From: Eubacterium sp.
GTDB lineage: Bacteria > Bacillota > Clostridia > Oscillospirales > Ruminococcaceae
Assembly: GCA_022511265.1 (NCBI GenBank)
Contig: JAFLRX010000004.1
Span: 59,249 to 123,248 of the forward strand
Direction of reading: 5' to 3'
Length of the DNA stretch: 64,000 bases
Position numbers and translations under genes: made by a program. The notes under the pieces are model-generated. The model saw only the letters and a program-made list of their open reading frames with translations, was not told where the DNA came from and did not search any database. Within the stretch, counting starts at the first letter, position 1, and each line of letters starts with the position of its first letter. This document shows positions 1 through 64,000 of this stretch, one piece after another.

Positions 1-343
1 TAAGCTGGTCGGTGAACTTTACGATGTTGCGGTCGGTCACCTGTCGGGGGTGTACGCCGGTCTTTATCGCGGTGTTTTCGGTGGGCAGTCCGTACGCGTC
101 AAACCCTATCGGGAACAGCACGTTATAGCCCTCCAGCCGTCTCTTGCGGCTGACCACCTCAAGACCGGAATACGCCTTGATATGACCTATATGCATACCC
201 GCGCCTGACGGATACGGAAACTCTACCAGCGCGTAGAACTTAGGCTTGTCGCTGTTGTTCTTCGCCTCAAAGGTCCCATGCTCGTCCCAGTAGGTCTGCC
301 ACTTTTTTTCAATGCCGGCAAAATCATACTTGTTTTCGCTCAT
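1..343 (-). CDS. leuS: Leucyl-tRNA synthetase, N-terminal part (cut by window edge)
   Basis: Class I aminoacyl-tRNA synthetase that charges tRNA-Leu in the cytoplasm. Only the first 114 codons are present, starting MSENKYDFAGIEKKWQ and running off the left edge with no stop. The HIGH-type ATP-binding signature is seen as PSGAGMHIGHIKAYS near residues 46-60, followed by NVLFPIGFDAYGLPTE, which is typical of bacterial LeuRS. A purine-rich ribosome binding site (AAGAAAGGATGATATT) precedes the ATG. It lies behind a T-box leader whose specifier triplet reads CTC (Leu), which independently supports the call. Confidence 0.96.
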   Translation of the reverse strand, partial: MSENKYDFAGIEKKWQTYWDEHGTFEAKNNSDKPKFYALVEFPYPSGAGMHIGHIKAYSGLEVVSRKRRLEGYNVLFPIGFDAYGLPTENTAIKTGVHPRQVTDRNIVKFTDQL

Positions 344-380
344 AATATCATCCTTTCTTAAAAATCATGATTAAAATAAT

Positions 381-661
381 AAACGCCCGTCTCCCACTTG
401 GAGACGAGCCATGCCCGTGTTACCACTCCGATTCATGCACGGCTCGCGCCGTACACCTCAATGACACAAACATTTCGTTTGTGTGCCGTCCGATAACGGG
501 GACACCGCTGCGACCTAATGGTACTGAATACTTTCAGCCGCAAAGCTCCCGGGCGAGCTATTTCCCGTGCCGCTGCCGTCTCGCACCACGACGACTAGGG
601 TCGTCACCGACGGCTCTCTGAAAGCGGTTGGCGGGCTTTTTTCCCGTTCAACGCCGATATT
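381..661 (-). promoter_or_regulatory. T-box leader, leucine-specific, upstream of leuS
   Basis: Read on the minus strand, this non-coding leader has a stem I base (CTTTCAG with CTGAAAG), the AGAGAGCC motif just inside it, and a candidate specifier CTC at 555-557 placed directly before GCCCGGGAGC. The T-box sequence GGAGTGGTAACACGG lies near 415-431. A terminator hairpin (GTCTCC-AAGT-GGGAGAC with extended arms, 385-410) comes last, followed by a T-rich stretch. Uncharged tRNA-Leu should pair with specifier and T-box, favouring the antiterminator and leuS expression. The specifier was read by eye by comparison with the second T-box in this window, so it is likely but not proven. Confidence 0.9.
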
Positions 662-667
662 GTATTT

Positions 668-696
668 ATTATACACGGTTTTGCCCGCAATGTCAA
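668..696 (-). promoter_or_regulatory. Sigma-A promoter of the leuS T-box transcript
   Basis: On the minus strand TTGACA is followed after exactly 17 bases by TATAAT, a full consensus match, placing the transcript start at about 661 at the head of the T-box leader. Confidence 0.9.
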
Positions 697-718
697 GTGA
701 TTTAATTTCAATTCTTTA

Positions 719-747
719 TTGACTTATGGATAAAAAGCACTTATAAT
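719..747 (+). promoter_or_regulatory. Sigma-A promoter of the fucosidase/beta-galactosidase operon
   Basis: TTGACT, a 17-base spacer and TATAAT lie about 30 bases upstream of the AAGGAG ribosome binding site of the glycosidase operon. It is back to back with the leuS promoter. Confidence 0.85.
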
Positions 748-778
748 ATTTATAAAGTATAAAGCAAGGAGCGCGCCT

Positions 779-2197
779 ATGACACTTGACGAAAGACTGG
801 TACAAACAATTCCCGACAAGCGGCAGGTAGAATTTCAACAGCTGGAATTTTACTCCTTTGTCCATTTTACGGTAAACACCTTTACCGACAGAGAGTGGGG
901 CGACGGCACCGAAAGCCCGTCGATATTCGACCCCGCAAAGCTTGACCCCGAGCAATGGGTAACAGCAATAAAATCCGCAGGTATGCGCGGGCTGATACTC
1001 ACCTGCAAGCACCATGACGGCTTTTGCCTGTGGCCCAGCAAGCATACCGCGCATACCGTGGCAAGCTCTCCGTACAAATCAGGAAAGGGCGACATAGTAA
1101 AAGAGACCGCCGACGCCTGTAAAAAGCACGGGATAAAATTCGGCGTATACCTGTCGCCGTGGGACAGAAACTGTCCGCTGTACGGTCAGGGCAAGGCGTA
1201 TGACGATTATTTTGTCGCCCAGCTGACCGAGCTGCTGACCGAATACGGCGAGGTGTTCTCGGTGTGGTTTGACGGTGCCTGCGGAGAGGGTCCTAACGGC
1301 AAAAAGCAATACTACGACTGGGAAAGATATTATGCCGTGATACGCGAGCTGCAGCCCAACGCCTGCATCAGCGTATGCGGTCCTGATGTCCGCTGGTGCG
1401 GCAACGAGGCAGGCTATACCCGCGCCGCCGAGTGGAGCGTCGTGCCCGAGCGCGCGCGCGACAGCGAAAAGATAGCGGAGAAAAGCCAGCAAAGCGACGA
1501 TGAAGAATTCCGTCAGCGTAAGGTGGACGCGAGAGATTCCGACCTCGGCAGCCGCACCTTACTTGAAAACGAGGAAAAGCTGATATGGTACCCCGCCGAG
1601 GTGAACACCTCTATCCGCCCCGGCTGGTTCTGGCATGAAAGCGAGAACGACAAGGTGCGCCCGCTGGACGAGCTGATAAACATCTACAACAATTCCGTAG
1701 GCGGCAACGCGACCTTTCTGCTGAATATACCGCCCACAAACGAGGGCGTGTTCCACGAAAATGACGTCAAGCGGCTGAATGAGATAGGCGAGTATCTCAG
1801 CGCGGCATTCAGGACTAATCTCACCGATACGGCAATACTGACCGCCGACAGCTGCGACACAGCGCACACCGTTGACGGTGTGTTAAGCGATGATTACGGC
1901 ACATACTACCGCGCGGAAACAGGCAAAAACACCACCTCGATAACGGCGGTATGGGACAGCCCCGTCAATGTCGGCAACATAGTGATAAAGGAAAATATCC
2001 TTTGCAGTCAGCGGGTGGAGACTTTCACGGTAGAGGCGCGCGTTGACGGCGAATATAAAGAAATATACAAAGGCACAGTGATAGGGTACAAGCGTATCGT
2101 ACCGCTGACCGACATAAATACCGACAGCATAAGGATAAACATAACCGACTCACGCACCGAACCGACCGTAGCCTTTTTAGGCATATACGAAAAATAA
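779..2197 (+). CDS. Alpha-L-fucosidase, GH29 family
   Basis: Predicted to remove terminal alpha-L-fucose from glycans. Residues 1 to about 340 form the GH29 barrel: HHDGFCLW (78-85), GVYLSPWDRN (122-131) and WFDGACGEGPNG, in which Asp165 fits the family's catalytic nucleophile. Residues about 350-472 resemble a discoidin/F5-8C-like beta-sandwich often found at the C-terminus of these enzymes. No signal peptide or membrane segment is seen, so it should act on imported oligosaccharides. The AAGGAG site upstream supports the ATG chosen. It is followed after 12 bases by a GH2 beta-galactosidase and is probably co-transcribed. Substrate linkage cannot be read from sequence. Confidence 0.93.
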   Translation: MTLDERLVQTIPDKRQVEFQQLEFYSFVHFTVNTFTDREWGDGTESPSIFDPAKLDPEQWVTAIKSAGMRGLILTCKHHDGFCLWPSKHTAHTVASSPYKSGKGDIVKETADACKKHGIKFGVYLSPWDRNCPLYGQGKAYDDYFVAQLTELLTEYGEVFSVWFDGACGEGPNGKKQYYDWERYYAVIRELQPNACISVCGPDVRWCGNEAGYTRAAEWSVVPERARDSEKIAEKSQQSDDEEFRQRKVDARDSDLGSRTLLENEEKLIWYPAEVNTSIRPGWFWHESENDKVRPLDELINIYNNSVGGNATFLLNIPPTNEGVFHENDVKRLNEIGEYLSAAFRTNLTDTAILTADSCDTAHTVDGVLSDDYGTYYRAETGKNTTSITAVWDSPVNVGNIVIKENILCSQRVETFTVEARVDGEYKEIYKGTVIGYKRIVPLTDINTDSIRINITDSRTEPTVAFLGIYEK

Positions 2198-5218
<3,021 letters not shown>

Positions 5219-5232
5219 AAGCTGTGAAAATA

Positions 5233-5264
5233 AAAACGAACTCCTATAGGAGTTCGTTTTTTTT
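5233..5264. terminator. Bidirectional intrinsic terminator
   Basis: A 12-base perfect stem (AAAACGAACTCC / GGAGTTCGTTTT) with a TATA loop and T-runs on both strands lies between the convergent beta-galactosidase and HAD genes. Confidence 0.9.
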
Positions 5265-5293
5265 ATAAACTTTTTCAATTAGTCCTGTTCGTA

Positions 5294-5920
5294 TCAAAAT
5301 ATCACTTTAAGCTCGGACATGTTATTGACCGTGCAGTCAGCCTCATATTCGGAGCTTTGCGGGTGACCATACACCGAAAAGCCTTGTTTTACCCATACTG
5401 TTTTCATACCCAGCTTTTTGGCGGGATAAATATCGTTGTCCAATCTGTCGCCTATCATCACGGCGTTTTCGGGGCGGCAGGCGGCTTTGTCCAGCGCGCG
5501 GAGAAAAATCTCGGGGTCGGGCTTGGCCACGCCCTCCTCGGCGGAGGACAATACTACGCTTATGTATTTCAGCAAGTCCCAGCCCTCCAGCCGTTTTGCA
5601 GTACCCGCCGACTGATTGGCGATAACCCCGAGCTTATAGCCTTTATTAACCAGATACTCCAACACCTCCGCGGCATCGGGATAAGGGAACTCGTCCTCCT
5701 TGTGCCACGGCGTCATTTTCAGCCCGAAAAACTTTATCGCCTCAAGGTCGCCTTTGAGATTTTGCTTTTGAAAAAATATCCTCTTTTCGGTGAACTGTTC
5801 AAAGGATATATCCGTGCCTTCTATAGCGTCCCGTATACGGTGGGCGTACGCCTCGCTCTCATCAACAAGGGTTGAACCGACATCGAAAAACAACCACTGT
5901 ATATTTTCAAATCCTTTCAT
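5294..5920 (-). CDS. HAD superfamily hydrolase
   Basis: A 208-residue HAD-IA type protein, probably acting on a small phosphorylated or related substrate in the cytoplasm. Motif I reads FFDVGSTLVDE (nucleophile Asp13). The position of the usual second Asp is Gly15, so the canonical phosphatase acid/base residue is missing. Motif II is GVIANQS, motif III is the Lys in GVAKPDPEIF, and motif IV is MIGDRLDNDI. A helical cap spans roughly residues 20-85. It is the last gene of a leftward operon and ends at a shared terminator. The substrate cannot be inferred. Confidence 0.85.
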   Translation of the reverse strand: MKGFENIQWLFFDVGSTLVDESEAYAHRIRDAIEGTDISFEQFTEKRIFFQKQNLKGDLEAIKFFGLKMTPWHKEDEFPYPDAAEVLEYLVNKGYKLGVIANQSAGTAKRLEGWDLLKYISVVLSSAEEGVAKPDPEIFLRALDKAACRPENAVMIGDRLDNDIYPAKKLGMKTVWVKQGFSVYGHPQSSEYEADCTVNNMSELKVIF

Positions 5921-5929
5921 ACGTTCTCC

Positions 5930-6643
5930 TTAGCATTGTTTCGTCAAATCCTTAATTACCTCGCCCGCGATGATAAGTCCCACCACCGACGGTACAAAGG
6001 CGTTGCTGCCCGGTATCTGACGGCGTACCGACTGCTCTTCGGTGCTTTCCGCCGGGGTTATGGGCACCTCTTTGGAATAAACCACCTTCAGCTTTTTTAT
6101 CCCCCTGCGGCGCAGCTCGTACCGCATGACCTTTGCCAGCGGGCAGACGGAGGTCTTGTAGATATCCGTCACCTCAAACGCGGTGGGGTCCAGCTTGTTG
6201 CCCGCACCCATAGAGCTGATTATCGGCGTGCCCGCCGCCTGCGCGTTTTCCACCAACGCGATTTTACCCGTCACTGTATCTATCGCGTCAACAACATAAT
6301 CATATTGAGTAAAGTCAAACTCACCCGCCGTCTCAGGGGTGTAAAAGGTTTTATATGTATTTACCACTGCGTCGGGGTTTATTTCGGCAATACGCTCGGC
6401 GGCGACGTCAACCTTGTATTTGCCGACCGTCTTGCGGGTGGCGTATATCTGACGGTTGATGTTGGTCAGGCACACCTTGTCGTCGTCTATCAGGTCTACC
6501 GTCCCGACGCCGGAGCGCACCAGCGCCTCTACGGTAAATCCGCCCACCCCGCCGATACCGAACACGGCAACACGGGACGCGGCAAGCTTTTCCATGGCCT
6601 CTTTACCGAACAGCAGCTCGGTACGGGAAAATTGGTTAAGCAT
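5930..6643 (-). CDS. tcdA: tRNA threonylcarbamoyladenosine dehydratase (TcdA/ThiF family)
   Basis: An E1-like adenylating enzyme of 237 residues that, in the family, cyclises t6A in tRNA to ct6A. The nucleotide-binding glycine loop FGIGGVGG lies near residues 28-35, followed by DDDKVCLTNINRQIYA (ATP and Asn/Arg contacts) and the conserved DAIDTVTGK. The C-terminal region has the TcdA pattern PGSNAFVPSVVGLIIAGEV. A 9-base gap separates it from the HAD gene downstream. The t6A transferase tsaD is also in this window, though far away. ThiF/MoeB relatives are an alternative, but length and C-terminus favour TcdA. Confidence 0.88.
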   Translation of the reverse strand: MLNQFSRTELLFGKEAMEKLAASRVAVFGIGGVGGFTVEALVRSGVGTVDLIDDDKVCLTNINRQIYATRKTVGKYKVDVAAERIAEINPDAVVNTYKTFYTPETAGEFDFTQYDYVVDAIDTVTGKIALVENAQAAGTPIISSMGAGNKLDPTAFEVTDIYKTSVCPLAKVMRYELRRRGIKKLKVVYSKEVPITPAESTEEQSVRRQIPGSNAFVPSVVGLIIAGEVIKDLTKQC

Positions 6644-6675
6644 AAATTCCTCTCTCTTTTCAACAGCTTAATTCT

Positions 6676-7176
6676 CTATTCATCATACAACCCTTTTTGC
6701 AATCTGTCAAGGGTGTTCGGTCCAACACAAATCGGAAATTTCCCCGTGCATTCGATGGTCTGACCGTTCAGCATACCTGTATGTAACGAAATATGCCGGA
6801 ACTGCATCAGCACCAGCTCGTACCTCGTATACTCGCACTGCGGCGGCTTTTGCAGCAGCATTTCATCATTCAGTCCGTCGAGATAATCAAAGGTTTTCTG
6901 CTTTACCTGCGCAAGATAATCCAGTAAAAATTCATCGCCGAACTCCGCCGCGCAGTGGTTGTCGGGGTTGTCCATGCCGTCCTCATGAAAGTCAGGCTCG
7001 GTATAAATAAACGGATTGAAAAACCACTTATCCGCTGAGTGTATGGCGTGGTAAACATACCGCCACGCGGGCGTACCGCAGACGGGCGCATGGCGGTCAT
7101 AGGTCTTTATCGCTGTTTCAAGGTTTATGAAATTTGCCGCAGCCTGTCTTTTTATAATGTCACATAATTCATGCAT
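6676..7176 (-). CDS. DinB-fold (DinB/YfiT superfamily) protein
   Basis: A 166-residue four-helix-bundle protein of the DinB superfamily, whose members bind a metal through three histidines and include thiol-dependent transferases. Candidate ligands are His46 in VYHAIHSADKWF and His128/His132 in QFRHISLHTGMLNG, the classical spacing. No signal peptide is seen. It sits one base from the small Cys-motif gene upstream and about 30 bases from tcdA, so it belongs to the same leftward operon. The reaction is unknown. Confidence 0.75.
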   Translation of the reverse strand: MHELCDIIKRQAAANFINLETAIKTYDRHAPVCGTPAWRYVYHAIHSADKWFFNPFIYTEPDFHEDGMDNPDNHCAAEFGDEFLLDYLAQVKQKTFDYLDGLNDEMLLQKPPQCEYTRYELVLMQFRHISLHTGMLNGQTIECTGKFPICVGPNTLDRLQKGLYDE

Positions 7177-7177
7177 T

Positions 7178-7399
7178 TTATTTTCCTCTTACCGTAAACC
7201 GCAGTCCATCCTCGGAAAATCTCGCGCTCATATTGCGGCTGTCCCAAAACTGCGTAATATATTCCTTTATCTCATCGCTCGTCTTGTCCATCGCAAAACT
7301 CTGCCCGCCGCAGCTGTCGCAGAAATGCAGATCAACGCCGAAACGGTCGGATATTTCCTTTTTTATCTGCGCCGCGTCTGATAAGCTGATTATATCCAT
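7178..7399 (-). CDS. Small conserved-looking protein with CDSCGGQ motif
   Basis: A 73-residue cytoplasmic protein I cannot assign to a family. It starts MDIISLSDAAQIKKEISDRF and carries HFCDSCGGQSFAMD at residues 25-38, a CxxCGG pair that could bind metal or do thiol chemistry. It ends FSEDGLRFTVRGK. A good ribosome binding site (CAGGAGAAACAATT) precedes the ATG. It is the first gene of the leftward operon and abuts the DinB-fold gene, suggesting translational coupling. Confidence 0.7.
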   Translation of the reverse strand: MDIISLSDAAQIKKEISDRFGVDLHFCDSCGGQSFAMDKTSDEIKEYITQFWDSRNMSARFSEDGLRFTVRGK

Positions 7400-7472
7400 A
7401 ATTGTTTCTCCTGTATTGATATAGATTTATTTTATAGTCTATTCATAAAGCTATGCCGTTATACAAGTGGGT

Positions 7473-7539
7473 TTAAGCCGACTTGACCGATACATATTTT
7501 AACATAATACATACATGATGTCAAATCGGCACGGCTTAA
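7473..7539. repeat. Interrupted inverted repeat upstream of the ilv promoter
   Basis: TTAAGCCG (7473-7480) with CCGAT (7487-7491) is mirrored by ATCGG (7525-7529) with CGGCTTAA (7532-7539). The right arm stops two bases before the -35 hexamer, a position suited to a regulator site. Which regulator binds, if any, is unknown. Confidence 0.5.
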
Positions 7540-7541
7540 GG

Positions 7542-7570
7542 TTGACAAAAACCCGTAATAGTGATAGAAT
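7542..7570 (+). promoter_or_regulatory. Sigma-A promoter of the ilv-leu operon
   Basis: TTGACA, a 17-base spacer and TAGAAT lie about 50 bases upstream of ilvB. No leader hairpin of attenuator size fits between the likely start and the gene. Confidence 0.85.
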
Positions 7571-7628
7571 TATATAGAATAGGCGAAAAAATAAAAAAGA
7601 GAACTGCCAAAGGAAAGGATTGATAATT

Positions 7629-9323
7629 TTGAGCAAGCTGACCGGTGCGGATATAATCTGCGAATGTCTTATAGAGCAGGGAGTAGATACCGTTTTCGGC
7701 TACCCCGGCGGAGCAGTGCTTAATATTTACGACAGTCTGTATAAATACAGCGATAAAATAACCCATATACTTACCGCGCACGAGCAGGGCGCGAGCCATG
7801 CGGCGGACGGCTACGCCCGCGCGTCCGGCAGGACGGGCGTGGTAATAGCTACATCGGGTCCGGGTGCGACCAACCTGGTCACCGGCATCGCCACCGCGTA
7901 CATGGACAGCGTGCCGATGGTAGCCATCACAGGAAATGTTGCCTGTGCGCTGTTGGGTCTTGACAGCTTTCAGGAGGTTGACATTACCGGCATAACCATG
8001 CCGATAACCAAGCATAACTTTATCGTCAAGGACGTAAACAAGCTGGCAGATACCATACGCGAGGCGTTTTACATCGCCAACGAGGGCAGAAAGGGTCCTG
8101 TACTGATAGACGTGCCGAAGGACATCACCGCGCACGTGGCGGAGTTTGCCAACAAGCCGATAAAGCCCGTCACCGTAAAGACGGGACTGCATCAGGACGA
8201 CTGCATACAAAAGGCGGCGGAGATGATAAAGGAAAGCGCCCGCCCCTACATATACTGCGGCGGCGGAATAAACAGCGAGCATGGCGCGGCGGCGCTGAAG
8301 GTCTTCGCAAAGCTGGTGGACGCGCCTGTGTCCTCGTCACTGATGGCGCAGGGCTGCTTTGATCAGACCGACGAACACTATATAGGCATGCTGGGTATGC
8401 ACGGCACCGCGACCGCGGCAAAGGCGCTGAGCGAGTGCGACCTGTTCATCGCGGTGGGCACGCGTTTTTCCGACCGTGTTATCGGCGACCCCAACACCTT
8501 TGCGAAAAAGGCAAAGGTGCTGCATATAGACGTTGACCCCGCCGAGATAAACAAGAACATCCCCGCTTATCATAAGGTGATAGGCGACAGCGCGGACGTG
8601 TTGGAAAAGCTGTCACACCTGCTAACGCAGCAGTCACACACCGACTGGATAAATGAAATTTGTCGCAGCGGCAAAGAGCTGAACGTAAAGCAGCAGGGCA
8701 CGGCGGAATTAGACCTCACCCCGCAGCAATTGATAGAGACGCTGGACCGTCTGACCGACGGCGAGGCTGTCATCTGCACCGAGGTAGGACAGGCGCAGAT
8801 GTGGGCGGCACAGTATTATAAATACAAGCACCCGCGCCAGCTGGTGACCAGCGGCGGACTGGGTACGATGGGCTTTGGCTTGGGCGCGTCCATCGGCTCT
8901 AAGTGCGCGTTGCCAAAGCGCACGGTAATAAATATCGCGGGCGACGGCAGCTTTCATATGAACCTAAACGAGCTTGTCACCCTGTCAAAGCACAACATAC
9001 GCGTAATAGAGCTGGTGGTAAACAACAGCGTGCTGGGCATGGTGCGCCAGTGGCAGAGACTGTTTTATGACAAGCATTTCTCACAGACCACCCTTGACCG
9101 CCCCACCGATTATGTTAAGCTGGGCGAGGCGTTCGGTATAAAGTCGTTCTCGCTGACAAAGGCGGCGGACTGTGAGGAAGTGTTAAAGCAGGCGCTGGAG
9201 ATATCCGAGACCGCCCCCGTACTGATAGAGGCGCGTATCGACAGAGACATAAACGTACTGCCGATGGTACCTGCGGGCAAGCCGATAAGCGAGCCGATAC
9301 TTGACATTGAGATAGACGACTGA
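7629..9323 (+). CDS. ilvB: Acetolactate synthase, large catalytic subunit
   Basis: ThDP-dependent enzyme condensing two pyruvates to acetolactate (valine/leucine), or pyruvate with 2-oxobutanoate (isoleucine). It has the N-terminal Pyr domain (GYPGGAVLNIYDS; catalytic Glu in AHEQGASHAADGYAR), a central FAD-binding domain and the C-terminal PP domain with the ThDP motif GDGSFHMN and NNSVLGMVRQWQ. About 564 residues is the normal length. I chose the TTG at 7629 because the AGGAAAGG site then has about 10 bases of spacing; an in-frame TTG at 7620 is too close. It is first in the ilvBN-cimA-leuCDB operon. Confidence 0.97.
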   Translation: MSKLTGADIICECLIEQGVDTVFGYPGGAVLNIYDSLYKYSDKITHILTAHEQGASHAADGYARASGRTGVVIATSGPGATNLVTGIATAYMDSVPMVAITGNVACALLGLDSFQEVDITGITMPITKHNFIVKDVNKLADTIREAFYIANEGRKGPVLIDVPKDITAHVAEFANKPIKPVTVKTGLHQDDCIQKAAEMIKESARPYIYCGGGINSEHGAAALKVFAKLVDAPVSSSLMAQGCFDQTDEHYIGMLGMHGTATAAKALSECDLFIAVGTRFSDRVIGDPNTFAKKAKVLHIDVDPAEINKNIPAYHKVIGDSADVLEKLSHLLTQQSHTDWINEICRSGKELNVKQQGTAELDLTPQQLIETLDRLTDGEAVICTEVGQAQMWAAQYYKYKHPRQLVTSGGLGTMGFGLGASIGSKCALPKRTVINIAGDGSFHMNLNELVTLSKHNIRVIELVVNNSVLGMVRQWQRLFYDKHFSQTTLDRPTDYVKLGEAFGIKSFSLTKAADCEEVLKQALEISETAPVLIEARIDRDINVLPMVPAGKPISEPILDIEIDD

Positions 9324-9337
9324 TTGGAGGTCTGAAT

Positions 9338-9808
9338 ATGCAGCAATATGTATTATCGGTGCTGGTAGACAACAGCATCGGCGTACTCGGACGGGTGACG
9401 GGTCTGTTCAGCCGCCGCGGGTACAATATAAAGAGCCTTAACGTGGCGGAGACCGAAAACCCCGAGCTGTCCCGTATGACGATAGTCACCGAGGGAGACA
9501 GCCGCACGATAGAGCAGATAGAAAAGCAGCTGTTAAAGCTGTACGACGTATCCGAGGTAAAGATACTGCACGACGCGGTATGCAGAGAGCATATACTTAT
9601 CCGCGCGGGCAACTCTCCCTCGTCACGTCAGCCGATAATCGAGATAGCAAACCTGTTCCGCGCCAAGGTGGTAAACGTGGGCGAGGACAGCCTGATGTTA
9701 GAGCTGACAGGCGAGCCGGAGAAGATAAACTCGTTTATCGGGCTGTTAAGGCCGTTCAAGATAGACAAGATCGTCCGCACCGGTATCTGCGCGCTGGAGC
9801 GCGACTGA
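9338..9808 (+). CDS. ilvN: Acetolactate synthase, small regulatory subunit
   Basis: Regulatory partner of IlvB, 156 residues. The N-terminal ACT domain (VLVDNSIGVLGRVTGLFSRRGYNIKSL) binds the feedback effector valine in the family. The C-terminal half (HILIRAGNSPSSRQPI... GLLRPFKIDKIVRTG) activates the large subunit. GGAGG precedes the ATG, 14 bases after ilvB ends. Its stop lies one base before the next start, so translation is likely coupled to cimA. Confidence 0.96.
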   Translation: MQQYVLSVLVDNSIGVLGRVTGLFSRRGYNIKSLNVAETENPELSRMTIVTEGDSRTIEQIEKQLLKLYDVSEVKILHDAVCREHILIRAGNSPSSRQPIIEIANLFRAKVVNVGEDSLMLELTGEPEKINSFIGLLRPFKIDKIVRTGICALERD

Positions 9809-9809
9809 T

Positions 9810-11378
9810 ATGGCGCGCAAAAAGGTCGAGCTGTTCGACTCTACGCTGAGAGACGGCGCGCAGGGACAGGGGATAAGCTTTTCGACCGATGACAAGCTGA
9901 AGATATTCGCCGCGCTGGATAGGTTCGGCATTGACTATATCGAGGCGGGCAACCCGTTTTCCAACCCGAAGGATCTTGAGTTTTTCAAGAGCGTGAGATC
10001 CTCTTACGGGGCGAAGGCGGTGGCATTCGGCTCGACGGCGAGAAAAGGCGTCGCCGCAAAGGACGACGAAAACGTCGCCGCACTGATAAAGGCGGACACC
10101 TCTCATGTCGCGGTGTTCGGCAAGGCGTGGGATATGCAGGTGACCGATATAATCGGCGCGTCGCTTGAAGAAAACCTCGCGATGATAACCGACACCGTAC
10201 AGTATCTGAAAAGCCGCGGCAAGGCGGTGATATTTGACGCGGAGCATTTCTTTGACGGGTATAAGGCTAACCCCGATTATTCGCTGGAGGTGCTGAAGGC
10301 CGCGCAAAAGGCGGGCGCGTCGGTGATAGCGTTATGCGACACCCGCGGCGGCTGTATGCCGGAGGAGATAACCGCGGCAGTCAAGGCGGCTGGCAAGATA
10401 TGCGACGTAGGCTTGGGCATACACTGTCACAACGACTGCGGCTGCGCGGTGGCGAACACCCTTGCGGCATACCGCGCGGGGGCAAGCCATATACAAGGCA
10501 CGTTTATAGGAATAGGCGAGCGGTGCGGCAACGCAAACCTTGCGACCATAACCGCAAACCTACAGCTGAAATACAACGTCTCGGCAGTCAGCGAGGCACA
10601 ATTGCAGACGCTGACCGAGACGGCAAGATACATCGCCGAGGTGGCAAATATCAAGCTGCCGGGCACAGCGCCGTATGTCGGGGGCTCGGCATTTGCGCAT
10701 AAGGGCGGCATGCACGCGGACGGCGTGGTGAAAAACCCTGCCAGCTTTGAGCATACCGCGCCTGACGCTGTCGGCAACGAGCGCAGACTGCCGCTGTCGG
10801 AGGTATCAGGCAGGGCGGCGATACTGTCCGCGATAAAGCGGTTCGACCCGTCGCTTGACAAAAACAGCCCCGAGACAAAGGCGATAGCCGCAAAGCTGAA
10901 AAAGCTGGAGCAGGGCGGCTTTCAGTTTGAGGCGGCGTCGGCAAGCTTTGATATGATGGTACTGCGCGAGCTGGGCAAGTTCACCCCGCATTTTGAGATA
11001 GACCATTTCAAGGTCATCTCCTCGCAGGGTCATGACGGAGCGGAGAAAGCCAACGCGGTGATAAAGATAAAGGTCGGCGACAGCTATGAGATAACCGCCG
11101 ACGAAGGCGACGGTCCCGTCAACGCGATAGACAAGGCGCTGAGAAAGGCGCTGGAGGTATTCTACCCCGAGCTGTCGCGGATGCATCTGATAGACTATAA
11201 GGTAAGAGTTATCGGCGGTGCCGATACCGCCGCAATAACAAGGGTGCTGATAGAGAGCAGCGACGGAAACGACGTATGGACCACCGTCGGCGCGTCGGAG
11301 GACATCATCAGCGCGAGCGTATCGGCACTGACAGATTCGTTGGAATATATGCTGCTGAAAAGCAATAACCACATATAA
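9810..11378 (+). CDS. cimA: (R)-citramalate synthase
   Basis: Claisen-condensing enzyme of the LeuA/homocitrate family, predicted to join pyruvate and acetyl-CoA to citramalate, the threonine-independent route to 2-oxobutanoate and isoleucine. The opening [18 protein letters not shown] is the CimA variant of the family motif, followed by [16 protein letters not shown], the metal motif HCHNDCGCA and [13 protein letters not shown]. The C-terminal regulatory dimer domain covers roughly residues 390-520. At 522 residues it fits CimA. The neighbours leuC, leuD and leuB can process citramalate as well as isopropylmalate. A separate isopropylmalate synthase is not seen here. Confidence 0.9.
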
Positions 11379-11394
11379 AGAAAGGAAGATCATA

Positions 11395-12651
11395 ATGGGA
11401 ATGACAATGAGCCAGAAGATACTGGCAAAACACGCAGGGCTTGACAGCGTGAGAGAGGGACAGCTGATAAAAGCAAAGCTGGACATGGTGCTGGGCAACG
11501 ACATCACCAGCCCCGTCGCCATCAACGAGTTTAACAAGGCAGGCTTTGACGGCGTATTCGACAAGGATAAAATATCCCTTGTCATGGACCACTTTACCCC
11601 GAACAAGGACATCAAGGCGGCGGCGCAGTGCAAGCAGTGCCGTGAGTTTGCGGGCAAGTACGACATTACAAACTACTACGATGTAGGCGATATGGGTATC
11701 GAGCATGCGCTGCTGCCCGAAAAAGGACTTATCGCCCCCGGCGAGCTGTGCATAGGCGCGGACAGCCACACCTGTACATACGGCGCGCTGGGCGCGTTTT
11801 CCACCGGTGTAGGCTCTACCGATATGGCGGCGGGTATGGCAACAGGCGAGGCGTGGTTCAAGGTGCCTGCGGCGATAAAATTCAACCTGACCGGCAAGCT
11901 GAACAAGTACGTCACCGGTAAGGACGTTATACTGCACATCATCGGTATGATAGGCGTTGACGGCGCGCTGTACCGCTCGATGGAGTTTACCGGCGAAGGG
12001 CTGAAATCCCTGTCAATAGATGACAGACTGTGCATTGCCAACATGGCAATAGAGGCAGGCGCGAAGAACGGTATCTTTGAGGTAGACGAGATAACCGAAG
12101 AATACGTAAAGGACAGAGTAAACCGCCCGTACGAATCCTTCAAGGCTGACCCCGACGCGGTTTACGCAGAGACCTATGACATTGACCTCAGCACGATTAA
12201 GCAGACAGTATCCTTCCCGCACCTGCCCGAAAACGCTAAGGTCGTTGACGAGATAGGCGAGGATATCAAGATAGACCAGGCGGTGATAGGCTCCTGCACC
12301 AACGGCAGAATAAGCGATATGCGCGCCGCAGCCGAGATACTGAACGGCAAACACATCGCAAAGGGCGTACGCTGCATAGTTATCCCCGCAACTCAGAAAG
12401 TCTATATGCAGTGCATTAAAGAGGGGCTGGCTGAAATATTCATCAACGCGGGCTGCGTATTCTCCACCCCGACCTGCGGTCCTTGTCTGGGCGGACATAT
12501 GGGCATACTCGCCGCAGGCGAGCGCGCAATATCCACCACCAACCGCAACTTTGTCGGCAGAATGGGACACGTTGACAGCGAGGTATATCTCGCAAGCCCT
12601 GTTGTCGCCGCGGCAAGCGCGATAGCAGGTAAGATAGCGGGTATCAAGTAA
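11395..12651 (+). CDS. leuC: 3-isopropylmalate/(R)-citramalate dehydratase, large subunit
   Basis: Aconitase-family [4Fe-4S] hydro-lyase subunit that, with LeuD, isomerises isopropylmalate or citramalate derivatives. Iron-sulfur cysteines are seen in [13 protein letters not shown] and [13 protein letters not shown], and the substrate loop in [22 protein letters not shown]. At 418 residues it is the shorter archaeal/clostridial type with a separate small subunit. GGAAGAT precedes the first ATG; a second in-frame ATG follows two codons later. It lies 16 bases after cimA. Confidence 0.96.
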
Positions 12652-12666
12652 TAACAGGTAAAAATT

Positions 12667-12969
12667 ATGGTTAAGCATATTATAATCTGGAACTTAAAGG
12701 ACGAGCTGTCCGACGCCGAAAAGCAGGAAAGAAAGCAGCTGATAAAGCAGGGGCTGGAAAACCTCAAGGGCAAGATAGACGGGCTGCTGGAGATAAAGGT
12801 GATAACCGACCTGCTCGGCTCGTCAAACGGCGACCTGATGCTGGACAGCAGCTTTGAGAGCGAGGCGGCGTTAAAGGCATACTCGGTACATCCCGAGCAC
12901 GTAAAGGTCGCAGACAGCACCGTCCGTCCCTACACCGCACAGAGAAAATGCGCGGACTTTGAAATATAG
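12667..12969 (+). CDS. Dabb (dimeric alpha-beta barrel) domain protein
   Basis: A 100-residue single-domain protein opening MVKHIIIWNLKDELSD and containing LLGSSNGDLMLDSSFESEAALKAY, the pattern of stress-responsive alpha/beta-barrel (Dabb) proteins, which are ferredoxin-like dimers. No signal peptide or catalytic motif can be read. It is wedged between leuC and leuD with gaps of about 15 bases on each side, so it is co-transcribed with an enzyme pair normally adjacent. Its function in branched-chain synthesis is unknown. Confidence 0.8.
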   Translation: MVKHIIIWNLKDELSDAEKQERKQLIKQGLENLKGKIDGLLEIKVITDLLGSSNGDLMLDSSFESEAALKAYSVHPEHVKVADSTVRPYTAQRKCADFEI

Positions 12970-12984
12970 AAAGGAAAGATAGAT

Positions 12985-13464
12985 ATGAAAGCACAGGGCA
13001 CTGTACATAAGTATAAGGACAATGTTGACACCGACGTTATTATCCCCGCGAGATACCTTAACACCTCCGACCATAAAGAGCTGGCAAGCCACTGTATGGA
13101 GGATATCGACAAGGATTTCGTAAACAACGTAAAGCAGGGCGATATAATGGTAGCGGGTCTGAACTTCGGCTGCGGCAGCTCGCGCGAGCACGCGCCGATA
13201 GCTATTAAAGCCAGCGGTATCTCCTGCGTAATAGCAAGCACCTTTGCGCGTATATTCTACAGAAACGCGATAAACATCGGTCTCGCGATACTGGAATGTG
13301 ACGAGGCGGCAAAGGACATCGACGCGGGCGACGAGGTTTCGGTGGATTTCGACACCGGTATCATCACCGATATCACCAAGAACCGCACCTATCAGGCAGA
13401 GCCGTTCCCGGAATTTATCAAGGATATAATAAACAAGGGCGGACTGCTCAATTCACTCAAATAA
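12985..13464 (+). CDS. leuD: 3-isopropylmalate/(R)-citramalate dehydratase, small subunit
   Basis: Swivel-domain partner of LeuC, 159 residues. It has the small-subunit signature [17 protein letters not shown] and the substrate-binding loop [19 protein letters not shown], followed by [17 protein letters not shown]. Length and motifs match the short LeuD of clostridia and archaea. A ribosome binding site AGAAAGGAAAG precedes the ATG. The Dabb gene separates it from leuC. Confidence 0.96.
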
Positions 13465-13480
13465 AAAGGGAGAAAAGGCT

Positions 13481-14563
13481 ATGAACAAGAAAATCGCAGT
13501 TATAAAGGGCGACGGTATCGGCCCTGAGATAATAACCGAGGCTATGAAGGTGCTGGACGCTGTTGCGGCAAAGTACGGACATACATTTGAGTATACCCAG
13601 CTGCTGATGGGCGGCTGCTCGATAGACGCCAACGGCGAGCCGCTGACGCAGGAAACCATTGACGAGTGCAAGAAGTCCGACGCGGTGCTGATGGGCTCTA
13701 TCGGCGGCGACACCACCACATCTCCGTGGTATAAATTACCGCCCCACTTAAGACCCGAGGCGGGACTGCTGGGCATCAGAAAGGCGCTGGGCCTGTTCGC
13801 CAATCTCCGTCCCTGCGTGCTGTACCCCGAGCTGTCGGGTGCATGCCCGCTGAAAAAGGAGATAAGCGACAAGGGCTTTGATATGCTTATCATGCGCGAG
13901 CTGACCGGCGGATTGTACTTCGGCGAGAAAAAGACCGAGACAATTGACGGCGCACAGGTGGCGACCGATACGCTGGTATACAGCGAAAACGAGATAAGAA
14001 GAATAGCCATAAAGGCCTTTGACGTAGCAATGAAGCGCAGAAAGAAGGTCACCAGCGTGGACAAGGCAAACGTGCTGGAGTCCTCCCGTCTGTGGCGCAA
14101 GGTGGTTACCGAGGTCGCGCAGGATTATCCCGAGGTTACGCTGGAGCATATGCTGGTGGACAACAGCGCAATGCAGCTGGTAAAGGATCCCGCGCAGTTT
14201 GACGTAATGGTGACCGAGAATATGTTCGGCGACATTCTGTCGGACGAGGCGAGCATGATAACCGGCTCTATCGGTATGCTGGCGTCGGCAAGTATGAACG
14301 AGACAAAGTTCGGCCTGTACGAGCCCAGCGGCGGCTCTGCCCCCGATATTGCGGGACAGAACAAGGCAAACCCGATAGCAACGATACTTTCCGCGGCGAT
14401 GATGCTGCGCTATAGCTTTGATATGACCGAAGAGGCGGACGCAGTCGAGGCGGCGGTAAACAAGGCGCTGAAGGACGGCTATCGCACCGGCGACATCATG
14501 AGCGAGGGAATGACCAAGGTTTCCTGCAGCGAAATGGGAGACCTGATAGCTAAGGCGATATGA
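13481..14563 (+). CDS. leuB: 3-isopropylmalate dehydrogenase
   Basis: NAD-dependent oxidative decarboxylase of 360 residues, acting on isopropylmalate and plausibly on methylmalate from the citramalate branch. It opens IAVIKGDGIGPEIITEAMKV, with the substrate/metal signatures LRPCVLYPELSG, MRELTGGLYFGE and NMFGDILSDEASMITGSIGM, and the NAD site GSAPDIAGQNKANP. It is the last gene of the operon and its stop merges into a strong terminator. Confidence 0.96.
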   Translation: MNKKIAVIKGDGIGPEIITEAMKVLDAVAAKYGHTFEYTQLLMGGCSIDANGEPLTQETIDECKKSDAVLMGSIGGDTTTSPWYKLPPHLRPEAGLLGIRKALGLFANLRPCVLYPELSGACPLKKEISDKGFDMLIMRELTGGLYFGEKKTETIDGAQVATDTLVYSENEIRRIAIKAFDVAMKRRKKVTSVDKANVLESSRLWRKVVTEVAQDYPEVTLEHMLVDNSAMQLVKDPAQFDVMVTENMFGDILSDEASMITGSIGMLASASMNETKFGLYEPSGGSAPDIAGQNKANPIATILSAAMMLRYSFDMTEEADAVEAAVNKALKDGYRTGDIMSEGMTKVSCSEMGDLIAKAI

Positions 14564-14591
14564 AAAAAGGGAGCATTTGCTCCCTTTTTTT
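14563..14591 (+). terminator. Intrinsic terminator of the ilv-leu operon
   Basis: GGGAGC-ATTT-GCTCCC, extended by A/T pairs and followed by a T7 run, lies directly after the leuB stop. Confidence 0.9.
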
Positions 14592-14660
14592 AGTGAATAG
14601 TGAATAGGTGTTGTCGCCCTACGGGCGCGGATTTTAAATAATGAATTATTCTCCGAGACA
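14592..14660. repeat. GTGAATA-type intergenic repeat
   Basis: AGTGAATAGTGAATA directly follows the leuB terminator, then a small hairpin (GCGCCC-type arms around CCCTACGGG) and TAATGAATTATT. It matches the other GTGAATA elements in this window at 31.3, 45.9, 47.4-47.5, 60.4, 62.9 and 63.8 kb. Confidence 0.55.
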
Positions 14661-14713
14661 TTTTTAATAAAATCCTTAGTATATAGTTGAAGGGGCAAAA
14701 AGGCGGTGGTGAT

Positions 14714-15271
14714 TTGGACGACAGCGAAATAATCGAATTGTTCTATGCGCGCTCGGAACAGGCTATAGCCGAGCTGTCTGATAAATACGGGCATATCTGC
14801 ATAAAGACCGCCGAAAACATCCTTAAAAACCACCCTGACGCGGAAGAATGCGTCAACGACGCATACCTCGGCGTATGGAACACCGTGCCGCCGCAGCGGC
14901 CCAAACCGCTGCTGACCTACCTTTGCCGCATTGTCCGTAATATCGCGATAAACAAATACCACTCAAACACCGCCAAAAAACGTAACAGCTATTATGACGC
15001 GGCATTGTCCGAGCTGTACGACACCGTCACCGACGGGCGCACCGCCGAAGACGAGCTGGAGACGAACGAGCTGTCACGCGTCATTGACGCTTTTCTCGCC
15101 ACCCTCAATAAGGAAAGCCGCGTGATGTTCGTGCGGCGGTACTGGCATTCAGACAGCGTAAAGGACATCGCCGCACGGATGGGCATATCCCCGCACGCGG
15201 CGACCATACGGCTGTCACGGATAAGGACGAAATTCAAGAACTACTTAGACGAACACGGAGAAAAAATATGA
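14714..15271 (+). CDS. ECF-like sigma-70 family RNA polymerase sigma factor
   Basis: A 185-residue two-domain sigma factor. Region 2 is seen as AEECVNDAYLGVWNTVPPQRPKPLLTYLCRIVRNIAINKYH and region 4 as FLATLNKESRVMFVRRYW followed by the helix-turn-helix SVKDIAARMGISPHAATIRLSRIRTKFKNYL. No region 1.1 or 3 is present. I prefer the TTG at 14714, just after AGGCGGTGG; an in-frame TTG at 14687 has no ribosome binding site. It overlaps the next gene by four bases (ATGA), the usual layout for a sigma factor and its membrane regulator. Confidence 0.88.
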   Translation: MDDSEIIELFYARSEQAIAELSDKYGHICIKTAENILKNHPDAEECVNDAYLGVWNTVPPQRPKPLLTYLCRIVRNIAINKYHSNTAKKRNSYYDAALSELYDTVTDGRTAEDELETNELSRVIDAFLATLNKESRVMFVRRYWHSDSVKDIAARMGISPHAATIRLSRIRTKFKNYLDEHGEKI

Positions 15272-16521
15272 CACCCGAAAAACTTTCAAAGGCTGTCGGC
15301 AACATAAGCGACGGCTATATAACCGAGGCGGAGCAATACCGCGCCCCCGCCCGCAGCAAAAAGAGCTTTTTCGTTAAATTTGCCGCTGCCGCCGCCTGCG
15401 TATGCGCGGTGTGTGTCGGGGCGGTGGCGTTGTATGCAGTAATGCCCGGTGAGAAAATAATATATCAAGACCCAAACTACGGCACAGAATATCATCCTGA
15501 CGCCAGACCGTTATGCGACAACTCGTTATGGTGGACACCTGCCGGCGGCAGTATTTCCAGCGACGGCAAATATCTTGAATTCGGTAATGATAAATATAAG
15601 CTGGATATTCAGGAATACGTCATCGCGGACGCCTGCCTGCGTGAGAACTGCGACCACATCGGCGCCAAGTGCGAGCGCGGCGAGTATCATCTCAGAAAAA
15701 ACTATTATGACGGCGGATTTTTTTATATTTCACCTGTCAGCGGCTTTTTGATGTATTATAAAGACGGAAGATATGAGGCGATATATCAAAACAGTTATGT
15801 GTCGGATTATGAGAGCGCAAACTACGATGTCACCAACACGATCGTTCATTATTTTCTGACCGATGACGGCATTATATGCTTTGGGGTGAACTATGCATTC
15901 AAAATAGGCTATGACGGCGAGCTGATATGCGAGCCTGTCGAATGGGGAGACGGCTACGGTCTGTCTATGGCGTTGATAGACAACAACAGAGTGCTGGTGG
16001 GAGATATAAACAACACCCTGTCGGTTGTTGATTTGAAAGCCGGAACTTTGGCATCTATAGCGCACAACGCTATATACGGCTCGTATGTCGGCGGCAAAAT
16101 ATATTATCTGGACAACTCGAAATATCCCGAGCCGTTCAGGCTGACCCGCTGCGACCTTAACGGCGAGAATACCGAAACACTGCTTAACGACTGCTATCCC
16201 TACTGCTATTCTGACGAATATATCTTTTTTATGACAGAAAAAGACGATTGTTCGCTCTACAGATACAACGTATCTTCAGCAGAGATTGAAAAGATACTGG
16301 ACACAAGAGACGTTTCCCAACAGCTGTCAAGCGATGGGCTTTACCCCGATTCCATTTACGGTTTACGGCTAATGGGTACAATAAACTATCTGCCGAAATC
16401 GCAAAAACTGGTATTAGAGCTTATCCGCAGAGACCCGCATAACGGATATTCGTACGAATGTCCTGACCTTCTCATCCTGGACAAAAACGGCGAAAACCCC
16501 GTGTTTATAAAGGGTAAGTAA
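15268..16521 (+). CDS. Membrane-anchored putative anti-sigma factor with large outer domain
   Basis: 417 residues. A short cytoplasmic N-terminus (MTPEKLSKAVGNISDGYITEAEQYR) precedes one membrane segment at about residues 31-54, then a roughly 360-residue extracellular domain. That domain contains repeated strands such as GTINYLPKSQKLVLEL and VGGKIYYLDNSKYPEPFRLTRCD, suggesting a beta-propeller of DUF5050 type. There is no zinc-binding anti-sigma motif. The role is inferred from the four-base overlap with the sigma gene and from this common clostridial layout. It probably senses an envelope signal and holds the sigma factor. Confidence 0.7.
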   Translation: MTPEKLSKAVGNISDGYITEAEQYRAPARSKKSFFVKFAAAAACVCAVCVGAVALYAVMPGEKIIYQDPNYGTEYHPDARPLCDNSLWWTPAGGSISSDGKYLEFGNDKYKLDIQEYVIADACLRENCDHIGAKCERGEYHLRKNYYDGGFFYISPVSGFLMYYKDGRYEAIYQNSYVSDYESANYDVTNTIVHYFLTDDGIICFGVNYAFKIGYDGELICEPVEWGDGYGLSMALIDNNRVLVGDINNTLSVVDLKAGTLASIAHNAIYGSYVGGKIYYLDNSKYPEPFRLTRCDLNGENTETLLNDCYPYCYSDEYIFFMTEKDDCSLYRYNVSSAEIEKILDTRDVSQQLSSDGLYPDSIYGLRLMGTINYLPKSQKLVLELIRRDPHNGYSYECPDLLILDKNGENPVFIKGK

Positions 16522-16526
16522 GACGG

Positions 16527-17012
16527 CTATTCATACCTCCTCGCGCCTATGATGTGCAGACATCTTTTCAGGCTGAATCTGTATGCCGACAGCGGCATAT
16601 TAAACGCGTCGTTGGTGTGGCAGGCGATATACGGCATACCGTTTTTGATATCCACAACCAACAGGTTGTGGTAAAACCTGTCGCTGCCGCCCAGCTGGAT
16701 AACGTCGCCGACTTGTACCATACCGAGCGGTACTTCTTCGGCAAAAGGTCCGACCTCATTATTATTTACCATAAATCCATAAAAAAACTCCACCCCCGTC
16801 CAGGCTGCGGCTCTGCTGTTCAGTGAACTGTAGTACCAGCCTGTGTCGGGGGTGTAGTTCATTGCCGCGCCGCCAGCGTACAGACATTGAGAGATAAAGT
16901 TGGTGCAGTCCCCGCCGAGGTCGTCAAAGTTGTAATAGGCGGGGTTGCGGTCAAACGCCCATTTGCGGGCGTACTCTATTTCGGCGGCAATGTTGAGAGG
17001 GTAAGTAAGCAT
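16527..17012 (-). CDS. Amidase-domain protein (putative Amidase_6 family)
   Basis: 161 residues, resembling the papain-like Amidase_6 domain found in clostridial cell-wall proteins. GGDCTNFISQCLYAGG carries the likely nucleophile Cys36, and RFYHNLLVV the likely His115. No signal peptide is visible, which is odd for a wall-acting enzyme. The ATG at 17012 was chosen because AAGGAGAAAAAT sits immediately upstream; an upstream in-frame ATG adds an unlikely 21 residues and no ribosome binding site. It lies beyond the terminator of the fumarase operon. Confidence 0.78.
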   Translation of the reverse strand: MLTYPLNIAAEIEYARKWAFDRNPAYYNFDDLGGDCTNFISQCLYAGGAAMNYTPDTGWYYSSLNSRAAAWTGVEFFYGFMVNNNEVGPFAEEVPLGMVQVGDVIQLGGSDRFYHNLLVVDIKNGMPYIACHTNDAFNMPLSAYRFSLKRCLHIIGARRYE

Positions 17013-17060
17013 ATTTTTCTCCTTGCGTTTTTTATAATATATGCAGGAGATGGAGAAATT

Positions 17061-17090
17061 GAAAAAGCAGCCCACGGGCTGCTTTTTTTA
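17061..17090 (-). terminator. Intrinsic terminator of the fabD-to-fumA operon
   Basis: AAAAGCAGCCC-GTG-GGCTGCTTTTT read leftward, overlapping the stop codon of the fumarase alpha gene. Confidence 0.85.
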
Positions 17091-17930
17091 TATCACTTCT
17101 TCCGCGTGCCTTGTCACATGACATCCGATATTGACTGCCACCGGCAGACCCGCGATATGGGTCGGGTACTGCTCGATATTGACGTACAATGCCGTCACCG
17201 TGCCGCCAAAGCCCTGGCTGCCGATGCCCAGCGCGTTTATTTTATCCATCATCCGCTGTTCCATTTCGGCGTAGGTCGGGTCGGGGTTGCGGAGGTTAAG
17301 GTCGCGGCAGAGCGCCCTTTTAGCAAGCATTGCGCTGTACTCAAAGTCGCCGCCGATACCCACCCCGACAACTATCGGGGGGCAGGGGTTGCTACCCGCC
17401 TTGGAAACCGTCTCGGTGACAAAATTGATTATATCCTCTTTGGTGGCGGAGGGGGTGAACATCTTCAGCGCGCTCATATTCTCACTGCCAAAGCCCTTGG
17501 GCGCTACGGTGACCTTTACCTTGTCGCCCTCGACTATGTCGGTGTAGATTATCGCCGGTGCGTTGCAGTCGGTGTTCTTTCTTTCCAGCGGGTCGCCCAC
17601 CACCGACAGGCGCAGCCTGCCGTTGATGTAGCCGTCCGCCACACCGTCGTTTATCGCCTTGGTAAGGCTGCCGCCGACAAAATGCACATCCTGCCCTATC
17701 TCTAAAAAGATTATCGCCATGCCGGTGTCCTGACATACAGGCACGCCCATCTCGGCGGCACAGTCGATGTTTCTGACGATGTCACCCAGTACCGAACGGC
17801 AAAGCTCGCTTTGCTCGCACCCGATACAGGAATCTATCTTCTCCTTCATGCCGTCGGGGAGATAAAGGTTAGCCTGCACGCAAAGGCGGCTGACCGTCTC
17901 TTTTATTACGCTGACGTCTATTTCACGCAT
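17088..17930 (-). CDS. Class I fumarate hydratase, alpha (N-terminal domain) subunit
   Basis: 280 residues matching the N-terminal domain of iron-sulfur class I fumarases/tartrate dehydratases, which interconvert fumarate and malate. Fe-S cysteine candidates lie in CAAEMGVPVCQDTGMA and in SKAGSNPCPPIVVGVGIGG. APKGFGSENMSALKMFTPS and GIGSQGFGGTVTALYV are family signatures. Clostridial enzymes are split into alpha and beta subunits, but no beta gene follows here: the operon ends at a terminator overlapping this stop. Tartrate dehydratase is an alternative. It is the last gene of the fabD operon, two bases after the amidohydrolase. Confidence 0.87.
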   Translation of the reverse strand: MREIDVSVIKETVSRLCVQANLYLPDGMKEKIDSCIGCEQSELCRSVLGDIVRNIDCAAEMGVPVCQDTGMAIIFLEIGQDVHFVGGSLTKAINDGVADGYINGRLRLSVVGDPLERKNTDCNAPAIIYTDIVEGDKVKVTVAPKGFGSENMSALKMFTPSATKEDIINFVTETVSKAGSNPCPPIVVGVGIGGDFEYSAMLAKRALCRDLNLRNPDPTYAEMEQRMMDKINALGIGSQGFGGTVTALYVNIEQYPTHIAGLPVAVNIGCHVTRHAEEVI

Positions 17931-17932
17931 TG

Positions 17933-19102
17933 TTATTTCCTCACAATTCCGTCTATTATCACTATTTTCGGGGTGACCTGCACGTCCAGCGGATCTCCGT
18001 CAAACAGTACTATATCCGCGTCCTTGCCGACCTCTATACTGCCGACGCGGTCGGCGATGCCTGCGGTCTTGGCGGGGTTTATGGTTATCGCGCGCAGCGC
18101 CTCGGTCTTGTCCAGCCCGCCGCGCACCGCAAGCGCCGCACTCAACGGCAGGTACTGCTGCGGCACGACCGGGTGGTCGGTACAGATAGATAACGGTACG
18201 CCCGCCTTATGCAGCACTGCGGCGTTTTCTATCGTGTGGTTTTTCAGCTCCGGCTTGCTGCGGTCGGACAGTATCGGTCCTACCACGACGGGGCAGCCCT
18301 CTTCGGCAAGCTCCTGTGCGATAAGGTGTCCCTCGGTCGCGTGGATAATGACATAATCCAGCCCGAACTCTTTACACAGCCGTATCGCGGTAAAGATATC
18401 GTCCGCGCGGTGGGCGTGTATGTGGGCGGGTATTTCTTTTTTCAGCAGCGGCAGCAGCGCCTCGCACTTTGCGTCATAGTCGGGTCTGTCCAGCTCGTCC
18501 TCGCTGCCGATGCTCTCAAAATACGCGTCCATATCCTCGGCATAACGCGTTGCCTTATGCAGCTGCTCGCGGATTATCGCGGCGGTCGCCATGCGGGTGA
18601 TAGGCGCGCAGTCCTTGTCCTTGTATACCGATTTCGGGTTTTCGCCGAGGGCGAACTTTACCGCTATCGGCTGTTTTATTATGCGGCTGTCAATGCGCTT
18701 GCCGCCGGCGGTCTTCATGGCAAGAAACGTACCGCCCAAGGCGTTTGCGCTGCCCATACCGCTGACGACAGAGGTGACGCCTGCCGCCGCCGCCTCGTCA
18801 AAGCAGCGGTCAAGCGGGTTTATCATATCTATCGCGCGCAGGTTGGGGGTGGCGGGGTCGGTCATCTCGTTGCCGTCGTCCCCCTCAAAGCCCAGTCCGT
18901 CCTCCCACGCGCCGATGTGGGTATGGCAGTCGATAAAGCCGGGATAGGCGGTCAGCCCCTCCGCGTTTATGTCTCCCTCGGCGGGAATGACGTCAGCCGT
19001 CATCTCCCCGACCTCGGCGATTTTTCCGTCCTGTATTTTTATATAGCCGCGCTCATAATCCTTGTCGGCGGCGGTGAAAATTTTTACGTTGTAAATCAGC
19101 AT
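17933..19102 (-). CDS. Amidohydrolase, imidazolonepropionase-like
   Basis: 389-residue metal-dependent hydrolase of the amidohydrolase superfamily. Metal-ligand motifs are GFIDCHTHIGAWEDG (HxH), AHIHAHRADDI, VIIHATEGH and the Asp in SICTDHPVV. The N- and C-terminal strands form the usual composite sandwich (GSIEVGKDADIVLFDGDPL). The substrate is not predictable; the nearest look-alikes are imidazolonepropionase/prolidase-type cyclic amidases. The start overlaps the end of aroK by seven bases. No secretion signal is present. Confidence 0.85.
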   Translation of the reverse strand: MLIYNVKIFTAADKDYERGYIKIQDGKIAEVGEMTADVIPAEGDINAEGLTAYPGFIDCHTHIGAWEDGLGFEGDDGNEMTDPATPNLRAIDMINPLDRCFDEAAAAGVTSVVSGMGSANALGGTFLAMKTAGGKRIDSRIIKQPIAVKFALGENPKSVYKDKDCAPITRMATAAIIREQLHKATRYAEDMDAYFESIGSEDELDRPDYDAKCEALLPLLKKEIPAHIHAHRADDIFTAIRLCKEFGLDYVIIHATEGHLIAQELAEEGCPVVVGPILSDRSKPELKNHTIENAAVLHKAGVPLSICTDHPVVPQQYLPLSAALAVRGGLDKTEALRAITINPAKTAGIADRVGSIEVGKDADIVLFDGDPLDVQVTPKIVIIDGIVRK

Positions 19103-19611
19103 TCCGATTGTTTTCTCTCCATCTCAACAAATTTTGTAATCTCCGATACGATATTTCTGTCCTCGGTGTTAGAGTTAATCTCATAGGTGCAGTTTTTTCT
19201 GTAAACAGGAAACCGCTTGTCGTACAGCTCTTTCAGCTGCTCTTTGGTGTTAGCCTGTACCAGCGGGCGGTTGGCGTCGCCCTTTATGCGGTTATAGCAG
19301 GTCTCAAACGCGGTGTTGAGAAAATACACCGTGCCGTTTTCCCGCGCGAACTCGGCGGTCTCGTCCCGCAGCATCGCGCCGCCGCCGGTCGCCACCACCG
19401 CGTCACCCGAAAACGAGCGTATGTACTTTACCTCCAGCTCGCGAAAATGCGGCTCGCCGTACTTTTCAAATATCTCGGGTATGGTCATGCCCTCTTGCTC
19501 GACAATGTAACGGTCGAGGTCCACAAACCGCACGCCGCGCGCCCGTGCCAGCATGCGCCCGATATGGCTTTTGCCGCAGCCCATAAAGCCGCATAAATAC
19601 ACTGTCCGCAT
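19096..19611 (-). CDS. aroK: Shikimate kinase
   Basis: P-loop kinase of 171 residues phosphorylating shikimate at O3 in the chorismate pathway. Walker A is GFMGCGKSHIGRML (residues 8-21). Shikimate contacts are FVDLDRYIVE (Asp pair), FRELE and VATGGGAML, and the lid Arg lies in GDANRPLV. The start abuts aroE and the end overlaps the amidohydrolase, so the whole operon is tightly packed. Confidence 0.95.
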   Translation of the reverse strand: MRTVYLCGFMGCGKSHIGRMLARARGVRFVDLDRYIVEQEGMTIPEIFEKYGEPHFRELEVKYIRSFSGDAVVATGGGAMLRDETAEFARENGTVYFLNTAFETCYNRIKGDANRPLVQANTKEQLKELYDKRFPVYRKNCTYEINSNTEDRNIVSEITKFVEMERKQSEC

Positions 19612-20438
19612 TATACCAGCGCCTCCATGTCGCGCACCAGCTGCTCGATGTCGGCTAGGTCATAGGACGAGCCGTCCCATATCTCATGCGCCGCCACCGC
19701 CTGCCATACCAGCATATTCATACCGCCGCAGACCTTTGCGCCCTTTGCCTTCATCAGCTTCATCAGCTTGGTCTCGCCGGGGTTATATATAAGGTCGAAA
19801 AAGCACCCTGCCGAGATCCGCGCAAGCGCCTCATCGCCCAGCGGAGACGCATCAATGTTCGGGCTCATTCCCACGGGTGTGGCATTGACTATCAGGTCAT
19901 ATTCGCCGCTTGCGTCGGCAAGCAGACAATAATCCGCGCTGTCAGGCTTCAGCGCGTTCAGCTCTTCACAAAGTGCCTTTGCGACGGGTACGTCGTCGGG
20001 GCGCACCGCAACAGTCAGCTTTGCGTTACGCAGCACGGTCTCTATCGCCGCCATTCTGCCGACGCCGCCGCAGCCCAGCAGCATAACGCGCTGCGCATTG
20101 TCCGCGCCCAGCATTTTCACCGTCAGGTTAAAGCCTACGCAGTCGGTGTTATATCCGACGGTTTTTTCGCCGACAGAAATGCAGTTTACGCTGTTATATC
20201 GCTTTGCGCTGTCGTCCAGCTCGTCGCACATTTTTATGATGTTTATTTTGTGCGGTATCGTGATATTAAAGCCCGCAAGGGTCTTTAATTCCGCAAAGCT
20301 GTCCTCCAGCCGCTCGGGCGGTATGTCCTTTATAAGATATTCAAAGTCGGTCACCCCGACCAGCTCGAACAGCCGCCTGTGTATCGGCGGGGAGAGTGTG
20401 TGTCCTATAGGGTGTCCTATAATCGCGTATTGTTTCAT
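19611..20438 (-). CDS. aroE: Shikimate dehydrogenase
   Basis: NADP-dependent reductase of 275 residues converting 3-dehydroshikimate to shikimate. It opens KQYAIIGHPIGHTLSPPIHRRLFE (shikimate-binding Ser/Thr), has the catalytic Lys in FNITIPHKINI and Asp in YNTDCVG, a dinucleotide loop LLGCGGVGRMA and NATPVGM. It shares four bases with the upstream PAP2 gene and one with aroK. Confidence 0.95.
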   Translation of the reverse strand: MKQYAIIGHPIGHTLSPPIHRRLFELVGVTDFEYLIKDIPPERLEDSFAELKTLAGFNITIPHKINIIKMCDELDDSAKRYNSVNCISVGEKTVGYNTDCVGFNLTVKMLGADNAQRVMLLGCGGVGRMAAIETVLRNAKLTVAVRPDDVPVAKALCEELNALKPDSADYCLLADASGEYDLIVNATPVGMSPNIDASPLGDEALARISAGCFFDLIYNPGETKLMKLMKAKGAKVCGGMNMLVWQAVAAHEIWDGSSYDLADIEQLVRDMEALV

Positions 20439-20995
20439 AAGTTGTCCTTTCCTGTCAGACGATATGTCAGCTTGTCATAAAAAGCATTTACAATAACCAC
20501 CGCGGCGACCGAGCAGATGACAGCCAGTATCAGCCCGCCCAGCACATCGGTGGGATAATGCACATACAAATACAGCCGCGAGAACGCCATCACCGCCGCA
20601 TACGTCAGCGCCAGCGCGCCCAGCCGCCTGTGATACACAAACAGCGGTATCGCCGCGTTGAATGCCGCTAAGGTATGCCCCGACGGGTAAGACGGGTCGC
20701 CGGGCGGCGGGACGATAAGAGTTATCCACTCACGCAGCTCGAACGGGCGGGGTCGGTCGATGATGTTTTTCAGCGCGAGGTTGCCTATCACAAGTCCCAG
20801 CACCAGCGCGACCGCCATACATACGCCCGCCCTGCGGGTCTGCCGAAAGCACAGGCAGGCTATAGCCGCCAATATCCATATCGCTCCCGCATTTCCCGTA
20901 AAGCTGACAAAGCTCATCACTGCGTCAAGCAGCGGGTTGGCTACGTTTTCCCGTATAGCGTCAAGTATTGAAAAATCCAGCGCAACGATGTCCAT
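20435..20995 (-). CDS. PAP2-family membrane phosphatase
   Basis: 186 residues with about five membrane helices. The three PAP2 motifs are intact: K(x6)RP in LKNIIDRPRP, PSGH in PSYPSGHTLAAF, and SR(x5)H(x3)D in FSRLYLYVHYPTD. Such enzymes dephosphorylate phosphatidylglycerophosphate, undecaprenyl pyrophosphate or similar lipids outside the membrane. The ATG overlaps the fabD stop (TAATG). The position between fabD and aroE suggests co-expression with lipid synthesis, but the substrate is unknown. Confidence 0.88.
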   Translation of the reverse strand: MDIVALDFSILDAIRENVANPLLDAVMSFVSFTGNAGAIWILAAIACLCFRQTRRAGVCMAVALVLGLVIGNLALKNIIDRPRPFELREWITLIVPPPGDPSYPSGHTLAAFNAAIPLFVYHRRLGALALTYAAVMAFSRLYLYVHYPTDVLGGLILAVICSVAAVVIVNAFYDKLTYRLTGKDNL

Positions 20996-21927
20996 TATTC
21001 AACAGCGCTAAGCGTATCAATGTTTTCGACATTTACGGCGGTTACCTCGTCAAGGGTCTTTTTTACCAATCCGGTCAGCACCTTGCCGGGGCCAAGCTCG
21101 ATAAAGGTGTCTATGCCGTCCGCCTTCATCGCGTTAAGCTCGGCGGTAAATCTCACGGGCGAGCAGATATGGCGGGAAAGATACTCCGGCATATCCGAAA
21201 AGTCGGTCAGCCTTGTGCCGTGCAGATTGCAGTAAAACGCCCTGTCGGGAGCCTTGAACTGGAAGTCCGCTATCTTTTCCTTGAACTCTACCGCCGCGCT
21301 TTCCATCAATTTTGAATGGAACGCCGCGCTGACCGCCAGCGGTACAACGCGCTTTGCGCCCTTTTCCTTTAGTGCGGCCTCCGCCTTGGCGATACCGTCG
21401 GCAGTACCCGCGATAACGGTCTGCGCGTTGGAGTTGTAATTTACCGCGCAGACGTAATCTCCGCCTGCCGCTATCTCGTCACAGGTCGCACCGATAACAT
21501 CGGCGGACAGTCCCATGACCGCCGCCATACAGCCGGGGTTAGCCTTTGCCGCCTTGTCCATCGCCTCGCTGCGCAGCTTTATCGCCTTAAACGCCTCTTC
21601 AACGGTCAGCATACCGCAGGCGGTCATCGCCGCGTACTCGCCGAGAGAATGTCCCGCCACGGCAGCGGCGTCGATGCCCTTTTCACGCGCGGCGGTCAAC
21701 GCCATAAGCGACACCGCAAGAATGGCTGGCTGGGAGACGGTGGTCTGCGCCAGCTCTGCCGGCTCGGCATTGAACATCAGCTCGGACAGCTGAAAGCCCA
21801 GCACCTGTTCGGCTGTGTCTAAGATAGCCTTGCAGGCGGGGATATTGTCGTAAAATTCCTTTCCCATGCCGGGGTACTGCGAGCCCTGTCCCGAGAAAAG
21901 AAACGCGGTTTTTTCTTTGTTTGACAT
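20995..21927 (-). CDS. fabD: Malonyl-CoA:ACP transacylase
   Basis: Transfers malonyl from CoA to acyl carrier protein, feeding fatty-acid elongation. SGQGSQYPGMGKE begins the domain, the serine nucleophile is in AGHSLGEYAA, and the catalytic His in SAAFHSKLM. About 310 residues is the normal length. The ATG at 21927 has AAAGGAAG eight bases upstream; an earlier in-frame GTG adds three residues and overlaps that spacing. Unusually it leads a leftward operon with PAP2, aroE and aroK rather than sitting inside the adjacent rightward fab cluster. Confidence 0.95.
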   Translation of the reverse strand: MSNKEKTAFLFSGQGSQYPGMGKEFYDNIPACKAILDTAEQVLGFQLSELMFNAEPAELAQTTVSQPAILAVSLMALTAAREKGIDAAAVAGHSLGEYAAMTACGMLTVEEAFKAIKLRSEAMDKAAKANPGCMAAVMGLSADVIGATCDEIAAGGDYVCAVNYNSNAQTVIAGTADGIAKAEAALKEKGAKRVVPLAVSAAFHSKLMESAAVEFKEKIADFQFKAPDRAFYCNLHGTRLTDFSDMPEYLSRHICSPVRFTAELNAMKADGIDTFIELGPGKVLTGLVKKTLDEVTAVNVENIDTLSAVE

Positions 21928-22007
21928 AATAAACACTTCCTTTGTGATTTAATATTTCATTTTTTATCAAAAATTGTCCGTTTCCTGACAAAACAATTAA
22001 AATAAGG

Positions 22008-22037
22008 TTGACAAAGCACCCATAAATAGGTTAAAAT
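22008..22037 (+). promoter_or_regulatory. Sigma-A promoter of the fab-acc operon
   Basis: TTGACA, an 18-base spacer and TAAAAT, about 120 bases upstream of fabH in the fabD-fabH intergenic region. Confidence 0.75.
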
Positions 22038-22060
22038 AGAGAGTGGAGCATTCTGTTTTT

Positions 22061-22077
22061 TTGGTATTAAAAACCAA
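22061..22077. promoter_or_regulatory. Candidate operator downstream of the fab promoter
   Basis: A small inverted repeat TTGGT-N7-ACCAA lies about 20 bases after the expected fabH transcript start, where a fatty-acid repressor could block elongation. It does not match the Bacillus FapR consensus closely, so the regulator is unknown. Confidence 0.35.
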
Positions 22078-22162
22078 CTGATTTAATTATACAACAAATG
22101 AAAGATAAAATCAACCGTTAATCTTGATCTGAGCGAAAAAACGGAAAAAAGGGAAAGGGTAT

Positions 22163-23161
22163 ATGATGAGCGGAATAAAAATAATAGGCACCGGCGCGTA
22201 TGTGCCGGAGTTTGTCGCCACCAACGAGATGTTTACGAAATTTATCGACACCAGCGACGAGTGGATAGCCACCCGCACCGGCATATCCGAGCGCAGGATA
22301 AGCCCGGACAAGCCGAATTTTTGGATGTCGGCAGAGGCGGCTAAAGAGGCTATTGCCAACGCGAAGATTTCCGCGTCGGATATAGACGCGATAATCGTCT
22401 CCACCTGCTCGCCGGACTTCTTCTACCCCAACACCGCCTGCCTTATCCAGCACATAATAGGCGCGGACGGCTGTGCGGCAATTGATATAAACACCGCCTG
22501 CACCGGCTTTATCACAGCCCTTGATATAGCGAGGGTGTACCTTGCTGCCGACATATACAAGACTGTCTTAGTGGTAGCGGGCGAGCGGCTGACCAGCCAG
22601 ATAGACTATGAGGACCGCAGCAGCTGCATACTGTTCGGCGACGGCGCGGGCGCGGCCGTGGTGCAAAAGGGCGACGGCATCTATTACAGCCACATGGGCG
22701 CAAAGGGCGATATGTTACAGGACCTTTACTGCAAGGTGGAATATAACCGCAACAACCCGTTCTACACCGGCGACGATATATTAAAGGATATAATAAACAC
22801 ACCTCAGAAAGAGCGCTATCTGCAAATGGACGGCAAGGCGGTGTACAAATTCGCGGTGGACGCAATGGCGGACGCGGTGGACAAGGTGTGCGAGCAGTCC
22901 GGCTTTAACATCAACGACCTCGATTTAGTTATTCCGCACCAGGCTAACATCAGGATAATCCAGTCCGCGCTGAAGAAAATGGACGTGGACGAAAGCAAGG
23001 TGTACACCAACCTTGAGACCCACGGCAACACCTCCAGCTCTTGCATACCGATGTGCTTGTCAGAGCTTGACAGGGCGGGCAGATTACAGCGCGGCATGAA
23101 GATATGCCTTGTCGGATTCGGCGCGGGGCTGACCTACGGCGCGTGCATATTTGAATATTAA
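22163..23161 (+). CDS. fabH: 3-oxoacyl-ACP synthase III
   Basis: Starts fatty-acid synthesis by condensing acetyl-CoA or a branched acyl-CoA with malonyl-ACP. 332 residues with the full Cys-His-Asn triad: Cys113 in DINTACTGF, His in VIPHQANIRI and Asn in THGNTSSSC. Two adjacent ATG codons follow AAAGGG; either could be the start. It is first in the operon fabH-fabK-fabG-fabF-accB-fabZ-accC-accD-accA. A branched-chain preference is possible but not visible. Confidence 0.96.
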   Translation: MMSGIKIIGTGAYVPEFVATNEMFTKFIDTSDEWIATRTGISERRISPDKPNFWMSAEAAKEAIANAKISASDIDAIIVSTCSPDFFYPNTACLIQHIIGADGCAAIDINTACTGFITALDIARVYLAADIYKTVLVVAGERLTSQIDYEDRSSCILFGDGAGAAVVQKGDGIYYSHMGAKGDMLQDLYCKVEYNRNNPFYTGDDILKDIINTPQKERYLQMDGKAVYKFAVDAMADAVDKVCEQSGFNINDLDLVIPHQANIRIIQSALKKMDVDESKVYTNLETHGNTSSSCIPMCLSELDRAGRLQRGMKICLVGFGAGLTYGACIFEY

Positions 23162-23183
23162 ACTCCCGAAAGGAATTAAAAAT

Positions 23184-24110
23184 ATGAAGACGAAAATCAC
23201 CGAACTCTTAAACATCAAATACCCGATATTTCAGGGCGGTATGGCATGGGTGGCGGAAAGCACCCTTGCCGCTGCGGTGTCCGAGGCGGGCGGCGTAGGC
23301 CTTATCGCGGGCGGCAGCGCACCGATAGATTATCTGAGAGATCAGATAAGACGCGCGAAGTCTCTTACCGACAAGCCGTTCGGCGTAAACATAATGCTGA
23401 TGTCACCCAACGCGGCGGACCTCGCACAGCTGGTAATCGACGAGAAAGTGCCTGTAATAACCACCGGCGCGGGCAACCCCGGCACATATATGTCGGCGTG
23501 GAATGACGCGGGGATAAAGGTTATCCCCGTTGTGCCCAGCGTTGCACTGGCAAAGCGTATGGAGCGTTCCGGCGCGGCGGCTGTCATTGCCGAGGGTACA
23601 GAGTCCGGCGGACATATAGGAGAAAACACCACCATGTGCCTTGTGCCGCAGGTAGTTGACGCGGTATCTATCCCCGTCATCGCGGCGGGCGGTATCGCGG
23701 ACGGCAGAGGTATCGCCGCAAGCTTTATGCTGGGTGCGGAGGGTGTGCAGGTAGGCACACGTTTCCTTGCCGCTGAGGAATGTCAGATACATCCCACCTA
23801 CAAGCAATTGGTGGTGGACGCAAAGGATACCGACAGCATAGTAACGGGACGTTATACCGGACATCCCTGCCGCAATCTCAAGACCAAGTTTTCCAAGAAA
23901 CTGGCGACCGGCGAGAACAGCGGTTCTATTTCCCCCGAGGAGTTTGAAGAGCTGACGGTAGGCTCGCTGAGAAAAGCTGTTCAGGACGGCAACCTTGAAG
24001 AGGGCTCGTTCTTATGCGGCGCTATCGCGGGTATGGTAAAGAAAATACAGCCCGCCAAGGAAATAGTGGAAGAAATGTTTGCCGAGGCTGAAAAGCTGCT
24101 GGGCAAGTAA
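23184..24110 (+). CDS. fabK: Enoyl-ACP reductase II, FMN-dependent
   Basis: Flavoprotein that performs the last reduction of each elongation cycle, replacing FabI in many Firmicutes. 308 residues of the nitronate-monooxygenase fold: NIKYPIFQGGMAWVAES, GGVGLIAGG, VIAEGTESGGHIGENTT (substrate/FMN loop with catalytic His) and IAAGGIADGRGIAASFMLGAEGVQVGTRF read in segments. The ATG with AAAGGAATT upstream was chosen over an in-frame TTG inside fabH. No fabI is seen. Confidence 0.94.
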   Translation: MKTKITELLNIKYPIFQGGMAWVAESTLAAAVSEAGGVGLIAGGSAPIDYLRDQIRRAKSLTDKPFGVNIMLMSPNAADLAQLVIDEKVPVITTGAGNPGTYMSAWNDAGIKVIPVVPSVALAKRMERSGAAAVIAEGTESGGHIGENTTMCLVPQVVDAVSIPVIAAGGIADGRGIAASFMLGAEGVQVGTRFLAAEECQIHPTYKQLVVDAKDTDSIVTGRYTGHPCRNLKTKFSKKLATGENSGSISPEEFEELTVGSLRKAVQDGNLEEGSFLCGAIAGMVKKIQPAKEIVEEMFAEAEKLLGK

Positions 24111-24131
24111 TATAACGGAAAGGGTAAATTT

Positions 24132-24866
24132 ATGGCAACTGCAATCATCACCGGCTCCGCACGGGGCATAGGCGCGGCTATCGCGCTGAGACTGGCAAAG
24201 GACGGCTATGACATCGCACTGAACGACGTAGCTGAAAGCTGTTTTGAAAACAACGACATCGCCGACAAGATAAAGGCACTGGGAGTAAAGTGCGAAATTT
24301 ACATCGCCGACGTGTCCAAGCATGACAAGTGCGAGGAAATGGTAAAGAAGGTAAAGGCGGACTTCGGCAGCATAGACGTGCTGGTAAACAACGCGGGCAT
24401 CACCCGTGACGGCTTGCTTGCGCGTATGAGCGAGGAGCAGTACGACCTTGTCATCTCGGTAAATCAGAAGAGCGTATTCAATATGACCAAGTTTGCCGGC
24501 GCGGTAATGATGAAGCAGAGAAGCGGTAAGATAATCAATCTTGCCAGTGTTGCCGGACTGTACGGCAACGCGGGACAGATGAACTACTCCGCGTCTAAGG
24601 CGGCGATAATCGGCATGACCAAGACCACCGCCAAAGAGCTGGGGTCGAGAGGCATTACCTGCAACGCGGTCGCGCCCGGATTTATCGAGACGCCTATGAC
24701 CGACAAACTCAGCGATGAGATGAAGTCGGCAATACTTAATATGATAGCGATGAAGAGATACGGACAGGTAGAGGAGATAGCGGGCGTTGTCTCGTTCCTC
24801 GCGTCCGACGACGCAAGCTATGTGACCGGACAGGTCATTGAGATAAGCGGCGGCTTATCAATGTAG
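24132..24866 (+). CDS. fabG: 3-oxoacyl-ACP reductase
   Basis: NADPH-dependent short-chain dehydrogenase reducing 3-oxoacyl-ACP. 244 residues with the cofactor loop TGSARGIGAAIALRL, NNAG in LVNNAGITRDGLLARM, and the catalytic Ser-Tyr-Lys set in NLASVAGLYGN and NYSASKAA. It ends YVTGQVIEISGGLSM, the typical FabG C-terminus. It lies 21 bases after fabK. Confidence 0.96.
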   Translation: MATAIITGSARGIGAAIALRLAKDGYDIALNDVAESCFENNDIADKIKALGVKCEIYIADVSKHDKCEEMVKKVKADFGSIDVLVNNAGITRDGLLARMSEEQYDLVISVNQKSVFNMTKFAGAVMMKQRSGKIINLASVAGLYGNAGQMNYSASKAAIIGMTKTTAKELGSRGITCNAVAPGFIETPMTDKLSDEMKSAILNMIAMKRYGQVEEIAGVVSFLASDDASYVTGQVIEISGGLSM

Positions 24867-24883
24867 TAAGAGAGGACAGAAAA

Positions 24884-26119
24884 ATGAGCAGAGTTGTAAT
24901 TACCGGTCTCGGCGTAGTAAGCCCTGTGGGCAATACCGTCGAGGAATTCTGGAACAGCCTTAACGAGGGCAAGCACGGCTTTACCCTTGAAGAGTGGTTT
25001 CCGGGACAGAGCGAAGAGCTGAACATAAAGGCGTCGGTCAAGGATTTCAGCGCGGAGGAATATTTCGATAAGAAGGACCTGCGCCGCACCGATATACTTA
25101 CCCAGTTCGCGGTATACGCGTCGATGAAGGCGCTTGCCGACGCGGGCACGGATTTCAAGGACGTTGACCCCTACCGCTGCGGCGTTATCATCGGCTCGGG
25201 TATCGGCGGCATGGAGACCACACAGGAGGAAATGCTGGCATACCATAACAAGGGCAACAAGCGTGTTTCGGTGTTTACTATCCCGAAGATGATAGGAAAC
25301 ATGGCGGCGGGCACGGTTGCGATAAAGACCGGCTTTAAGGGTATAAATTACTGCACCGTCAGCGCCTGCGCCAGCGGCACACACGCGATAGGCGAGGCGT
25401 TCCACGCGATAAAGAACGGATACATGGACGTAGCCGTTGCAGGCGGCACCGAAAAATGCTCTATCGGCTTTGCGTACGCGGGCTTTAACAACATGCACGC
25501 GATAACAAAGTCCACCGACCCCGACCGCGCCAGCATACCGTTCGACGCAGAGCGCAGCGGATTTGTACTGGGCGACGGCTGCGGCATAGTGATACTTGAA
25601 GAATACGAACACGCAAAGGCGCGCGGCGCAAAGATATACGCAGAGGTCATCGGCTACGGCGCGACCTGCGACGCATATCACGAGACCAGCCCCGACCCTG
25701 ACGGACTGGGCGGCGCAAAGGCTATGGAGTTCGCGGTACAGGAATCCGGCAGAGCGCCCGAGACATTTAACTACATCAACGCGCACGGCACCTCCACCCC
25801 GATAAACGACCGCACCGAGACTGCGGCGATAAAGCTGGTGTTCGGCGAGCACGCCAAGGACATCGCGATAAACTCCACCAAGTCCATGACAGGACATCTG
25901 CTGGGCGCAGCGGGCGGAGTCGAAGCGGTAGCCACCGCGTTACAGATAAGCAAGGGCATAGTACACCGCACCCGCGGATATAAGGTAGCTGACCCCGACT
26001 GTGATTTGGACTATGTGACCGAGGGCAGCAGGGAGATGAAGATAACCGGCGCGCTCAGCAATTCGCTGGGCTTTGGCGGACATAACGCCTGCATAGCGTT
26101 CGCCCCTGTTGAGGATTAA
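24884..26119 (+). CDS. fabF: 3-oxoacyl-ACP synthase II
   Basis: Elongating condensing enzyme, 411 residues. The Cys-His-His triad is seen: Cys in CTVSACASGTHA, His in INAHGTSTPIND and His in KSMTGHLLGAAGG. It opens RVVITGLGVVSPVGNTVEEF. GAGAGGACAG upstream supports the ATG. In FabI/FabA-less organisms FabF and FabZ together may affect saturation, but that cannot be read here. Confidence 0.96.
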   Translation: MSRVVITGLGVVSPVGNTVEEFWNSLNEGKHGFTLEEWFPGQSEELNIKASVKDFSAEEYFDKKDLRRTDILTQFAVYASMKALADAGTDFKDVDPYRCGVIIGSGIGGMETTQEEMLAYHNKGNKRVSVFTIPKMIGNMAAGTVAIKTGFKGINYCTVSACASGTHAIGEAFHAIKNGYMDVAVAGGTEKCSIGFAYAGFNNMHAITKSTDPDRASIPFDAERSGFVLGDGCGIVILEEYEHAKARGAKIYAEVIGYGATCDAYHETSPDPDGLGGAKAMEFAVQESGRAPETFNYINAHGTSTPINDRTETAAIKLVFGEHAKDIAINSTKSMTGHLLGAAGGVEAVATALQISKGIVHRTRGYKVADPDCDLDYVTEGSREMKITGALSNSLGFGGHNACIAFAPVED

Positions 26120-26161
26120 TTTATAAGTTGAGTACTTGATAACATATTAAGGAGAAAAGAC

Positions 26162-26656
26162 ATGCAATACGAAAAGGAAGAGCTTATAGGCGCAGTAAAA
26201 GAGCTTATAGACCTTATGAAGGAAAGCGGACTTGACTATCTCAAGGTCAAGAACGACAGCTTTGAGGCAGAGCTTGGCAGCAAGCCGAAGAATCCCCCGC
26301 CCGCACCCGCAGTTGCTCCGATGCCGCTGCCGATACCTGTTCCGCAGGCGCAGAACGTGACCGTCAACGCCGCGGCAAACACTGCCGACGCACCCGCTCA
26401 GGCAGCTGCCCCCGCTGTGGACGGAAAGGCGATAACCAGCCCGATAGTGGGTACATTCTACAGTGCGCCCGCACCCGGCAAGCCGCCGTTTGTAAAGATA
26501 GGCGACGCGGTGAACGAGGGCGACGTTGTCTGCATCATCGAGAGCATGAAGGTCATGAACGAGATACAGGCGGAATTCTCCGGCATCGTGGAGAAGATAG
26601 AGGTAGCCGACGGCGAGGCTGTGGAATTCGGTCAGCCGCTTATCATACTGAAATAA
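26162..26656 (+). CDS. accB: Biotin carboxyl carrier protein of acetyl-CoA carboxylase
   Basis: Carries biotin between the carboxylase and transferase parts of acetyl-CoA carboxylase. 164 residues: an N-terminal helical region, a Pro/Ala-rich mobile linker at about 43-90 ([20 protein letters not shown]) and the C-terminal biotinyl domain. The biotin Lys130 lies in [11 protein letters not shown]; the usual AMKM reads SMKV, a variant common in clostridia. AAGGAG precedes the ATG. Confidence 0.95.
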
Positions 26657-26675
26657 GCCAAGGAGAGGTAACATT

Positions 26676-27104
26676 ATGCCTTTAATGGATAAGGAACAGA
26701 TAAAAGAAATAATCCCGCACAGAGACCCGTTTTTGCTGATAGACACCATCGAGGAGATGGAGCCGGGTCAGCGTGTGGTCGCCACCAAATACATGAACGA
26801 GGACGAGTTCTGGTTTAAGGGGCATTTCCCCGAATATCCCGTTGTCCCCGGTGTGCTGATGCTGGAGATGCTGGCACAGGCGGGCGCGGTAGCTATGCTC
26901 GCCCTGCCGGAAAACAAGGGCAAGATAGGCTTTTTCGGCGGCGTTAAAGAGGCAAAGTTCCGCCGTCAGGTAGTCCCCGGCGACCTGCTGCGCCTTGAGG
27001 TGGAGATAATCAAGGTAAAAGGACCTGTCGGCGTGGGCAAGGCGATAGCCACCGTCAACGGAGAAAAGGCGGTTTCGGCAGAGATCTCTTTCGCCATTAA
27101 ATAA
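26676..27104 (+). CDS. fabZ: 3-hydroxyacyl-ACP dehydratase
   Basis: Hot-dog-fold dehydratase, 142 residues. The catalytic His is in GHFPEYPVVPGVLMLEM and the Glu in the same helix. IPHRDPFLLIDTIEEMEPG is the family N-terminus. It lies between accB and accC as in other clostridial fab operons. Confidence 0.96.
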   Translation: MPLMDKEQIKEIIPHRDPFLLIDTIEEMEPGQRVVATKYMNEDEFWFKGHFPEYPVVPGVLMLEMLAQAGAVAMLALPENKGKIGFFGGVKEAKFRRQVVPGDLLRLEVEIIKVKGPVGVGKAIATVNGEKAVSAEISFAIK

Positions 27105-27124
27105 AAACTTTTGAGGGAAAATTC

Positions 27125-28471
27125 ATGTTTAACAAGATATTGATAGCCAACCGCGGTGAGATAGCGGTGCGCATAATACGCGCCTGCCGTGAGTTGGGTA
27201 TAAGCACCGTTGCGGTTTATTCCGAGGCGGACAGGACGGCCCTGCACGCGCAGATAGCGGACGAGGCTGTCTGCATAGGCCCCGCCCCCAGCAAAGACAG
27301 CTATCTTAACACCAAGGCGCTGCTGGCGGCGTGCGAGGTGACCGGCGCGCAGGCGATACACCCGGGCTTCGGATTTTTGTCGGAGAACAGCGCGTTCGTG
27401 CGGCTGTGCGACAAATGCGGGATAAAGTTTATCGGTCCTTCTGCCGACGCTATGGACGCAATGGGTGATAAAGCCAACGCAAAGCAGACCATGATAGAGG
27501 CGGGCGTGCCGGTTGTCCCCGGCTCGGACGGCGTGGTTGAGAGCCTTGAGCAGGCGGCAGAGATAGCCGCGCAGATAGGCTATCCTATCATGGTAAAGGC
27601 CAGCGCGGGCGGCGGCGGACGCGGCATACGTCTTGCCGAGACACCCGACCAGCTGGAGTCCGCGATAAACGCCGCAAAGCAGGAGGCAAAGGAATTTTTC
27701 GGCAACGATGATATCTATCTCGAAAAGTTCATTGTCAACCCGCGCCATGTTGAGATACAGATACTTGCGGACGAGCAGGGGAACACCATATACCTCGGCG
27801 AGCGTGACTGCTCGTTGCAGCGCCGCAATCAGAAGGTGCTGGAGGAAAGCCCCAGCCCGATAATGACCCCCGACCTGCGCCGCAGGATGGGCGAGGCGGC
27901 AGTCCGCGCGGCAAAGGCGTGCGGCTACGCCAACGCGGGCACAGCGGAATTTCTTGTTGATAAAGACCTCAATTTCTACTTTATGGAGATGAACGCGCGC
28001 ATACAGGTAGAGCACCCCGTCACCGAGATGGTGACAGGAGTTGACCTGTTAAAGGCGCAGATAAATATCGCGGCAGGCTTGCCGCTGGAATACGCGCAGT
28101 CGGATATCGAGCTGCGCGGACACGTTATCGAGTGCCGCATCAACGCGGAAGACCCCGCGCACGGGTTCAGACCCTGTCCGGGTAAGATAAAGTCGATACA
28201 TATGCCGGGCGGCTTCGGCGTAAGGATCGACACGGCGGTTTATCAGGGATATGAGATACCGCCCTATTACGACAGCATGATAGCGAAGGTGCTGGTAAAG
28301 GGCAGAGACCGCAAAGAGGCGATACAGAAGATGAAGGTGGCGCTGGGTGAGTTCCTTATCGAGGGTATCACCACCAATATAGACTTTCAGCTTGAGCTGC
28401 TGAGAGACGATGACGTCGAAAGCGGCAACGTCGATATAGGATTCCTTAATAGGAAATTTTTAGCTGAGTAA
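27125..28471 (+). CDS. accC: Biotin carboxylase subunit of acetyl-CoA carboxylase
   Basis: ATP-grasp enzyme carboxylating biotin on AccB with bicarbonate. 448 residues: the N-terminal domain (FNKILIANRGEIAVRIIRA), the ATP-grasp glycine loop KASAGGGGRGIR, ERDCSLQRRNQKVLEESPSP, the catalytic EMNARIQVEHPVTEMVTG and the C-terminal barrel. It lies 20 bases after fabZ. Confidence 0.97.
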   Translation: MFNKILIANRGEIAVRIIRACRELGISTVAVYSEADRTALHAQIADEAVCIGPAPSKDSYLNTKALLAACEVTGAQAIHPGFGFLSENSAFVRLCDKCGIKFIGPSADAMDAMGDKANAKQTMIEAGVPVVPGSDGVVESLEQAAEIAAQIGYPIMVKASAGGGGRGIRLAETPDQLESAINAAKQEAKEFFGNDDIYLEKFIVNPRHVEIQILADEQGNTIYLGERDCSLQRRNQKVLEESPSPIMTPDLRRRMGEAAVRAAKACGYANAGTAEFLVDKDLNFYFMEMNARIQVEHPVTEMVTGVDLLKAQINIAAGLPLEYAQSDIELRGHVIECRINAEDPAHGFRPCPGKIKSIHMPGGFGVRIDTAVYQGYEIPPYYDSMIAKVLVKGRDRKEAIQKMKVALGEFLIEGITTNIDFQLELLRDDDVESGNVDIGFLNRKFLAE

Positions 28472-28522
28472 TATTTCTTTTTGCTAATCAGAAGCAAACT
28501 CATAAACGAGAGGAACGATTAT

Positions 28523-29401
28523 ATGCTTGAAGATCTGTTCAAAATGGTCAAGGACCGTTTTAACGAGGAAAAGAGTCAGCATGCGGAGGACACCGCGCCT
28601 GAAATACCCAAGGACTTAATGTTCAAATGTCCCCGCTGTCAGAGCGTGTTTTATATGGACGAGTTTGTGGCACGGCGCAAGACCTGCCCGACCTGCAACT
28701 ATCACGCGCGTCTCAGCTGGAAAGAGCGTCTGGAGATAACCGTTGACCCCGGCAGCTTTAAGCCGTTCGACGAGAATATGACCTCGCTGAACCCGATAGA
28801 GTTTCCCGATTATGAAAAGAAGATACACGCCCTACAGGACGCCAACGGCATAAACGACGCGATAGTCACCGGAGAATGTACCATACGCAACTATCGCGCG
28901 GTAATCGGTATCATGGATTCCAACTTCATGATGGCGAGCATGGGCAGCGTGGTAGGCGAGAAGATAACAAGGGCGTTCGAGTACGCTACCGAGCACGGTC
29001 TGCCTGTGATAATGTTCACCGCCAGCGGCGGCGCGCGCATGCAGGAGGGTATCATCTCGCTGATGCAGATGGCTAAGACCTCCGGCGCGGTAAAGCGTCA
29101 CTCTGACGCGGGCGGGCTGTACGTAGCCGTAATGACCGACCCGACCACCGGCGGTGTTACCGCGTCGTTTGCCAGTCTCGGCGACATTATCCTTGCCGAG
29201 CCTAAGGTAATCATCGGCTTTGCGGGACGGCGTGTAATACAAGATACCATAAGACAGCGTCTGCCGGACGATTTCCAGACGTCGGAATTTCAGCTGGAGA
29301 GCGGCTTTGTAGACGCAATAGTGGACAGAAAGTCAATGAGAAAGGCACTGTCAAACATACTGAGACTGCACAACTTCAAGAAAGAGCAGCCTAAGCAGTA
29401 A
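28523..29401 (+). CDS. accD: Acetyl-CoA carboxylase carboxyltransferase, beta subunit
   Basis: Half of the carboxyltransferase. 292 residues with the N-terminal zinc ribbon FKCPRCQSVFYMDEF...KTCPTCNYHA (four Cys) and the crotonase-like domain, including FTASGGARMQEG, GGVTASFASLGD and EPKVIIGFAGRRVI. I chose the ATG after GAGAGGAACG; an in-frame TTG 42 bases earlier lacks a ribosome binding site. It is followed by accA. Confidence 0.96.
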   Translation: MLEDLFKMVKDRFNEEKSQHAEDTAPEIPKDLMFKCPRCQSVFYMDEFVARRKTCPTCNYHARLSWKERLEITVDPGSFKPFDENMTSLNPIEFPDYEKKIHALQDANGINDAIVTGECTIRNYRAVIGIMDSNFMMASMGSVVGEKITRAFEYATEHGLPVIMFTASGGARMQEGIISLMQMAKTSGAVKRHSDAGGLYVAVMTDPTTGGVTASFASLGDIILAEPKVIIGFAGRRVIQDTIRQRLPDDFQTSEFQLESGFVDAIVDRKSMRKALSNILRLHNFKKEQPKQ

Positions 29402-29413
29402 GGGGGGATATAT

Positions 29414-30217
29414 ATGTCAAATTTGACCGCAACACAACGTCTGGAGATAATACGTCAGAAGGACCGCCCGACGGTAAACGACTATATCCCCGCGATATTT
29501 CACCATTTTACCGAGTTTCACGGCGATCGCCGCTTTGGCGATGACGCGGCGATACTGGCGGGCATAGCTACCCTTAACAGCGTACCTGTCACCGTTATCG
29601 CGCAGGTAAAGGGCAGAAACCTTGACGAAAACAAGAAGAGCAATTTCTCGATGCCGCACCCCGAGGGATACAGAAAGGCATTGCGTCTTGCCAAGCAGGC
29701 GGAAAAATTCCACCGCCCGGTGATATGCCTTGTTGACACCCCCGGCGCGTTCTGCGGCGTGGACGCGGAAAAGCGCGGACAGGGCGAGGCTATCGCGGAG
29801 AATATTATGGAGTTTATGACCCTCAAGACCCCGGTCATCTCGGTGGTGCTGGGCGAGGGCGGCAGCGGCGGCGCACTGGCGCTGGCTGTCTGTGACGAGC
29901 TGGCAATGCTGGAAAACGCGCTGTACTCGGTCATCTCGCCGCGCGGCTTTGCCTCGATATTATGGAAAGACCCCTCGCGCGAGAAAGAGGCGGCCGACCT
30001 GATGAAGATAACCGCCGACGACCTGATGCGCTTTGGCGTATGCGACAAGATAATCGCCGAGCCGGTAGGCGGCGCGCACTGCGACCCCAACCTTACCGCC
30101 GACAATATCTCGGAATATCTTATGGACGCGGTGGCAAGGCTGTCCGCATTGGATATAGATACGTTGCTTAACAACCGCTATCAGAAGTTCCGCAAGATAG
30201 GCGTATTCAGCGAATAA
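29414..30217 (+). CDS. accA: Acetyl-CoA carboxylase carboxyltransferase, alpha subunit
   Basis: Partner of AccD, 267 residues. Typical stretches are FHGDRRFGDDAAILAGIA, MPHPEGYRKALRLAKQAEKF, DTPGAFCGVDAEKRGQGEAI and VLGEGGSGGALALAV. It is shorter at both ends than the E. coli protein but complete for clostridia. A GGGGGG ribosome binding site precedes the ATG. It is the last gene of the long fab-acc operon; no clear terminator separates it from acpP. Confidence 0.96.
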   Translation: MSNLTATQRLEIIRQKDRPTVNDYIPAIFHHFTEFHGDRRFGDDAAILAGIATLNSVPVTVIAQVKGRNLDENKKSNFSMPHPEGYRKALRLAKQAEKFHRPVICLVDTPGAFCGVDAEKRGQGEAIAENIMEFMTLKTPVISVVLGEGGSGGALALAVCDELAMLENALYSVISPRGFASILWKDPSREKEAADLMKITADDLMRFGVCDKIIAEPVGGAHCDPNLTADNISEYLMDAVARLSALDIDTLLNNRYQKFRKIGVFSE

Positions 30218-30327
30218 CAACTTAAGATTTTGCAACATTTCGTCGAAAAAAGGAAAAATTGTATAATCTGACGAAATACGGTCAAGATTTTTATGCAATT
30301 TTTTTGGTTTTTTTGTTCCAAACGGGC

Positions 30328-30356
30328 TTGATTATTTCGCTGTAATGCCGTATAAT
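30328..30356 (+). promoter_or_regulatory. Sigma-A promoter of acpP
   Basis: TTGATT, 17 bases and TATAAT in the roughly 210-base gap after accA, giving acpP its own strong promoter. The upstream part of the gap is AT-rich; I see no other feature in it. Confidence 0.8.
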
Positions 30357-30428
30357 AATAACGAAAGATCTCAGAGTGCGTTTATACAAGCTCTATTTGA
30401 TTTTTTAAGAAACGGAGGAAAACATATA

Positions 30429-30662
30429 ATGGTATTTGAAAAGGTAAAATCCATCATCGTAGACCAGCTGGACGTTGATGAGGATAAGGTAACTCAGTCC
30501 GCTTCCATCACTGATGATCTGGGCGCTGATTCACTAGACGTTGTTGACCTGGTAATGAGCTTTGAAGAAGAATTTGATCTTGAGATCCCCGACGAGCAGG
30601 TAGCTAAGATCAAGACTGTCGGCGATATTGTAAAGTTCATCGAAGAAAACACCGACAACTAA
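30429..30662 (+). CDS. acpP: Acyl carrier protein of fatty-acid synthesis
   Basis: 77-residue acidic four-helix carrier. The phosphopantetheine serine lies in [18 protein letters not shown]. The ATG follows a GGAGG ribosome binding site; an in-frame ATG 84 bases upstream overlaps the promoter and is not credible. Its codon use (gct, gat) is less GC-rich than that of its neighbours, as expected for a very highly expressed gene. It is distinct from the second ACP at 34.7 kb. Confidence 0.97.
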
Positions 30663-30678
30663 TCAAGATAGTTGTAGT

Positions 30679-30712
30679 CAGCCGTATCTAAAACGGATAC
30701 GGCTGATTTTTT
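30679..30712 (+). terminator. Intrinsic terminator of acpP
   Basis: TCAGCCGTATC-TAAAACG-GATACGGCTGA followed by TTTTTT. Confidence 0.92.
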
Positions 30713-30744
30713 ACTTTCGGGCTTTCAGGAGAGTATAAAAAGAA

Positions 30745-31236
30745 TTGAAAAATGTTTGTTTTACCGGCCACCGCACACTGCGCGGCGATAACGAGTTTCA
30801 GATAAGGCGGCTGCTGGACGAAGTAGTGACCGAGCTTATCAGAAAGGGCGCGGTGAATTTTTACTGCGGCGGCGCAATGGGCTGGGACACCATCTGCGCC
30901 AACCTGATACTGTATCATAAAAAGCGGCGCGCGCCGCACATCAGGCTGCATATGATATTGCCCTGTCCGCCGGAGCAGCAGACGCTGAAGTGGCAGGACG
31001 CCGACCGTCGGCTGTACTATATGATATTGGAAAACGCCGACGACGCGGAGATAGTCAGCGACAGCTATACCGATGACTGCATGAAAAAGCGCAACGCCCG
31101 CCTTGTGGCGAACGCCGATTGCTGCGTATGCTATTATGACGGCAGCACCGTCCGCAGCGGCACGGCGCAGACGGTACGGATGGCACGGGAAAAGGGGATA
31201 GATGTGGTAAACATCTACGATATGGCGGAAGATTAA
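30745..31236 (+). CDS. SLOG-family protein, DUF1273/YpsA-like
   Basis: 163-residue Rossmann-like SLOG-fold protein resembling YpsA. It opens MKNVCFTGHRTLRGDNEFQ and has YCGGAMGWDTICANLIL, LPCPPEQQTLKW and the C-terminal YYDGSTVRSGTAQTVRMA, the family's nucleotide-pocket signatures. SLOG proteins are thought to bind nucleotide-derived ligands; the function is unproven. The TTG start is set by homology to the family N-terminus; a GGAG lies 13 bases upstream, which is long. It is bounded by terminators on both sides, so probably transcribed alone. Confidence 0.82.
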   Translation: MKNVCFTGHRTLRGDNEFQIRRLLDEVVTELIRKGAVNFYCGGAMGWDTICANLILYHKKRRAPHIRLHMILPCPPEQQTLKWQDADRRLYYMILENADDAEIVSDSYTDDCMKKRNARLVANADCCVCYYDGSTVRSGTAQTVRMAREKGIDVVNIYDMAED

Positions 31237-31239
31237 CAA

Positions 31240-31267
31240 CGGCTGTTGCTTTGCAACAGCCATTGTT
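31240..31267 (+). terminator. Probable terminator after the SLOG gene
   Basis: AACAACGGCTGTTGC-TTT-GCAACAGCC-ATTGTT: a strong stem but a weak T-tract. It is followed by a GTGAATAGTGAATAG repeat. Confidence 0.6.
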
Positions 31268-31342
31268 AGTGAATAGTGAATAGTTGTGGTGTTCAAAACG
31301 GATTTTTGATAATGTAATAAACCTGACAATAAACAAAAACAA

Positions 31343-31366
31343 GGCTGTCGCATACACGACAGCCTT
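31343..31366 (-). terminator. Intrinsic terminator of the first surface-protein gene
   Basis: Read leftward: AAGGCTGTCG-TGTATG-CGACAGCCTT followed by GTTTTTGTTT. Confidence 0.8.
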
Positions 31367-31398
31367 AATTTTACTTGTTTTCAGAGTCAGTAATTAAA

Positions 31399-32100
31399 TT
31401 ACTTGCTCTTCTTAGCAACTACTGCTGCGCCTGCTGCAAGAACTGCAACTGCTGCTGCAACTGCGATACCCTCAGCACCGGTGTTGGTGTTGGGCTTTTC
31501 AGTCTCAGTAGGCTCTTCAGTGGGTTCAGTGGTGTCACCGGTAGTAGGCTCTTCGGTAGGCTCCTCAGTGGGCTCCTCAGTAGGCTCTTCGGTGGGCTCT
31601 TCTGCTGCTTCGCCGCCAACGGTTGCAAGAACATTGCCGTCTGCGTCAACAAATTCGATAAGCTCTACGGTGTAATCTGCACCCCAGTTCTGGAAAGCAA
31701 CGCAAGCGTAGGTGTCGGTATCAGCAAAAGGCTTGCTGTTTTCAAAGTTTACCTTAACGCCGTTTTCAACGAGAACAGCGCCGTCGTCACCGGTGCTGGA
31801 CCAGTTGGTCTGGTTCCAACCTGCAGTTTCGGACTGGAATACTACAGAGCCGCCTGCCCATACATCTTCGCCGTCTTCCCAAGAAATAACTACGTTTACG
31901 GAAGCGATGTCGATAAAGTTAACGTCTGCGACAACCTTGTCGTCGTTGCCTAATACGAATACCTGCATATTTCCGTTTGCATCAATGTTGATGTAGTCTC
32001 CTTCAAAAGCAGGGGTGATGGTTGCTGCGCTTGCAGCTACTGCCAGTGCGCTTGCTGCAACTGTTGCTGCTGCAAAAGCTGCGATCTTCTTCATGTTCAT
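31399..32100 (-). CDS. Secreted, wall-anchored repeat protein (paralogue 1)
   Basis: 233 residues that I cannot assign functionally. A signal peptide (MNMKKIAAFAAATVAASALAVAASA) precedes a beta-rich domain of about 130 residues (NMQVFVLGNDDKVVADVNF... VELIEFVDADGNVL) that looks like a carbohydrate-binding or similar sandwich. Then come EEPT repeats at about 162-195 and the tail KPNTNTGAEGIAVAAAVAV with a hydrophobic segment and KKSK. That tail resembles a sortase signal with NTNTG in place of LPxTG. The GGAGG site sets the start. The tail is shared almost exactly with the next gene. Confidence 0.75.
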   Translation of the reverse strand: MNMKKIAAFAAATVAASALAVAASAATITPAFEGDYINIDANGNMQVFVLGNDDKVVADVNFIDIASVNVVISWEDGEDVWAGGSVVFQSETAGWNQTNWSSTGDDGAVLVENGVKVNFENSKPFADTDTYACVAFQNWGADYTVELIEFVDADGNVLATVGGEAAEEPTEEPTEEPTEEPTEEPTTGDTTEPTEEPTETEKPNTNTGAEGIAVAAAVAVLAAGAAVVAKKSK

Positions 32101-32150
32101 TGGTTTTGTCCTCCATAAAAATTTTATCGGTACATACCGATTTCATTATT

Positions 32151-32179
32151 AGTATACCATCCAAAACAATAAAATTCAA
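32151..32179 (-). promoter_or_regulatory. Promoter of surface-protein gene 1
   Basis: Read leftward: TTGAAT, 17 bases, TATACT, then AATA. The -10 and following bases match those of the neighbouring paralogue's promoter. Confidence 0.7.
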
Positions 32180-32238
32180 TATAAAATATTGCCAAAAAAG
32201 AGTGGATTTACCACAGCGTTTTGTACAAAATAGCACAT

Positions 32239-32269
32239 AAAGCCCGTCCTCAAAAGAGAACGGGCTTTG
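32239..32269 (-). terminator. Intrinsic terminator of surface-protein gene 2
   Basis: AAAGCCCGTTCTC-TTTT-GAGGACGGGCTTTA read leftward, between the two surface-protein genes, so each has its own transcript. Confidence 0.75.
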
Positions 32270-32303
32270 TTACGTTAATTATTAAGAGCTTAATCTTGAT
32301 AGA

Positions 32304-33143
32304 TTACTTTCTCTTCTTGGAAACTACTGCTGCGCCTGCTGCGAGAACTGCAACTGCTGCTGCAACTGCAATACCTTCAGCACCGGTGTTGGTGTTGGGC
32401 TTGCTGCTGTCGCCGGTAGTAGGCTCTTCGGTAGGCTCTTCGGTAGGCTCCTCAGTGGGCTCTTCGGTAGGCTCTTCAGTAGGCTCTTCAGTAGCGCCTG
32501 CAAACTTGTTGTAGGTTACATTGCCGAGACCGTCAAATTCGATAAGGGTGTTGCCGTCCTTGTCAAGAACTTCGCACTTCTCCATCTGCCAGTTGCACAT
32601 GGAGCTCCACTGCTGTAAGCAGATCTGATAGCAGCCAACTTCGCTGATGCCTTCTTCTACGAAGGGGTTAGCAAAGCCGTTAGCCTCTACCTGATAAGTG
32701 TAGTTGCCGAGAGTCTTAACAGTAGTACCCTGACCTTCGTCCATGGTCTCAATACCTAATTCCTCGTCAATAACGCCCCACCACTGTACGCTGGGCCAGT
32801 TGTAGTCGCCACCGTCACCAAGGTCGCCACCGTTGGTAGAAAGAACTACGCCGCCGCCGATGCTGCCATCCCATAATGCACGGAAATCGTCATCAACTAC
32901 GGAGAAGGTAAATCTTGCACCTGTGATCTGAGAAAGATCTACACCGTAATCGGTTGCAGGCTTGTTCTCTGCCTCATTACCTACATTGTAAACCTGTACC
33001 AGCCAGTTGCCGGTAGAGATGTCCAGACCGGGAGCAGCCTGATCCTTAACGCTTACGTCCCAGTCAGCGCTTGCGCCGAGAGCAAGTGCGCTAACAACGG
33101 TAGCAGAAGCAACAAGACCGGCCATAATCTTTTTAAGCTTCAT
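32304..33143 (-). CDS. Secreted, wall-anchored repeat protein (paralogue 2)
   Basis: 279 residues, unassigned. A signal peptide (MKLKKIMAGLVASATVVSALALGASA) precedes a beta-rich domain of about 190 residues with many Trp/Gly (LDISTGNWLVQVYN, WPSVQWWGVIDEE, EKCEVLDKDGNTLIEFD). EEPT repeats at about 217-241 follow, then a tail KPNTNTGAEGIAVAAAVAV... KKRK nearly identical to that of the downstream paralogue. Both domains end with a similar EVLDKDGNTL/EFVDADGNVL strand, indicating common descent. It is likely displayed on the cell wall; binding of glycans is only an inference. Confidence 0.75.
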   Translation of the reverse strand: MKLKKIMAGLVASATVVSALALGASADWDVSVKDQAAPGLDISTGNWLVQVYNVGNEAENKPATDYGVDLSQITGARFTFSVVDDDFRALWDGSIGGGVVLSTNGGDLGDGGDYNWPSVQWWGVIDEELGIETMDEGQGTTVKTLGNYTYQVEANGFANPFVEEGISEVGCYQICLQQWSSMCNWQMEKCEVLDKDGNTLIEFDGLGNVTYNKFAGATEEPTEEPTEEPTEEPTEEPTEEPTTGDSSKPNTNTGAEGIAVAAAVAVLAAGAAVVSKKRK

Positions 33144-33206
33144 TGTTTTTATCCTCCAATAAAATTTTAATTTTGCCGGCGGTTAGACACACCGACTTAC
33201 TATATT

Positions 33207-33235
33207 AGTATAACATTCTTCGCTGATAAAAACAA
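33207..33235 (-). promoter_or_regulatory. Promoter of surface-protein gene 2
   Basis: Read leftward: TTGTTT, 17 bases, TATACT, then AATA, as in the promoter of paralogue 1. Confidence 0.65.
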
Positions 33236-33327
33236 TTATCATTTTGAACAAAAAAGAGAGTTGTTATTTAGTGTGTTTGTTAATTTTACACTACATTACG
33301 CAAAATAAATATCAAATGTAGCCACGG

Positions 33328-33356
33328 TTGACAATATTATTCCTCAGGGGTATAAT
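33328..33356 (+). promoter_or_regulatory. Consensus sigma-A promoter of the MBL-fold gene
   Basis: TTGACA, 17 bases, TATAAT, about 35 bases upstream of the start codon. Confidence 0.88.
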
Positions 33357-33390
33357 GTTCATAATATGATAAAATGAAAAGAGGGATTTT

Positions 33391-34023
33391 ATGGAACATA
33401 TAAAAAGGATAGAATGCGGACACGTAAACTGCTATATGGTCTACAACGACAACGCGGCGGTGCTGATAGACACGGCAGAGCCGCCGTACGGCGATATGCT
33501 TGTCAAAGAATGTGAGCAATACCCCGTAAAGCTGATACTTATCACCCACGCCCATAAGGACCACACCGGCAACGCCGCCCTGCTGGCGGAAAGGCTGGGC
33601 GTCCCGATAGCCATGGGCAAAGCCGACGCCAATCTGCTGACCGACCCGCAGTGCCAGCCTATGTCCGCCTATAACATGATAGGCGAAAATATGCTGACGC
33701 ATATAAAGCAAAACGCGGGTAAAGACACCACGCAGCCGTTTGCGCCGTCAGTGTTTGTACAGGACAACGACACGCTGGAGCAATACGGGATAAACGCGAA
33801 GATAATCGCCCTGCCGGGGCACACCGACGGCTCGGTAGGATTAGACACAGGCGACGCGGTCATTGTCGGCGACGCGCTGTTCAACATAGGCACGCCCACC
33901 CTGCCGGTAATATATCACAATAAGGACGCAATGAAAAAGAGTGCTGAAAAAATCAGCGCCCTCGGTCAGCGTACGGTATATTTCGGCCACGGTGTACCGG
34001 TAGAAAACCGCGAGTGGGAATAA
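33391..34023 (+). CDS. Metallo-beta-lactamase-fold hydrolase
   Basis: 210-residue cytoplasmic MBL-fold protein. The dinuclear zinc motif HxHxDH is seen as LITHAHKDHTGN, with further ligands in LPGHTDGSVGLD, VIVGDALF and the final YFGHGVPVEN. Size and layout fit the glyoxalase II-like/small hydrolase group rather than a beta-lactamase. AGAGGGATTTT precedes the ATG. The substrate is unknown. Confidence 0.9.
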   Translation: MEHIKRIECGHVNCYMVYNDNAAVLIDTAEPPYGDMLVKECEQYPVKLILITHAHKDHTGNAALLAERLGVPIAMGKADANLLTDPQCQPMSAYNMIGENMLTHIKQNAGKDTTQPFAPSVFVQDNDTLEQYGINAKIIALPGHTDGSVGLDTGDAVIVGDALFNIGTPTLPVIYHNKDAMKKSAEKISALGQRTVYFGHGVPVENREWE

Positions 34024-34069
34024 GGTCACGGTCATAGATGTCTTTGTTAAAATATTTTAAGGTGATTTT

Positions 34070-34635
34070 ATGCAAAAATACATATAGTCTTTGATGTAGA
34101 GACACCCAACCGCTATAGCGAACGAATGAGCGCAATAGGGGTCACCGTTGTTGAAAACAACAAAATAACCGATGAGTTTTACTCGCTGGTAAATCCCGAA
34201 CAGCCGTTTGATTATTTCAATATCCGTCTTACAGGTATAACCCCGCAGGCGGCGGCTGACGCGCCTACCTTCGGCGAGCTGTGGGAAAGCAAACTGTCCG
34301 CGCTGATGTCGGGCGGTATACTGGTCGCGCACAACGCCCCGTTTGACATGAGCGTGCTGGCAAAATGTCTGAAAGCATACGGACAGCAATATGTGCGGCA
34401 CCGCAATTATATGTGTACCTGCCAGATAGGCCGCCGCGTGCTGCGCGACCTGCCTGACCACAAGCTGAATACCATGTGCGAATATCTTAACATCGATCTT
34501 GACCACCACAACGCCGCCAGCGACAGCCGCGCTTGCGCCGGGCTGCTGCTGCACTATATGTCGCTCGGAACTGACCTGAGCAGGTTTTTGAAAAAGTATG
34601 ATATGTATGAGGTACGGACGGCAACACATAAATAA
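34070..34635 (+). CDS. DnaQ-type 3'-5' exonuclease with apparent frameshift at codon 2-3
   Basis: DEDDh exonuclease of about 188 residues. Motif I (IVFDVETPNR) is encoded before the first in-frame ATG at 34126, so starting there would lose the catalytic Asp and Glu. A good ribosome binding site (TTAAGGTGATTTT) leads to ATGCAAAAA at 34070, but that frame stops at once (MQKYI then TAG). One extra A in the A5 run (34074-34078) would join it to the motif I frame. Motif II (HNAPFDMSVL) and motif III (HHNAASDSRACAG) are intact. It could be a real frameshift, RNA polymerase slippage or a sequencing error. Confidence 0.8.
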
Positions 34636-34694
34636 AATTCTACCGCGAAAGCGAGACATCTTACTTTTTCACTGTTCGCTATTACTTATTACTT

Positions 34695-34728
34695 CAAAAA
34701 ATCCGCCCCCTGCGGGGCGGATTTTTTA
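34695..34728. terminator. Bidirectional intrinsic terminator
   Basis: AAAATCCGCCCC-CTG-CGGGGCGGATTTTTT, with T/A runs on both sides, between the convergent exonuclease and ACP genes. Confidence 0.92.
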
Positions 34729-34965
34729 TGCTCTTGCCTTTATTATTTCGACCATTTCCCCGACGTTTTTCATCGAGGATACCTCGCCCATCTTAAAGCG
34801 GATACCGAACTCGTCCTCCACCGCACTGATAAGCGTGATGTGTGACAGGCTGTCCCAGTCGTCTATGTCGTCGGCGGTGGTGCCTTCTTCCACCTCTAAC
34901 TCGTCATCGTCAAAAACGTCTCTGAACACCTCGTTCAGCCGCTCGTATATTTCCTGTTCTTCCAT
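34726..34965 (-). CDS. Dedicated acyl carrier protein next to FkbH
   Basis: 79-residue acidic carrier protein with the phosphopantetheine attachment site DDWDSLSHITLI (Ser39), of the DltC/secondary-metabolism type rather than AcpP. The ATG lies one base after the stop of the FkbH gene, with AAAGGAAC upstream, so translation is coupled. The likely role is to carry the acyl or glyceryl group that FkbH loads. It is the last gene of the DHHW-DHHW-FkbH-ACP operon and is followed by a strong terminator. Confidence 0.92.
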   Translation of the reverse strand: MEEQEIYERLNEVFRDVFDDDELEVEEGTTADDIDDWDSLSHITLISAVEDEFGIRFKMGEVSSMKNVGEMVEIIKARA

Positions 34966-34966
34966 G

Positions 34967-36751
34967 TCATTCGTTCCTTTCTGTTTTGATGTGGGTGCTG
35001 CGCCTTGCGTAACCGTCAAGCGTCAGCCGCCAGTCGGTGTTGCCCGCGTCGTCGCAGCTTATTTGTTCAAAGCCGAAGCTTTGATAAAGATCCTTTACCA
35101 TGCGGTTTTTCGGGGTGGGGTAATAGTGCCCGATTATCTCTTTCAGCCCGCGTGCCTGTGCGCGCGCGCACAGCTCGTCAAGCATTGCCAGCTCCATCTC
35201 CCGCTTTAACACGCGGCAGGACATCAGCCATAATATCACATCCAGCCTGTCGCCGTCGACCTTTCCTATCACCACCGACACGATGCCGTTATCGCCGAAT
35301 TTATCGGTCAGGCTGCCGTACAGCCTGATGTAAGAATCATCGCCGAACACCGCCTGCATCTCGTCCTCGGTAAAGCGGCGGGTGGTCAGGTTGAACTGGT
35401 TGCTCTTGTTGGTCAGCTGGGTTATCCTCGGAATATATATCGGCAGAAAATCGTCTATCACCGCCGTCATCTCAAGGCTGTCCAGATACTCGCCGTAGTC
35501 GGCAAATTTGGACTGCTGCGCCGCGCGGGCGGCGTTCTGTTTGTACATCTCGTTGCGCTTTAGGTCGTCGCCGGAAAAGGCGGTTATCTCGAAAAAGCGC
35601 GAGCGGTCGAGGTTCTTTATATACCGCTCCGGCTCGCCGATATCAGGCACCGCAACTGCGGGCAGCTGCGCCGCCACTATCGCTCGCTCGGCAGGGTTAT
35701 CGTCCACAAACACCAGCGCGTCCTCGCCGATGTTCAGCCCTGCCGCAATGTCGGCGATGTTTCTGTCCTTGTTTTCCCAGTTGGCTTTTATTATGATAAA
35801 ATCGTCGGGCTTCAGGCTGCCGGACGGGTGGTTAAGTCCCGCCAGGGCGTTTTCCTCATCGTTTTTCGAGCAGACGGTCAGCATTACGCCGCTGTCGCGT
35901 ACCAGCCCCAGATACTTCTGAAACTCGCTGTACACCTGACCCATGTGGGTCTCCTGTCCTATCTCGATGCCCTCTACGCCGTCGTCGCCGACAACACCGC
36001 CCCACAGCGTGTTGTCAAGGTCTAATACCAGCGACTTTTTGTTTTTGCCGAAAACCGACTTTATAATTGCCGCTACATTAAAAGAGAAGTCCGGTATCGC
36101 GGGTACGCACATAGCATACTTATACATATGCCAGTAGGACGGATCGCTCCACTCGTCCAAGCCCCAGCACGCGCTGAGATAGTTTATATCGTTGATGTAA
36201 AAGCCGTCATTTTCGGCGGCATAAGCCGCGAACGCGGTGTTCAGGCGATTGACGAAATTCACCCTGCCGCGGTGGTCGTACGCGTCACGGTTGCCCATTA
36301 TGCGGAAATACGGCAGCTCGAAATTATTCTGTATTATCGGGCATTTATATTTGCTCTTTATCGCGCTCCACGCGGCGGAGAACTTTTCCAGCTCGGCGTT
36401 AAGCAACGCGTCGGCTGCCGCCTTGTCCGCACCTATACTCGGAAACTCGGTGATATTGCGGGAGGAGGTGTGGATAAAGACAATATCGGGGTTGAATTCT
36501 TCCAGCTCGGGGTTGTCAAACACCGCGTCCTGCCACCAGCGGTTATATTCCGACAGATAAAAGGTCGGCTGTATGCCGCTGTCCAGCAGGAATAATTCCA
36601 GCATGTCTACTATCTCGTTGGCGGTAGAGCCGCCCAGCACCGCTATTTTCTTGGCGATGCGCGGTCTGCCGTCCGCAAGCAGTGCGCGCCGCAGCGAGCG
36701 CTTTTTCTTTAATATATACCCCGCGTCGAAGGGATATTCTAATTCTTTCAC
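34967..36751 (-). CDS. FkbH-like HAD-IIIC enzyme (glyceryl-ACP-forming type)
   Basis: 594 residues. An N-terminal SGNH-like region (IAVLGGSTANEIVDML, about 37-220) precedes a HAD-IIIC domain with LVLDLDNTLWGG (Asp244, Asp246) and VFVDDNPAER (Asp350, Asp351), then a GNAT-like C-terminus with the family stretch TQLTNKSNQFNLTTRRF. Characterised FkbH proteins take 1,3-bisphosphoglycerate, remove phosphate and load the glyceryl unit on an ACP. A GTG start is set by AAGGGGGATACCC. The adjacent ACP and DHHW lipoproteins suggest envelope modification rather than polyketide synthesis; no PKS gene is nearby. Confidence 0.92.
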   Translation of the reverse strand: MKELEYPFDAGYILKKKRSLRRALLADGRPRIAKKIAVLGGSTANEIVDMLELFLLDSGIQPTFYLSEYNRWWQDAVFDNPELEEFNPDIVFIHTSSRNITEFPSIGADKAAADALLNAELEKFSAAWSAIKSKYKCPIIQNNFELPYFRIMGNRDAYDHRGRVNFVNRLNTAFAAYAAENDGFYINDINYLSACWGLDEWSDPSYWHMYKYAMCVPAIPDFSFNVAAIIKSVFGKNKKSLVLDLDNTLWGGVVGDDGVEGIEIGQETHMGQVYSEFQKYLGLVRDSGVMLTVCSKNDEENALAGLNHPSGSLKPDDFIIIKANWENKDRNIADIAAGLNIGEDALVFVDDNPAERAIVAAQLPAVAVPDIGEPERYIKNLDRSRFFEITAFSGDDLKRNEMYKQNAARAAQQSKFADYGEYLDSLEMTAVIDDFLPIYIPRITQLTNKSNQFNLTTRRFTEDEMQAVFGDDSYIRLYGSLTDKFGDNGIVSVVIGKVDGDRLDVILWLMSCRVLKREMELAMLDELCARAQARGLKEIIGHYYPTPKNRMVKDLYQSFGFEQISCDDAGNTDWRLTLDGYARRSTHIKTERNE

Positions 36752-36807
36752 GGGTATCCCCCTTGCTAAGTAGAAATCTTTTACAATTCGGAATTATGAA
36801 TTCCGCA

Positions 36808-38070
36808 TTATATATTTGCTTTCGCTTTGACCGTTCTTATATACTCAAAGTATTCGCAGTTGCCGCCCGCGACGGTGTAGGCGCAGTTGGCGAACAGCAG
36901 GTCGGTCGCCTTGACCTTTTTGCAGAAGTCCACCGCGTTTATCTCGCAATAGCGCAGGTCTATGACGTAGATATTCTCAAACGCCTCGGTCAAAAAAGGT
37001 ATCAATGCGTTGCCGTAGCTTTCCTTAATGACAACAAGATTACGGCCGTTCTTGACGTCGGTCTTTATATGGGTCATCTTGTCGTCGCCGCCGAGGAAGG
37101 TAAGATAATAGCTGCTGGCGTCGCTGACGATGAACAGATTGCCGTCATAGCCGTTGGAATATTTGCGGTCATAATAGCTTGTCTCCAGCTTGGACGCGTT
37201 GGGAGAATAGTACACGGTGTAATCCTCCGGGTCGTTGTTCAGCTTTTCGTCCTCGCTGTAATAATACATCGAACCGACATAGTCGGGGCAGGTGACCGCC
37301 TTGTATTTATCCAGCGGGGAAATAGTCAGCTTTAAGTCCTTACAGAATTTCTCCGCCGCGTAATATGCGCCCAGCGGCATCCAGTGGTGGTCGGTGCGCG
37401 CGTATATCGGCTCGTCGGTGTGAGACTTCAGCACATCGTATACCTTTATGTTGGTTATGCCGGAGCTGGACAGCTCTTTCTCCACATATTCTATCTTGTC
37501 CTTTTGCAGCTCGCTGTAGCCCTTATAATCGTCGGGGTTGTAAAAATCCACCGAGGTGGGTATCACCATCGAGCAGACATTGACCTCAGGCAGTGCCGCC
37601 TGAAATTCCTTTACATTCTCGACATACATATCGCAATATCCGTATGTCCCGCCGAAGAACATTATTCCCCAATAATGGTTATTGATACCCGCCACCAGTA
37701 TCCCGCTTTCGCCTATTTTGCGGTAGCTGTTTATTTTGTCGTTCGGCTTTTCGGTCGCAGGGGTAGAGGAGGTCTCCGGCGCGGTGGTGGTCGCCGCCGT
37801 GGTGGTAAGGCTTATCTGCGGCACCGTCGTAACGGAGGACTCCGATACGGGGGCGGTCGCCGACTCTGACGCGTTTGCCGAGGTTTCCGGCGCGCCGCTT
37901 TCCGTTACCGCCGCAGTCGGCTGCGGTGTGGTGGAAACCACGCTTTGCGGTGTATCCTCCGGCTCCGGCACGCCGCTGAGGTCGTATGTATTGCAGCCTG
38001 AGCCGAGTGCCGCAAAGCCCGCCGCCAGCACCAGTGCCGCCGCGGAATATATTATCTGTCGTTTTTTCAT
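36808..38070 (-). CDS. DHHW-family (permuted SGNH/AlgX-like) lipoprotein 1
   Basis: 420 residues. A signal peptide ends in a lipobox LGSGC (Cys26), followed by a Ser/Thr/Pro-rich tether to about residue 110, then the DHHW domain. The eponymous TDHHWMPLGAYYAA lies at 226-239, and the later IKESYGNALIPF holds a candidate nucleophile Ser351. D-x-H before Ser is the permuted order known from AlgX/AlgJ O-acetyltransferases. It therefore probably transfers or hydrolyses acyl groups on an extracellular polymer. It lies 56 bases before FkbH and is a paralogue of the next gene upstream. Confidence 0.88.
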   Translation of the reverse strand: MKKRQIIYSAAALVLAAGFAALGSGCNTYDLSGVPEPEDTPQSVVSTTPQPTAAVTESGAPETSANASESATAPVSESSVTTVPQISLTTTAATTTAPETSSTPATEKPNDKINSYRKIGESGILVAGINNHYWGIMFFGGTYGYCDMYVENVKEFQAALPEVNVCSMVIPTSVDFYNPDDYKGYSELQKDKIEYVEKELSSSGITNIKVYDVLKSHTDEPIYARTDHHWMPLGAYYAAEKFCKDLKLTISPLDKYKAVTCPDYVGSMYYYSEDEKLNNDPEDYTVYYSPNASKLETSYYDRKYSNGYDGNLFIVSDASSYYLTFLGGDDKMTHIKTDVKNGRNLVVIKESYGNALIPFLTEAFENIYVIDLRYCEINAVDFCKKVKATDLLFANCAYTVAGGNCEYFEYIRTVKAKANI

Positions 38071-38095
38071 AATATCACCGTTTTTATGATAATGA

Positions 38096-38118
38096 ATTGC
38101 GCGGCAAAGCCGCGCAAT
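38096..38118 (-). repeat. Intercistronic hairpin between the two DHHW genes
   Basis: A perfect 10-base stem ATTGCGCGGC / GCCGCGCAAT with a three-base loop, and no T-run after it. It may stabilise or process the mRNA. The AAAG-type loop and flanking TAATGAAT resemble the variable cores of the GTGAATA repeats. Confidence 0.5.
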
Positions 38119-38122
38119 CTGT

Positions 38123-39310
38123 TTATTTTCCTAACAGGTTCTCTCCCATTCTCTCTGCGTTTTCGCCCACGGCAGAGAAGGTACACATAGTAAACAGCAC
38201 ATCGGTTATGCCGTTGTCCTTGACAAAATCAGGTCCGTTCAGGTTGTCGAAGTATCTTACGTCGCAGACGTATATTTCCTCAAAGCCGTCAACAAAGAAC
38301 GGTATCTCGGCATTGCCGTAGCTGTCCTTGAACACGCAGAGTTTTCTGCCGTTTTTGTTTTCGGTCTCTATCTTGACTATCTTCTCATCGCCGCCGAGGA
38401 ACATTGTATAGCTTTCGCCCGGGTCATCCTTGTAGATAAATATGCTGTCAAGGTATCTCGCGCTGTAGTCTTCCTTAAACTCGGTGGTGTAATAGGTGGC
38501 GGTGTAGTCGGTGGAGGGCTTGTAATAGATAAAGGTCTCGGGGTCGTTTTTGATGTCGACGTCATAGCCCGAAAATCTGTACATAGTACCGACAAAGCCC
38601 TCTATTTCTTTCTTTTCGTATTCGTCCAGGTCCTTTATCTCTATCTGTGCCATCTCGCAGAACGCCTTTGCGGCATAATACGCGCCCAGCGGCATCCAGT
38701 GGTGGTCGGTGCGGGTGTAGATGTATTCGTTCTTATGCTCCTCCAACGCGCTGTACGCGTCTACATTGATAATACCCTCAAGCTGGTTCGCAATATTGTT
38801 TATCGAATTGAGATGGCTTGCGTTGTAGGATTCAAACTTTTCGGGCAGATAAAACGCGCTCTGGGTGGGGACAACCATGTTGAATACGTTAACGGTGTCG
38901 CCTACCTTTTTCTTGAACTCGTTAAGGTAAGCGGCGTAATCATCGCCGCTGCCGCCGCCGTAAAAGGATATGCCCCATACATGTCCTTCGGAGTCGGTCA
39001 TCTTCAGCAGACCGTTGGTCTCTACGCCGTCAACGCCCACCAGCTCTTTATCGCCGCTTTCTACCTCGCCGGAGACGTCGCTGTCTTGCCCGCCCGAGCT
39101 TTCTACCGAGGACTCGTCATCCGAGCCGGGGAAAGAAATGATTATATCCCCACTGCCCGCGTCCGAGCTTTCTGTCTGCTGTGTGCTGCTTTCGCCCTGC
39201 GAAGAGCTTTCGGGTACGGATGCGGTGCTGCCGACCGTTTCCTCCGCGCAGCCCGCCAACAGGCTGACGCACAATGCCGCCGCCGTTATTGTCTTTATCT
39301 TTCTATTCAT
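38123..39310 (-). CDS. DHHW-family (permuted SGNH/AlgX-like) lipoprotein 2
   Basis: 395 residues, paralogous to the gene downstream. The lipobox is LLAGC (Cys21), then a Ser/Asp/Glu-rich tether to about residue 90. TDHHWMPLGAYYAAKAFC lies at 201-218 and FKDSYGNAEIPF has candidate nucleophile Ser330. Both proteins also share VVPT and an FLGG(D)(D/E)K-(I/M) stretch. It is expected to be anchored outside the membrane. It is first in the operon, directly behind its own promoter. Two copies suggest two acceptors or sequential steps. Confidence 0.88.
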   Translation of the reverse strand: MNRKIKTITAAALCVSLLAGCAEETVGSTASVPESSSQGESSTQQTESSDAGSGDIIISFPGSDDESSVESSGGQDSDVSGEVESGDKELVGVDGVETNGLLKMTDSEGHVWGISFYGGGSGDDYAAYLNEFKKKVGDTVNVFNMVVPTQSAFYLPEKFESYNASHLNSINNIANQLEGIINVDAYSALEEHKNEYIYTRTDHHWMPLGAYYAAKAFCEMAQIEIKDLDEYEKKEIEGFVGTMYRFSGYDVDIKNDPETFIYYKPSTDYTATYYTTEFKEDYSARYLDSIFIYKDDPGESYTMFLGGDEKIVKIETENKNGRKLCVFKDSYGNAEIPFFVDGFEEIYVCDVRYFDNLNGPDFVKDNGITDVLFTMCTFSAVGENAERMGENLLGK

Positions 39311-39354
39311 AATATATTACTCCTTCAAAAAAGAAAGTTTTTTGCTAATATATA

Positions 39355-39383
39355 AGTATATCACACCGTTTTTTAAAATACAA
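39355..39383 (-). promoter_or_regulatory. Promoter of the DHHW-FkbH-ACP operon
   Basis: Read leftward: TTGTAT, 17 bases, TATACT, about 45 bases before the DHHW 2 start. The operon is therefore separable from the membrane-protein gene upstream. Confidence 0.7.
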
Positions 39384-39420
39384 GAGATTATCACAAAATC
39401 ACACAATTTTCATATTTATT

Positions 39421-40758
39421 CTACAAATTAATCAAATTTTCCTCTTCTTCGCCGCTGATGTTGTACTTACTGTAAATATCGCGGCTGACCACCAGCCCGT
39501 TTTCCAGCAGATATTCCTTTTGCAGATAGTCATAATACGCGCCGGGGCTGATTATGCCGACTACCTTTATAATATCGGTGCCCGCCTTGCTGAGTATGCT
39601 GTCGGCAAGCAGCACACAGTTGGTGCTCATAACGCAGTAGGACTTGAATTTGCCGCTGCGGAATTTATAGAATTTAGCCTTGGTGCCGCCCCACAGTCCG
39701 CTGCAATAGTCCTTAAAGTCGGTGACGGCGGCTTTTTCCCCGCGCTCCAGCGCGCGCTGATACGGCGGCTTCCACCTGTAGACGGAGCTTTTTATCCGCC
39801 TTATCTCGGCGCGGACGCGTTCCAGCTGTTCGTCGGTCAGCCTCAGTCCATAATCAAACACCATCTGCCTGTCGCTGCGGACGCTGAATTCTATATACGG
39901 CTCAAACTCCGACACAAACATCACCCCGTCGCCCAATGCGTTGAACAGACGGGCGGAGCTTTCGTCATAGTTGCCGTAGGACAGCACCTCGCCGTCTACA
40001 TACAGGTCGCAGTGTCCCATTATCCCGACACCGTCGCCGGACACATGGATAAGCACGTGTATGTTGGGCGGGTACTGCTTGTCAAGCTGCTTTTCCTCGG
40101 CCAGCAGCTTTTCAATATCTATCTCGCGCGAATCCAGGCGTTTCTGATAATTCTTTAACGCGCCGAACGGGAAAAAGGTGGAAATAAACAGCGGTAAAGA
40201 TACCCTTATCTTGCGGCGCACCGCGGTCTTGGCGCGGTTGGGCAGTATCTCCCGCACAAAATCCGCCAGCGCGGTCAGCCCGTACAGCACGCAGTAAATG
40301 CCGCTTATCAGCAGCAGCATACGTCGGGTGTAGAACGAGCCGAACAGCATTATCACCCCGAAAATCAAAAACGCGGCAAACGCGAAAAAATCCGCGAAAA
40401 TATCGTCCGGCGGTATTTTGTTTCTCACCGCGGCGATAAAGTCTATCAGCTTTACCGCGGCGTTAAGCAGCAGGTACAGCGAAAACGCCATAGTCAGTAT
40501 GCCCAGCGTCATGCCCGGCAGGAACACAGTCACCAGACCCATCAAAATAAAGCCCAGACCGCTTATCAGCGGTATGCGCCTTTTTTTAACGTATGCTCTG
40601 ATCATCTGGTTCAGCCCGCTGAGCATAATGACCGCGCCGCCGATACGGGCGGCGGGCACCAGCAGAAACCTGCCCTGTACCAGTATAGTTATGCCGAAGG
40701 CTATCAGTCCCGCGCCGAACAGCGCAAGCCATATGCTGTGTATCCGTTCTCTTGTCAT
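39421..40758 (-). CDS. DUF308-like membrane protein fused to a papain-like domain
   Basis: 445 residues. The first 165 form about six membrane helices with an HdeD/DUF308 look. A linker with a charged helix (about 200-228) follows, then a soluble domain with HVSGDGVGIMGHCDLYVDGEV (His249) and later STNCVLLADSIL (Cys381) and ISPGAYYDYL. His before Cys is the order of circularly permuted NlpC/P60-type papain folds, which cut peptide or amide bonds in the envelope. The fusion and catalytic assignment are my inference. No close ribosome binding site is seen; an AAAGGAA lies about 20 bases upstream. Confidence 0.65.
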   Translation of the reverse strand: MTRERIHSIWLALFGAGLIAFGITILVQGRFLLVPAARIGGAVIMLSGLNQMIRAYVKKRRIPLISGLGFILMGLVTVFLPGMTLGILTMAFSLYLLLNAAVKLIDFIAAVRNKIPPDDIFADFFAFAAFLIFGVIMLFGSFYTRRMLLLISGIYCVLYGLTALADFVREILPNRAKTAVRRKIRVSLPLFISTFFPFGALKNYQKRLDSREIDIEKLLAEEKQLDKQYPPNIHVLIHVSGDGVGIMGHCDLYVDGEVLSYGNYDESSARLFNALGDGVMFVSEFEPYIEFSVRSDRQMVFDYGLRLTDEQLERVRAEIRRIKSSVYRWKPPYQRALERGEKAAVTDFKDYCSGLWGGTKAKFYKFRSGKFKSYCVMSTNCVLLADSILSKAGTDIIKVVGIISPGAYYDYLQKEYLLENGLVVSRDIYSKYNISGEEEENLINL

Positions 40759-40795
40759 TTTATACGGTGGAAATAAATTCCTTTCTTTATCGGAT

Positions 40796-40824
40796 TTGAC
40801 TTTTTATATCTTTTATGTTAGAAT
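40796..40824 (+). promoter_or_regulatory. Promoter of the RNase P RNA gene
   Basis: TTGACT, 17 bases and TAGAAT, placing the start at about 40831, which fits the folded 5' end of the RNA. Confidence 0.85.
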
Positions 40825-40828
40825 TAAT

Positions 40829-41175
40829 CCTGCAACTTTATTGCGCGGTCGCGGGGATATTTATCCGTGAGGAAAGTCCGAGCATCACAGAGCAGGGCAG
40901 CTGCTAACGGCAGCCGGAGGCGACTCTAGGGCGAGTGCAACAGAAATATACCGCATCCCTCGTGGGTGTAAGGGTGGAAAGGCGAGGTAAGAGCTCACCG
41001 CGGGACGGGAGACCGCTCCCGCCTGTAAACCCTGTCCGATGCAACGCCGATTGGTTTCGGGATAAAACCGCTTGCTCGGCGGTCCCGGATTAAGGCGGCT
41101 TGAGCCTTTCGGCGACGAAAGGCGTAGATAGATGACCGTACACAACAGAACTCGGCTTATAGATAAAGTTGCGGG
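40829..41175 (+). ncRNA. rnpB: RNase P RNA (catalytic RNA maturing tRNA 5' ends)
   Basis: The universal core is readable: GAGGAAAGTCCGAGC early, GGTAAGAGCTCACCGC in the middle, and ACAGAACTCGGCTTATAG near the 3' end, which form P4 and neighbouring helices. The ends CCTGCAACTTTAT and ATAAAGTTGCGGG pair as P1 and define the limits. About 347 bases is normal. Confidence 0.96.
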
Positions 41176-41253
41176 CATCTGAAGATGCCACGCGTAGCTG
41201 ACGCTACGGTTTTTAGGGCATCTGAAGATGCCACGCGTAGCTGACGCTACGGT
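41173..41253 (+). repeat. Tandem 38-base double-hairpin repeat after rnpB
   Basis: Two identical 38-base units (41173-41210 and 41216-41253) are separated by five bases. Each unit folds as GGCATC-TGAA-GATGCC plus CGTAGC-TGAC-GCTACG. The first unit overlaps the last three bases of P1. Another hairpin and T-run (terminator) follow. Confidence 0.9.
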
Positions 41254-41255
41254 AT

Positions 41256-41292
41256 AATCCGTCATTTTGCAAGGCAAAATGACGGATTTTTT
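41256..41292. terminator. Intrinsic terminator shared by rnpB and folC
   Basis: A 15-base perfect stem AATCCGTCATTTTGC / GCAAAATGACGGATT with an AAG loop and a T-run. The folC stop lies at its edge on the other strand. Confidence 0.9.
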
Positions 41293-42529
41293 ACTTTATA
41301 ATCAGACTTCTCGCTTTTCCCGCCAGATACAGCGAGCCGGTTATCAATGTCAGTCCGTCGGTCTTCGCCTCGGCAAGCGCCTGTTCAAGGCTCTCCGAGG
41401 TGCGGACATGTATATCGTATTCTTTCGCAAATTCCGCCAGCGTATGCGCAGGGACTGCGCCCTCGGCGAAATCCTCCACAAAGGTAACACCCGACAGCGA
41501 CGGCAACAACTCCGCCAGCGCGGCCTGCCAATTTTTGCGCCCCAGCATACCGATTATCCCGTGCTTCGGTTTGTCCGACAAGCCCAGCAGCTGCGCGCAG
41601 GCGCGCATAGCGGGCGGGTTGTGCGCCCCGTCTACTATGTATGTCGCTTGTTCGGTCTTTATATATTCCATACGCGCCGGCAGCCTAGCTTTCTCTATGC
41701 CGACATATATGTCGCTGTATTTCAGCCCCAGCAGCTCGCATACCTCTATCGCGCAGATAAGATTAGCCAACTGGTGTCTGCCCGGCATAACGCCGTGGTA
41801 GTTTTGCGCCTTGTATGTAAAAAACACATCGCTGACATCCATATGCAGCAGCTGTAATCTGCCCGCGTCGGGTATCACAAGACGGCTGCCGCTTTCGCTG
41901 CATTTTTCCGTGATGACCTGCTGCGCCTCGTCCGGCTGGTCGTGCGCGGACACACAGGGCACGGTCGGCTTGATTATCCCCGCCTTGTGGGACGCTATCT
42001 CCCGCACCGTCTCTCCCAGCAGATCGGTGTGGTCAAGCCCTATCGAGGTTATCGCGGTCACAACGGGGGATAAAATGTTGGTGCAGTCCAGCGTGCCGCC
42101 TATGCCTACTTCTATCACGGCATAATCCACCTGCTCGGCGGAAAAATACAAAAAACCTATCGCGCATAGTATCTCAAACTGGGAATAGCCTGTGATATCC
42201 GTCGCGGCAACCGCGTTTTGCACCTTTTCGCAAAGCAGCGCAAAGGCAGGCTTGGAGATGTTCTTACCGTTTATCTGTATGCGCTCTTCAATGCAGGTAA
42301 TGTAGGGCGAGGTAAAACGCCCCACCCGCTTGCCCGACGCACGCAGCGCGCAGGTAATATATTCACAGACGCTGCCCTTGCCGTTGGTGCCCGCAACGTG
42401 TATGGACTTAAAGCCGTCCTGTGGGTCGCCCAGCTCTTTCATCAGCATAATAAAACGGTCAATATCGGTCACCGGAGCGCCTGAGCGGGTAAAGCTGCCG
42501 ATATATTCCATAGCCTGTTCATACGTCAT
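41291..42529 (-). CDS. folC: Bifunctional dihydrofolate/folylpolyglutamate synthase
   Basis: ATP-dependent ligase of the Mur family adding glutamate to dihydropteroate and folates. 412 residues: the P-loop HVAGTNGKGSVCEYI, GKRVGRFTSPYI, AVIEVGIGGTLDCTNIL, SIGLDHTDLLG and, in the C-terminal domain, YIVDGAHNPPAM. Length and order are standard. Nineteen bases separate it from the Nudix gene upstream, so the two are likely co-transcribed. Confidence 0.95.
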   Translation of the reverse strand: MTYEQAMEYIGSFTRSGAPVTDIDRFIMLMKELGDPQDGFKSIHVAGTNGKGSVCEYITCALRASGKRVGRFTSPYITCIEERIQINGKNISKPAFALLCEKVQNAVAATDITGYSQFEILCAIGFLYFSAEQVDYAVIEVGIGGTLDCTNILSPVVTAITSIGLDHTDLLGETVREIASHKAGIIKPTVPCVSAHDQPDEAQQVITEKCSESGSRLVIPDAGRLQLLHMDVSDVFFTYKAQNYHGVMPGRHQLANLICAIEVCELLGLKYSDIYVGIEKARLPARMEYIKTEQATYIVDGAHNPPAMRACAQLLGLSDKPKHGIIGMLGRKNWQAALAELLPSLSGVTFVEDFAEGAVPAHTLAEFAKEYDIHVRTSESLEQALAEAKTDGLTLITGSLYLAGKARSLIIK

Positions 42530-42547
42530 TGTATGCTGTCCTTCCGC

Positions 42548-42964
42548 TTAAATATTCAAATGAGAGATAAAGCTTTTCGCCTTATTGGCGGTCACCTTGT
42601 CGTTGTCGTAATACAGAAAATTGTGCGCCTGATCTATCTCTATCCAGCGTATCTCTGCTATCTCGTCCTCCTGCGGGGTAAAGTCAAAGCTCTTTGCCCT
42701 TGCCACAAAATAAACGACATTTTTCACCGAATCGCGGCGCGGCGAATAGGTAACCACTTCTCTGAAGCCGGGGTCTATCATCACGTCGATGTCGGTTTCT
42801 TCCTTTATCTCACGGGCGGCAGTCTCCTCCTCGGTCTCGCCGTCCTCAACATGACCCTTCGGAAAAGACCAATAGCCGGATTTGATATGCTTTATCAGCA
42901 ATATCTCCGTATTTCCGTGAAACTTCCTGTAAACAATTCCGCCGCAGGATTTTTCCCGTATCAC
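42548..42964 (-). CDS. Nudix hydrolase
   Basis: 138 residues. It opens MIREKSCGGIVYRK and has a Nudix box GHVEDGETEEETAAREIKEETDI (positions about 38-60) with the REIKEE metal-binding core intact. The N-terminal CGGIVYR and the ARAKSFDFTPQEDEIAEIRW segment are typical of the diadenosine tetraphosphate (Ap4A) hydrolase-like group that cleans nucleotide side products. The substrate is inferred only. AAAGGAGAGGGTGAC precedes the ATG. Confidence 0.9.
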   Translation of the reverse strand: MIREKSCGGIVYRKFHGNTEILLIKHIKSGYWSFPKGHVEDGETEEETAAREIKEETDIDVMIDPGFREVVTYSPRRDSVKNVVYFVARAKSFDFTPQEDEIAEIRWIEIDQAHNFLYYDNDKVTANKAKSFISHLNI

Positions 42965-43076
42965 GTCACCCTCTCCTTTCCCTTTCCGAAAAACTGTATA
43001 TATATTTTAGTATATCACTTTTTTTGCGATTTGTCCATAAAAAAGAAAAAGTTTTTTGCGGAATTTCTCGGAAACG

Positions 43077-43108
43077 ACAAAGGCTCTCCCAAAAGGGAAA
43101 GCCTTTGA
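43077..43108 (-). terminator. Probable terminator of the cotJ operon
   Basis: AAAGGCTTTCCC-TTTT-GGGAGAGCCTTT with one bulge, read leftward after cotJC. The T-tract is weak. Confidence 0.6.
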
Positions 43109-43122
43109 TATTATCCGATTTT

Positions 43123-43683
43123 TCAGCACTTTATTTTCGCCTGCAAAATGTCCAGCAGCTCGCCGAAGCGCTGGAAGTGTACCACCTCGCGCTGCCTTAA
43201 AAAGCGTATCGCGTTGGTGACGTCGGGGTCGTCGCACATACGCAGTATGTTGTCGTAGGTCGCGCGTGCCTTCTGCTCGGCGGCAAGGTCCTCGGTCAGG
43301 TCGGCTATCGGGTCCGCCTTAGACTGGAGGTACGCCGCGGTAAACGGCACTCCTGCCGCGCTGGCGGGGTATACGGCGTTCGCGTGGTCGATGTAATAGT
43401 CGCCTACACCGTAGCGGTCAAAGCTGCGCGCACCCTCTCCGGTGGTGAGCTGTGACACGATAGAGCCGACCATTTCTAAGTGCGAAAGTTCTTCGGTGCC
43501 GATATCTGTCAGCACCGCCACCGCACGTTTATCGGTCTGGGCAAAGCGCTGGGACAGATAGCGCATGCTTGCCGCCAGCTCGCCGTCAGGTCCGCCGTAC
43601 TGAGACAGAATATAGCTTGCCAGCCTGGGATTCCTGTTCTTTATAACGACAGGAAACTGAAGTCTTTTTTCAAATATAAACAT
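43123..43683 (-). CDS. cotJC: Spore coat protein CotJC (manganese-catalase family)
   Basis: 186-residue ferritin-like protein. Helices bearing DGELAASMRYLSQRF, GTEELSHLEMVGSIV (Glu-His metal ligands) and DLAAEQKARATYDNIL fit the Mn-catalase/CotJC family, found in the inner spore coat. AGGAGGAGTT precedes the ATG, 9 bases after cotJB. The full cotJA-B-C order is kept, which argues that the organism sporulates. Confidence 0.93.
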   Translation of the reverse strand: MFIFEKRLQFPVVIKNRNPRLASYILSQYGGPDGELAASMRYLSQRFAQTDKRAVAVLTDIGTEELSHLEMVGSIVSQLTTGEGARSFDRYGVGDYYIDHANAVYPASAAGVPFTAAYLQSKADPIADLTEDLAAEQKARATYDNILRMCDDPDVTNAIRFLRQREVVHFQRFGELLDILQAKIKC

Positions 43684-43692
43684 AACTCCTCC

Positions 43693-43944
43693 TTACGGCC
43701 ACAGCCCGTTCAGCCAGTTCCATGTGCAGCCCTCGCCCGCGCTGGTCGCGCGCAGGGGATAGCAGGACGCCTCAAACGCCTGTCTGCATGCCTTTGCCTG
43801 TTTTACCGCCTCGCGGTATATTTCCAGTGCCTTCGTGTCGTCGGGATGTGTGTCGAGATAAAGCTGCATATCCAGTGCGAAAAAGTCCGCCGCAGCCAGC
43901 TGCTGCATCAGCCGCGCGCACTGGGGTGTGGTGTTACCTACCAT
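43693..43944 (-). CDS. cotJB: Spore coat protein CotJB
   Basis: 83 residues, starting at the ATG seven bases after GGGGG. It has the CotJB pattern: a helical ADFFALDMQLYLDTHPDD stretch followed by EIYREAVKQAKACRQAFE and a C-terminal Cys-Tyr-Pro-Leu segment. It overlaps the end of cotJA by 11 bases. An in-frame ATG 18 bases upstream is possible but has poorer spacing. Confidence 0.9.
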   Translation of the reverse strand: MVGNTTPQCARLMQQLAAADFFALDMQLYLDTHPDDTKALEIYREAVKQAKACRQAFEASCYPLRATSAGEGCTWNWLNGLWP

Positions 43945-44116
43945 TGTACAGCCCCCTTTCATATTCTTCGATGGTAATATTAAGCTCGGGGAATATCGTG
44001 CCGTTTTTCAGCGCCGCCTCTGGCGAATACAGTCTGCCCAGCTGCTGAAACGGCACATAGCTGTAGCCGGGACGGAACTTCATCTTCTCGTCATGCCCGC
44101 ATTTTTCGTTGCTCAT
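43934..44116 (-). CDS. cotJA: Spore coat-associated protein CotJA
   Basis: 60-residue protein with the CotJA signature SYVPFQQLGRLYSPEAAL followed by KNGTIFPELNITIEEYERG. It is the first gene of the cotJ operon, with a GAAAGGAGAAC ribosome binding site. A sporulation sigma-E promoter is expected in the 150 bases upstream, but I could not identify one with confidence. Confidence 0.9.
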   Translation of the reverse strand: MSNEKCGHDEKMKFRPGYSYVPFQQLGRLYSPEAALKNGTIFPELNITIEEYERGLYNGR

Positions 44117-44243
44117 AATGTTCTCCTTTCGTTAAATGAGAGTCTGTCTCTCCTCAGCCAAATCGCTTTTGGTCGAATTCAGCGGTTTATTTAGTTTATG
44201 CGTCTGTTCTTATAAGGTTACCGGGCTGTTTTTCCAAAAGGAC

Positions 44244-44272
44244 TTGCAAAAGCCCGCGGATTATGATACAAT
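44244..44272 (+). promoter_or_regulatory. Promoter of the membrane-protein/DacF operon
   Basis: TTGCAA, 17 bases, TACAAT, about 33 bases upstream of the start codon. Confidence 0.7.
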
Positions 44273-44305
44273 AATGAATATATACTGTAATACAAGGAGA
44301 ATAAT

Positions 44306-44842
44306 ATGGACAGCTTTGGAGAACAGCTTGTAAGAAAGCAGACCTCGTCTGCGGATATAATTAAGAGGGTCGCGCTGGTGGTGGGAGGACTGCTGCTTGC
44401 GACCGCGCTGATGACAGCGTCGTTTTTGACAAACTTTTATGTGCTGACGCTGCTGGCGGTGGGCGTTATCTTCGGTATGGGATGGCTGCTGACCGGCTTG
44501 GGCTGCGAATACGAATACATAATCACCAATCAGGACCTTGACATAGACAAGATAATGGGCAAGCGCAAGAGAAAGCGCCTTATCACCGTAAAGCTGGACA
44601 CGGTAGAGGACTTCGGCATCTACGACGGCACGCAGGGAGAGGGTGCGCAGGCAACCGTTATCGCCTCCGACGCGACCGGCATCAACGCGTGGTACATTAT
44701 CGCAAAGCATAAGACACACGGCAGGACGATGCTCATCTTCTCGCCGAACAAAAAGACGGTGGGTCTTATCGCCAACGGGCTGCCCCACAAGCTGAAGGTC
44801 AGCCTGAAGCTGCCGGAAAATATATTAAGCGAGGACGAATGA
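44306..44842 (+). CDS. Small membrane protein of unknown function
   Basis: 178 residues; I do not recognise the family. Two membrane helices (about 24-45 and 47-66) follow a cytoplasmic start, then a soluble domain of about 110 residues with YEYIITNQDLDIDKIMGKRKRKRLI and VEDFGIYDG. That pattern resembles small bacterial PH-like domains that follow membrane hairpins. It overlaps the carboxypeptidase gene by four bases (ATGA), so the two are translationally coupled and may work together at the envelope. Confidence 0.75.
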   Translation: MDSFGEQLVRKQTSSADIIKRVALVVGGLLLATALMTASFLTNFYVLTLLAVGVIFGMGWLLTGLGCEYEYIITNQDLDIDKIMGKRKRKRLITVKLDTVEDFGIYDGTQGEGAQATVIASDATGINAWYIIAKHKTHGRTMLIFSPNKKTVGLIANGLPHKLKVSLKLPENILSEDE

Positions 44843-45876
44843 AAAAGCACTGTGCATTGCTTGCCGCCGCGCTGACGATATGCTGTTTATCGGCGGGCTG
44901 CGGCAGTATAGATCTCACCTCGGGCACGTCGAACGGCGACCCGTCACAGAATTCGGCTGCGTCACAGTCAGGGGAAAGCGTAGTTGATGTGTTCAACCCA
45001 AGCGGGCAGGAAAGCACCGTCAACGAGCCGACCTTTACCCCGGACGACAGCTTTGTGGGCTGCCGTGCGGCGGTTTGCTATGACCTGACGAATAAAGAGA
45101 TTATATATGAGAAAAATCTCGATCTGCCTATCTATCCCGCCAGCCTTACCAAGCTGCTGACCGCGCTGGTCGCCGTGGAATATCTGGATGAGAATTACGT
45201 CTGCACTGTCGGCAGCGAGATAGACCTTATCGCATACGATTCCACCCGTTCGTGGATATCCGAGGGCGAGCAGTATATGAGAAACGACCTGCTGACCGCA
45301 ATGCTTACCCCGTCCGGCAACGACGCGGCATACTCCGTGGCGGCTAACGTGGTGCATAAGGTATACGGCGCGGATATATACGATGAGGATATAACGGCGT
45401 ATTTCTCGATACTGATGAACAATTACGCCAAGTCGATAGGCTGTGAGAACACCCATTTCACCGTGCCGGACGGCTATCATGAGGACGAGCATATCACCAC
45501 CTGCGGCGATATGCTGAAGATTGCCGAGGCCGCCGCGAACAGCCCCGCAATAGTCGGCATAACCAGTCAGGACTTAGCGGTGGTGTACGACCTTGACGGC
45601 TATACCCACAGCTGGGAAAACGGCAATATGCTGCTGTGGGACCCGTATACTGAATATGTCTCCAAGGGGCTGAAAACAGGGTACACGGACGAGGCGGGCT
45701 TTTGCTTTGCGGGGCTTGCCGAGCTGGACGGAAAGCAGATAATCACGCTGACCTTTGACTGCGATATAGAATACAGATACGATGACACGCTAAAGCTGAT
45801 GGACCTCGGCTTTGGGCTGTATGACGAGGATAACAACTATAGGGGTGAATACGCGGCAGACCCCGATGCGGAATGA
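44839..45876 (+). CDS. D-alanyl-D-alanine carboxypeptidase, S11 family (DacF-like)
   Basis: Serine peptidase that trims D-Ala from peptidoglycan pentapeptides outside the membrane. 345 residues with an N-terminal lipobox LSAGC (Cys21), SxxK in PASLTKLLTAL, SxN in TPSGNDAA and KTG in GLKTGYTDEAGFCF. The C-terminal extra domain of some DacA proteins is missing, giving the shorter DacF-like form. Lipid anchoring replaces the usual C-terminal amphipathic helix. Confidence 0.9.
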   Translation: MKKHCALLAAALTICCLSAGCGSIDLTSGTSNGDPSQNSAASQSGESVVDVFNPSGQESTVNEPTFTPDDSFVGCRAAVCYDLTNKEIIYEKNLDLPIYPASLTKLLTALVAVEYLDENYVCTVGSEIDLIAYDSTRSWISEGEQYMRNDLLTAMLTPSGNDAAYSVAANVVHKVYGADIYDEDITAYFSILMNNYAKSIGCENTHFTVPDGYHEDEHITTCGDMLKIAEAAANSPAIVGITSQDLAVVYDLDGYTHSWENGNMLLWDPYTEYVSKGLKTGYTDEAGFCFAGLAELDGKQIITLTFDCDIEYRYDDTLKLMDLGFGLYDEDNNYRGEYAADPDAE

Positions 45877-45881
45877 TAAAT

Positions 45882-45911
45882 AAATGCTTTCCCTTTTAGG
45901 GAAAGCATTTT
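45882..45911 (+). terminator. Intrinsic terminator of the carboxypeptidase operon
   Basis: AAATGCTTTCCC-TTTTA-GGGAAAGCATTTT, followed by AGTGAATAATGAAAAGTGAATAA-type repeat sequence. Confidence 0.88.
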
Positions 45912-45947
45912 AGTGAATAATGAAAAGTGAATAATTAAGGAAAAAAT

Positions 45948-46955
45948 ATGAAGATACTTTCAATAGAAAGCTCCTGCGATGAGACCGCCGCGGCGGTGGT
46001 AGAGGACGGACGGACAGTCCTGTCCTCTGTAATAGCGACACAGATAGACGAGCATAAGCTGTACGGCGGAGTAGTGCCGGAAATAGCCTCACGCCGTCAC
46101 TGCGAGAATATCACGGGGGTAATTAAAGAGGCGCTGGACAAGGCGGGCGCACAGCTGTCAGATATGGACGCGGTGGCGGTCACCAACGCGCCGGGGCTGA
46201 TAGGCGCGCTGCTGGTGGGTGTCAGCTTTGCGAAAGGGCTGGCGATGTCGGCGGGCTTGCCGCTGGTGCCTGTACATCACATAAAGGGACACATCGCGGC
46301 AAATTATATAACGCATAAAGAGCTGGAGCCGCCGTATCTCTGTCTGGTGGTGTCCGGCGGACATACCCATATAGTCAAGGTAGAAAGCTATACCGAGCTG
46401 GAGACAGTCGGCAAGACGGTGGACGACGCGGCGGGCGAGGCGTTTGACAAGGCGGCACGCGCGCTGGGCTTTCCGTATCCGGGCGGGGTATACATCGACC
46501 GTGCGGCAAAGCAGGGCGACCCGTCCAAGTACAAGCTGCCGATACCCAACACCCAAAACCCGTATGATTTCAGCTTTTCGGGACTGAAGACCGCAGTGAT
46601 AAACCTTATCCACAACGCGCGGCAAAAGGGTGAAGAAGTAGACGTAAACTCGCTGGCGGCATGCTTTCAGCAGACGGCGGTAACTATGCTGAAAAATAAA
46701 TTTATCGCGGCGGCAAATGACTTAGGATATAAAAAAATCGCCCTTGCGGGCGGCGTGGCGGCAAATTCCGCACTGCGCTCGGCATTGGCTCAGGCGGCTG
46801 ACGAAAACGGCATGAGCTTTTATGTGCCGGAGCTGTCGCTGTGTACCGACAACGCGGCGATGATAGGCTGTCAGGGTTATTATGAATATCTTGCGGGCAA
46901 CACCGCCGATATGTCGCTGAACGCCTTTGCCACCAAAAAGCTGCATATGCTGTAA
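45948..46955 (+). CDS. tsaD: tRNA N6-adenosine threonylcarbamoyltransferase
   Basis: Transfers threonylcarbamoyl to A37 of ANN-decoding tRNAs (t6A). 335 residues of the ASKHA fold: ILSIESSCDETAAAVVEDG, the metal-binding HHIKGHIAANY (HxxxH), LVVSGGHTHIV and the C-terminal LAGGVAANSALR and CTDNAAMIGCQGYY. The full length matches TsaD. It lies just after a GTGAATA repeat and is followed by a lipoprotein gene. Confidence 0.97.
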   Translation: MKILSIESSCDETAAAVVEDGRTVLSSVIATQIDEHKLYGGVVPEIASRRHCENITGVIKEALDKAGAQLSDMDAVAVTNAPGLIGALLVGVSFAKGLAMSAGLPLVPVHHIKGHIAANYITHKELEPPYLCLVVSGGHTHIVKVESYTELETVGKTVDDAAGEAFDKAARALGFPYPGGVYIDRAAKQGDPSKYKLPIPNTQNPYDFSFSGLKTAVINLIHNARQKGEEVDVNSLAACFQQTAVTMLKNKFIAAANDLGYKKIALAGGVAANSALRSALAQAADENGMSFYVPELSLCTDNAAMIGCQGYYEYLAGNTADMSLNAFATKKLHML

Positions 46956-46966
46956 AGGAGATATAT

Positions 46967-47359
46967 ATGAGAAAAATTGTGCTTATAATCACCGCTATGG
47001 CGGCGGCGTTGCTGTTGCTTTGTTCCTGCTCGGACGTGAAAAGTCAGGTGCAGGGCAGCTGGCAGCTGGACAGCGTAGGCGGATTAAGTCTTGAGGAATA
47101 TTCCGAGCAAAGCGGGATAGACGTCGGCGGACTGAATATCGTATGGACGCTAAAGGATGACCGCGTGACCGGCAGAATAGGCGCGGTGACGCTGTTCTCC
47201 GACGCGAAGATAACCTATACCGACAACGGCTTTCGTTTTGAGGACGACAGCATAATCGGCGGCGCGCAGGTGAAATACGACGCGGGCTATGACACGCTGA
47301 GATACACCGCCCCAGTCAACGGAAAAAATCTGGAACACATACTTAAAAAAGCAGCCTGA
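46967..47359 (+). CDS. Small lipoprotein of unknown function
   Basis: 130 residues. A signal peptide ends in a lipobox LLCSC (Cys20), followed by an all-beta, lipocalin-like or DUF-type domain (VQGSWQLDSVGGLSLEEYSEQ, IVWTLKDDRVTG, FRFEDDSIIGG). I recognise no family. AAGGAGATATAT precedes the ATG, 11 bases after tsaD. A terminator follows. Confidence 0.75.
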   Translation: MRKIVLIITAMAAALLLLCSCSDVKSQVQGSWQLDSVGGLSLEEYSEQSGIDVGGLNIVWTLKDDRVTGRIGAVTLFSDAKITYTDNGFRFEDDSIIGGAQVKYDAGYDTLRYTAPVNGKNLEHILKKAA

Positions 47360-47372
47360 GGGCTGCTTTTTT
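47345..47372 (+). terminator. Intrinsic terminator after the lipoprotein gene
   Basis: AAAAAAGCAGCC-TGA-GGGCTGCTTTTTT around the stop codon. Confidence 0.9.
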
Positions 47373-47500
47373 AGTGAATAAGTAATAGTGAATAGTGAAG
47401 AAGTAATGTGGCGGACTGCGCCCGCAAATATAAAAAGAATTTTTTAATCAGTGCGCAAAGCGCACACCAATCTTATTCGCTATTCACTATTCACTCAAAA
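47373..47500. repeat. GTGAATA repeat element with inverted ends
   Basis: It begins AGTGAATAAGTAATAGTGA and ends with the reverse complement form TTCGCTATTCACTATTCACT, so the flanks are inverted copies of the same heptamer array. Two small hairpins (around CGCCCGC and GTGCGC-AAA-GCGCAC) lie inside. It is the most complete, MITE-like member of the family in the window. Confidence 0.65.
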
Positions 47501-47505
47501 ATCTC

Positions 47506-48432
47506 CTAGCCTGTGTAAGCAGCATTTATGTCAACTTCAAAAAAAGTCTTAATTATCTCCTCCGCGCTGTCGCCCCTTGCGCCGAGCTGCATAGCGGCGG
47601 CGACGCTGATGCCGGCACTGCCGCCGTCCCCCTTTGAGGTAAAGGAAAACAGCCTGTCGGTGTAGGTCATCTCAAAGCAGACCGACCGTATGCCGAACAG
47701 TTGACAAAATTCCCAGCCGGACATAGTTACCCCGCCCGCCGACACTGACAGCACGTTGCCGTCTGTGTCGGTTTTTATGTCGGATATCCAGCCCCCGATG
47801 TCGGGAGGCAGCACGGCAGAGGGAAAGCGGGTCAAAAACACCGCCGTAAAGCCGTCGGAGGTAAGCTGACAGCCGCCGCTGTACCTCGGCTCGTCACGGT
47901 CGGTGAGGCAGTACAGCTTTTTGCACCACGGCATATTCATATTACATTCCGCGGGGTCTATCAGCGCGCCGGAGGAAATGCGGCAAAGCGGCAGAAATAC
48001 GTTCTCGCCGCCGTAGGTGACATTTACGTTCATTGCGTATTTTGCGGCGCTGCGCACCATAATGTTAAATTCCTGATACGCGCTGCCGTAATATTCCGCC
48101 GCTTCTTCCATGCTCATGTATTCCACACACGGAAAGACGTCACGGTCGAGAGAATTTATCTCGTACAGATACAGCAGAGAGCTGTACAGCACCGCCGCAG
48201 TCGCGTTCAGCCCCTGCTGATTTATCTGCGACACCGAGGAATAGTTTTTCAGCGCGGCGAATATGCAGCCGGAAAGATAATCCGCGGTGATGTACGGCGT
48301 ATCGCCGACGGTTATTTGCTCGGGCGGCGGCGGTTCTTCGGGCAATTGCGGTTCTGCGGCGATTACCGCCGCAGCGGCTATGCCCGCAATAAGTATCGCA
48401 ATAACTATTAGGACAGGAATTTTTACCTTCAT
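47506..48432 (-). CDS. SpoIID/LytB-like membrane-anchored protein, probably degenerate
   Basis: 308 residues: one N-terminal membrane helix (MKVKIPVLIVIAILIAGIAA), a Pro-rich tether (PEEPPPPEQ), then a domain whose C-terminus (FCQLFGIRSVCFEMTY... AAAMQLGARGDSAEEIIKTFFEVDI) follows the SpoIID/LytB layout. SpoIID is the spore-engulfment lytic transglycosylase. The motif expected as GVVAxEMP reads GCIFAALKN, so the catalytic Glu seems absent, and the HGVGMSQ-type loop is altered. The ATG with AGGAGG five bases upstream is preferred over an earlier in-frame ATG. Confidence 0.6.
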   Translation of the reverse strand: MKVKIPVLIVIAILIAGIAAAAVIAAEPQLPEEPPPPEQITVGDTPYITADYLSGCIFAALKNYSSVSQINQQGLNATAAVLYSSLLYLYEINSLDRDVFPCVEYMSMEEAAEYYGSAYQEFNIMVRSAAKYAMNVNVTYGGENVFLPLCRISSGALIDPAECNMNMPWCKKLYCLTDRDEPRYSGGCQLTSDGFTAVFLTRFPSAVLPPDIGGWISDIKTDTDGNVLSVSAGGVTMSGWEFCQLFGIRSVCFEMTYTDRLFSFTSKGDGGSAGISVAAAMQLGARGDSAEEIIKTFFEVDINAAYTG

Positions 48433-48461
48433 ATACGCCTCCTGCGCTGCAACGAATTTAT

Positions 48462-48490
48462 TTGACATTTGTGTAATACTATGATATAAT
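48462..48490 (+). promoter_or_regulatory. Promoter of citrate synthase
   Basis: TTGACA, 17 bases, TATAAT: a full consensus. It leaves a leader of about 105 bases with a small TGTCC-TAAA-GGACA hairpin but no recognised riboswitch. Confidence 0.88.
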
Positions 48491-48603
48491 TAATAGTGTA
48501 TATGTCCTAAAGGACAAGAACAAAGAGTTAATAAAATATATTCGCAAACTACCTGAAATAGTATGGTGCAGAACATAAAACCTTACGAAAGGGGACATAC
48601 ATT

Positions 48604-49953
48604 TTGACAGAGAGAGAAGAAAGATTAAAGCAGCTGTGTGACGATTACGCCGCAAACACCGCGATAGACCCGCATCTGTACGAAAAATACGCGGTAAAGA
48701 GAGGACTTCGCAACGCCGACGGCAGCGGCGTGGTGGCAGGGCTCACCCATATCTGTAACGTACACGGCTATATGCTGAACGAGGGTGAAAAGCACCCTAT
48801 CCCCGGACAGCTTATCTACCGCGGCTATGACATAAACGACCTTGTGGCAGGCAAGACGGCGGACGACCGCTATGGCTTTGAGGAGACCGCCTATCTGCTG
48901 CTGCTGGGACATCTGCCTGACAAATCGCATTTAGAGGGTTTTAAGAAGCTTATCACCCATTTCCGCGAGCTGCCGCAGTATTTTGAGGAGGATGTGATAT
49001 TACGCACCCCCTCGCCGAATATAATGAACAAGATGGCGCAGTCGGTACTTGCCCTGTATTCCTATGACAAAAACCCCGAGGATAAGTCTACCGAGAGCGA
49101 GATGATAAAGGCGGTATCGGTCATTTCCCGCCTGCCCGCGATAATGGTCACCGCATATCAGGCAATGCGCCGTTACGTGTATAACGAGAGCATGGTAATG
49201 CACCCGATAAACCTTGACGAGAGCCTTGCCGAAAGCATACTGTCTACCCTGCGCGCCGACCGCGCGTACACCAAGGACGAGGCAAAGCTGCTTGACCTGT
49301 GCCTTATGCTGCATGCCGAGCATGGCGGCGGTAACAACTCTACCTTTACCTGCCGCTGCGTTACCTCATCGGGCACCGACGCGTATTCGGCATACGCCGC
49401 GGCGATATCCTCGCTGAAGGGTCCGCGTCACGGCGGCGCGAACATCAAGGTGATGGAAATGCTTAACTGCATAGAGCAAAACGTCAAGAACTGGGAGAGC
49501 GACGGCGAGGTGGCGGACTTCCTCAACCGCATACTCGCAAAGGAAGAAAACGACCGCAGCGGACTTATCTACGGTATGGGTCATGCGGTATACACCATGT
49601 CCGACCCGAGGGCGCTGATACTTAAAGAGGCGGGGATGAAGCTGGCTATGGGCACCGAGCTGGAGCCGGAATTCAAGCTGCTGGACAAAATAGAGCGGCT
49701 GACCCCCGAACTGTTTGCCAACGCGAAGGGCGACATAAAGACCATGTGCGCGAATGTGGATATGTATTCGGGACTGGTATACAAGCTGCTGGGAATACCG
49801 GTGGAGATGTATACCGCGCTGTTTGCCTGCGCCCGTATATCCGGCTGGTGCGCGCACAGAATGGAAGAGCTGCACAACGGCAAGCGCATTATGCGTCCCG
49901 CGTATAAGACGCTGGCGAAGAACAGAGAATATATTGCGCTGAGCGAACGTTAA
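48604..49953 (+). CDS. Citrate synthase
   Basis: Condenses oxaloacetate and acetyl-CoA to citrate. 449 residues with the conserved IPGQLIYRGYDINDL, LMLHAEHGGGNNSTFTCR (His), KGPRHGGANIKV (His), GMGHAVYTMSDPRA and the C-terminal RISGWCAHRMEEL (Arg). The longer form with an N-terminal extension is common in clostridia. The TTG start is set by GAAAGGGGACATACAT. No aconitase or isocitrate dehydrogenase is adjacent. Confidence 0.95.
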   Translation: MTEREERLKQLCDDYAANTAIDPHLYEKYAVKRGLRNADGSGVVAGLTHICNVHGYMLNEGEKHPIPGQLIYRGYDINDLVAGKTADDRYGFEETAYLLLLGHLPDKSHLEGFKKLITHFRELPQYFEEDVILRTPSPNIMNKMAQSVLALYSYDKNPEDKSTESEMIKAVSVISRLPAIMVTAYQAMRRYVYNESMVMHPINLDESLAESILSTLRADRAYTKDEAKLLDLCLMLHAEHGGGNNSTFTCRCVTSSGTDAYSAYAAAISSLKGPRHGGANIKVMEMLNCIEQNVKNWESDGEVADFLNRILAKEENDRSGLIYGMGHAVYTMSDPRALILKEAGMKLAMGTELEPEFKLLDKIERLTPELFANAKGDIKTMCANVDMYSGLVYKLLGIPVEMYTALFACARISGWCAHRMEELHNGKRIMRPAYKTLAKNREYIALSER

Positions 49954-49995
49954 ATATAATACAGACAGATATATTTACAGGAAAGAAAGTGTACA

Positions 49996-51147
49996 ATGAC
50001 AAAAACTAAGCTTAAACTATCCCCGATATGCGCTGCGGCTTCGGCACTGATACTTCTGATACTGCGGACGGTACAGCTGACTGTCGCGGTGGAGTATCCG
50101 TCAGGCTTTTATCTGCCGAGCGGCGGGGCGATAAATATAGTTTACACGGTGCTGATGATAATCGCGGCTGCGGCAGTTGCCTATACCGCGTACCTTGACT
50201 GCAAGCCGCTGCGCGGCAGAAAGTTAGAGCTGCTGCCGACCAAGCCCGCATCCGTGTACGGTATAGCGGTGATAATCTACGGTGCGGCAATGGCGTCCTA
50301 CGCGCTGGCACAGCTTTCCGCCGAGATAGGCTTTTACGGGATAGTGTGCATGATAGGCGCGTTGTCCGCGGTGGGGCTGGGCATGCTGATACTGGCAAAC
50401 GGAAAGATAAGGCCGATGTGCTGTATCCCCGTTGTGCTGATGATAATCAGCTTTATAATCAAGTGCATTTTCTTTTTCATATCCAACCCGATAATCACCG
50501 GAATACCGCAAAAGCTGATGGTGATGATGATATACGTGCTGTCGGTTTTGTTTTGGATAAACATGGGCAGGCTTATCTCCGACGGCGAGAAAAAGCTGAC
50601 CCGTACCGCCGCGACCGCGTCGGGACTGGCGCTGGGCTGCGCATGGCTGGCGTATGTCGGCAGCTCGTTTTTGCTGATGCTGACCGACGGTGAAAAATGG
50701 CTGCTGCTGGACGATACACCGGATCTTGAATTAATAGTTATCGGCGCGATACCCGCGGTACTGACGCTGATATTACTGTTCTGCTCAAAGCCCGTAAAGG
50801 CACGCAGACCCGCAAGACCCTCATCCGAAAGGGCGGCTGCGCCCGTCGGGGCAGACCGTCCCGCGCGTAAAAGGCCGCAGCCCGCACAGCGTAAAGCCGC
50901 CGAGGAAAAGGCGGTAAAGCAAGAGGTCGTGCAGGAAAACAGCAAACCCGAAATCCCCAAACCCGAGCAGGAAGATGCTGTTACAGTCGAAGAACCCAAG
51001 CAGGAAATCCCTGTTTCGGTTTCCGAGCCGGAGACACCCGCATCGGCTGCCGAGCCGGAGTTGCCCGCCCCCGCCGAAAAGCCGGAGGCAAAGGAATACG
51101 ATAAATACGACATTGACGCAATAATCGAGCAATACACGAAGAAATAA
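49996..51147 (+). CDS. Polytopic membrane protein with charged Pro/Glu/Lys-rich tail
   Basis: 383 residues, no family recognised. About eight membrane helices fill residues 10-268. A low-complexity tail follows (RRPARPSSERAAAPVG, EIPKPEQEDAVTVEEPKQE) rich in Pro, Glu and Lys, ending YDKYDIDAIIEQYTKK. No enzymatic motif is seen. AGGAAAGAAAG precedes the ATG. It lies about 40 bases after citrate synthase and 31 before a lipoprotein gene, so it may share a transcript with either. Confidence 0.75.
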   Translation: MTKTKLKLSPICAAASALILLILRTVQLTVAVEYPSGFYLPSGGAINIVYTVLMIIAAAAVAYTAYLDCKPLRGRKLELLPTKPASVYGIAVIIYGAAMASYALAQLSAEIGFYGIVCMIGALSAVGLGMLILANGKIRPMCCIPVVLMIISFIIKCIFFFISNPIITGIPQKLMVMMIYVLSVLFWINMGRLISDGEKKLTRTAATASGLALGCAWLAYVGSSFLLMLTDGEKWLLLDDTPDLELIVIGAIPAVLTLILLFCSKPVKARRPARPSSERAAAPVGADRPARKRPQPAQRKAAEEKAVKQEVVQENSKPEIPKPEQEDAVTVEEPKQEIPVSVSEPETPASAAEPELPAPAEKPEAKEYDKYDIDAIIEQYTKK

Positions 51148-51178
51148 TTTTCTGACGTCTGCGGAAAGGGGTGGAAAA

Positions 51179-52558
51179 ATGAGTATCATGAAAAAGGCGG
51201 CATTGCTGTCGGCGGCGTTTTGTGTAATGCTGTCCGGCTGCTCGATGAACATGTCGGTGGATACTCTGCTTTCTCCGCCCAAGCTGTCGGACGAGCAGAC
51301 CGAAATATACACCGCGCTGACCGAGGCGGCAGGAAACGTCGATCTGCGCTATCCCCGTATGGGAGAATACCTCAGCGCATTTGTAATAAACGATTTGGAC
51401 GCGGACGGCTCGCCGGAGGCGATGGTGTTTTTTGAGCGGAGAAGCTCTGACGTCAACGTTCCCGCCGAAAGAGAGGCAGGTCTGCGGATAGGCTTTCTTG
51501 ACCGTGACGAGAACGGCGACTGGCGCAGCGTATACGAGATGGCGGCGTCCGGTACCGAAGTTGAGAGCGTTGAGTTCTCCACACTGGGCAGCGACAGCCC
51601 GAAGGCGATAATCACCTACGCGGGCTTAAGCTCTCAGGAAAAGAGATTGTCGATAATCGGCTACAGCGACGGCGCGCCGTATGAGGCACATCAGATGACG
51701 GTGTCGCAATTTTGTCTTTCCGCCGTTTCGGAGGACAACGGAGAGCTGCTGCTGACCCTTACCCGCGCGACACAGACAATGCCGCCGTTTTTTACCGTAT
51801 ACGGCTTTAACAGCGACGGAAGCTTTACACCGCTGTATGCCCCGATCGCCTTAAGCAACAACATCGCGGATTTTGACCGCTTTACCACGGGATATTACAG
51901 CCTTAACGGCACGCCGATGTTTTGCGCGGCGATAGATTATCTGCAAGCGGAAAACCAATATTCCACCGAGCTGGTGTACTTCAACGGCAACGGGTTTGTC
52001 ACCGCCAACAGCTTTTTGTTCAGCGGAAATCAGACCTCCTACATCCGCCGCACCAACTCTTATACTCCCAAGCTGAACAGCCGCGACATAAACGGCGACG
52101 GGATACTGGACGTGCCGATGACATCGGTGCTGCCGGGGTATGAGAGCCTTACCTTTCCCGAACAGCTGAACGCAGTATGGTGGTTCTCGCAAGAGTCTGG
52201 TAATATCGAGCGGGTGGCGACTATGTTTGTCGACCCGCAGATGAATTACACCTTTACCTTTCCCGGCAGGTGGGAGGGCGTAGTTACCGTGACATGGGAC
52301 GCGGAGGAAAATACCGTCACCTTCTGGCGGGCGGAGGAGGACGGCTCGCACGAATTTGCCCTGCTTACGATAAAGACCATTGCAACGGAAAATATTAACG
52401 ACTATGACGAAAACGCGGCTGCAAAGGACAGCTTTAAGCTGTTCGCCGCTAATGAAGATATAACGGTATATGTAAAAAATATAGAGTATCAGGGACTGTC
52501 CCTGACGTATGACGAGGTGGCGGCGGCACTGTACGTCATCTCGGATAAAGAACCGTAA
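51179..52558 (+). CDS. Large lipoprotein of unknown function
   Basis: 459 residues. The lipobox is VMLSGC (Cys21). The extracellular part contains calcium-loop-like stretches FVINDLDADGSPEAMVFFE and LNSRDINGDGILDVPM, which resemble FG-GAP/VCBS-type D-x-D-x-D repeats, within a beta-rich domain. It is likely a surface sensor or structural protein. It lies six bases upstream of a response-regulator gene and could feed that two-component system. A second in-frame ATG lies three codons in. Confidence 0.72.
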   Translation: MSIMKKAALLSAAFCVMLSGCSMNMSVDTLLSPPKLSDEQTEIYTALTEAAGNVDLRYPRMGEYLSAFVINDLDADGSPEAMVFFERRSSDVNVPAEREAGLRIGFLDRDENGDWRSVYEMAASGTEVESVEFSTLGSDSPKAIITYAGLSSQEKRLSIIGYSDGAPYEAHQMTVSQFCLSAVSEDNGELLLTLTRATQTMPPFFTVYGFNSDGSFTPLYAPIALSNNIADFDRFTTGYYSLNGTPMFCAAIDYLQAENQYSTELVYFNGNGFVTANSFLFSGNQTSYIRRTNSYTPKLNSRDINGDGILDVPMTSVLPGYESLTFPEQLNAVWWFSQESGNIERVATMFVDPQMNYTFTFPGRWEGVVTVTWDAEENTVTFWRAEEDGSHEFALLTIKTIATENINDYDENAAAKDSFKLFAANEDITVYVKNIEYQGLSLTYDEVAAALYVISDKEP

Positions 52559-52570
52559 AGGGGGATGTTT

Positions 52571-53317
52571 ATGAAGCGAATACTGGTTTGCGAGGACGAG
52601 GACGCTATCCGCGACTTTGTGGTGATAAACCTAAAGCGGTCGGGCTATGACGTGATAGACGTCACCAATGCCGCGCAGGCGATGGACGCGTACATACATT
52701 ACGGCGGCATGATAGACATCGCGCTGCTGGATATTATGATGCCCGGCATGGACGGCACCGAGCTGTGCCGCTGGCTGAGACAGAAGAGCGACACGATGGG
52801 TATAATCATGCTGTCCGCCAAGAGCCAGGAGGTGGACAAGATACGCAGCCTGACGCAGGGCGCGGACGACTACGTTACCAAGCCGTTTTCACCTACCGAG
52901 CTTGTGGCACGGGTGGACGCGGTATACCGCCGTGTTGCGGTGACCGGCGCAAAGACCGAGGACAAGGGCAGGACGCTTATCTCAGGGCCGTTCTCGATAA
53001 ATACGAAAAGCCGCCTGTTTTCCAAAAACGGGCAGAATATAGAGATAACCCAGGTAGAATATCAGCTGTTGGAGTATTTTATGGAAAACTCCGGCTCGGC
53101 ACTGGACAGAAAGAGCATACTTACCCATATCTGGGGCGACGCCTATTACGGCGACGATAAGATAGTGGACGTAAATATACGCAGACTGCGCATGAAGATT
53201 GAGGAAGACCCCTCTAACCCGAGGTATATCTCGACAATATGGGGCTTTGGCTATAAGTGGTGCGTGGACGAGCTTGCCGCTACGGGAGAGTTTAACAACG
53301 GCAGCAGTCTGACATAG
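52571..53317 (+). CDS. Response regulator, OmpR/PhoB family
   Basis: 248 residues. The receiver domain has the acidic pocket CEDED, phospho-acceptor Asp54 in ALLDIMMPGMDG and Lys104 in YVTKPFSPTELVARV. The C-terminal winged helix carries VEYQLLEYFMENSGSALDRKSI and VDVNIRRLRMKIEEDPSNPRYISTI (segments). The ATG at 52571 gives GGGGG a six-base spacing; the ATG at 52565 would touch it. It pairs with the histidine kinase 11 bases downstream. Confidence 0.93.
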   Translation: MKRILVCEDEDAIRDFVVINLKRSGYDVIDVTNAAQAMDAYIHYGGMIDIALLDIMMPGMDGTELCRWLRQKSDTMGIIMLSAKSQEVDKIRSLTQGADDYVTKPFSPTELVARVDAVYRRVAVTGAKTEDKGRTLISGPFSINTKSRLFSKNGQNIEITQVEYQLLEYFMENSGSALDRKSILTHIWGDAYYGDDKIVDVNIRRLRMKIEEDPSNPRYISTIWGFGYKWCVDELAATGEFNNGSSLT

Positions 53318-53328
53318 GAGAAACAGTC

Positions 53329-54759
53329 GTGGCAAGAAGAAACACGATAGCCAACAGATGGTTTTTGAAAAGCTTCAGCGTGGTAATAATCGTGCTGGCG
53401 CTGATAGACGCGGCACTGTACGCGGTGCTGCGCACCTATTACTACAACACGGTAGAGCAGACGCTGCGCGGCGAGCTGAACGTCATCTCCACGGTGCTGA
53501 CGCGCTATTACAGCTCGACCTCCGTCAACTCTAACGCTGAGATACGCCGCACGGTAGAAAGCTTTGACGATAAGGACCGCATGGAGCTGATGGTGATAAA
53601 CGCCGACAACGAGGTGATAATCACCTCCAGCGGCTTTGCGCCGGACGCCGATTATTCCATGCCCGACCTACATTCGGCACAGGACAACGAATCCGGCAGC
53701 GGCATATTTACCGGCTATCAGCCTAACGGCGAAAAGGTGATGGCGGTGACCTTACTTATAGATATCCCGGACGACAACTACAATGCGGTGCGGGTGGTTA
53801 CCTCGCTGTCCAAGGTGGACGTACAGCTGGGCATGACCATGATATTCATTATCGCGGTCAGCTGCGCGGTGCTGCTGCTGATGCTGGTGCTGGGTCTGTA
53901 CTTTATCAGCTCGATAGTGCGGCCGCTGCGTCAGATAAGCACCAACGCGCAAAAGATAGCGCGGGGTGACTTTTCGGTGCGTATCGAGCCCAAGACCGAC
54001 GACGAGCTGGGCGAGCTGTGCGGGGTATTCAACTATATGGCGGGCGAGCTGCAAAACTCCGAGAGTATCAAAAACGACTTTATCTCGTCGGTGTCGCACG
54101 AGCTGCGCACGCCGCTGACCGCGATAAAGGGCTGGAGCGAGACGGTGGCGCAAAGCCTTGACGACCGCGATACCGCCTCAAAGGGCATGACGATAATCTC
54201 GCAGGAGACCGGCAGACTGTCCGACATGGTAGAAGAGCTGCTGGACTTTTCCAAGATACAAAGCGGACATTTCAGCCTGACAAAGGAAAACATGGACCTG
54301 TTCGCAGAGCTGACCGACGCGGTGATAATCTACTCCGAGCGGGCTAAAAAGGAAAACAAAACAATTAGCTATGACGACCCCGAGCATGTCGCAATGATAT
54401 ACGGCGACCGCAGCCGTATGCGCCAGGTGTTTATAAATATAATCGACAACGCGGTGAAATACTCGCAGGAAAACGGGCATGTGCAGATAGATACCGCAAT
54501 AGACGGCGGCGACGTGATAGTCACCGTAGAGGACGACGGCTGCGGCATAGCCCCCGCTGACCTGCCGAAGATAAAATCCAAATTCTATAAGGCGAACAAC
54601 ACCGTCCGCGGCAGCGGCATAGGGCTGGCGGTGGCGGACGAGATAGTGACCGCCCACGGCGGCACATTGCATGTATCCAGCGAACAGGGAAAATATACAA
54701 GGGTGGAGATAATCCTCCCGCTGAAAAAGACAACGGCAAAGGAGCAAAATGAGCAATAA
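53329..54759 (+). CDS. Sensor histidine kinase
   Basis: 476 residues. Membrane helix about 15-35, an extracellular PAS-like sensor of about 130 residues, a second helix about 168-195, HAMP (PLRQISTNAQKIARGDFSVRI), then HisKA with His257 in SSVSHELRTPLTAIKGW. HATPase_c has IDNAVKYSQENG, VEDDGCGIAP and GSGIGLAVADEIV (N, G1, G2 boxes). The GTG start follows AGGAGAAACAGTC. The layout is that of PhoR/WalK-like kinases. The stimulus is unknown; an envelope signal is likely, given the lipoprotein upstream. Confidence 0.93.
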   Translation: MARRNTIANRWFLKSFSVVIIVLALIDAALYAVLRTYYYNTVEQTLRGELNVISTVLTRYYSSTSVNSNAEIRRTVESFDDKDRMELMVINADNEVIITSSGFAPDADYSMPDLHSAQDNESGSGIFTGYQPNGEKVMAVTLLIDIPDDNYNAVRVVTSLSKVDVQLGMTMIFIIAVSCAVLLLMLVLGLYFISSIVRPLRQISTNAQKIARGDFSVRIEPKTDDELGELCGVFNYMAGELQNSESIKNDFISSVSHELRTPLTAIKGWSETVAQSLDDRDTASKGMTIISQETGRLSDMVEELLDFSKIQSGHFSLTKENMDLFAELTDAVIIYSERAKKENKTISYDDPEHVAMIYGDRSRMRQVFINIIDNAVKYSQENGHVQIDTAIDGGDVIVTVEDDGCGIAPADLPKIKSKFYKANNTVRGSGIGLAVADEIVTAHGGTLHVSSEQGKYTRVEIILPLKKTTAKEQNEQ

Positions 54760-55846
54760 GGAAAATAACACCTGCCCCGCATTAAAGACCAAGGTCGGCG
54801 GACAGGCACTGATAGAAGGCGTAATGATGTTAGGCCCCAAAAAGGGCTGTATGGCGGTAAGAAAGCCGGACAAGACGATCTATACCGAAGAATGGACGCT
54901 GAAAGGGAAAAAGTGGTACAACAAGGCGCCCTTTATCCGCGGATGCTTTAACTTTGTGGGACAGCTGAAGGACGGCTATAAGTACATCAACAAATCCGGC
55001 GAGATAAGCGGTATGTTTGACGAGGACGAGCCGGAAAAGGACAAAAAGAAAAAAACAGAGCAGGAAGCTGTAGAGCCTGCCGAGGCAGTTGAAACTACCG
55101 AGGTTACCGAGACTGCCGAACCCGTCACTGAAAAAACAGAGAACACCGAAAAGCCGGAAAAGGAAAAGTCCGACCCGATGACTACGGTGATAATGGTAAT
55201 TTCCAGCATACTCGGTATCGCTATGGCGGTATTTCTGTTCATGATGCTGCCGACCTTTATCTTTACCGGCATACAGTATCTGTGCGGCGACACCGATATT
55301 TCAATGTTCCGCTCGCTTATCGAGGGCGTGCTGAAGATAGGGATATTCCTCTTTTATATGTGGCTGACCTCGCTGATGAAGACCATGAAGCGGCTGTACA
55401 TGTATCACGGCGCAGAGCATAAGACGATATTTTGCTATGAAAACCGTCTGCCGCTGACGGTGGAGAACGTCAGAAAGTTCAAGCGGTTTCATCCGCGCTG
55501 CGGCACCAGCTTTATCTTCCTGACGCTGGCGATAAGCATACTGGTATACTCAATACTGCCGATAAACAGCGAGCTGTTTGTCAACTCGTTCGGTGTGTCG
55601 CAGTTTGTCGGCGACCTGCTGAGAATAGCCTGCAAGCTGGTATTTCTGCCTGTAGTTGTGGGTATAGCGTACGAGCTTATCCGTATCGCGGGCAGATACA
55701 ATAACCTGTTTACAAGGATAATCTCCGCGCCGGGTCTTGCCGTACAGCGGCTGACCACCAAAGAGCCGGAGGACGATATGATAGAGATAGCCATCGCTTC
55801 TATGCTGCCGGTACTGCCGGAAAATCCGGACGACGCGAAATGGTAA
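54749..55846 (+). CDS. DUF1385 membrane protein
   Basis: 365 residues with the DUF1385 (YqhQ-like) signature: KVGGQALIEGVMMLGPK at the start, YHGAEHKTIFCYE and FKRFHPRCGTSFIFLTLAISI, plus about four membrane helices. A Glu/Thr/Lys-rich insertion (about residues 88-140, KKKKTEQEAVEPAEAVETTE) is unusual. It overlaps the kinase gene by 11 bases and prmC by seven. DUF1385 genes often precede prmC and prfA in Firmicutes; the molecular function is unknown. Confidence 0.92.
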   Translation: MSNKENNTCPALKTKVGGQALIEGVMMLGPKKGCMAVRKPDKTIYTEEWTLKGKKWYNKAPFIRGCFNFVGQLKDGYKYINKSGEISGMFDEDEPEKDKKKKTEQEAVEPAEAVETTEVTETAEPVTEKTENTEKPEKEKSDPMTTVIMVISSILGIAMAVFLFMMLPTFIFTGIQYLCGDTDISMFRSLIEGVLKIGIFLFYMWLTSLMKTMKRLYMYHGAEHKTIFCYENRLPLTVENVRKFKRFHPRCGTSFIFLTLAISILVYSILPINSELFVNSFGVSQFVGDLLRIACKLVFLPVVVGIAYELIRIAGRYNNLFTRIISAPGLAVQRLTTKEPEDDMIEIAIASMLPVLPENPDDAKW

Positions 55847-56667
55847 TGACCGACGCGGTGCGCGACCTCGCGGAACGGCTGAAAGACATAACCGAGGACG
55901 CGGAGTTTGAGGCACGTGAGATAGTAAGAGAATACTGCGGAAATGTCCTGCCGTTCGGCGAGATAAGCGAGCCGCAATTCGCGCGGTGTACCGATGCGGT
56001 AAAGCGCCGTATCGGCGGCGAGCCGCTGCAGTATATTTTCGGACACTGGGAGTTTTACGGGCTGGACTTTACGATAGGCGAGGGGGTACTGATACCCCGT
56101 GCCGACACCGAGACGGTGACCGAGCTTGTGATACGGCATCTGAAACAGCACGGCGGCGAGTACGTTGACCTGTGCGCGGGCAGCGGATGTATAGGTATTG
56201 CCTCGGCAATATACGGCAATTGCCGCGGTTACTGTGTCGAATTATCGGATGTGGCGGCAAAATACTGCGCCGAGAATATCCAAAAGCACAAGCTGAATGA
56301 CAGGCTGACGCTGATACAGGGAGATATTTTTGATAAGGCGATCATCGACCGCTTTGCCGACGGCAGTCTTACGGTCGTCGTCTCCAATCCGCCGTATGTC
56401 ACCAAGGAGGAAATGGACAAGCTCCAGCGGGAGGTGCGGCGCGAGCCGTCGCTGGCACTGTACGGCGGCGAGGACGGGCTGGACTATTACCGCAGAATAT
56501 TTTCCGCATGGAAAGCAAAGCTGAAGGACGGCGGACTGTTCGCGGTGGAGACAGGCGACGGACAGGCGCAGGCGGTGTGTGAGCTAATGCGCGCCGAGGG
56601 CTTTGCCCCGACCGTGTATAAGGACCTTGCGGGACTGGACCGCGCGGTGGCAGGATTAATGCGTTAA
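55840..56667 (+). CDS. prmC: Release factor glutamine methyltransferase
   Basis: SAM-dependent methyltransferase modifying the GGQ glutamine of RF1/RF2. 275 residues: the N-terminal helical domain (GGEPLQYIFGHWEFYGLDF), the SAM loop VDLCAGSGCIGIA and the catalytic VVSNPPYVTKEEMDKL. The start may instead be the ATG at 55846, which overlaps the DUF1385 stop as TAATG. prfA, its usual neighbour, is absent here; recA follows. Confidence 0.95.
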   Translation: MVMTDAVRDLAERLKDITEDAEFEAREIVREYCGNVLPFGEISEPQFARCTDAVKRRIGGEPLQYIFGHWEFYGLDFTIGEGVLIPRADTETVTELVIRHLKQHGGEYVDLCAGSGCIGIASAIYGNCRGYCVELSDVAAKYCAENIQKHKLNDRLTLIQGDIFDKAIIDRFADGSLTVVVSNPPYVTKEEMDKLQREVRREPSLALYGGEDGLDYYRRIFSAWKAKLKDGGLFAVETGDGQAQAVCELMRAEGFAPTVYKDLAGLDRAVAGLMR

Positions 56668-56740
56668 TCTCTGTCCGTTTTATAGTACACATTGTATATT
56701 AAAATAGCTATAGAAAGCTGAAAGAAAGGAAAATACGAAA

Positions 56741-57958
56741 ATGGCAAAAGCAAAAACCAAGGTTACACCTACCGTCAATCATCCCGCCACCCCGGAGGAG
56801 AAGAAGAAGGCTTTAGACACCGCGATGGCGCAGATAATCAAGCAGTACGGACAAGGCTCGGTAATGTTCCTCGGTGCGGAAAACAACCGCAAGATGAACG
56901 TCGAAGCAGTGCCCACCGGCTCTATCGGACTTGATCTGGCGCTGGGCATAGGCGGACTGCCCAAGGGCAGAATTGTAGAGATATACGGACCTGAGTCGGG
57001 CGGTAAGACCACCGTAACGCTGCACGCGATAGCCGAGACCCAAAAGCTGGGCGGACAGGCGGCGTTCATCGACGTAGAGCATGCCCTCGACCCCGTATAC
57101 GCAAAATCGCTGGGCGTAGATATCGACAACCTGATAGTTTCTCAGCCGGACACCGGCGAGCAGGCGCTGGAGATTATAGAGACGCTGGCACGCTCCGGCG
57201 CGGTGGATATCGTGGTACTGGACTCGGTAGCCGCAATGGTGACCAAGGCGGAGATAGACGGCGAGATAGGCGACTCGTTTGTCGGCGTGCAGGCAAGACT
57301 GATGTCCGCGGCAATGAGAAAGCTGACCAGCGTTATATCCAAATCCAACACGGTTGCCATTTTCATCAACCAGGTGCGTGAAAAGATAGGCGTAATGTAC
57401 GGCAACCCCGAGACCACCCCCGGCGGACGCGCGCTGAAGTTCTACGCCAGCGTTCGTATTGAAGTACGCAAGGGCGAAAAGATAGTGGACGACGGCGAGA
57501 TAATCGGCTATACCACCAAGTGCAAGGTGGTAAAGAACAAGGTGGCTCCGCCGTTTAAAGAGGCGCAGTTTGATATGATATTTGGCGAGGGCATCTCCCG
57601 TCTCAGCGAGATAATCACCATGGGTGAAGAGCTGGGCTTTATCAAGAAGAGCGGCGCGTGGTTCAGCTATAACGGCGAGCGTCTCGGTCAGGGCAGGGAG
57701 AACACCAAGAAATACCTGCGCGACAACGAATCGCTGCGTTTAGAGATAGAAAAGAAGATAATGGATAACATGGAAAAGCTGGACCTCACCGCGTCGGAGG
57801 AAGACGACGATGAGGACGAGGCAGAGGTACTCGACACTGCCGCAGACACAGCGCCCGCAGAAGAAGCAAAGCCTGCCAAGAAGAGCGGTAAAAAGAGCGT
57901 TGTGGTAGAGGCGGACAGCGATTTTGAGGAATTCTCACCTGAGGACCTCGACAGCTAA
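56741..57958 (+). CDS. recA: Recombinase RecA
   Basis: ATP-dependent strand-exchange protein and SOS co-protease. 405 residues: Walker [15 protein letters not shown], Walker [10 protein letters not shown], loop 1/2 region [25 protein letters not shown] read in parts, and an acidic, Lys/Ala-rich C-terminal tail ([12 protein letters not shown]...) somewhat longer than usual. In the 73 bases upstream I find no convincing LexA/DinR palindrome. recX follows after 13 bases. Confidence 0.97.
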
Positions 57959-57971
57959 GAGATAGAAATAG

Positions 57972-58442
57972 ATGTACACCGATGACGAGCGCATACGCGC
58001 CAAGCGCAGGGCGCTGTACATATTAGCGGCGCACGACCATTCAAAAAAAGAGCTGTACGACAAGCTGATAAAAAACTATCCGCCCGACCTGTGCGAAGAG
58101 GTGGTGGCGCTGATGGAGGAATTCGGCTACATAGACGAGGAAAAATACGCGCGCAAGCTGTACCGACAGTATATGAATAAGGGCTGGGGCAAGTCTAAGA
58201 TCCGCTTTGAATTAAGGCGGAGGGGCTTGCCCGACAGCCGTATACGGGAAAATGAGGACGAATACGACAGCGAGGATTTTATCGAGCAGATAACCGAGCT
58301 GATAGAAAAGAAATACATAAACAAGCTGGATTTTGACGACTACGCCAGCGTACAAAGGGTGACCGCCGCACTCGCCCGCAGGGGGTATGGGTATGAAGAC
58401 ATTAAGGTTGCCATGAGACAGGTAAAAGAAAACGAGGAATAA
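57972..58442 (+). CDS. recX: Regulatory protein RecX
   Basis: 156-residue all-helical modulator of RecA filaments. It has the three-helix repeats typical of RecX: ALYILAAHDHSKKELYDKLI, YIDEEKYARKLYRQYMNKGWGKSKIRFELRRRGL (in segments) and VTAALARRGYGYEDIKVAMRQ. Its place right after recA confirms the call. Confidence 0.94.
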   Translation: MYTDDERIRAKRRALYILAAHDHSKKELYDKLIKNYPPDLCEEVVALMEEFGYIDEEKYARKLYRQYMNKGWGKSKIRFELRRRGLPDSRIRENEDEYDSEDFIEQITELIEKKYINKLDFDDYASVQRVTAALARRGYGYEDIKVAMRQVKENEE

Positions 58443-58464
58443 TATAAAGGAAGGAACATTCAGT

Positions 58465-59799
58465 ATGGCAGATACAATAAAGGTCGGCATGGTCTCTCTC
58501 GGCTGTCCGAAGAACCAGTGCGACGCGGAGCTGATGCTGGCGAAGATAGGCGACGCAGGCTTTAAGATAGTAAACGAGGCGGGTCTTGCCGATGTGGTGA
58601 TAATCAACACCTGCGGCTTTATCCAAAGTGCCAAGGAAGAAGCTATCGAGGAGATAATGGAAGCGATAAGCCGCAAAAACGACGGCATAAACAAAAAGAT
58701 AATCGTCACCGGATGCCTTGCCGAGCGCTATCAGCAGCAGATGGAGGAGGAATTTCCCGAGGTGGACGCGGTACTGGGCATTGCGAAAAACGATGACATC
58801 GTTGCCGCGATAAATTCCGTCATGCTGGACAAGCGTGTTATCTCGTTCGGCGACAAGGACTTCAATATGGAGGGCAAACGTATGCTCAGCACCCTGCCGC
58901 ACTACGCGTATCTGCGCATTGCGGACGGCTGCTCTAACCGCTGCTCATACTGCGCTATCCCGCTGATACGCGGCAATATGCGCTCGCGTAAGATAGAGGA
59001 TATCGTTGAGGAGGCGCGTGTGCTTGCCGAGGACGGGGTAAAAGAATTTATCGTGGTGGCGCAGGACGTCACCGCCTACGGCATAGACCTGTACGGCAAA
59101 TACGCACTGCCCGAGCTGCTGCGCGAGCTGTGCAAAATAGACGGCATCAAGTGGATACGTCTGCTGTACTGCTATCCCGACCGCATAACCGACGAGCTGA
59201 TAGAGACGATAAAGACCGAGGACAAGGTGCTGAACTACCTCGATATTCCGATACAGCACTGCAACGCGGATATATTAAAGGCGATGAACCGCAGCGGCGA
59301 CGAGCAGTCATTGAGAGAGCTGTTCGCCAAGCTGCGCCGCGAGATACCCGGTATTGTTATCCGCACCACGCTGTTGGTGGGCTTTCCCGGGGAGACAGAG
59401 GAGCAGTTTGAGGAGTTGGCGGAATTCGCCAATGATATGAGATTCGAGCGGATGGGCTGCTTTGCGTATTCGGCGGAGGACGACACCCCCGCGGCGGAAA
59501 TGCCGGGTCAGCTGGACGATAAGGAAAAGCAGCGCCGCGCCGACATACTCACCGAAGAGCAGGAGATACGCATGGGCGAATACTATGCGGACTTTGTCAG
59601 CAAGACCTTTGAGGTGGTGTGCGAGGGATATGACAGACTGTCGGAGATGTATTTCGGCCGCAGTATGCATTTTGCTCCGGAGATAGACGGTATGATATAC
59701 TTCACCTGCGGCAAGGGCAAGCGCGCCCGCACCGGCGACTTTGTTGAAGTAAAGATAACCGACCTGCTGGAAAACAATCTGCTCGGAGAACGGACCTAA
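58465..59799 (+). CDS. rimO: Ribosomal protein S12 methylthiotransferase
   Basis: Radical-SAM enzyme adding a methylthio group to an Asp of ribosomal protein S12. 444 residues: the UPF0004 domain (VSLGCPKNQCDAELML, INTCGFI), the radical SAM motif ADGCSNRCSYCAIPLIRG (CxxxCxxC) and a TRAM domain at the C-terminus. The SLGCPKNxxD opening favours RimO over MiaB. AAGGAAGGAAC precedes the ATG. Confidence 0.96.
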   Translation: MADTIKVGMVSLGCPKNQCDAELMLAKIGDAGFKIVNEAGLADVVIINTCGFIQSAKEEAIEEIMEAISRKNDGINKKIIVTGCLAERYQQQMEEEFPEVDAVLGIAKNDDIVAAINSVMLDKRVISFGDKDFNMEGKRMLSTLPHYAYLRIADGCSNRCSYCAIPLIRGNMRSRKIEDIVEEARVLAEDGVKEFIVVAQDVTAYGIDLYGKYALPELLRELCKIDGIKWIRLLYCYPDRITDELIETIKTEDKVLNYLDIPIQHCNADILKAMNRSGDEQSLRELFAKLRREIPGIVIRTTLLVGFPGETEEQFEELAEFANDMRFERMGCFAYSAEDDTPAAEMPGQLDDKEKQRRADILTEEQEIRMGEYYADFVSKTFEVVCEGYDRLSEMYFGRSMHFAPEIDGMIYFTCGKGKRARTGDFVEVKITDLLENNLLGERT

Positions 59800-59811
59800 A
59801 GGGGAAAACTT

Positions 59812-60381
59812 ATGAATCTGCCAAACAAGCTGACACTGATGAGAATAATACTTGTGCCGTTTTTCGTGCTGTTTATGCTGACCGAGGGCATTATACCGCA
59901 AAACTATCTGTGGGCGGCGATACTGTTCGCGGCGGCGAGCATAACCGACCTGTTTGACGGCAGGATAGCGCGAAAACGGAACATAGTCACCGATTTCGGC
60001 AAGTTTCTTGACCCGCTGGCGGACAAGATACTTGTTATCAGTGCGCTTATCTGCTTTGTCCAGCTGGGCTGGTGCGCAGCGTGGGCGGCGGCACTGATAA
60101 CCGCGAGAGAGTTCGCGGTGTCCGGCGTGCGCCTTGTGGCGGCGGGCAGTGAGAAGAAGATAGTGATCGCCGCCAACATCTGGGGCAAGCTGAAGACCGC
60201 CTCTACCATGATAGCTGTCTCGGTGATAATCATTATGCATATATTTGTCGGCTTGTCGGTGATAGACCCGACCGCCTTTCCGGTGCAGCTGATCAGCGAT
60301 GTGCTGATATACATATCGGTGCTGCTGACGGTAGTTTCGGGTGTAAAGTATATATGGGATTACAGAGAAATACTTAAATAA
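59812..60381 (+). CDS. pgsA: Phosphatidylglycerophosphate synthase
   Basis: CDP-alcohol phosphotransferase making PG-phosphate from CDP-diacylglycerol and glycerol-3-phosphate. 189 residues with about five membrane helices and the family signature DLFDGRIARKRNIVTDFGKF followed by LDPLADK. It opens NLPNKLTLMRIILVPFFV. It lies 12 bases after rimO, with a terminator after it. The PAP2 enzyme at 20.4 kb could supply the following phosphatase step, though this is only a possibility. Confidence 0.95.
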   Translation: MNLPNKLTLMRIILVPFFVLFMLTEGIIPQNYLWAAILFAAASITDLFDGRIARKRNIVTDFGKFLDPLADKILVISALICFVQLGWCAAWAAALITAREFAVSGVRLVAAGSEKKIVIAANIWGKLKTASTMIAVSVIIIMHIFVGLSVIDPTAFPVQLISDVLIYISVLLTVVSGVKYIWDYREILK

Positions 60382-60411
60382 AAACCAGCCCATATGGGCT
60401 GGTTTTTATTT
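60376..60411 (+). terminator. Intrinsic terminator of the recA-to-pgsA operon
   Basis: A long stem AAATAAAAACCAGCCC / GGGCTGGTTTTTATTT with an ATAT loop, overlapping the pgsA stop. Confidence 0.92.
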
Positions 60412-60527
60412 AAGTGAATAAGTAATAGTGAATAGTGAATAAGTGTGGTGTGCTTACGCACGTTATTAAAATAAATGCCTTTATGCCGTCAGGCGTAAAG
60501 GCATTCCTTAATTATGAATTATGAATT
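60412..60527. repeat. GTGAATA repeat element with internal hairpins
   Basis: AGTGAATAAGTAATAGTGA then a second GTGAATAGTGAATAAG, a small GTGC-TTAC-GCAC hairpin, a stem AATGCCTTTA / TAAAGGCATT, and ATTATGAATTATGAATTAA. It sits between two terminators of convergent operons. Confidence 0.6.
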
Positions 60528-60560
60528 AAAAAATCCTTCCCTTGGGGGAAGGATTTTTTA
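60528..60560 (-). terminator. Intrinsic terminator of the aroF-tyrS operon
   Basis: AAAAAATCCTTCC / GGAAGGATTTTTT with a short C/G-rich loop, directly after the tyrS stop on the minus strand. Confidence 0.9.
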
Positions 60561-61772
60561 TTATTGCGTTATCTTATGATAACTCTTTTTGCCCTTTTTA
60601 ATTACCGCGTATTCGCCTATCTCTATCTGCGCGTTTTCGTCGGTTATCTTCTCGCCGTTTACCGAGACGCCGCCGCCTGCGATGTTGGTGCGCGCGTCAC
60701 GCTTAGAGGGGCAGAGCTTGGTCAATACCAGCACCTCAAGCAGGCTTACCTTGCCGTCTGTGATAAGCTCGGCAGGTATCTGTGTGGTGGGCATATCCTC
60801 GCTGACGCCGCCGGAGACAAACAGCTTTTGCGCCGCGTCAAGTGCCTTGTCGGCCTCTTCGTCGCCGTGTACCAGCTTGGTCAGCTCATAGGCGAGTATT
60901 TCCTTCGCCTTGTTCAGCTGGCTGCCTTCCCACGCCTCCATCTCCTCTATCTGCTCGATAGGCAGGAAGGTCAGCATCTTCAAGCACTTGATAACGTCCG
61001 CATCGGCGACGTTTCTCCAGTACTGGAAAAACTCAAACGGAGAGGTTTTGTTCGGATCCAGCCATACCGCGCCCTTTTCGGTCTTGCCCATCTTCTTGCC
61101 CTCAGAGTTGAGCAGCAATGTGACAGTCATCGCGTATGCGTCCTTGCCCAGCTTGCGGCGGATAAGCTCGGTGCCGCCCAGCATATTGCTCCACTGGTCG
61201 TCGCCGCCGAACTGCATATTACAGCCGTACTTTTGGTACAGCATATAAAAATCGTAGCTCTGCATTATCATGTAGTTGAATTCAAGGAAGGTAAGACCAC
61301 GCTCCATACGCTGCTTATAGCATTCTGCCGCCAGCATACGGTTGACGCTGAAGTGTGCGCCTACCTCGCGCAGCAGCTCGACATAGTTAAGGTCCAGCAG
61401 CCAGTCGGCATTGTTTACCATCATCGCCTTGCCCTCGGAAAAGTCGATAAAGCGGCTCATCTGCTTTTTAAAGCATTCGATGTTATGGTTGATGTCATCG
61501 ACTGTCAGCATTTTGCGCATGTCGGTCTTGCCGGAGGGGTCGCCTATCATGCCGGTGCCGCCGCCCAGCAACGCTATCGGCTTGTTGCCCGCCATCTGCA
61601 ATCTTTTCATCAGGCACAGCGCCATAAAATGTCCGACATGCAGACTGTCGGCGGTGGGATCAAAGCCGATATAAAATACCGCCTTTCCGTTGTCCACCAG
61701 CTCTCTTATCTCGTCCTCGTCAGTCACCTGCGCGATAAGTCCGCGCCTTTTGAGTTCTTCGTAAATTTTCAT
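60561..61772 (-). CDS. tyrS: Tyrosyl-tRNA synthetase
   Basis: Class I synthetase charging tRNA-Tyr. 403 residues with the HIGH variant [12 protein letters not shown], the tyrosine pocket [24 protein letters not shown] (in parts) and KMSKS as [12 protein letters not shown], plus a C-terminal S4 RNA-binding domain ([14 protein letters not shown]). The ATG at 61772 has AAAGGA nine bases upstream; an in-frame ATG 18 bases earlier uses that site poorly. It lies 21 bases after the DAHP synthase gene and shares its tyrosine T-box. Confidence 0.96.
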
Positions 61773-61793
61773 TGTAATATTTCCTTTCATTTA

Positions 61794-62822
61794 TTATAGT
61801 GCGTCCGCAATATTAAGTATCAGCTGTTCGGTCTTTTCCCAGCCGAGGCAGGGGTCGGTTATCGACTTGCCGTAGACCGTATCGTCCACGCCCTGGTTGC
61901 CGTCCTCGATATAGCTTTCTATCATCAGACCTTTGACAAAACGCTTGATATCATTGCTGTGGCGGCAGGAGTGCAGCACCTCTTTGGCTATCCTTATCTG
62001 CTCCAGATACTTCTTACCGGAGTTGGAGTGGTTGGTGTCCACTATCACCGCGGGGTTTGCCAGCCCCTTTGCGCTGTACAGCTCGTACAGCAGGCTGAGA
62101 TCCTCATAATGATAGTTGGGCAGTGCCTGGTCGTGCTTGTTCACCGCGCCGCGCAAAATCGCGTGAGTAAGGGGGTTGCCGTCGGTGCTGACTTCCCACC
62201 CTCTATATATAAAGGTATGCGCCGACTGCGCCGCCTTTATCGAGTTCAGCATTACCGACAGTGTGCCGCTGGTGGGGTTCTTCATGCCGACGGGGATATC
62301 CAGTCCGCTGGCGGTCAGGCGGTGCTGCTGATCCTCTACCGAGCGAGCGCCGACCGCGACATAACCCAGCAGGTCGGACAGATAGCGGTCGTTTTCGGGG
62401 TACAGCATCTCGTCCGCGCAGGTAAAGCCGGTCTGCTCTACCGCGTCAAGGTGCAGCCTGCGCACGTTTATCAGTCCCTCCAGCATATCCTCCGCGCGGG
62501 TGGGGTCGGGCTGATGTATCATGCCCTTATAGCCCTCTCCCGTGGTGCGGGGTTTGTTGGTATATATGCGGGGGATTATCACCAGCTTGTCCTTGGTCTG
62601 CTCGTTAACACGCGCCAGTCTGCCGATATAGTCCAGCACCGGCTCAGGCTTGTCGGCAGAGCAGGGGCCGATTATCAATATAAACTTATCCGACTTGCCG
62701 GTGAAAACATCGGCGATTTCTTTATCCCGCTGCGCCTTTATCTGCTTTACCTTCTCACTCGCGGGATATTGCTTTTTTATCTCCTCAGGTACGGGGAGCT
62801 TTCTGATAAAATTCATTCCCAT
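61794..62822 (-). CDS. aroF: 3-deoxy-7-phosphoheptulonate (DAHP) synthase, class I AroFGH type
   Basis: First enzyme of the shikimate pathway, joining PEP and erythrose-4-phosphate. 342 residues of the E. coli-like class: FILIIGPCSADKPEPVLDYI, RIYTNKPRTTGEGYKG, YPENDRYLSDLLGYVAVGARS (in parts), VDTNHSNSGKKYLEQ and GLMIESYIEDGNQG. AAAGGAGA seven bases upstream supports the first ATG. Its leader is a T-box with a TAC specifier, so supply of aromatic precursors is tied to uncharged tRNA-Tyr. Which amino acid inhibits the enzyme cannot be read. Confidence 0.94.
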   Translation of the reverse strand: MGMNFIRKLPVPEEIKKQYPASEKVKQIKAQRDKEIADVFTGKSDKFILIIGPCSADKPEPVLDYIGRLARVNEQTKDKLVIIPRIYTNKPRTTGEGYKGMIHQPDPTRAEDMLEGLINVRRLHLDAVEQTGFTCADEMLYPENDRYLSDLLGYVAVGARSVEDQQHRLTASGLDIPVGMKNPTSGTLSVMLNSIKAAQSAHTFIYRGWEVSTDGNPLTHAILRGAVNKHDQALPNYHYEDLSLLYELYSAKGLANPAVIVDTNHSNSGKKYLEQIRIAKEVLHSCRHSNDIKRFVKGLMIESYIEDGNQGVDDTVYGKSITDPCLGWEKTEQLILNIADAL

Positions 62823-62901
62823 AGCTTTTCTCCTTTAATCTGCTTTACGGTATATTTTTAATTCGCGGCGAAGCCGCAACAACAACTATTCATTATTCAC
62901 T

Positions 62902-63159
62902 AAAAAACGCCCTCTGCATTGCAGAGGGCGTATGTCACGCGGTACCACCTCAATTTATCGGCAATAGCTGCCGACAATCTCTAAAGCCTTAACGCGGCAG
63001 ACGGGCGCGGCTTGTCACCGTGCCGGCTCGGGGGTGTAACTTCACATACGCCGTTTACTGCCTCGCACCGTACGGCAGCTCTCTGAAAAATTGGGCGCAG
63101 CTATTTGTCCCTTCATAGCCTGTATATTATAATATGAATAACTTATTAAGAAAGTCTGT
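62902..63159 (-). promoter_or_regulatory. T-box leader, tyrosine-specific, upstream of aroF-tyrS
   Basis: Read on the minus strand: TTTTTCAGAGAGCTGCCG (stem I, AGAGAG motif), GGTGCGAGGCAG, then GAAGT-TAC-ACCCCCGAGCC, in which TAC (63036-63038) sits where the leucine leader has CTC. The T-box GAGGTGGTACCGCG lies at about 62938-62951. The terminator is CGCCCTCTGCA / TGCAGAGGGCG (62908-62930) with a T6 tail. The specifier agrees with tyrS being in the operon. Confidence 0.93.
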
Positions 63160-63165
63160 TTTTGA

Positions 63166-63194
63166 AGTATAACATATTTTATACATTTTGTCAA
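63166..63194 (-). promoter_or_regulatory. Promoter of the tyrosine T-box transcript
   Basis: Read leftward: TTGACA, 17 bases, TATACT, with the start at about 63159. Confidence 0.85.
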
Positions 63195-63240
63195 TAAAAA
63201 AGTTGATTTAGATATGAATTTTCTACACAAAAATTTATCC

Positions 63241-63720
63241 GTCACTTTTAGGGGACAAATTTTAAACCACCCCGAAAACCCCTTTAAAATGCGGATTAGT
63301 TAACAATTTCCACAGGTTTTTCCACGACTTAAACCCGCATTGTACCGTTTTTCGGTTGAAAACTTAAAGTTTTCAACACTTTCAACAGAAAAGCTGTTGA
63401 AAGAATGTTAAAAATTCCTGTTATACAGACAGTAAATTTTTCGGAAAAATGTAACTTCCGTTACATTATACAGAATGAAAAATTTTCGCGCTTTATATAA
63501 ATTTTATCTGTTTATTTTTTCACATTAATTTCCAATTTGATAAATTTACTTAAATAATACGACAATATTTTCAACCCCGGGGTAAAATTTGGTTGTTTGC
63601 TTTATAATCGCAATTTTTAACATTTTCAACCGAGTTTTCCACCGATTTTGTTATACAAAAGTAAGAACATGTGGAAAACTTGCGGGGTTTTCAACTTAAA
63701 AAAGAGGTTTTTTATTATCC
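63241..63720. other. AT-rich region with clustered TTTTCAAC/TTTTCCAC and TTATACA motifs (origin-like)
   Basis: No gene is visible. A palindrome GTTGAAAACTT-A-AAGTTTTCAAC (63355-63377) is followed at once by CTTTCAACAG-N5-CTGTTGAAAG (63379-63403). Related words recur at 63307, 63317, 63567, 63622, 63633, 63671 and 63684 (TTTCCACA, TTTTTCCACG, ATTTTCAAC, GTTTTCCAC, GTGGAAAAC, GTTTTCAAC). TTATACAGA or TTATACAAA, seven of nine matches to a DnaA box, occurs near 63421, 63467 and 63651. It resembles an oriC or another multi-site protein-binding region. Confidence 0.4.
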
Positions 63721-63736
63721 GCAGGGTATAATACGG

Positions 63737-63771
63737 AAAGTAAATTGCTCCTGTAAGGAGCAATTTACTTT
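63737..63771. terminator. Strong terminator-like hairpin
   Basis: A perfect 15-base stem AAAGTAAATTGCTCC / GGAGCAATTTACTTT with a TGTAA loop. No gene ends here in the window, so it may be part of the repeat-rich spacer. Confidence 0.5.
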
Positions 63772-63835
63772 ATAATGCATAATGCCAAAGGCATAATGCG
63801 CACTATAATTATTCATTATTCGTTATTCAAAAAAG
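63772..63835. repeat. GTGAATA-type intergenic repeat (variant, minus orientation)
   Basis: TAATGCATAATGCC-AAA-GGCATAATGCGC followed by ATTATTCATTATTCGTTATTC, which in reverse reads GAATAACGAATAATGAATAAT, a variant of the GTGAATA arrays elsewhere. The segment beyond (63836-63927) holds nothing I can name. Confidence 0.5.
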
Positions 63836-63927
63836 GGTGTTATGGGTTGTCAACTAAGCTTTGTTGTAAGAATGCGTCTTGATTGCTGTAGAGCCTGCTA
63901 TACTAATATCGGTCTTAGGTGCATTTA

Positions 63928-64000
63928 TCTGAAAGGACACCCTGGGGAGGGGAAGCAAACCCTACGGGATTTCTTCCCCTCCCCAAGGTTTCCTTTCAGA
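63928..64000. repeat. 73-base near-perfect inverted repeat at the window edge
   Basis: Arms TCTGAAAGGA...TGGGGAGGGGAAG (63928-63955) and CTTCCCCTCCCCA...TCCTTTCAGA (63973-64000) pair with two single mismatches. The 17-base centre can itself extend the stem (AAACCC / GGGATTT). The element may continue beyond the window. Confidence 0.8.

Follow-up and report, generated by a model that had tools for sequence, protein, structure and literature searches.

FkbH, a private carrier protein, an MBOAT, and DHHW proteins of a Eubacterium species: a probable Dlt-like pathway predicted to place glyceryl esters on the cell envelope

Results

In the genome of Eubacterium sp. (GCA_022511265.1), FkbH, an acyl carrier protein (ACP), the membrane protein MBOAT2, and DHHW proteins probably make up a Dlt-like pathway, predicted from gene content, motifs, and neighborhoods to place D-glyceryl esters on an envelope polymer. 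We infer both the identity of the acyl group (glyceryl) and the acceptor polymer.

The window, a 64,000-nucleotide stretch of contig JAFLRX010000004.1, holds a row of four genes on its minus strand, located where a preliminary description of this DNA had placed them. In transcriptional order, these are DHHWa (38123-39310, 395 aa), a lipoprotein-like permuted SGNH protein of the DHHW family (PF14286) and predicted acyltransferase; DHHWb (36808-38070, 420 aa), a second DHHW protein with intact catalytic motifs; FkbH (34967-36751, 594 aa), the predicted glyceryl loader, with a GTG start behind GGGGG; and ACP (34726-34965, 79 aa), a stand-alone acyl carrier protein with a DSL phosphopantetheine site. 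The gaps between them are 52, 56, and 1 base, with the ACP start following the FkbH stop nearly immediately, and all four genes are presumably carried on one transcript.

The strong terminator said to close the row was confirmed: an intrinsic terminator lies behind the ACP gene (34690..34732, minus strand; −24.8 kcal/mol, z −5.78), and 0 of 200 shuffles were equally stable. The promoter fared less well. The hexamers TTGTAT-N17-TATACT are present at 39355..39383 (minus strand), matching 8/12 consensus positions, and the site is weak. Because TTGTAT matches only 3/6 positions of the −35 consensus, the site is absent from the list of our promoter scan, which returned 12 promoter-like sites versus 5.2 expected; we therefore gave promoters no weight. 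A stable hairpin was also observed between the two DHHW genes, inside the presumed single transcript (38090..38122, minus strand; −18.5 kcal/mol, z −4.95). It has no U run behind it on the minus strand, and its stem (38096-38118) was listed by the scan on the opposite strand.

Both DHHW proteins match PF14286 (125.3 bits for DHHWa and 155.5 bits for DHHWb; cut-off, 25), and the permuted-SGNH signature reported earlier is borne out in each. DHHWa has DHHW at 202, KDSYGN at 328, and DVRY at 350-353, and DHHWb has DHHW at 227, KESYGN at 349, and a DLRY motif. Lipid anchoring had been proposed for both; it fits DHHWa, whose cysteine box (LLAGC) is canonical, but not as well DHHWb, where LGSGC is non-canonical and weak. 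The nearest solved structure to DHHWa is 4nzk (E 6.8e-149), and the PatB1 structures 5v8d and 5v8e match both proteins. The DHHW and serine motifs were both kept in 51/51 relatives from FkbH and MBOAT2 loci. The DHHW neighbor of MBOAT2 in the window genome (locus L010, 8304-9959) has KDDYLS and DTHW replacing KDSYGN and DHHW and was the sole protein without a catalytic serine among 17 compared.

FkbH was recognized by the TIGR01686 model (261.5 bits; curated cut-off, 146.65) and carries an N-terminal FkbH_N domain (34 bits; cut-off, 27). Its HAD domain has the motifs DLDNT and DDNPA, with D244 and D246 invariant across 28 sequences, and its GNAT-like part has a cysteine in MSCRV. The ACP gave a PP-binding match of 23.8 bits (cut-off, 20.8) and fell below the cut-off of every NCBIfam ACP model listed (best, 40.4 versus 66), whereas the other ACP of this genome passes several such models. 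The genome, at a completeness of 99.87%, contains two MBOAT genes, one FkbH, two PP-binding domains, and one ketosynthase.

The preliminary description had noted the lack of an MBOAT in the window. Genome-wide, each of the two MBOAT genes is followed by a DHHW gene. MBOAT2 lies on a different contig from the four-gene row, the MBOAT gene being set apart in this lineage. In our tree, MBOAT2 and the MBOATs that, with DHHW genes, lie ahead of FkbH in relatives formed one branch with support of 100; MBOAT1 and 20 control MBOATs, hand-picked from the next-best matches and not in strict order, fell outside it. All 20 controls have a DHHW gene adjoining and neither FkbH nor ACP beside them. MBOAT1 as the partner of FkbH and ACP was rejected on the tree and on co-occurrence.

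His 318 of the WHG motif in MBOAT2 was invariant in 35 sequences. The protein ends in FIYWHF, which fits the acyl-shuttle motif FxYxxF, as carried by the MBOATs of its branch; since this motif was also found in 30/30 other MBOATs, it is no specific sign of the MBOAT2 pathway. A loop that differs between FkbH-linked MBOATs and their FkbH-less relatives aligns with the DltC-binding helix of DltB. The PLGG form of this loop is absent from the FkbH-linked MBOATs, to whose row a carrier protein belongs, and is retained in four MBOATs near an ACP (L042, L045, L077, and L219). With two changes on the tree and one informative pair, a statistical test of this loop has no power. The loop comparison covered the MBOAT rows that remained once 13 had been set aside as short, truncated, or lacking the W-x-R anchor. 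MBOAT2 would contact its carrier at this loop. DltB was the best structure match of the MBOAT model, which says little, since DltB was the only bacterial MBOAT among the matches listed. The comparison was made by VIA-align 2 on predicted single chains, and a family absent from its list may still match.

The proposed conserved link of FkbH and ACP to an MBOAT and DHHW proteins was upheld in relatives. An MBOAT and a DHHW gene lie upstream of FkbH on the same strand in 34/128 related FkbH loci, with an ACP behind in 33, and the MBOAT2 of the window genome belongs to the same branch. Near-copies occur among the loci (L022/L025/L205, L070/L072, and L078/L175), so that the 34 are not independent cases; likewise, a chance figure of 9e-10 for 7/7 genomes ignores kinship and carries no weight. 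There is no upstream DHHW gene in 86/128 loci, some of which hold MaoC-like or SDR genes whereas others have no MBOAT in reach, meaning that FkbH-ACP is not tied to the MBOAT/DHHW pathway alone. Single loci departed from the pattern in other ways. One genome (L227 and L038) has MBOAT2-DHHW-ACP without FkbH, its FkbH being elsewhere and of another branch. The full row at L184 has an FkbH outside the main FkbH set, and genome G097 has a contig-cut MBOAT (51%) and only a distant FkbH.

Discussion

The preliminary description read FkbH as the loader, the ACP as an analogue of DltC, and the DHHW proteins as analogues of DltD and AlgX. The MBOATs of the genome, the 34/128 loci, and the lack of a rival cluster all support this reading. 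We considered four alternatives.

It is possible, though unlikely, that the same envelope acylation machine handles another cargo, either a different phosphorylated acid or a glyceryl group modified on the ACP. Glyceryl loading by FkbH is known from polyketide pathways, and the FkbH of the MBOAT2 clade may load something other than glyceryl. The window FkbH is just ~27 to 39% identical to more distant FkbH matches, some of which lie in open frames of more than 2,700 codons. Moreover, MaoC-like (22/129) and SDR (15/129) genes occur at some FkbH-ACP loci, including L211, where one of each was confirmed by Pfam. However, MaoC-like or SDR genes of those clusters were found within 7 kb of none of the 34 MBOAT2/DHHW/FkbH loci, and the HAD motif and the SCR cysteine recur in 12/12 of the distant FkbH proteins compared, of which two occupy very long frames.

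We regard it as improbable that the row combines two unlinked functions, with FkbH-ACP making glyceryl-ACP for an acyltransferase of the cytoplasm and with the DHHW proteins acting as ordinary acetyltransferases alongside MBOAT1 and acetyl-CoA. Although one FkbH branch has ACP, MaoC-like, and SDR genes with no MBOAT found, and FkbH-less DHHW-MBOAT pairs are common, as in all of the controls, the window FkbH sits in a set of 43 rows, 34 with MBOAT2 and DHHW and 6 with DHHW only. MBOAT2 also goes with FkbH across genomes, and MBOAT1 already has its own DHHW partner, which retains the serine motif (KDSYAN).

That DHHWa and DHHWb are esterases stripping acyl groups instead of adding them is very improbable. 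Many SGNH proteins are indeed described as hydrolases, but PatB1, which the same source names as the first DHHW enzyme to be characterized, is an O-acetyltransferase (PMC9487903), and in relatives the DHHW gene is accompanied by genes for an MBOAT and for an enzyme that loads a carrier. Lastly, supply of a glycerate unit by FkbH and ACP to a polyketide or peptide synthase, the role described for FkbH in PMC7489565, is scarcely credible here and was rejected on genome content, in line with the earlier argument against secondary metabolism: the lone ketosynthase (window position ~24.9 kb) probably serves fatty-acid synthesis, given that the second ACP gene of the genome lies only about 5.5 kb away, there are two PP-binding matches genome-wide, no distant biosynthetic cluster was found for FkbH to serve, and oxidation or methylation genes are absent from the four-gene row.

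In the Dlt-like pathway that we favor, FkbH would take the glyceryl group from 1,3-bisphosphoglycerate, its HAD domain removing the phosphate, and charge the private ACP with it at the phosphopantetheine arm. Glyceryl-ACP would then dock at the cytoplasmic face of MBOAT2, at a site equivalent to the place of DltC on DltB, and MBOAT2 would shift the acyl group to the outer face, onto the tyrosine within the FIYWHF motif at its own C terminus. From there, DHHW proteins may accept the acyl group on their serine and pass it to the outer polymer. The serine-less DHHW protein beside MBOAT2 would act as a dock, with DHHWa and DHHWb doing the chemistry.

The Dlt system, DltA-DltC-DltB-DltX-DltD, carries out D-alanylation of teichoic acid. 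It resembles the predicted pathway in its dedicated carrier protein, MBOAT, tyrosine shuttle motif (FxYxxF), and SGNH partner, and the changed MBOAT2 loop falls at the DltC-binding helix. The rows of relatives hold their own carrier beside the MBOAT and SGNH genes, while the MBOAT of the window genome is on another contig. The loader differs, being FkbH rather than the ligase DltA; no DltA-type ligase was found in the cluster, and the three AMP-binding matches of the genome fall on C8, C38, and C39, with none on contigs C34 and C12. The SGNH partner is a DHHW protein in place of DltD. The FxYxxF motif is fused to the MBOAT end, taking the place of DltX, and no separate DltX-like small gene was found in the row among frames of at least 60 aa. 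Unlike DltB, both MBOATs of the window genome end in FxYxxF and adjoin DHHW genes.

In having an MBOAT with a C-terminal FxYxxF and a DHHW/SGNH partner, the pathway resembles PatA1/PatB1 (Bacillus cereus secondary wall polymer), PatA/PatB, and AlgI/AlgJ/AlgX. These are described as users of acyl-CoA without a carrier protein (PMC12148441), whereas the row in our case includes an ACP together with its loader. An FkbH-like enzyme and a stand-alone ACP are described in glycerate-utilizing tetronate and methoxymalonyl polyketide clusters, e.g., Mad7/Mad8 (PMC7489565), which we liken to our pair by description; here there is no polyketide synthase, and the pair goes with an acyltransferase of the membrane and with DHHW proteins at the outer face. 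CcsH/CcsI are likewise an MBOAT and DHHW pair in Clostridia, reported from cellulose loci, but the neighbors given in the excerpt of that source are a cellulose synthase, a glycosyl hydrolase, and one gene without an assigned function, with FkbH or ACP not named there (PMC7710045).

Judged by titles, publications on FkbH together with MBOAT concern only aeruginosin-type peptides, and nothing was found on FkbH together with SGNH. No report of the FkbH/ACP/MBOAT/DHHW set appeared among the titles and abstract beginnings covered, which are a part of the literature, and an earlier description is possible.

A broader proposal, evenly balanced when its three parts are taken together, is that a second carrier-protein-fed MBOAT-SGNH pathway exists beside Dlt, in which glycolytic glycerate is esterified to the envelope via FkbH; that FkbH-ACP was taken up by the MBOAT2 branch and, separately, by an MBOAT lineage seen in many Lachnospiraceae, each rebuilding the loop that corresponds to the docking helix of DltB; and that in the window genome MBOAT2 shares the labor with a DHHW dock lacking the serine and with two lipoprotein transferases that are free. 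If true, glycerate would be a new surface ester and FkbH a new loader for envelope acylation, tying the decoration of the wall to an intermediate of glycolysis, and feeding of an MBOAT by a carrier protein would not be peculiar to Dlt. It would also give a function to the solved but unassigned structure 4NZK, as the nearest solved relative of DHHWa, and to clostridial FkbH-ACP pairs without an adjoining synthase.

A four-gene row in the window

The genes for two permuted-SGNH lipoprotein-like proteins (DHHWa and DHHWb), an FkbH-type HAD enzyme, and a private acyl carrier protein (ACP) were found in that order by frame calling, on the minus strand within 34726-39310 and separated by gaps of 52, 56, and 1 base. 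Their proteins exceeded the curated Pfam and NCBIfam cutoffs for DHHW, FkbH, and PP-binding. The preliminary description had placed the row between a promoter and a terminator; the terminator downstream of the ACP gene is strong, but the promoter is only plausible. The DHHWa and DHHWb genes are separated by a stable hairpin (38096-38118) that lacks a U run on the coding strand and possibly serves in processing or attenuation.

The window's FkbH retains DLDNT, DDNPA, and the cysteine of MSCRV, which we take to be the carrier of glyceryl. Of the 128 close FkbH frames, 126 have SCR, in 118 as MSCRV; of the other two, L202 is cut off and L019 gave no match. All 12 distinct distant FkbH proteins also have SCR. 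The best structure match of the FkbH model was 3slr, followed by GNAT acetyltransferases. Because 3slr covers residues 19-393, the C-terminal third of FkbH would be the GNAT-like part.

A solved structure, 4nzk, is close to DHHWa (E 6.8e-149); it is EUBSIR_00411 of Eubacterium siraeum, which a review gives as lacking biochemical characterization (PMC9487903). Both DHHWa and DHHWb matched PatB1 of B. cereus, described there as a secondary-wall-polymer O-acetyltransferase (PMC9487903).

Elsewhere in the window, two adjoining minus-strand proteins (31399-32100 and 32304-33143) have EPTEEPTEEP repeats and a similar hydrophobic C-terminal tail (NTNTGAEGIAVAAAVAVLAAGAAVV). Rfam placed a bacterial RNase P RNA class A at 40833-41175 (plus strand) and a T-box leader at 62921-63125 (minus strand).

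MBOAT genes of the same genome

The genome to which the window belongs has 2.26 Mb in 57 contigs (99.87% complete), and the window is part of contig C34. An MBOAT membrane acyltransferase had been reported missing from the window, and so it is: the genome's two MBOAT genes are both on contig C12, at 53.3 kb (MBOAT1) and 108.9 kb (MBOAT2), each followed by a DHHW gene. With one FkbH match, two PP-binding matches, and one ketosynthase in the genome, FkbH has one adjoining ACP, and no synthase for it to serve was found in our searches of this genome, which also returned three AMP-binding matches and one ACPS-type transferase.

FkbH, ACP, and MBOAT2 in relatives

The set of relatives comprised 80 loci in named genomes, the top 80 among 557 confirmed, and 60 further stretches chosen from the match lists of our searches; frames were called and then scanned with the proteins of the window and with profiles made from the same families. 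A close FkbH was present in 128 loci (80 + 31 + 17). In 34 of these (20 + 9 + 5), FkbH is preceded on its own strand by both a DHHW gene and an MBOAT of the MBOAT2 type, with an ACP behind FkbH in 33; the remaining locus, L028, stops within FkbH. Six loci resemble the window in having two DHHW genes and no MBOAT (one, L202, cut by a contig end), in two, a DHHW gene is present but the contig stops within or ahead of the MBOAT, and in 86 no DHHW lies upstream. Among 119 loci with sufficient sequence, 102 have an ACP within 1.9 kb downstream of FkbH (62/75, 26/29, and 14/15).

Locus L227 is an MBOAT2, DHHW, and ACP row without FkbH. The FkbH of that genome is in L038, apart from the row and on another FkbH branch, and no ACP was found beside it in the L038 locus. 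Rows such as L079, L211, L188, and L199 combine FkbH and ACP with MaoC-like and partly short-chain dehydrogenase genes; after these comes an MBOAT of another kind, or no MBOAT at all. Such rows, some of which sit amid polysaccharide-type genes, resemble additional acylation pathways built on FkbH-ACP.

In a 72-row MBOAT tree, one branch (SH-aLRT 100) held MBOAT2, 33 MBOATs adjacent to FkbH, and 8 without FkbH beside them. Outside it were MBOAT1, 9 paralogues, and 20 controls picked among the next matches of the MBOAT search. Every control had a DHHW neighbor; the 3.8 to 13 kb retrieved per control contained neither FkbH nor ACP. Among the matches listed, MBOAT2 matches of at least 52% identity occurred in 7 of 293 genomes of the class, the window's own counted. 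All seven fall within the 18 genomes with FkbH at E ≤4e-179; the remaining 11 have more distant MBOATs. An eighth match, contig-cut and at 51%, is in genome G097, where FkbH occurs only in a distant form.

Twelve genomes were searched for MBOAT2. Away from the FkbH locus, it was found at 59 to 63% in those of L034 and of the five two-DHHW loci from the best 80 of 557, and at 51% in that of L038, while matches in the other five reached 36 to 43%. Seven of the eight MBOAT2 genes not beside FkbH group with the window genome's, inside the FkbH-adjacent ones (support 91), so that on this topology the separation of MBOAT2 from FkbH looks like a single later move. No DHHW was found beside six of these seven in the retrieved stretch; for the seventh (L222), the sequence breaks off behind MBOAT2. 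Within this group, only the window's genome has a DHHW neighbor.

Shuttle motif, putative donor-site loop, and DHHW active sites

MBOAT2 ends in FIYWHF, and FxYxxF closes 40 of the 42 branch members (L222, one of the two exceptions, is cut by a contig end). The motif is also present in all 30 MBOATs outside the branch and is thus a sign of the shuttle mechanism rather than of this pathway. Its tyrosine is described as acetylated in PatA and as carrying D-Ala in DltX (PMC12148441).

One loop separates the MBOAT2 branch (YLLYVPIFGKR-like) from the others (YIPLGGNR-like). The PLGG type was found in 20/20 controls, 8/8 paralogues (L135 to L142), and MBOAT1, and was absent from MBOAT2, its 8/8 kin not beside FkbH, and 32/33 linked MBOAT2-type rows, the exception (L077) lying outside the branch. 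It was also absent from 34 of 36 other FkbH-linked MBOATs with an ACP in the locus and kept in the three without one. Thirteen unlinked MBOATs divided into seven with PLGG and six without, the latter on the same strand, 6 to 9 kb upstream. In our alignment, the changed loop falls on helix HC of DltB, where Met302, Val305, Ile306, Met309, and Lys312 are described as contacting DltC (PMC11035591); DltB numbering was counted by hand in the printed alignment. Since the tree needs only two loop changes, the loop is a pointer, not a test.

Serine and [DE]xHW were kept in 51 of 51 DHHW proteins of relatives. The DHHW protein beside MBOAT2 (L010:8304-9959, contig C12) reads KDDYLS and DTHW, having lost the catalytic serine and one His, and is the only one without the serine among 17 aligned. 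It matches PF14286 over positions 1-385 and is possibly a pseudo-transferase. Three loci have a separate small gene for the N-terminal DHHW part between MBOAT and DHHW (L063:7111-7467, PF14286 positions 1-74; L071:7077-7451; L177:7435-7797), which hints at a dock role for the serine-less protein.

A proposed acylation pathway

An ordinary Pat pair was rejected because the system includes a carrier together with its loader; a JBC paper gives other MBOAT/SGNH pathways as lacking a carrier protein (PMC12148441). The Dlt system proper was also rejected: whereas Dlt has the loader DltA and a separate DltX, the row has neither, and its SGNH partner belongs to a different family. In the proposed pathway, FkbH would load the ACP with glyceryl, by analogy with FkbH of polyketide clusters (PMC7489565). 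The ACP would dock on MBOAT2, the acyl group would pass via Tyr and then Ser to a polymer as acceptor, and the serine-less DHHW would serve as the dock. The system would work like Dlt, but with another loader.
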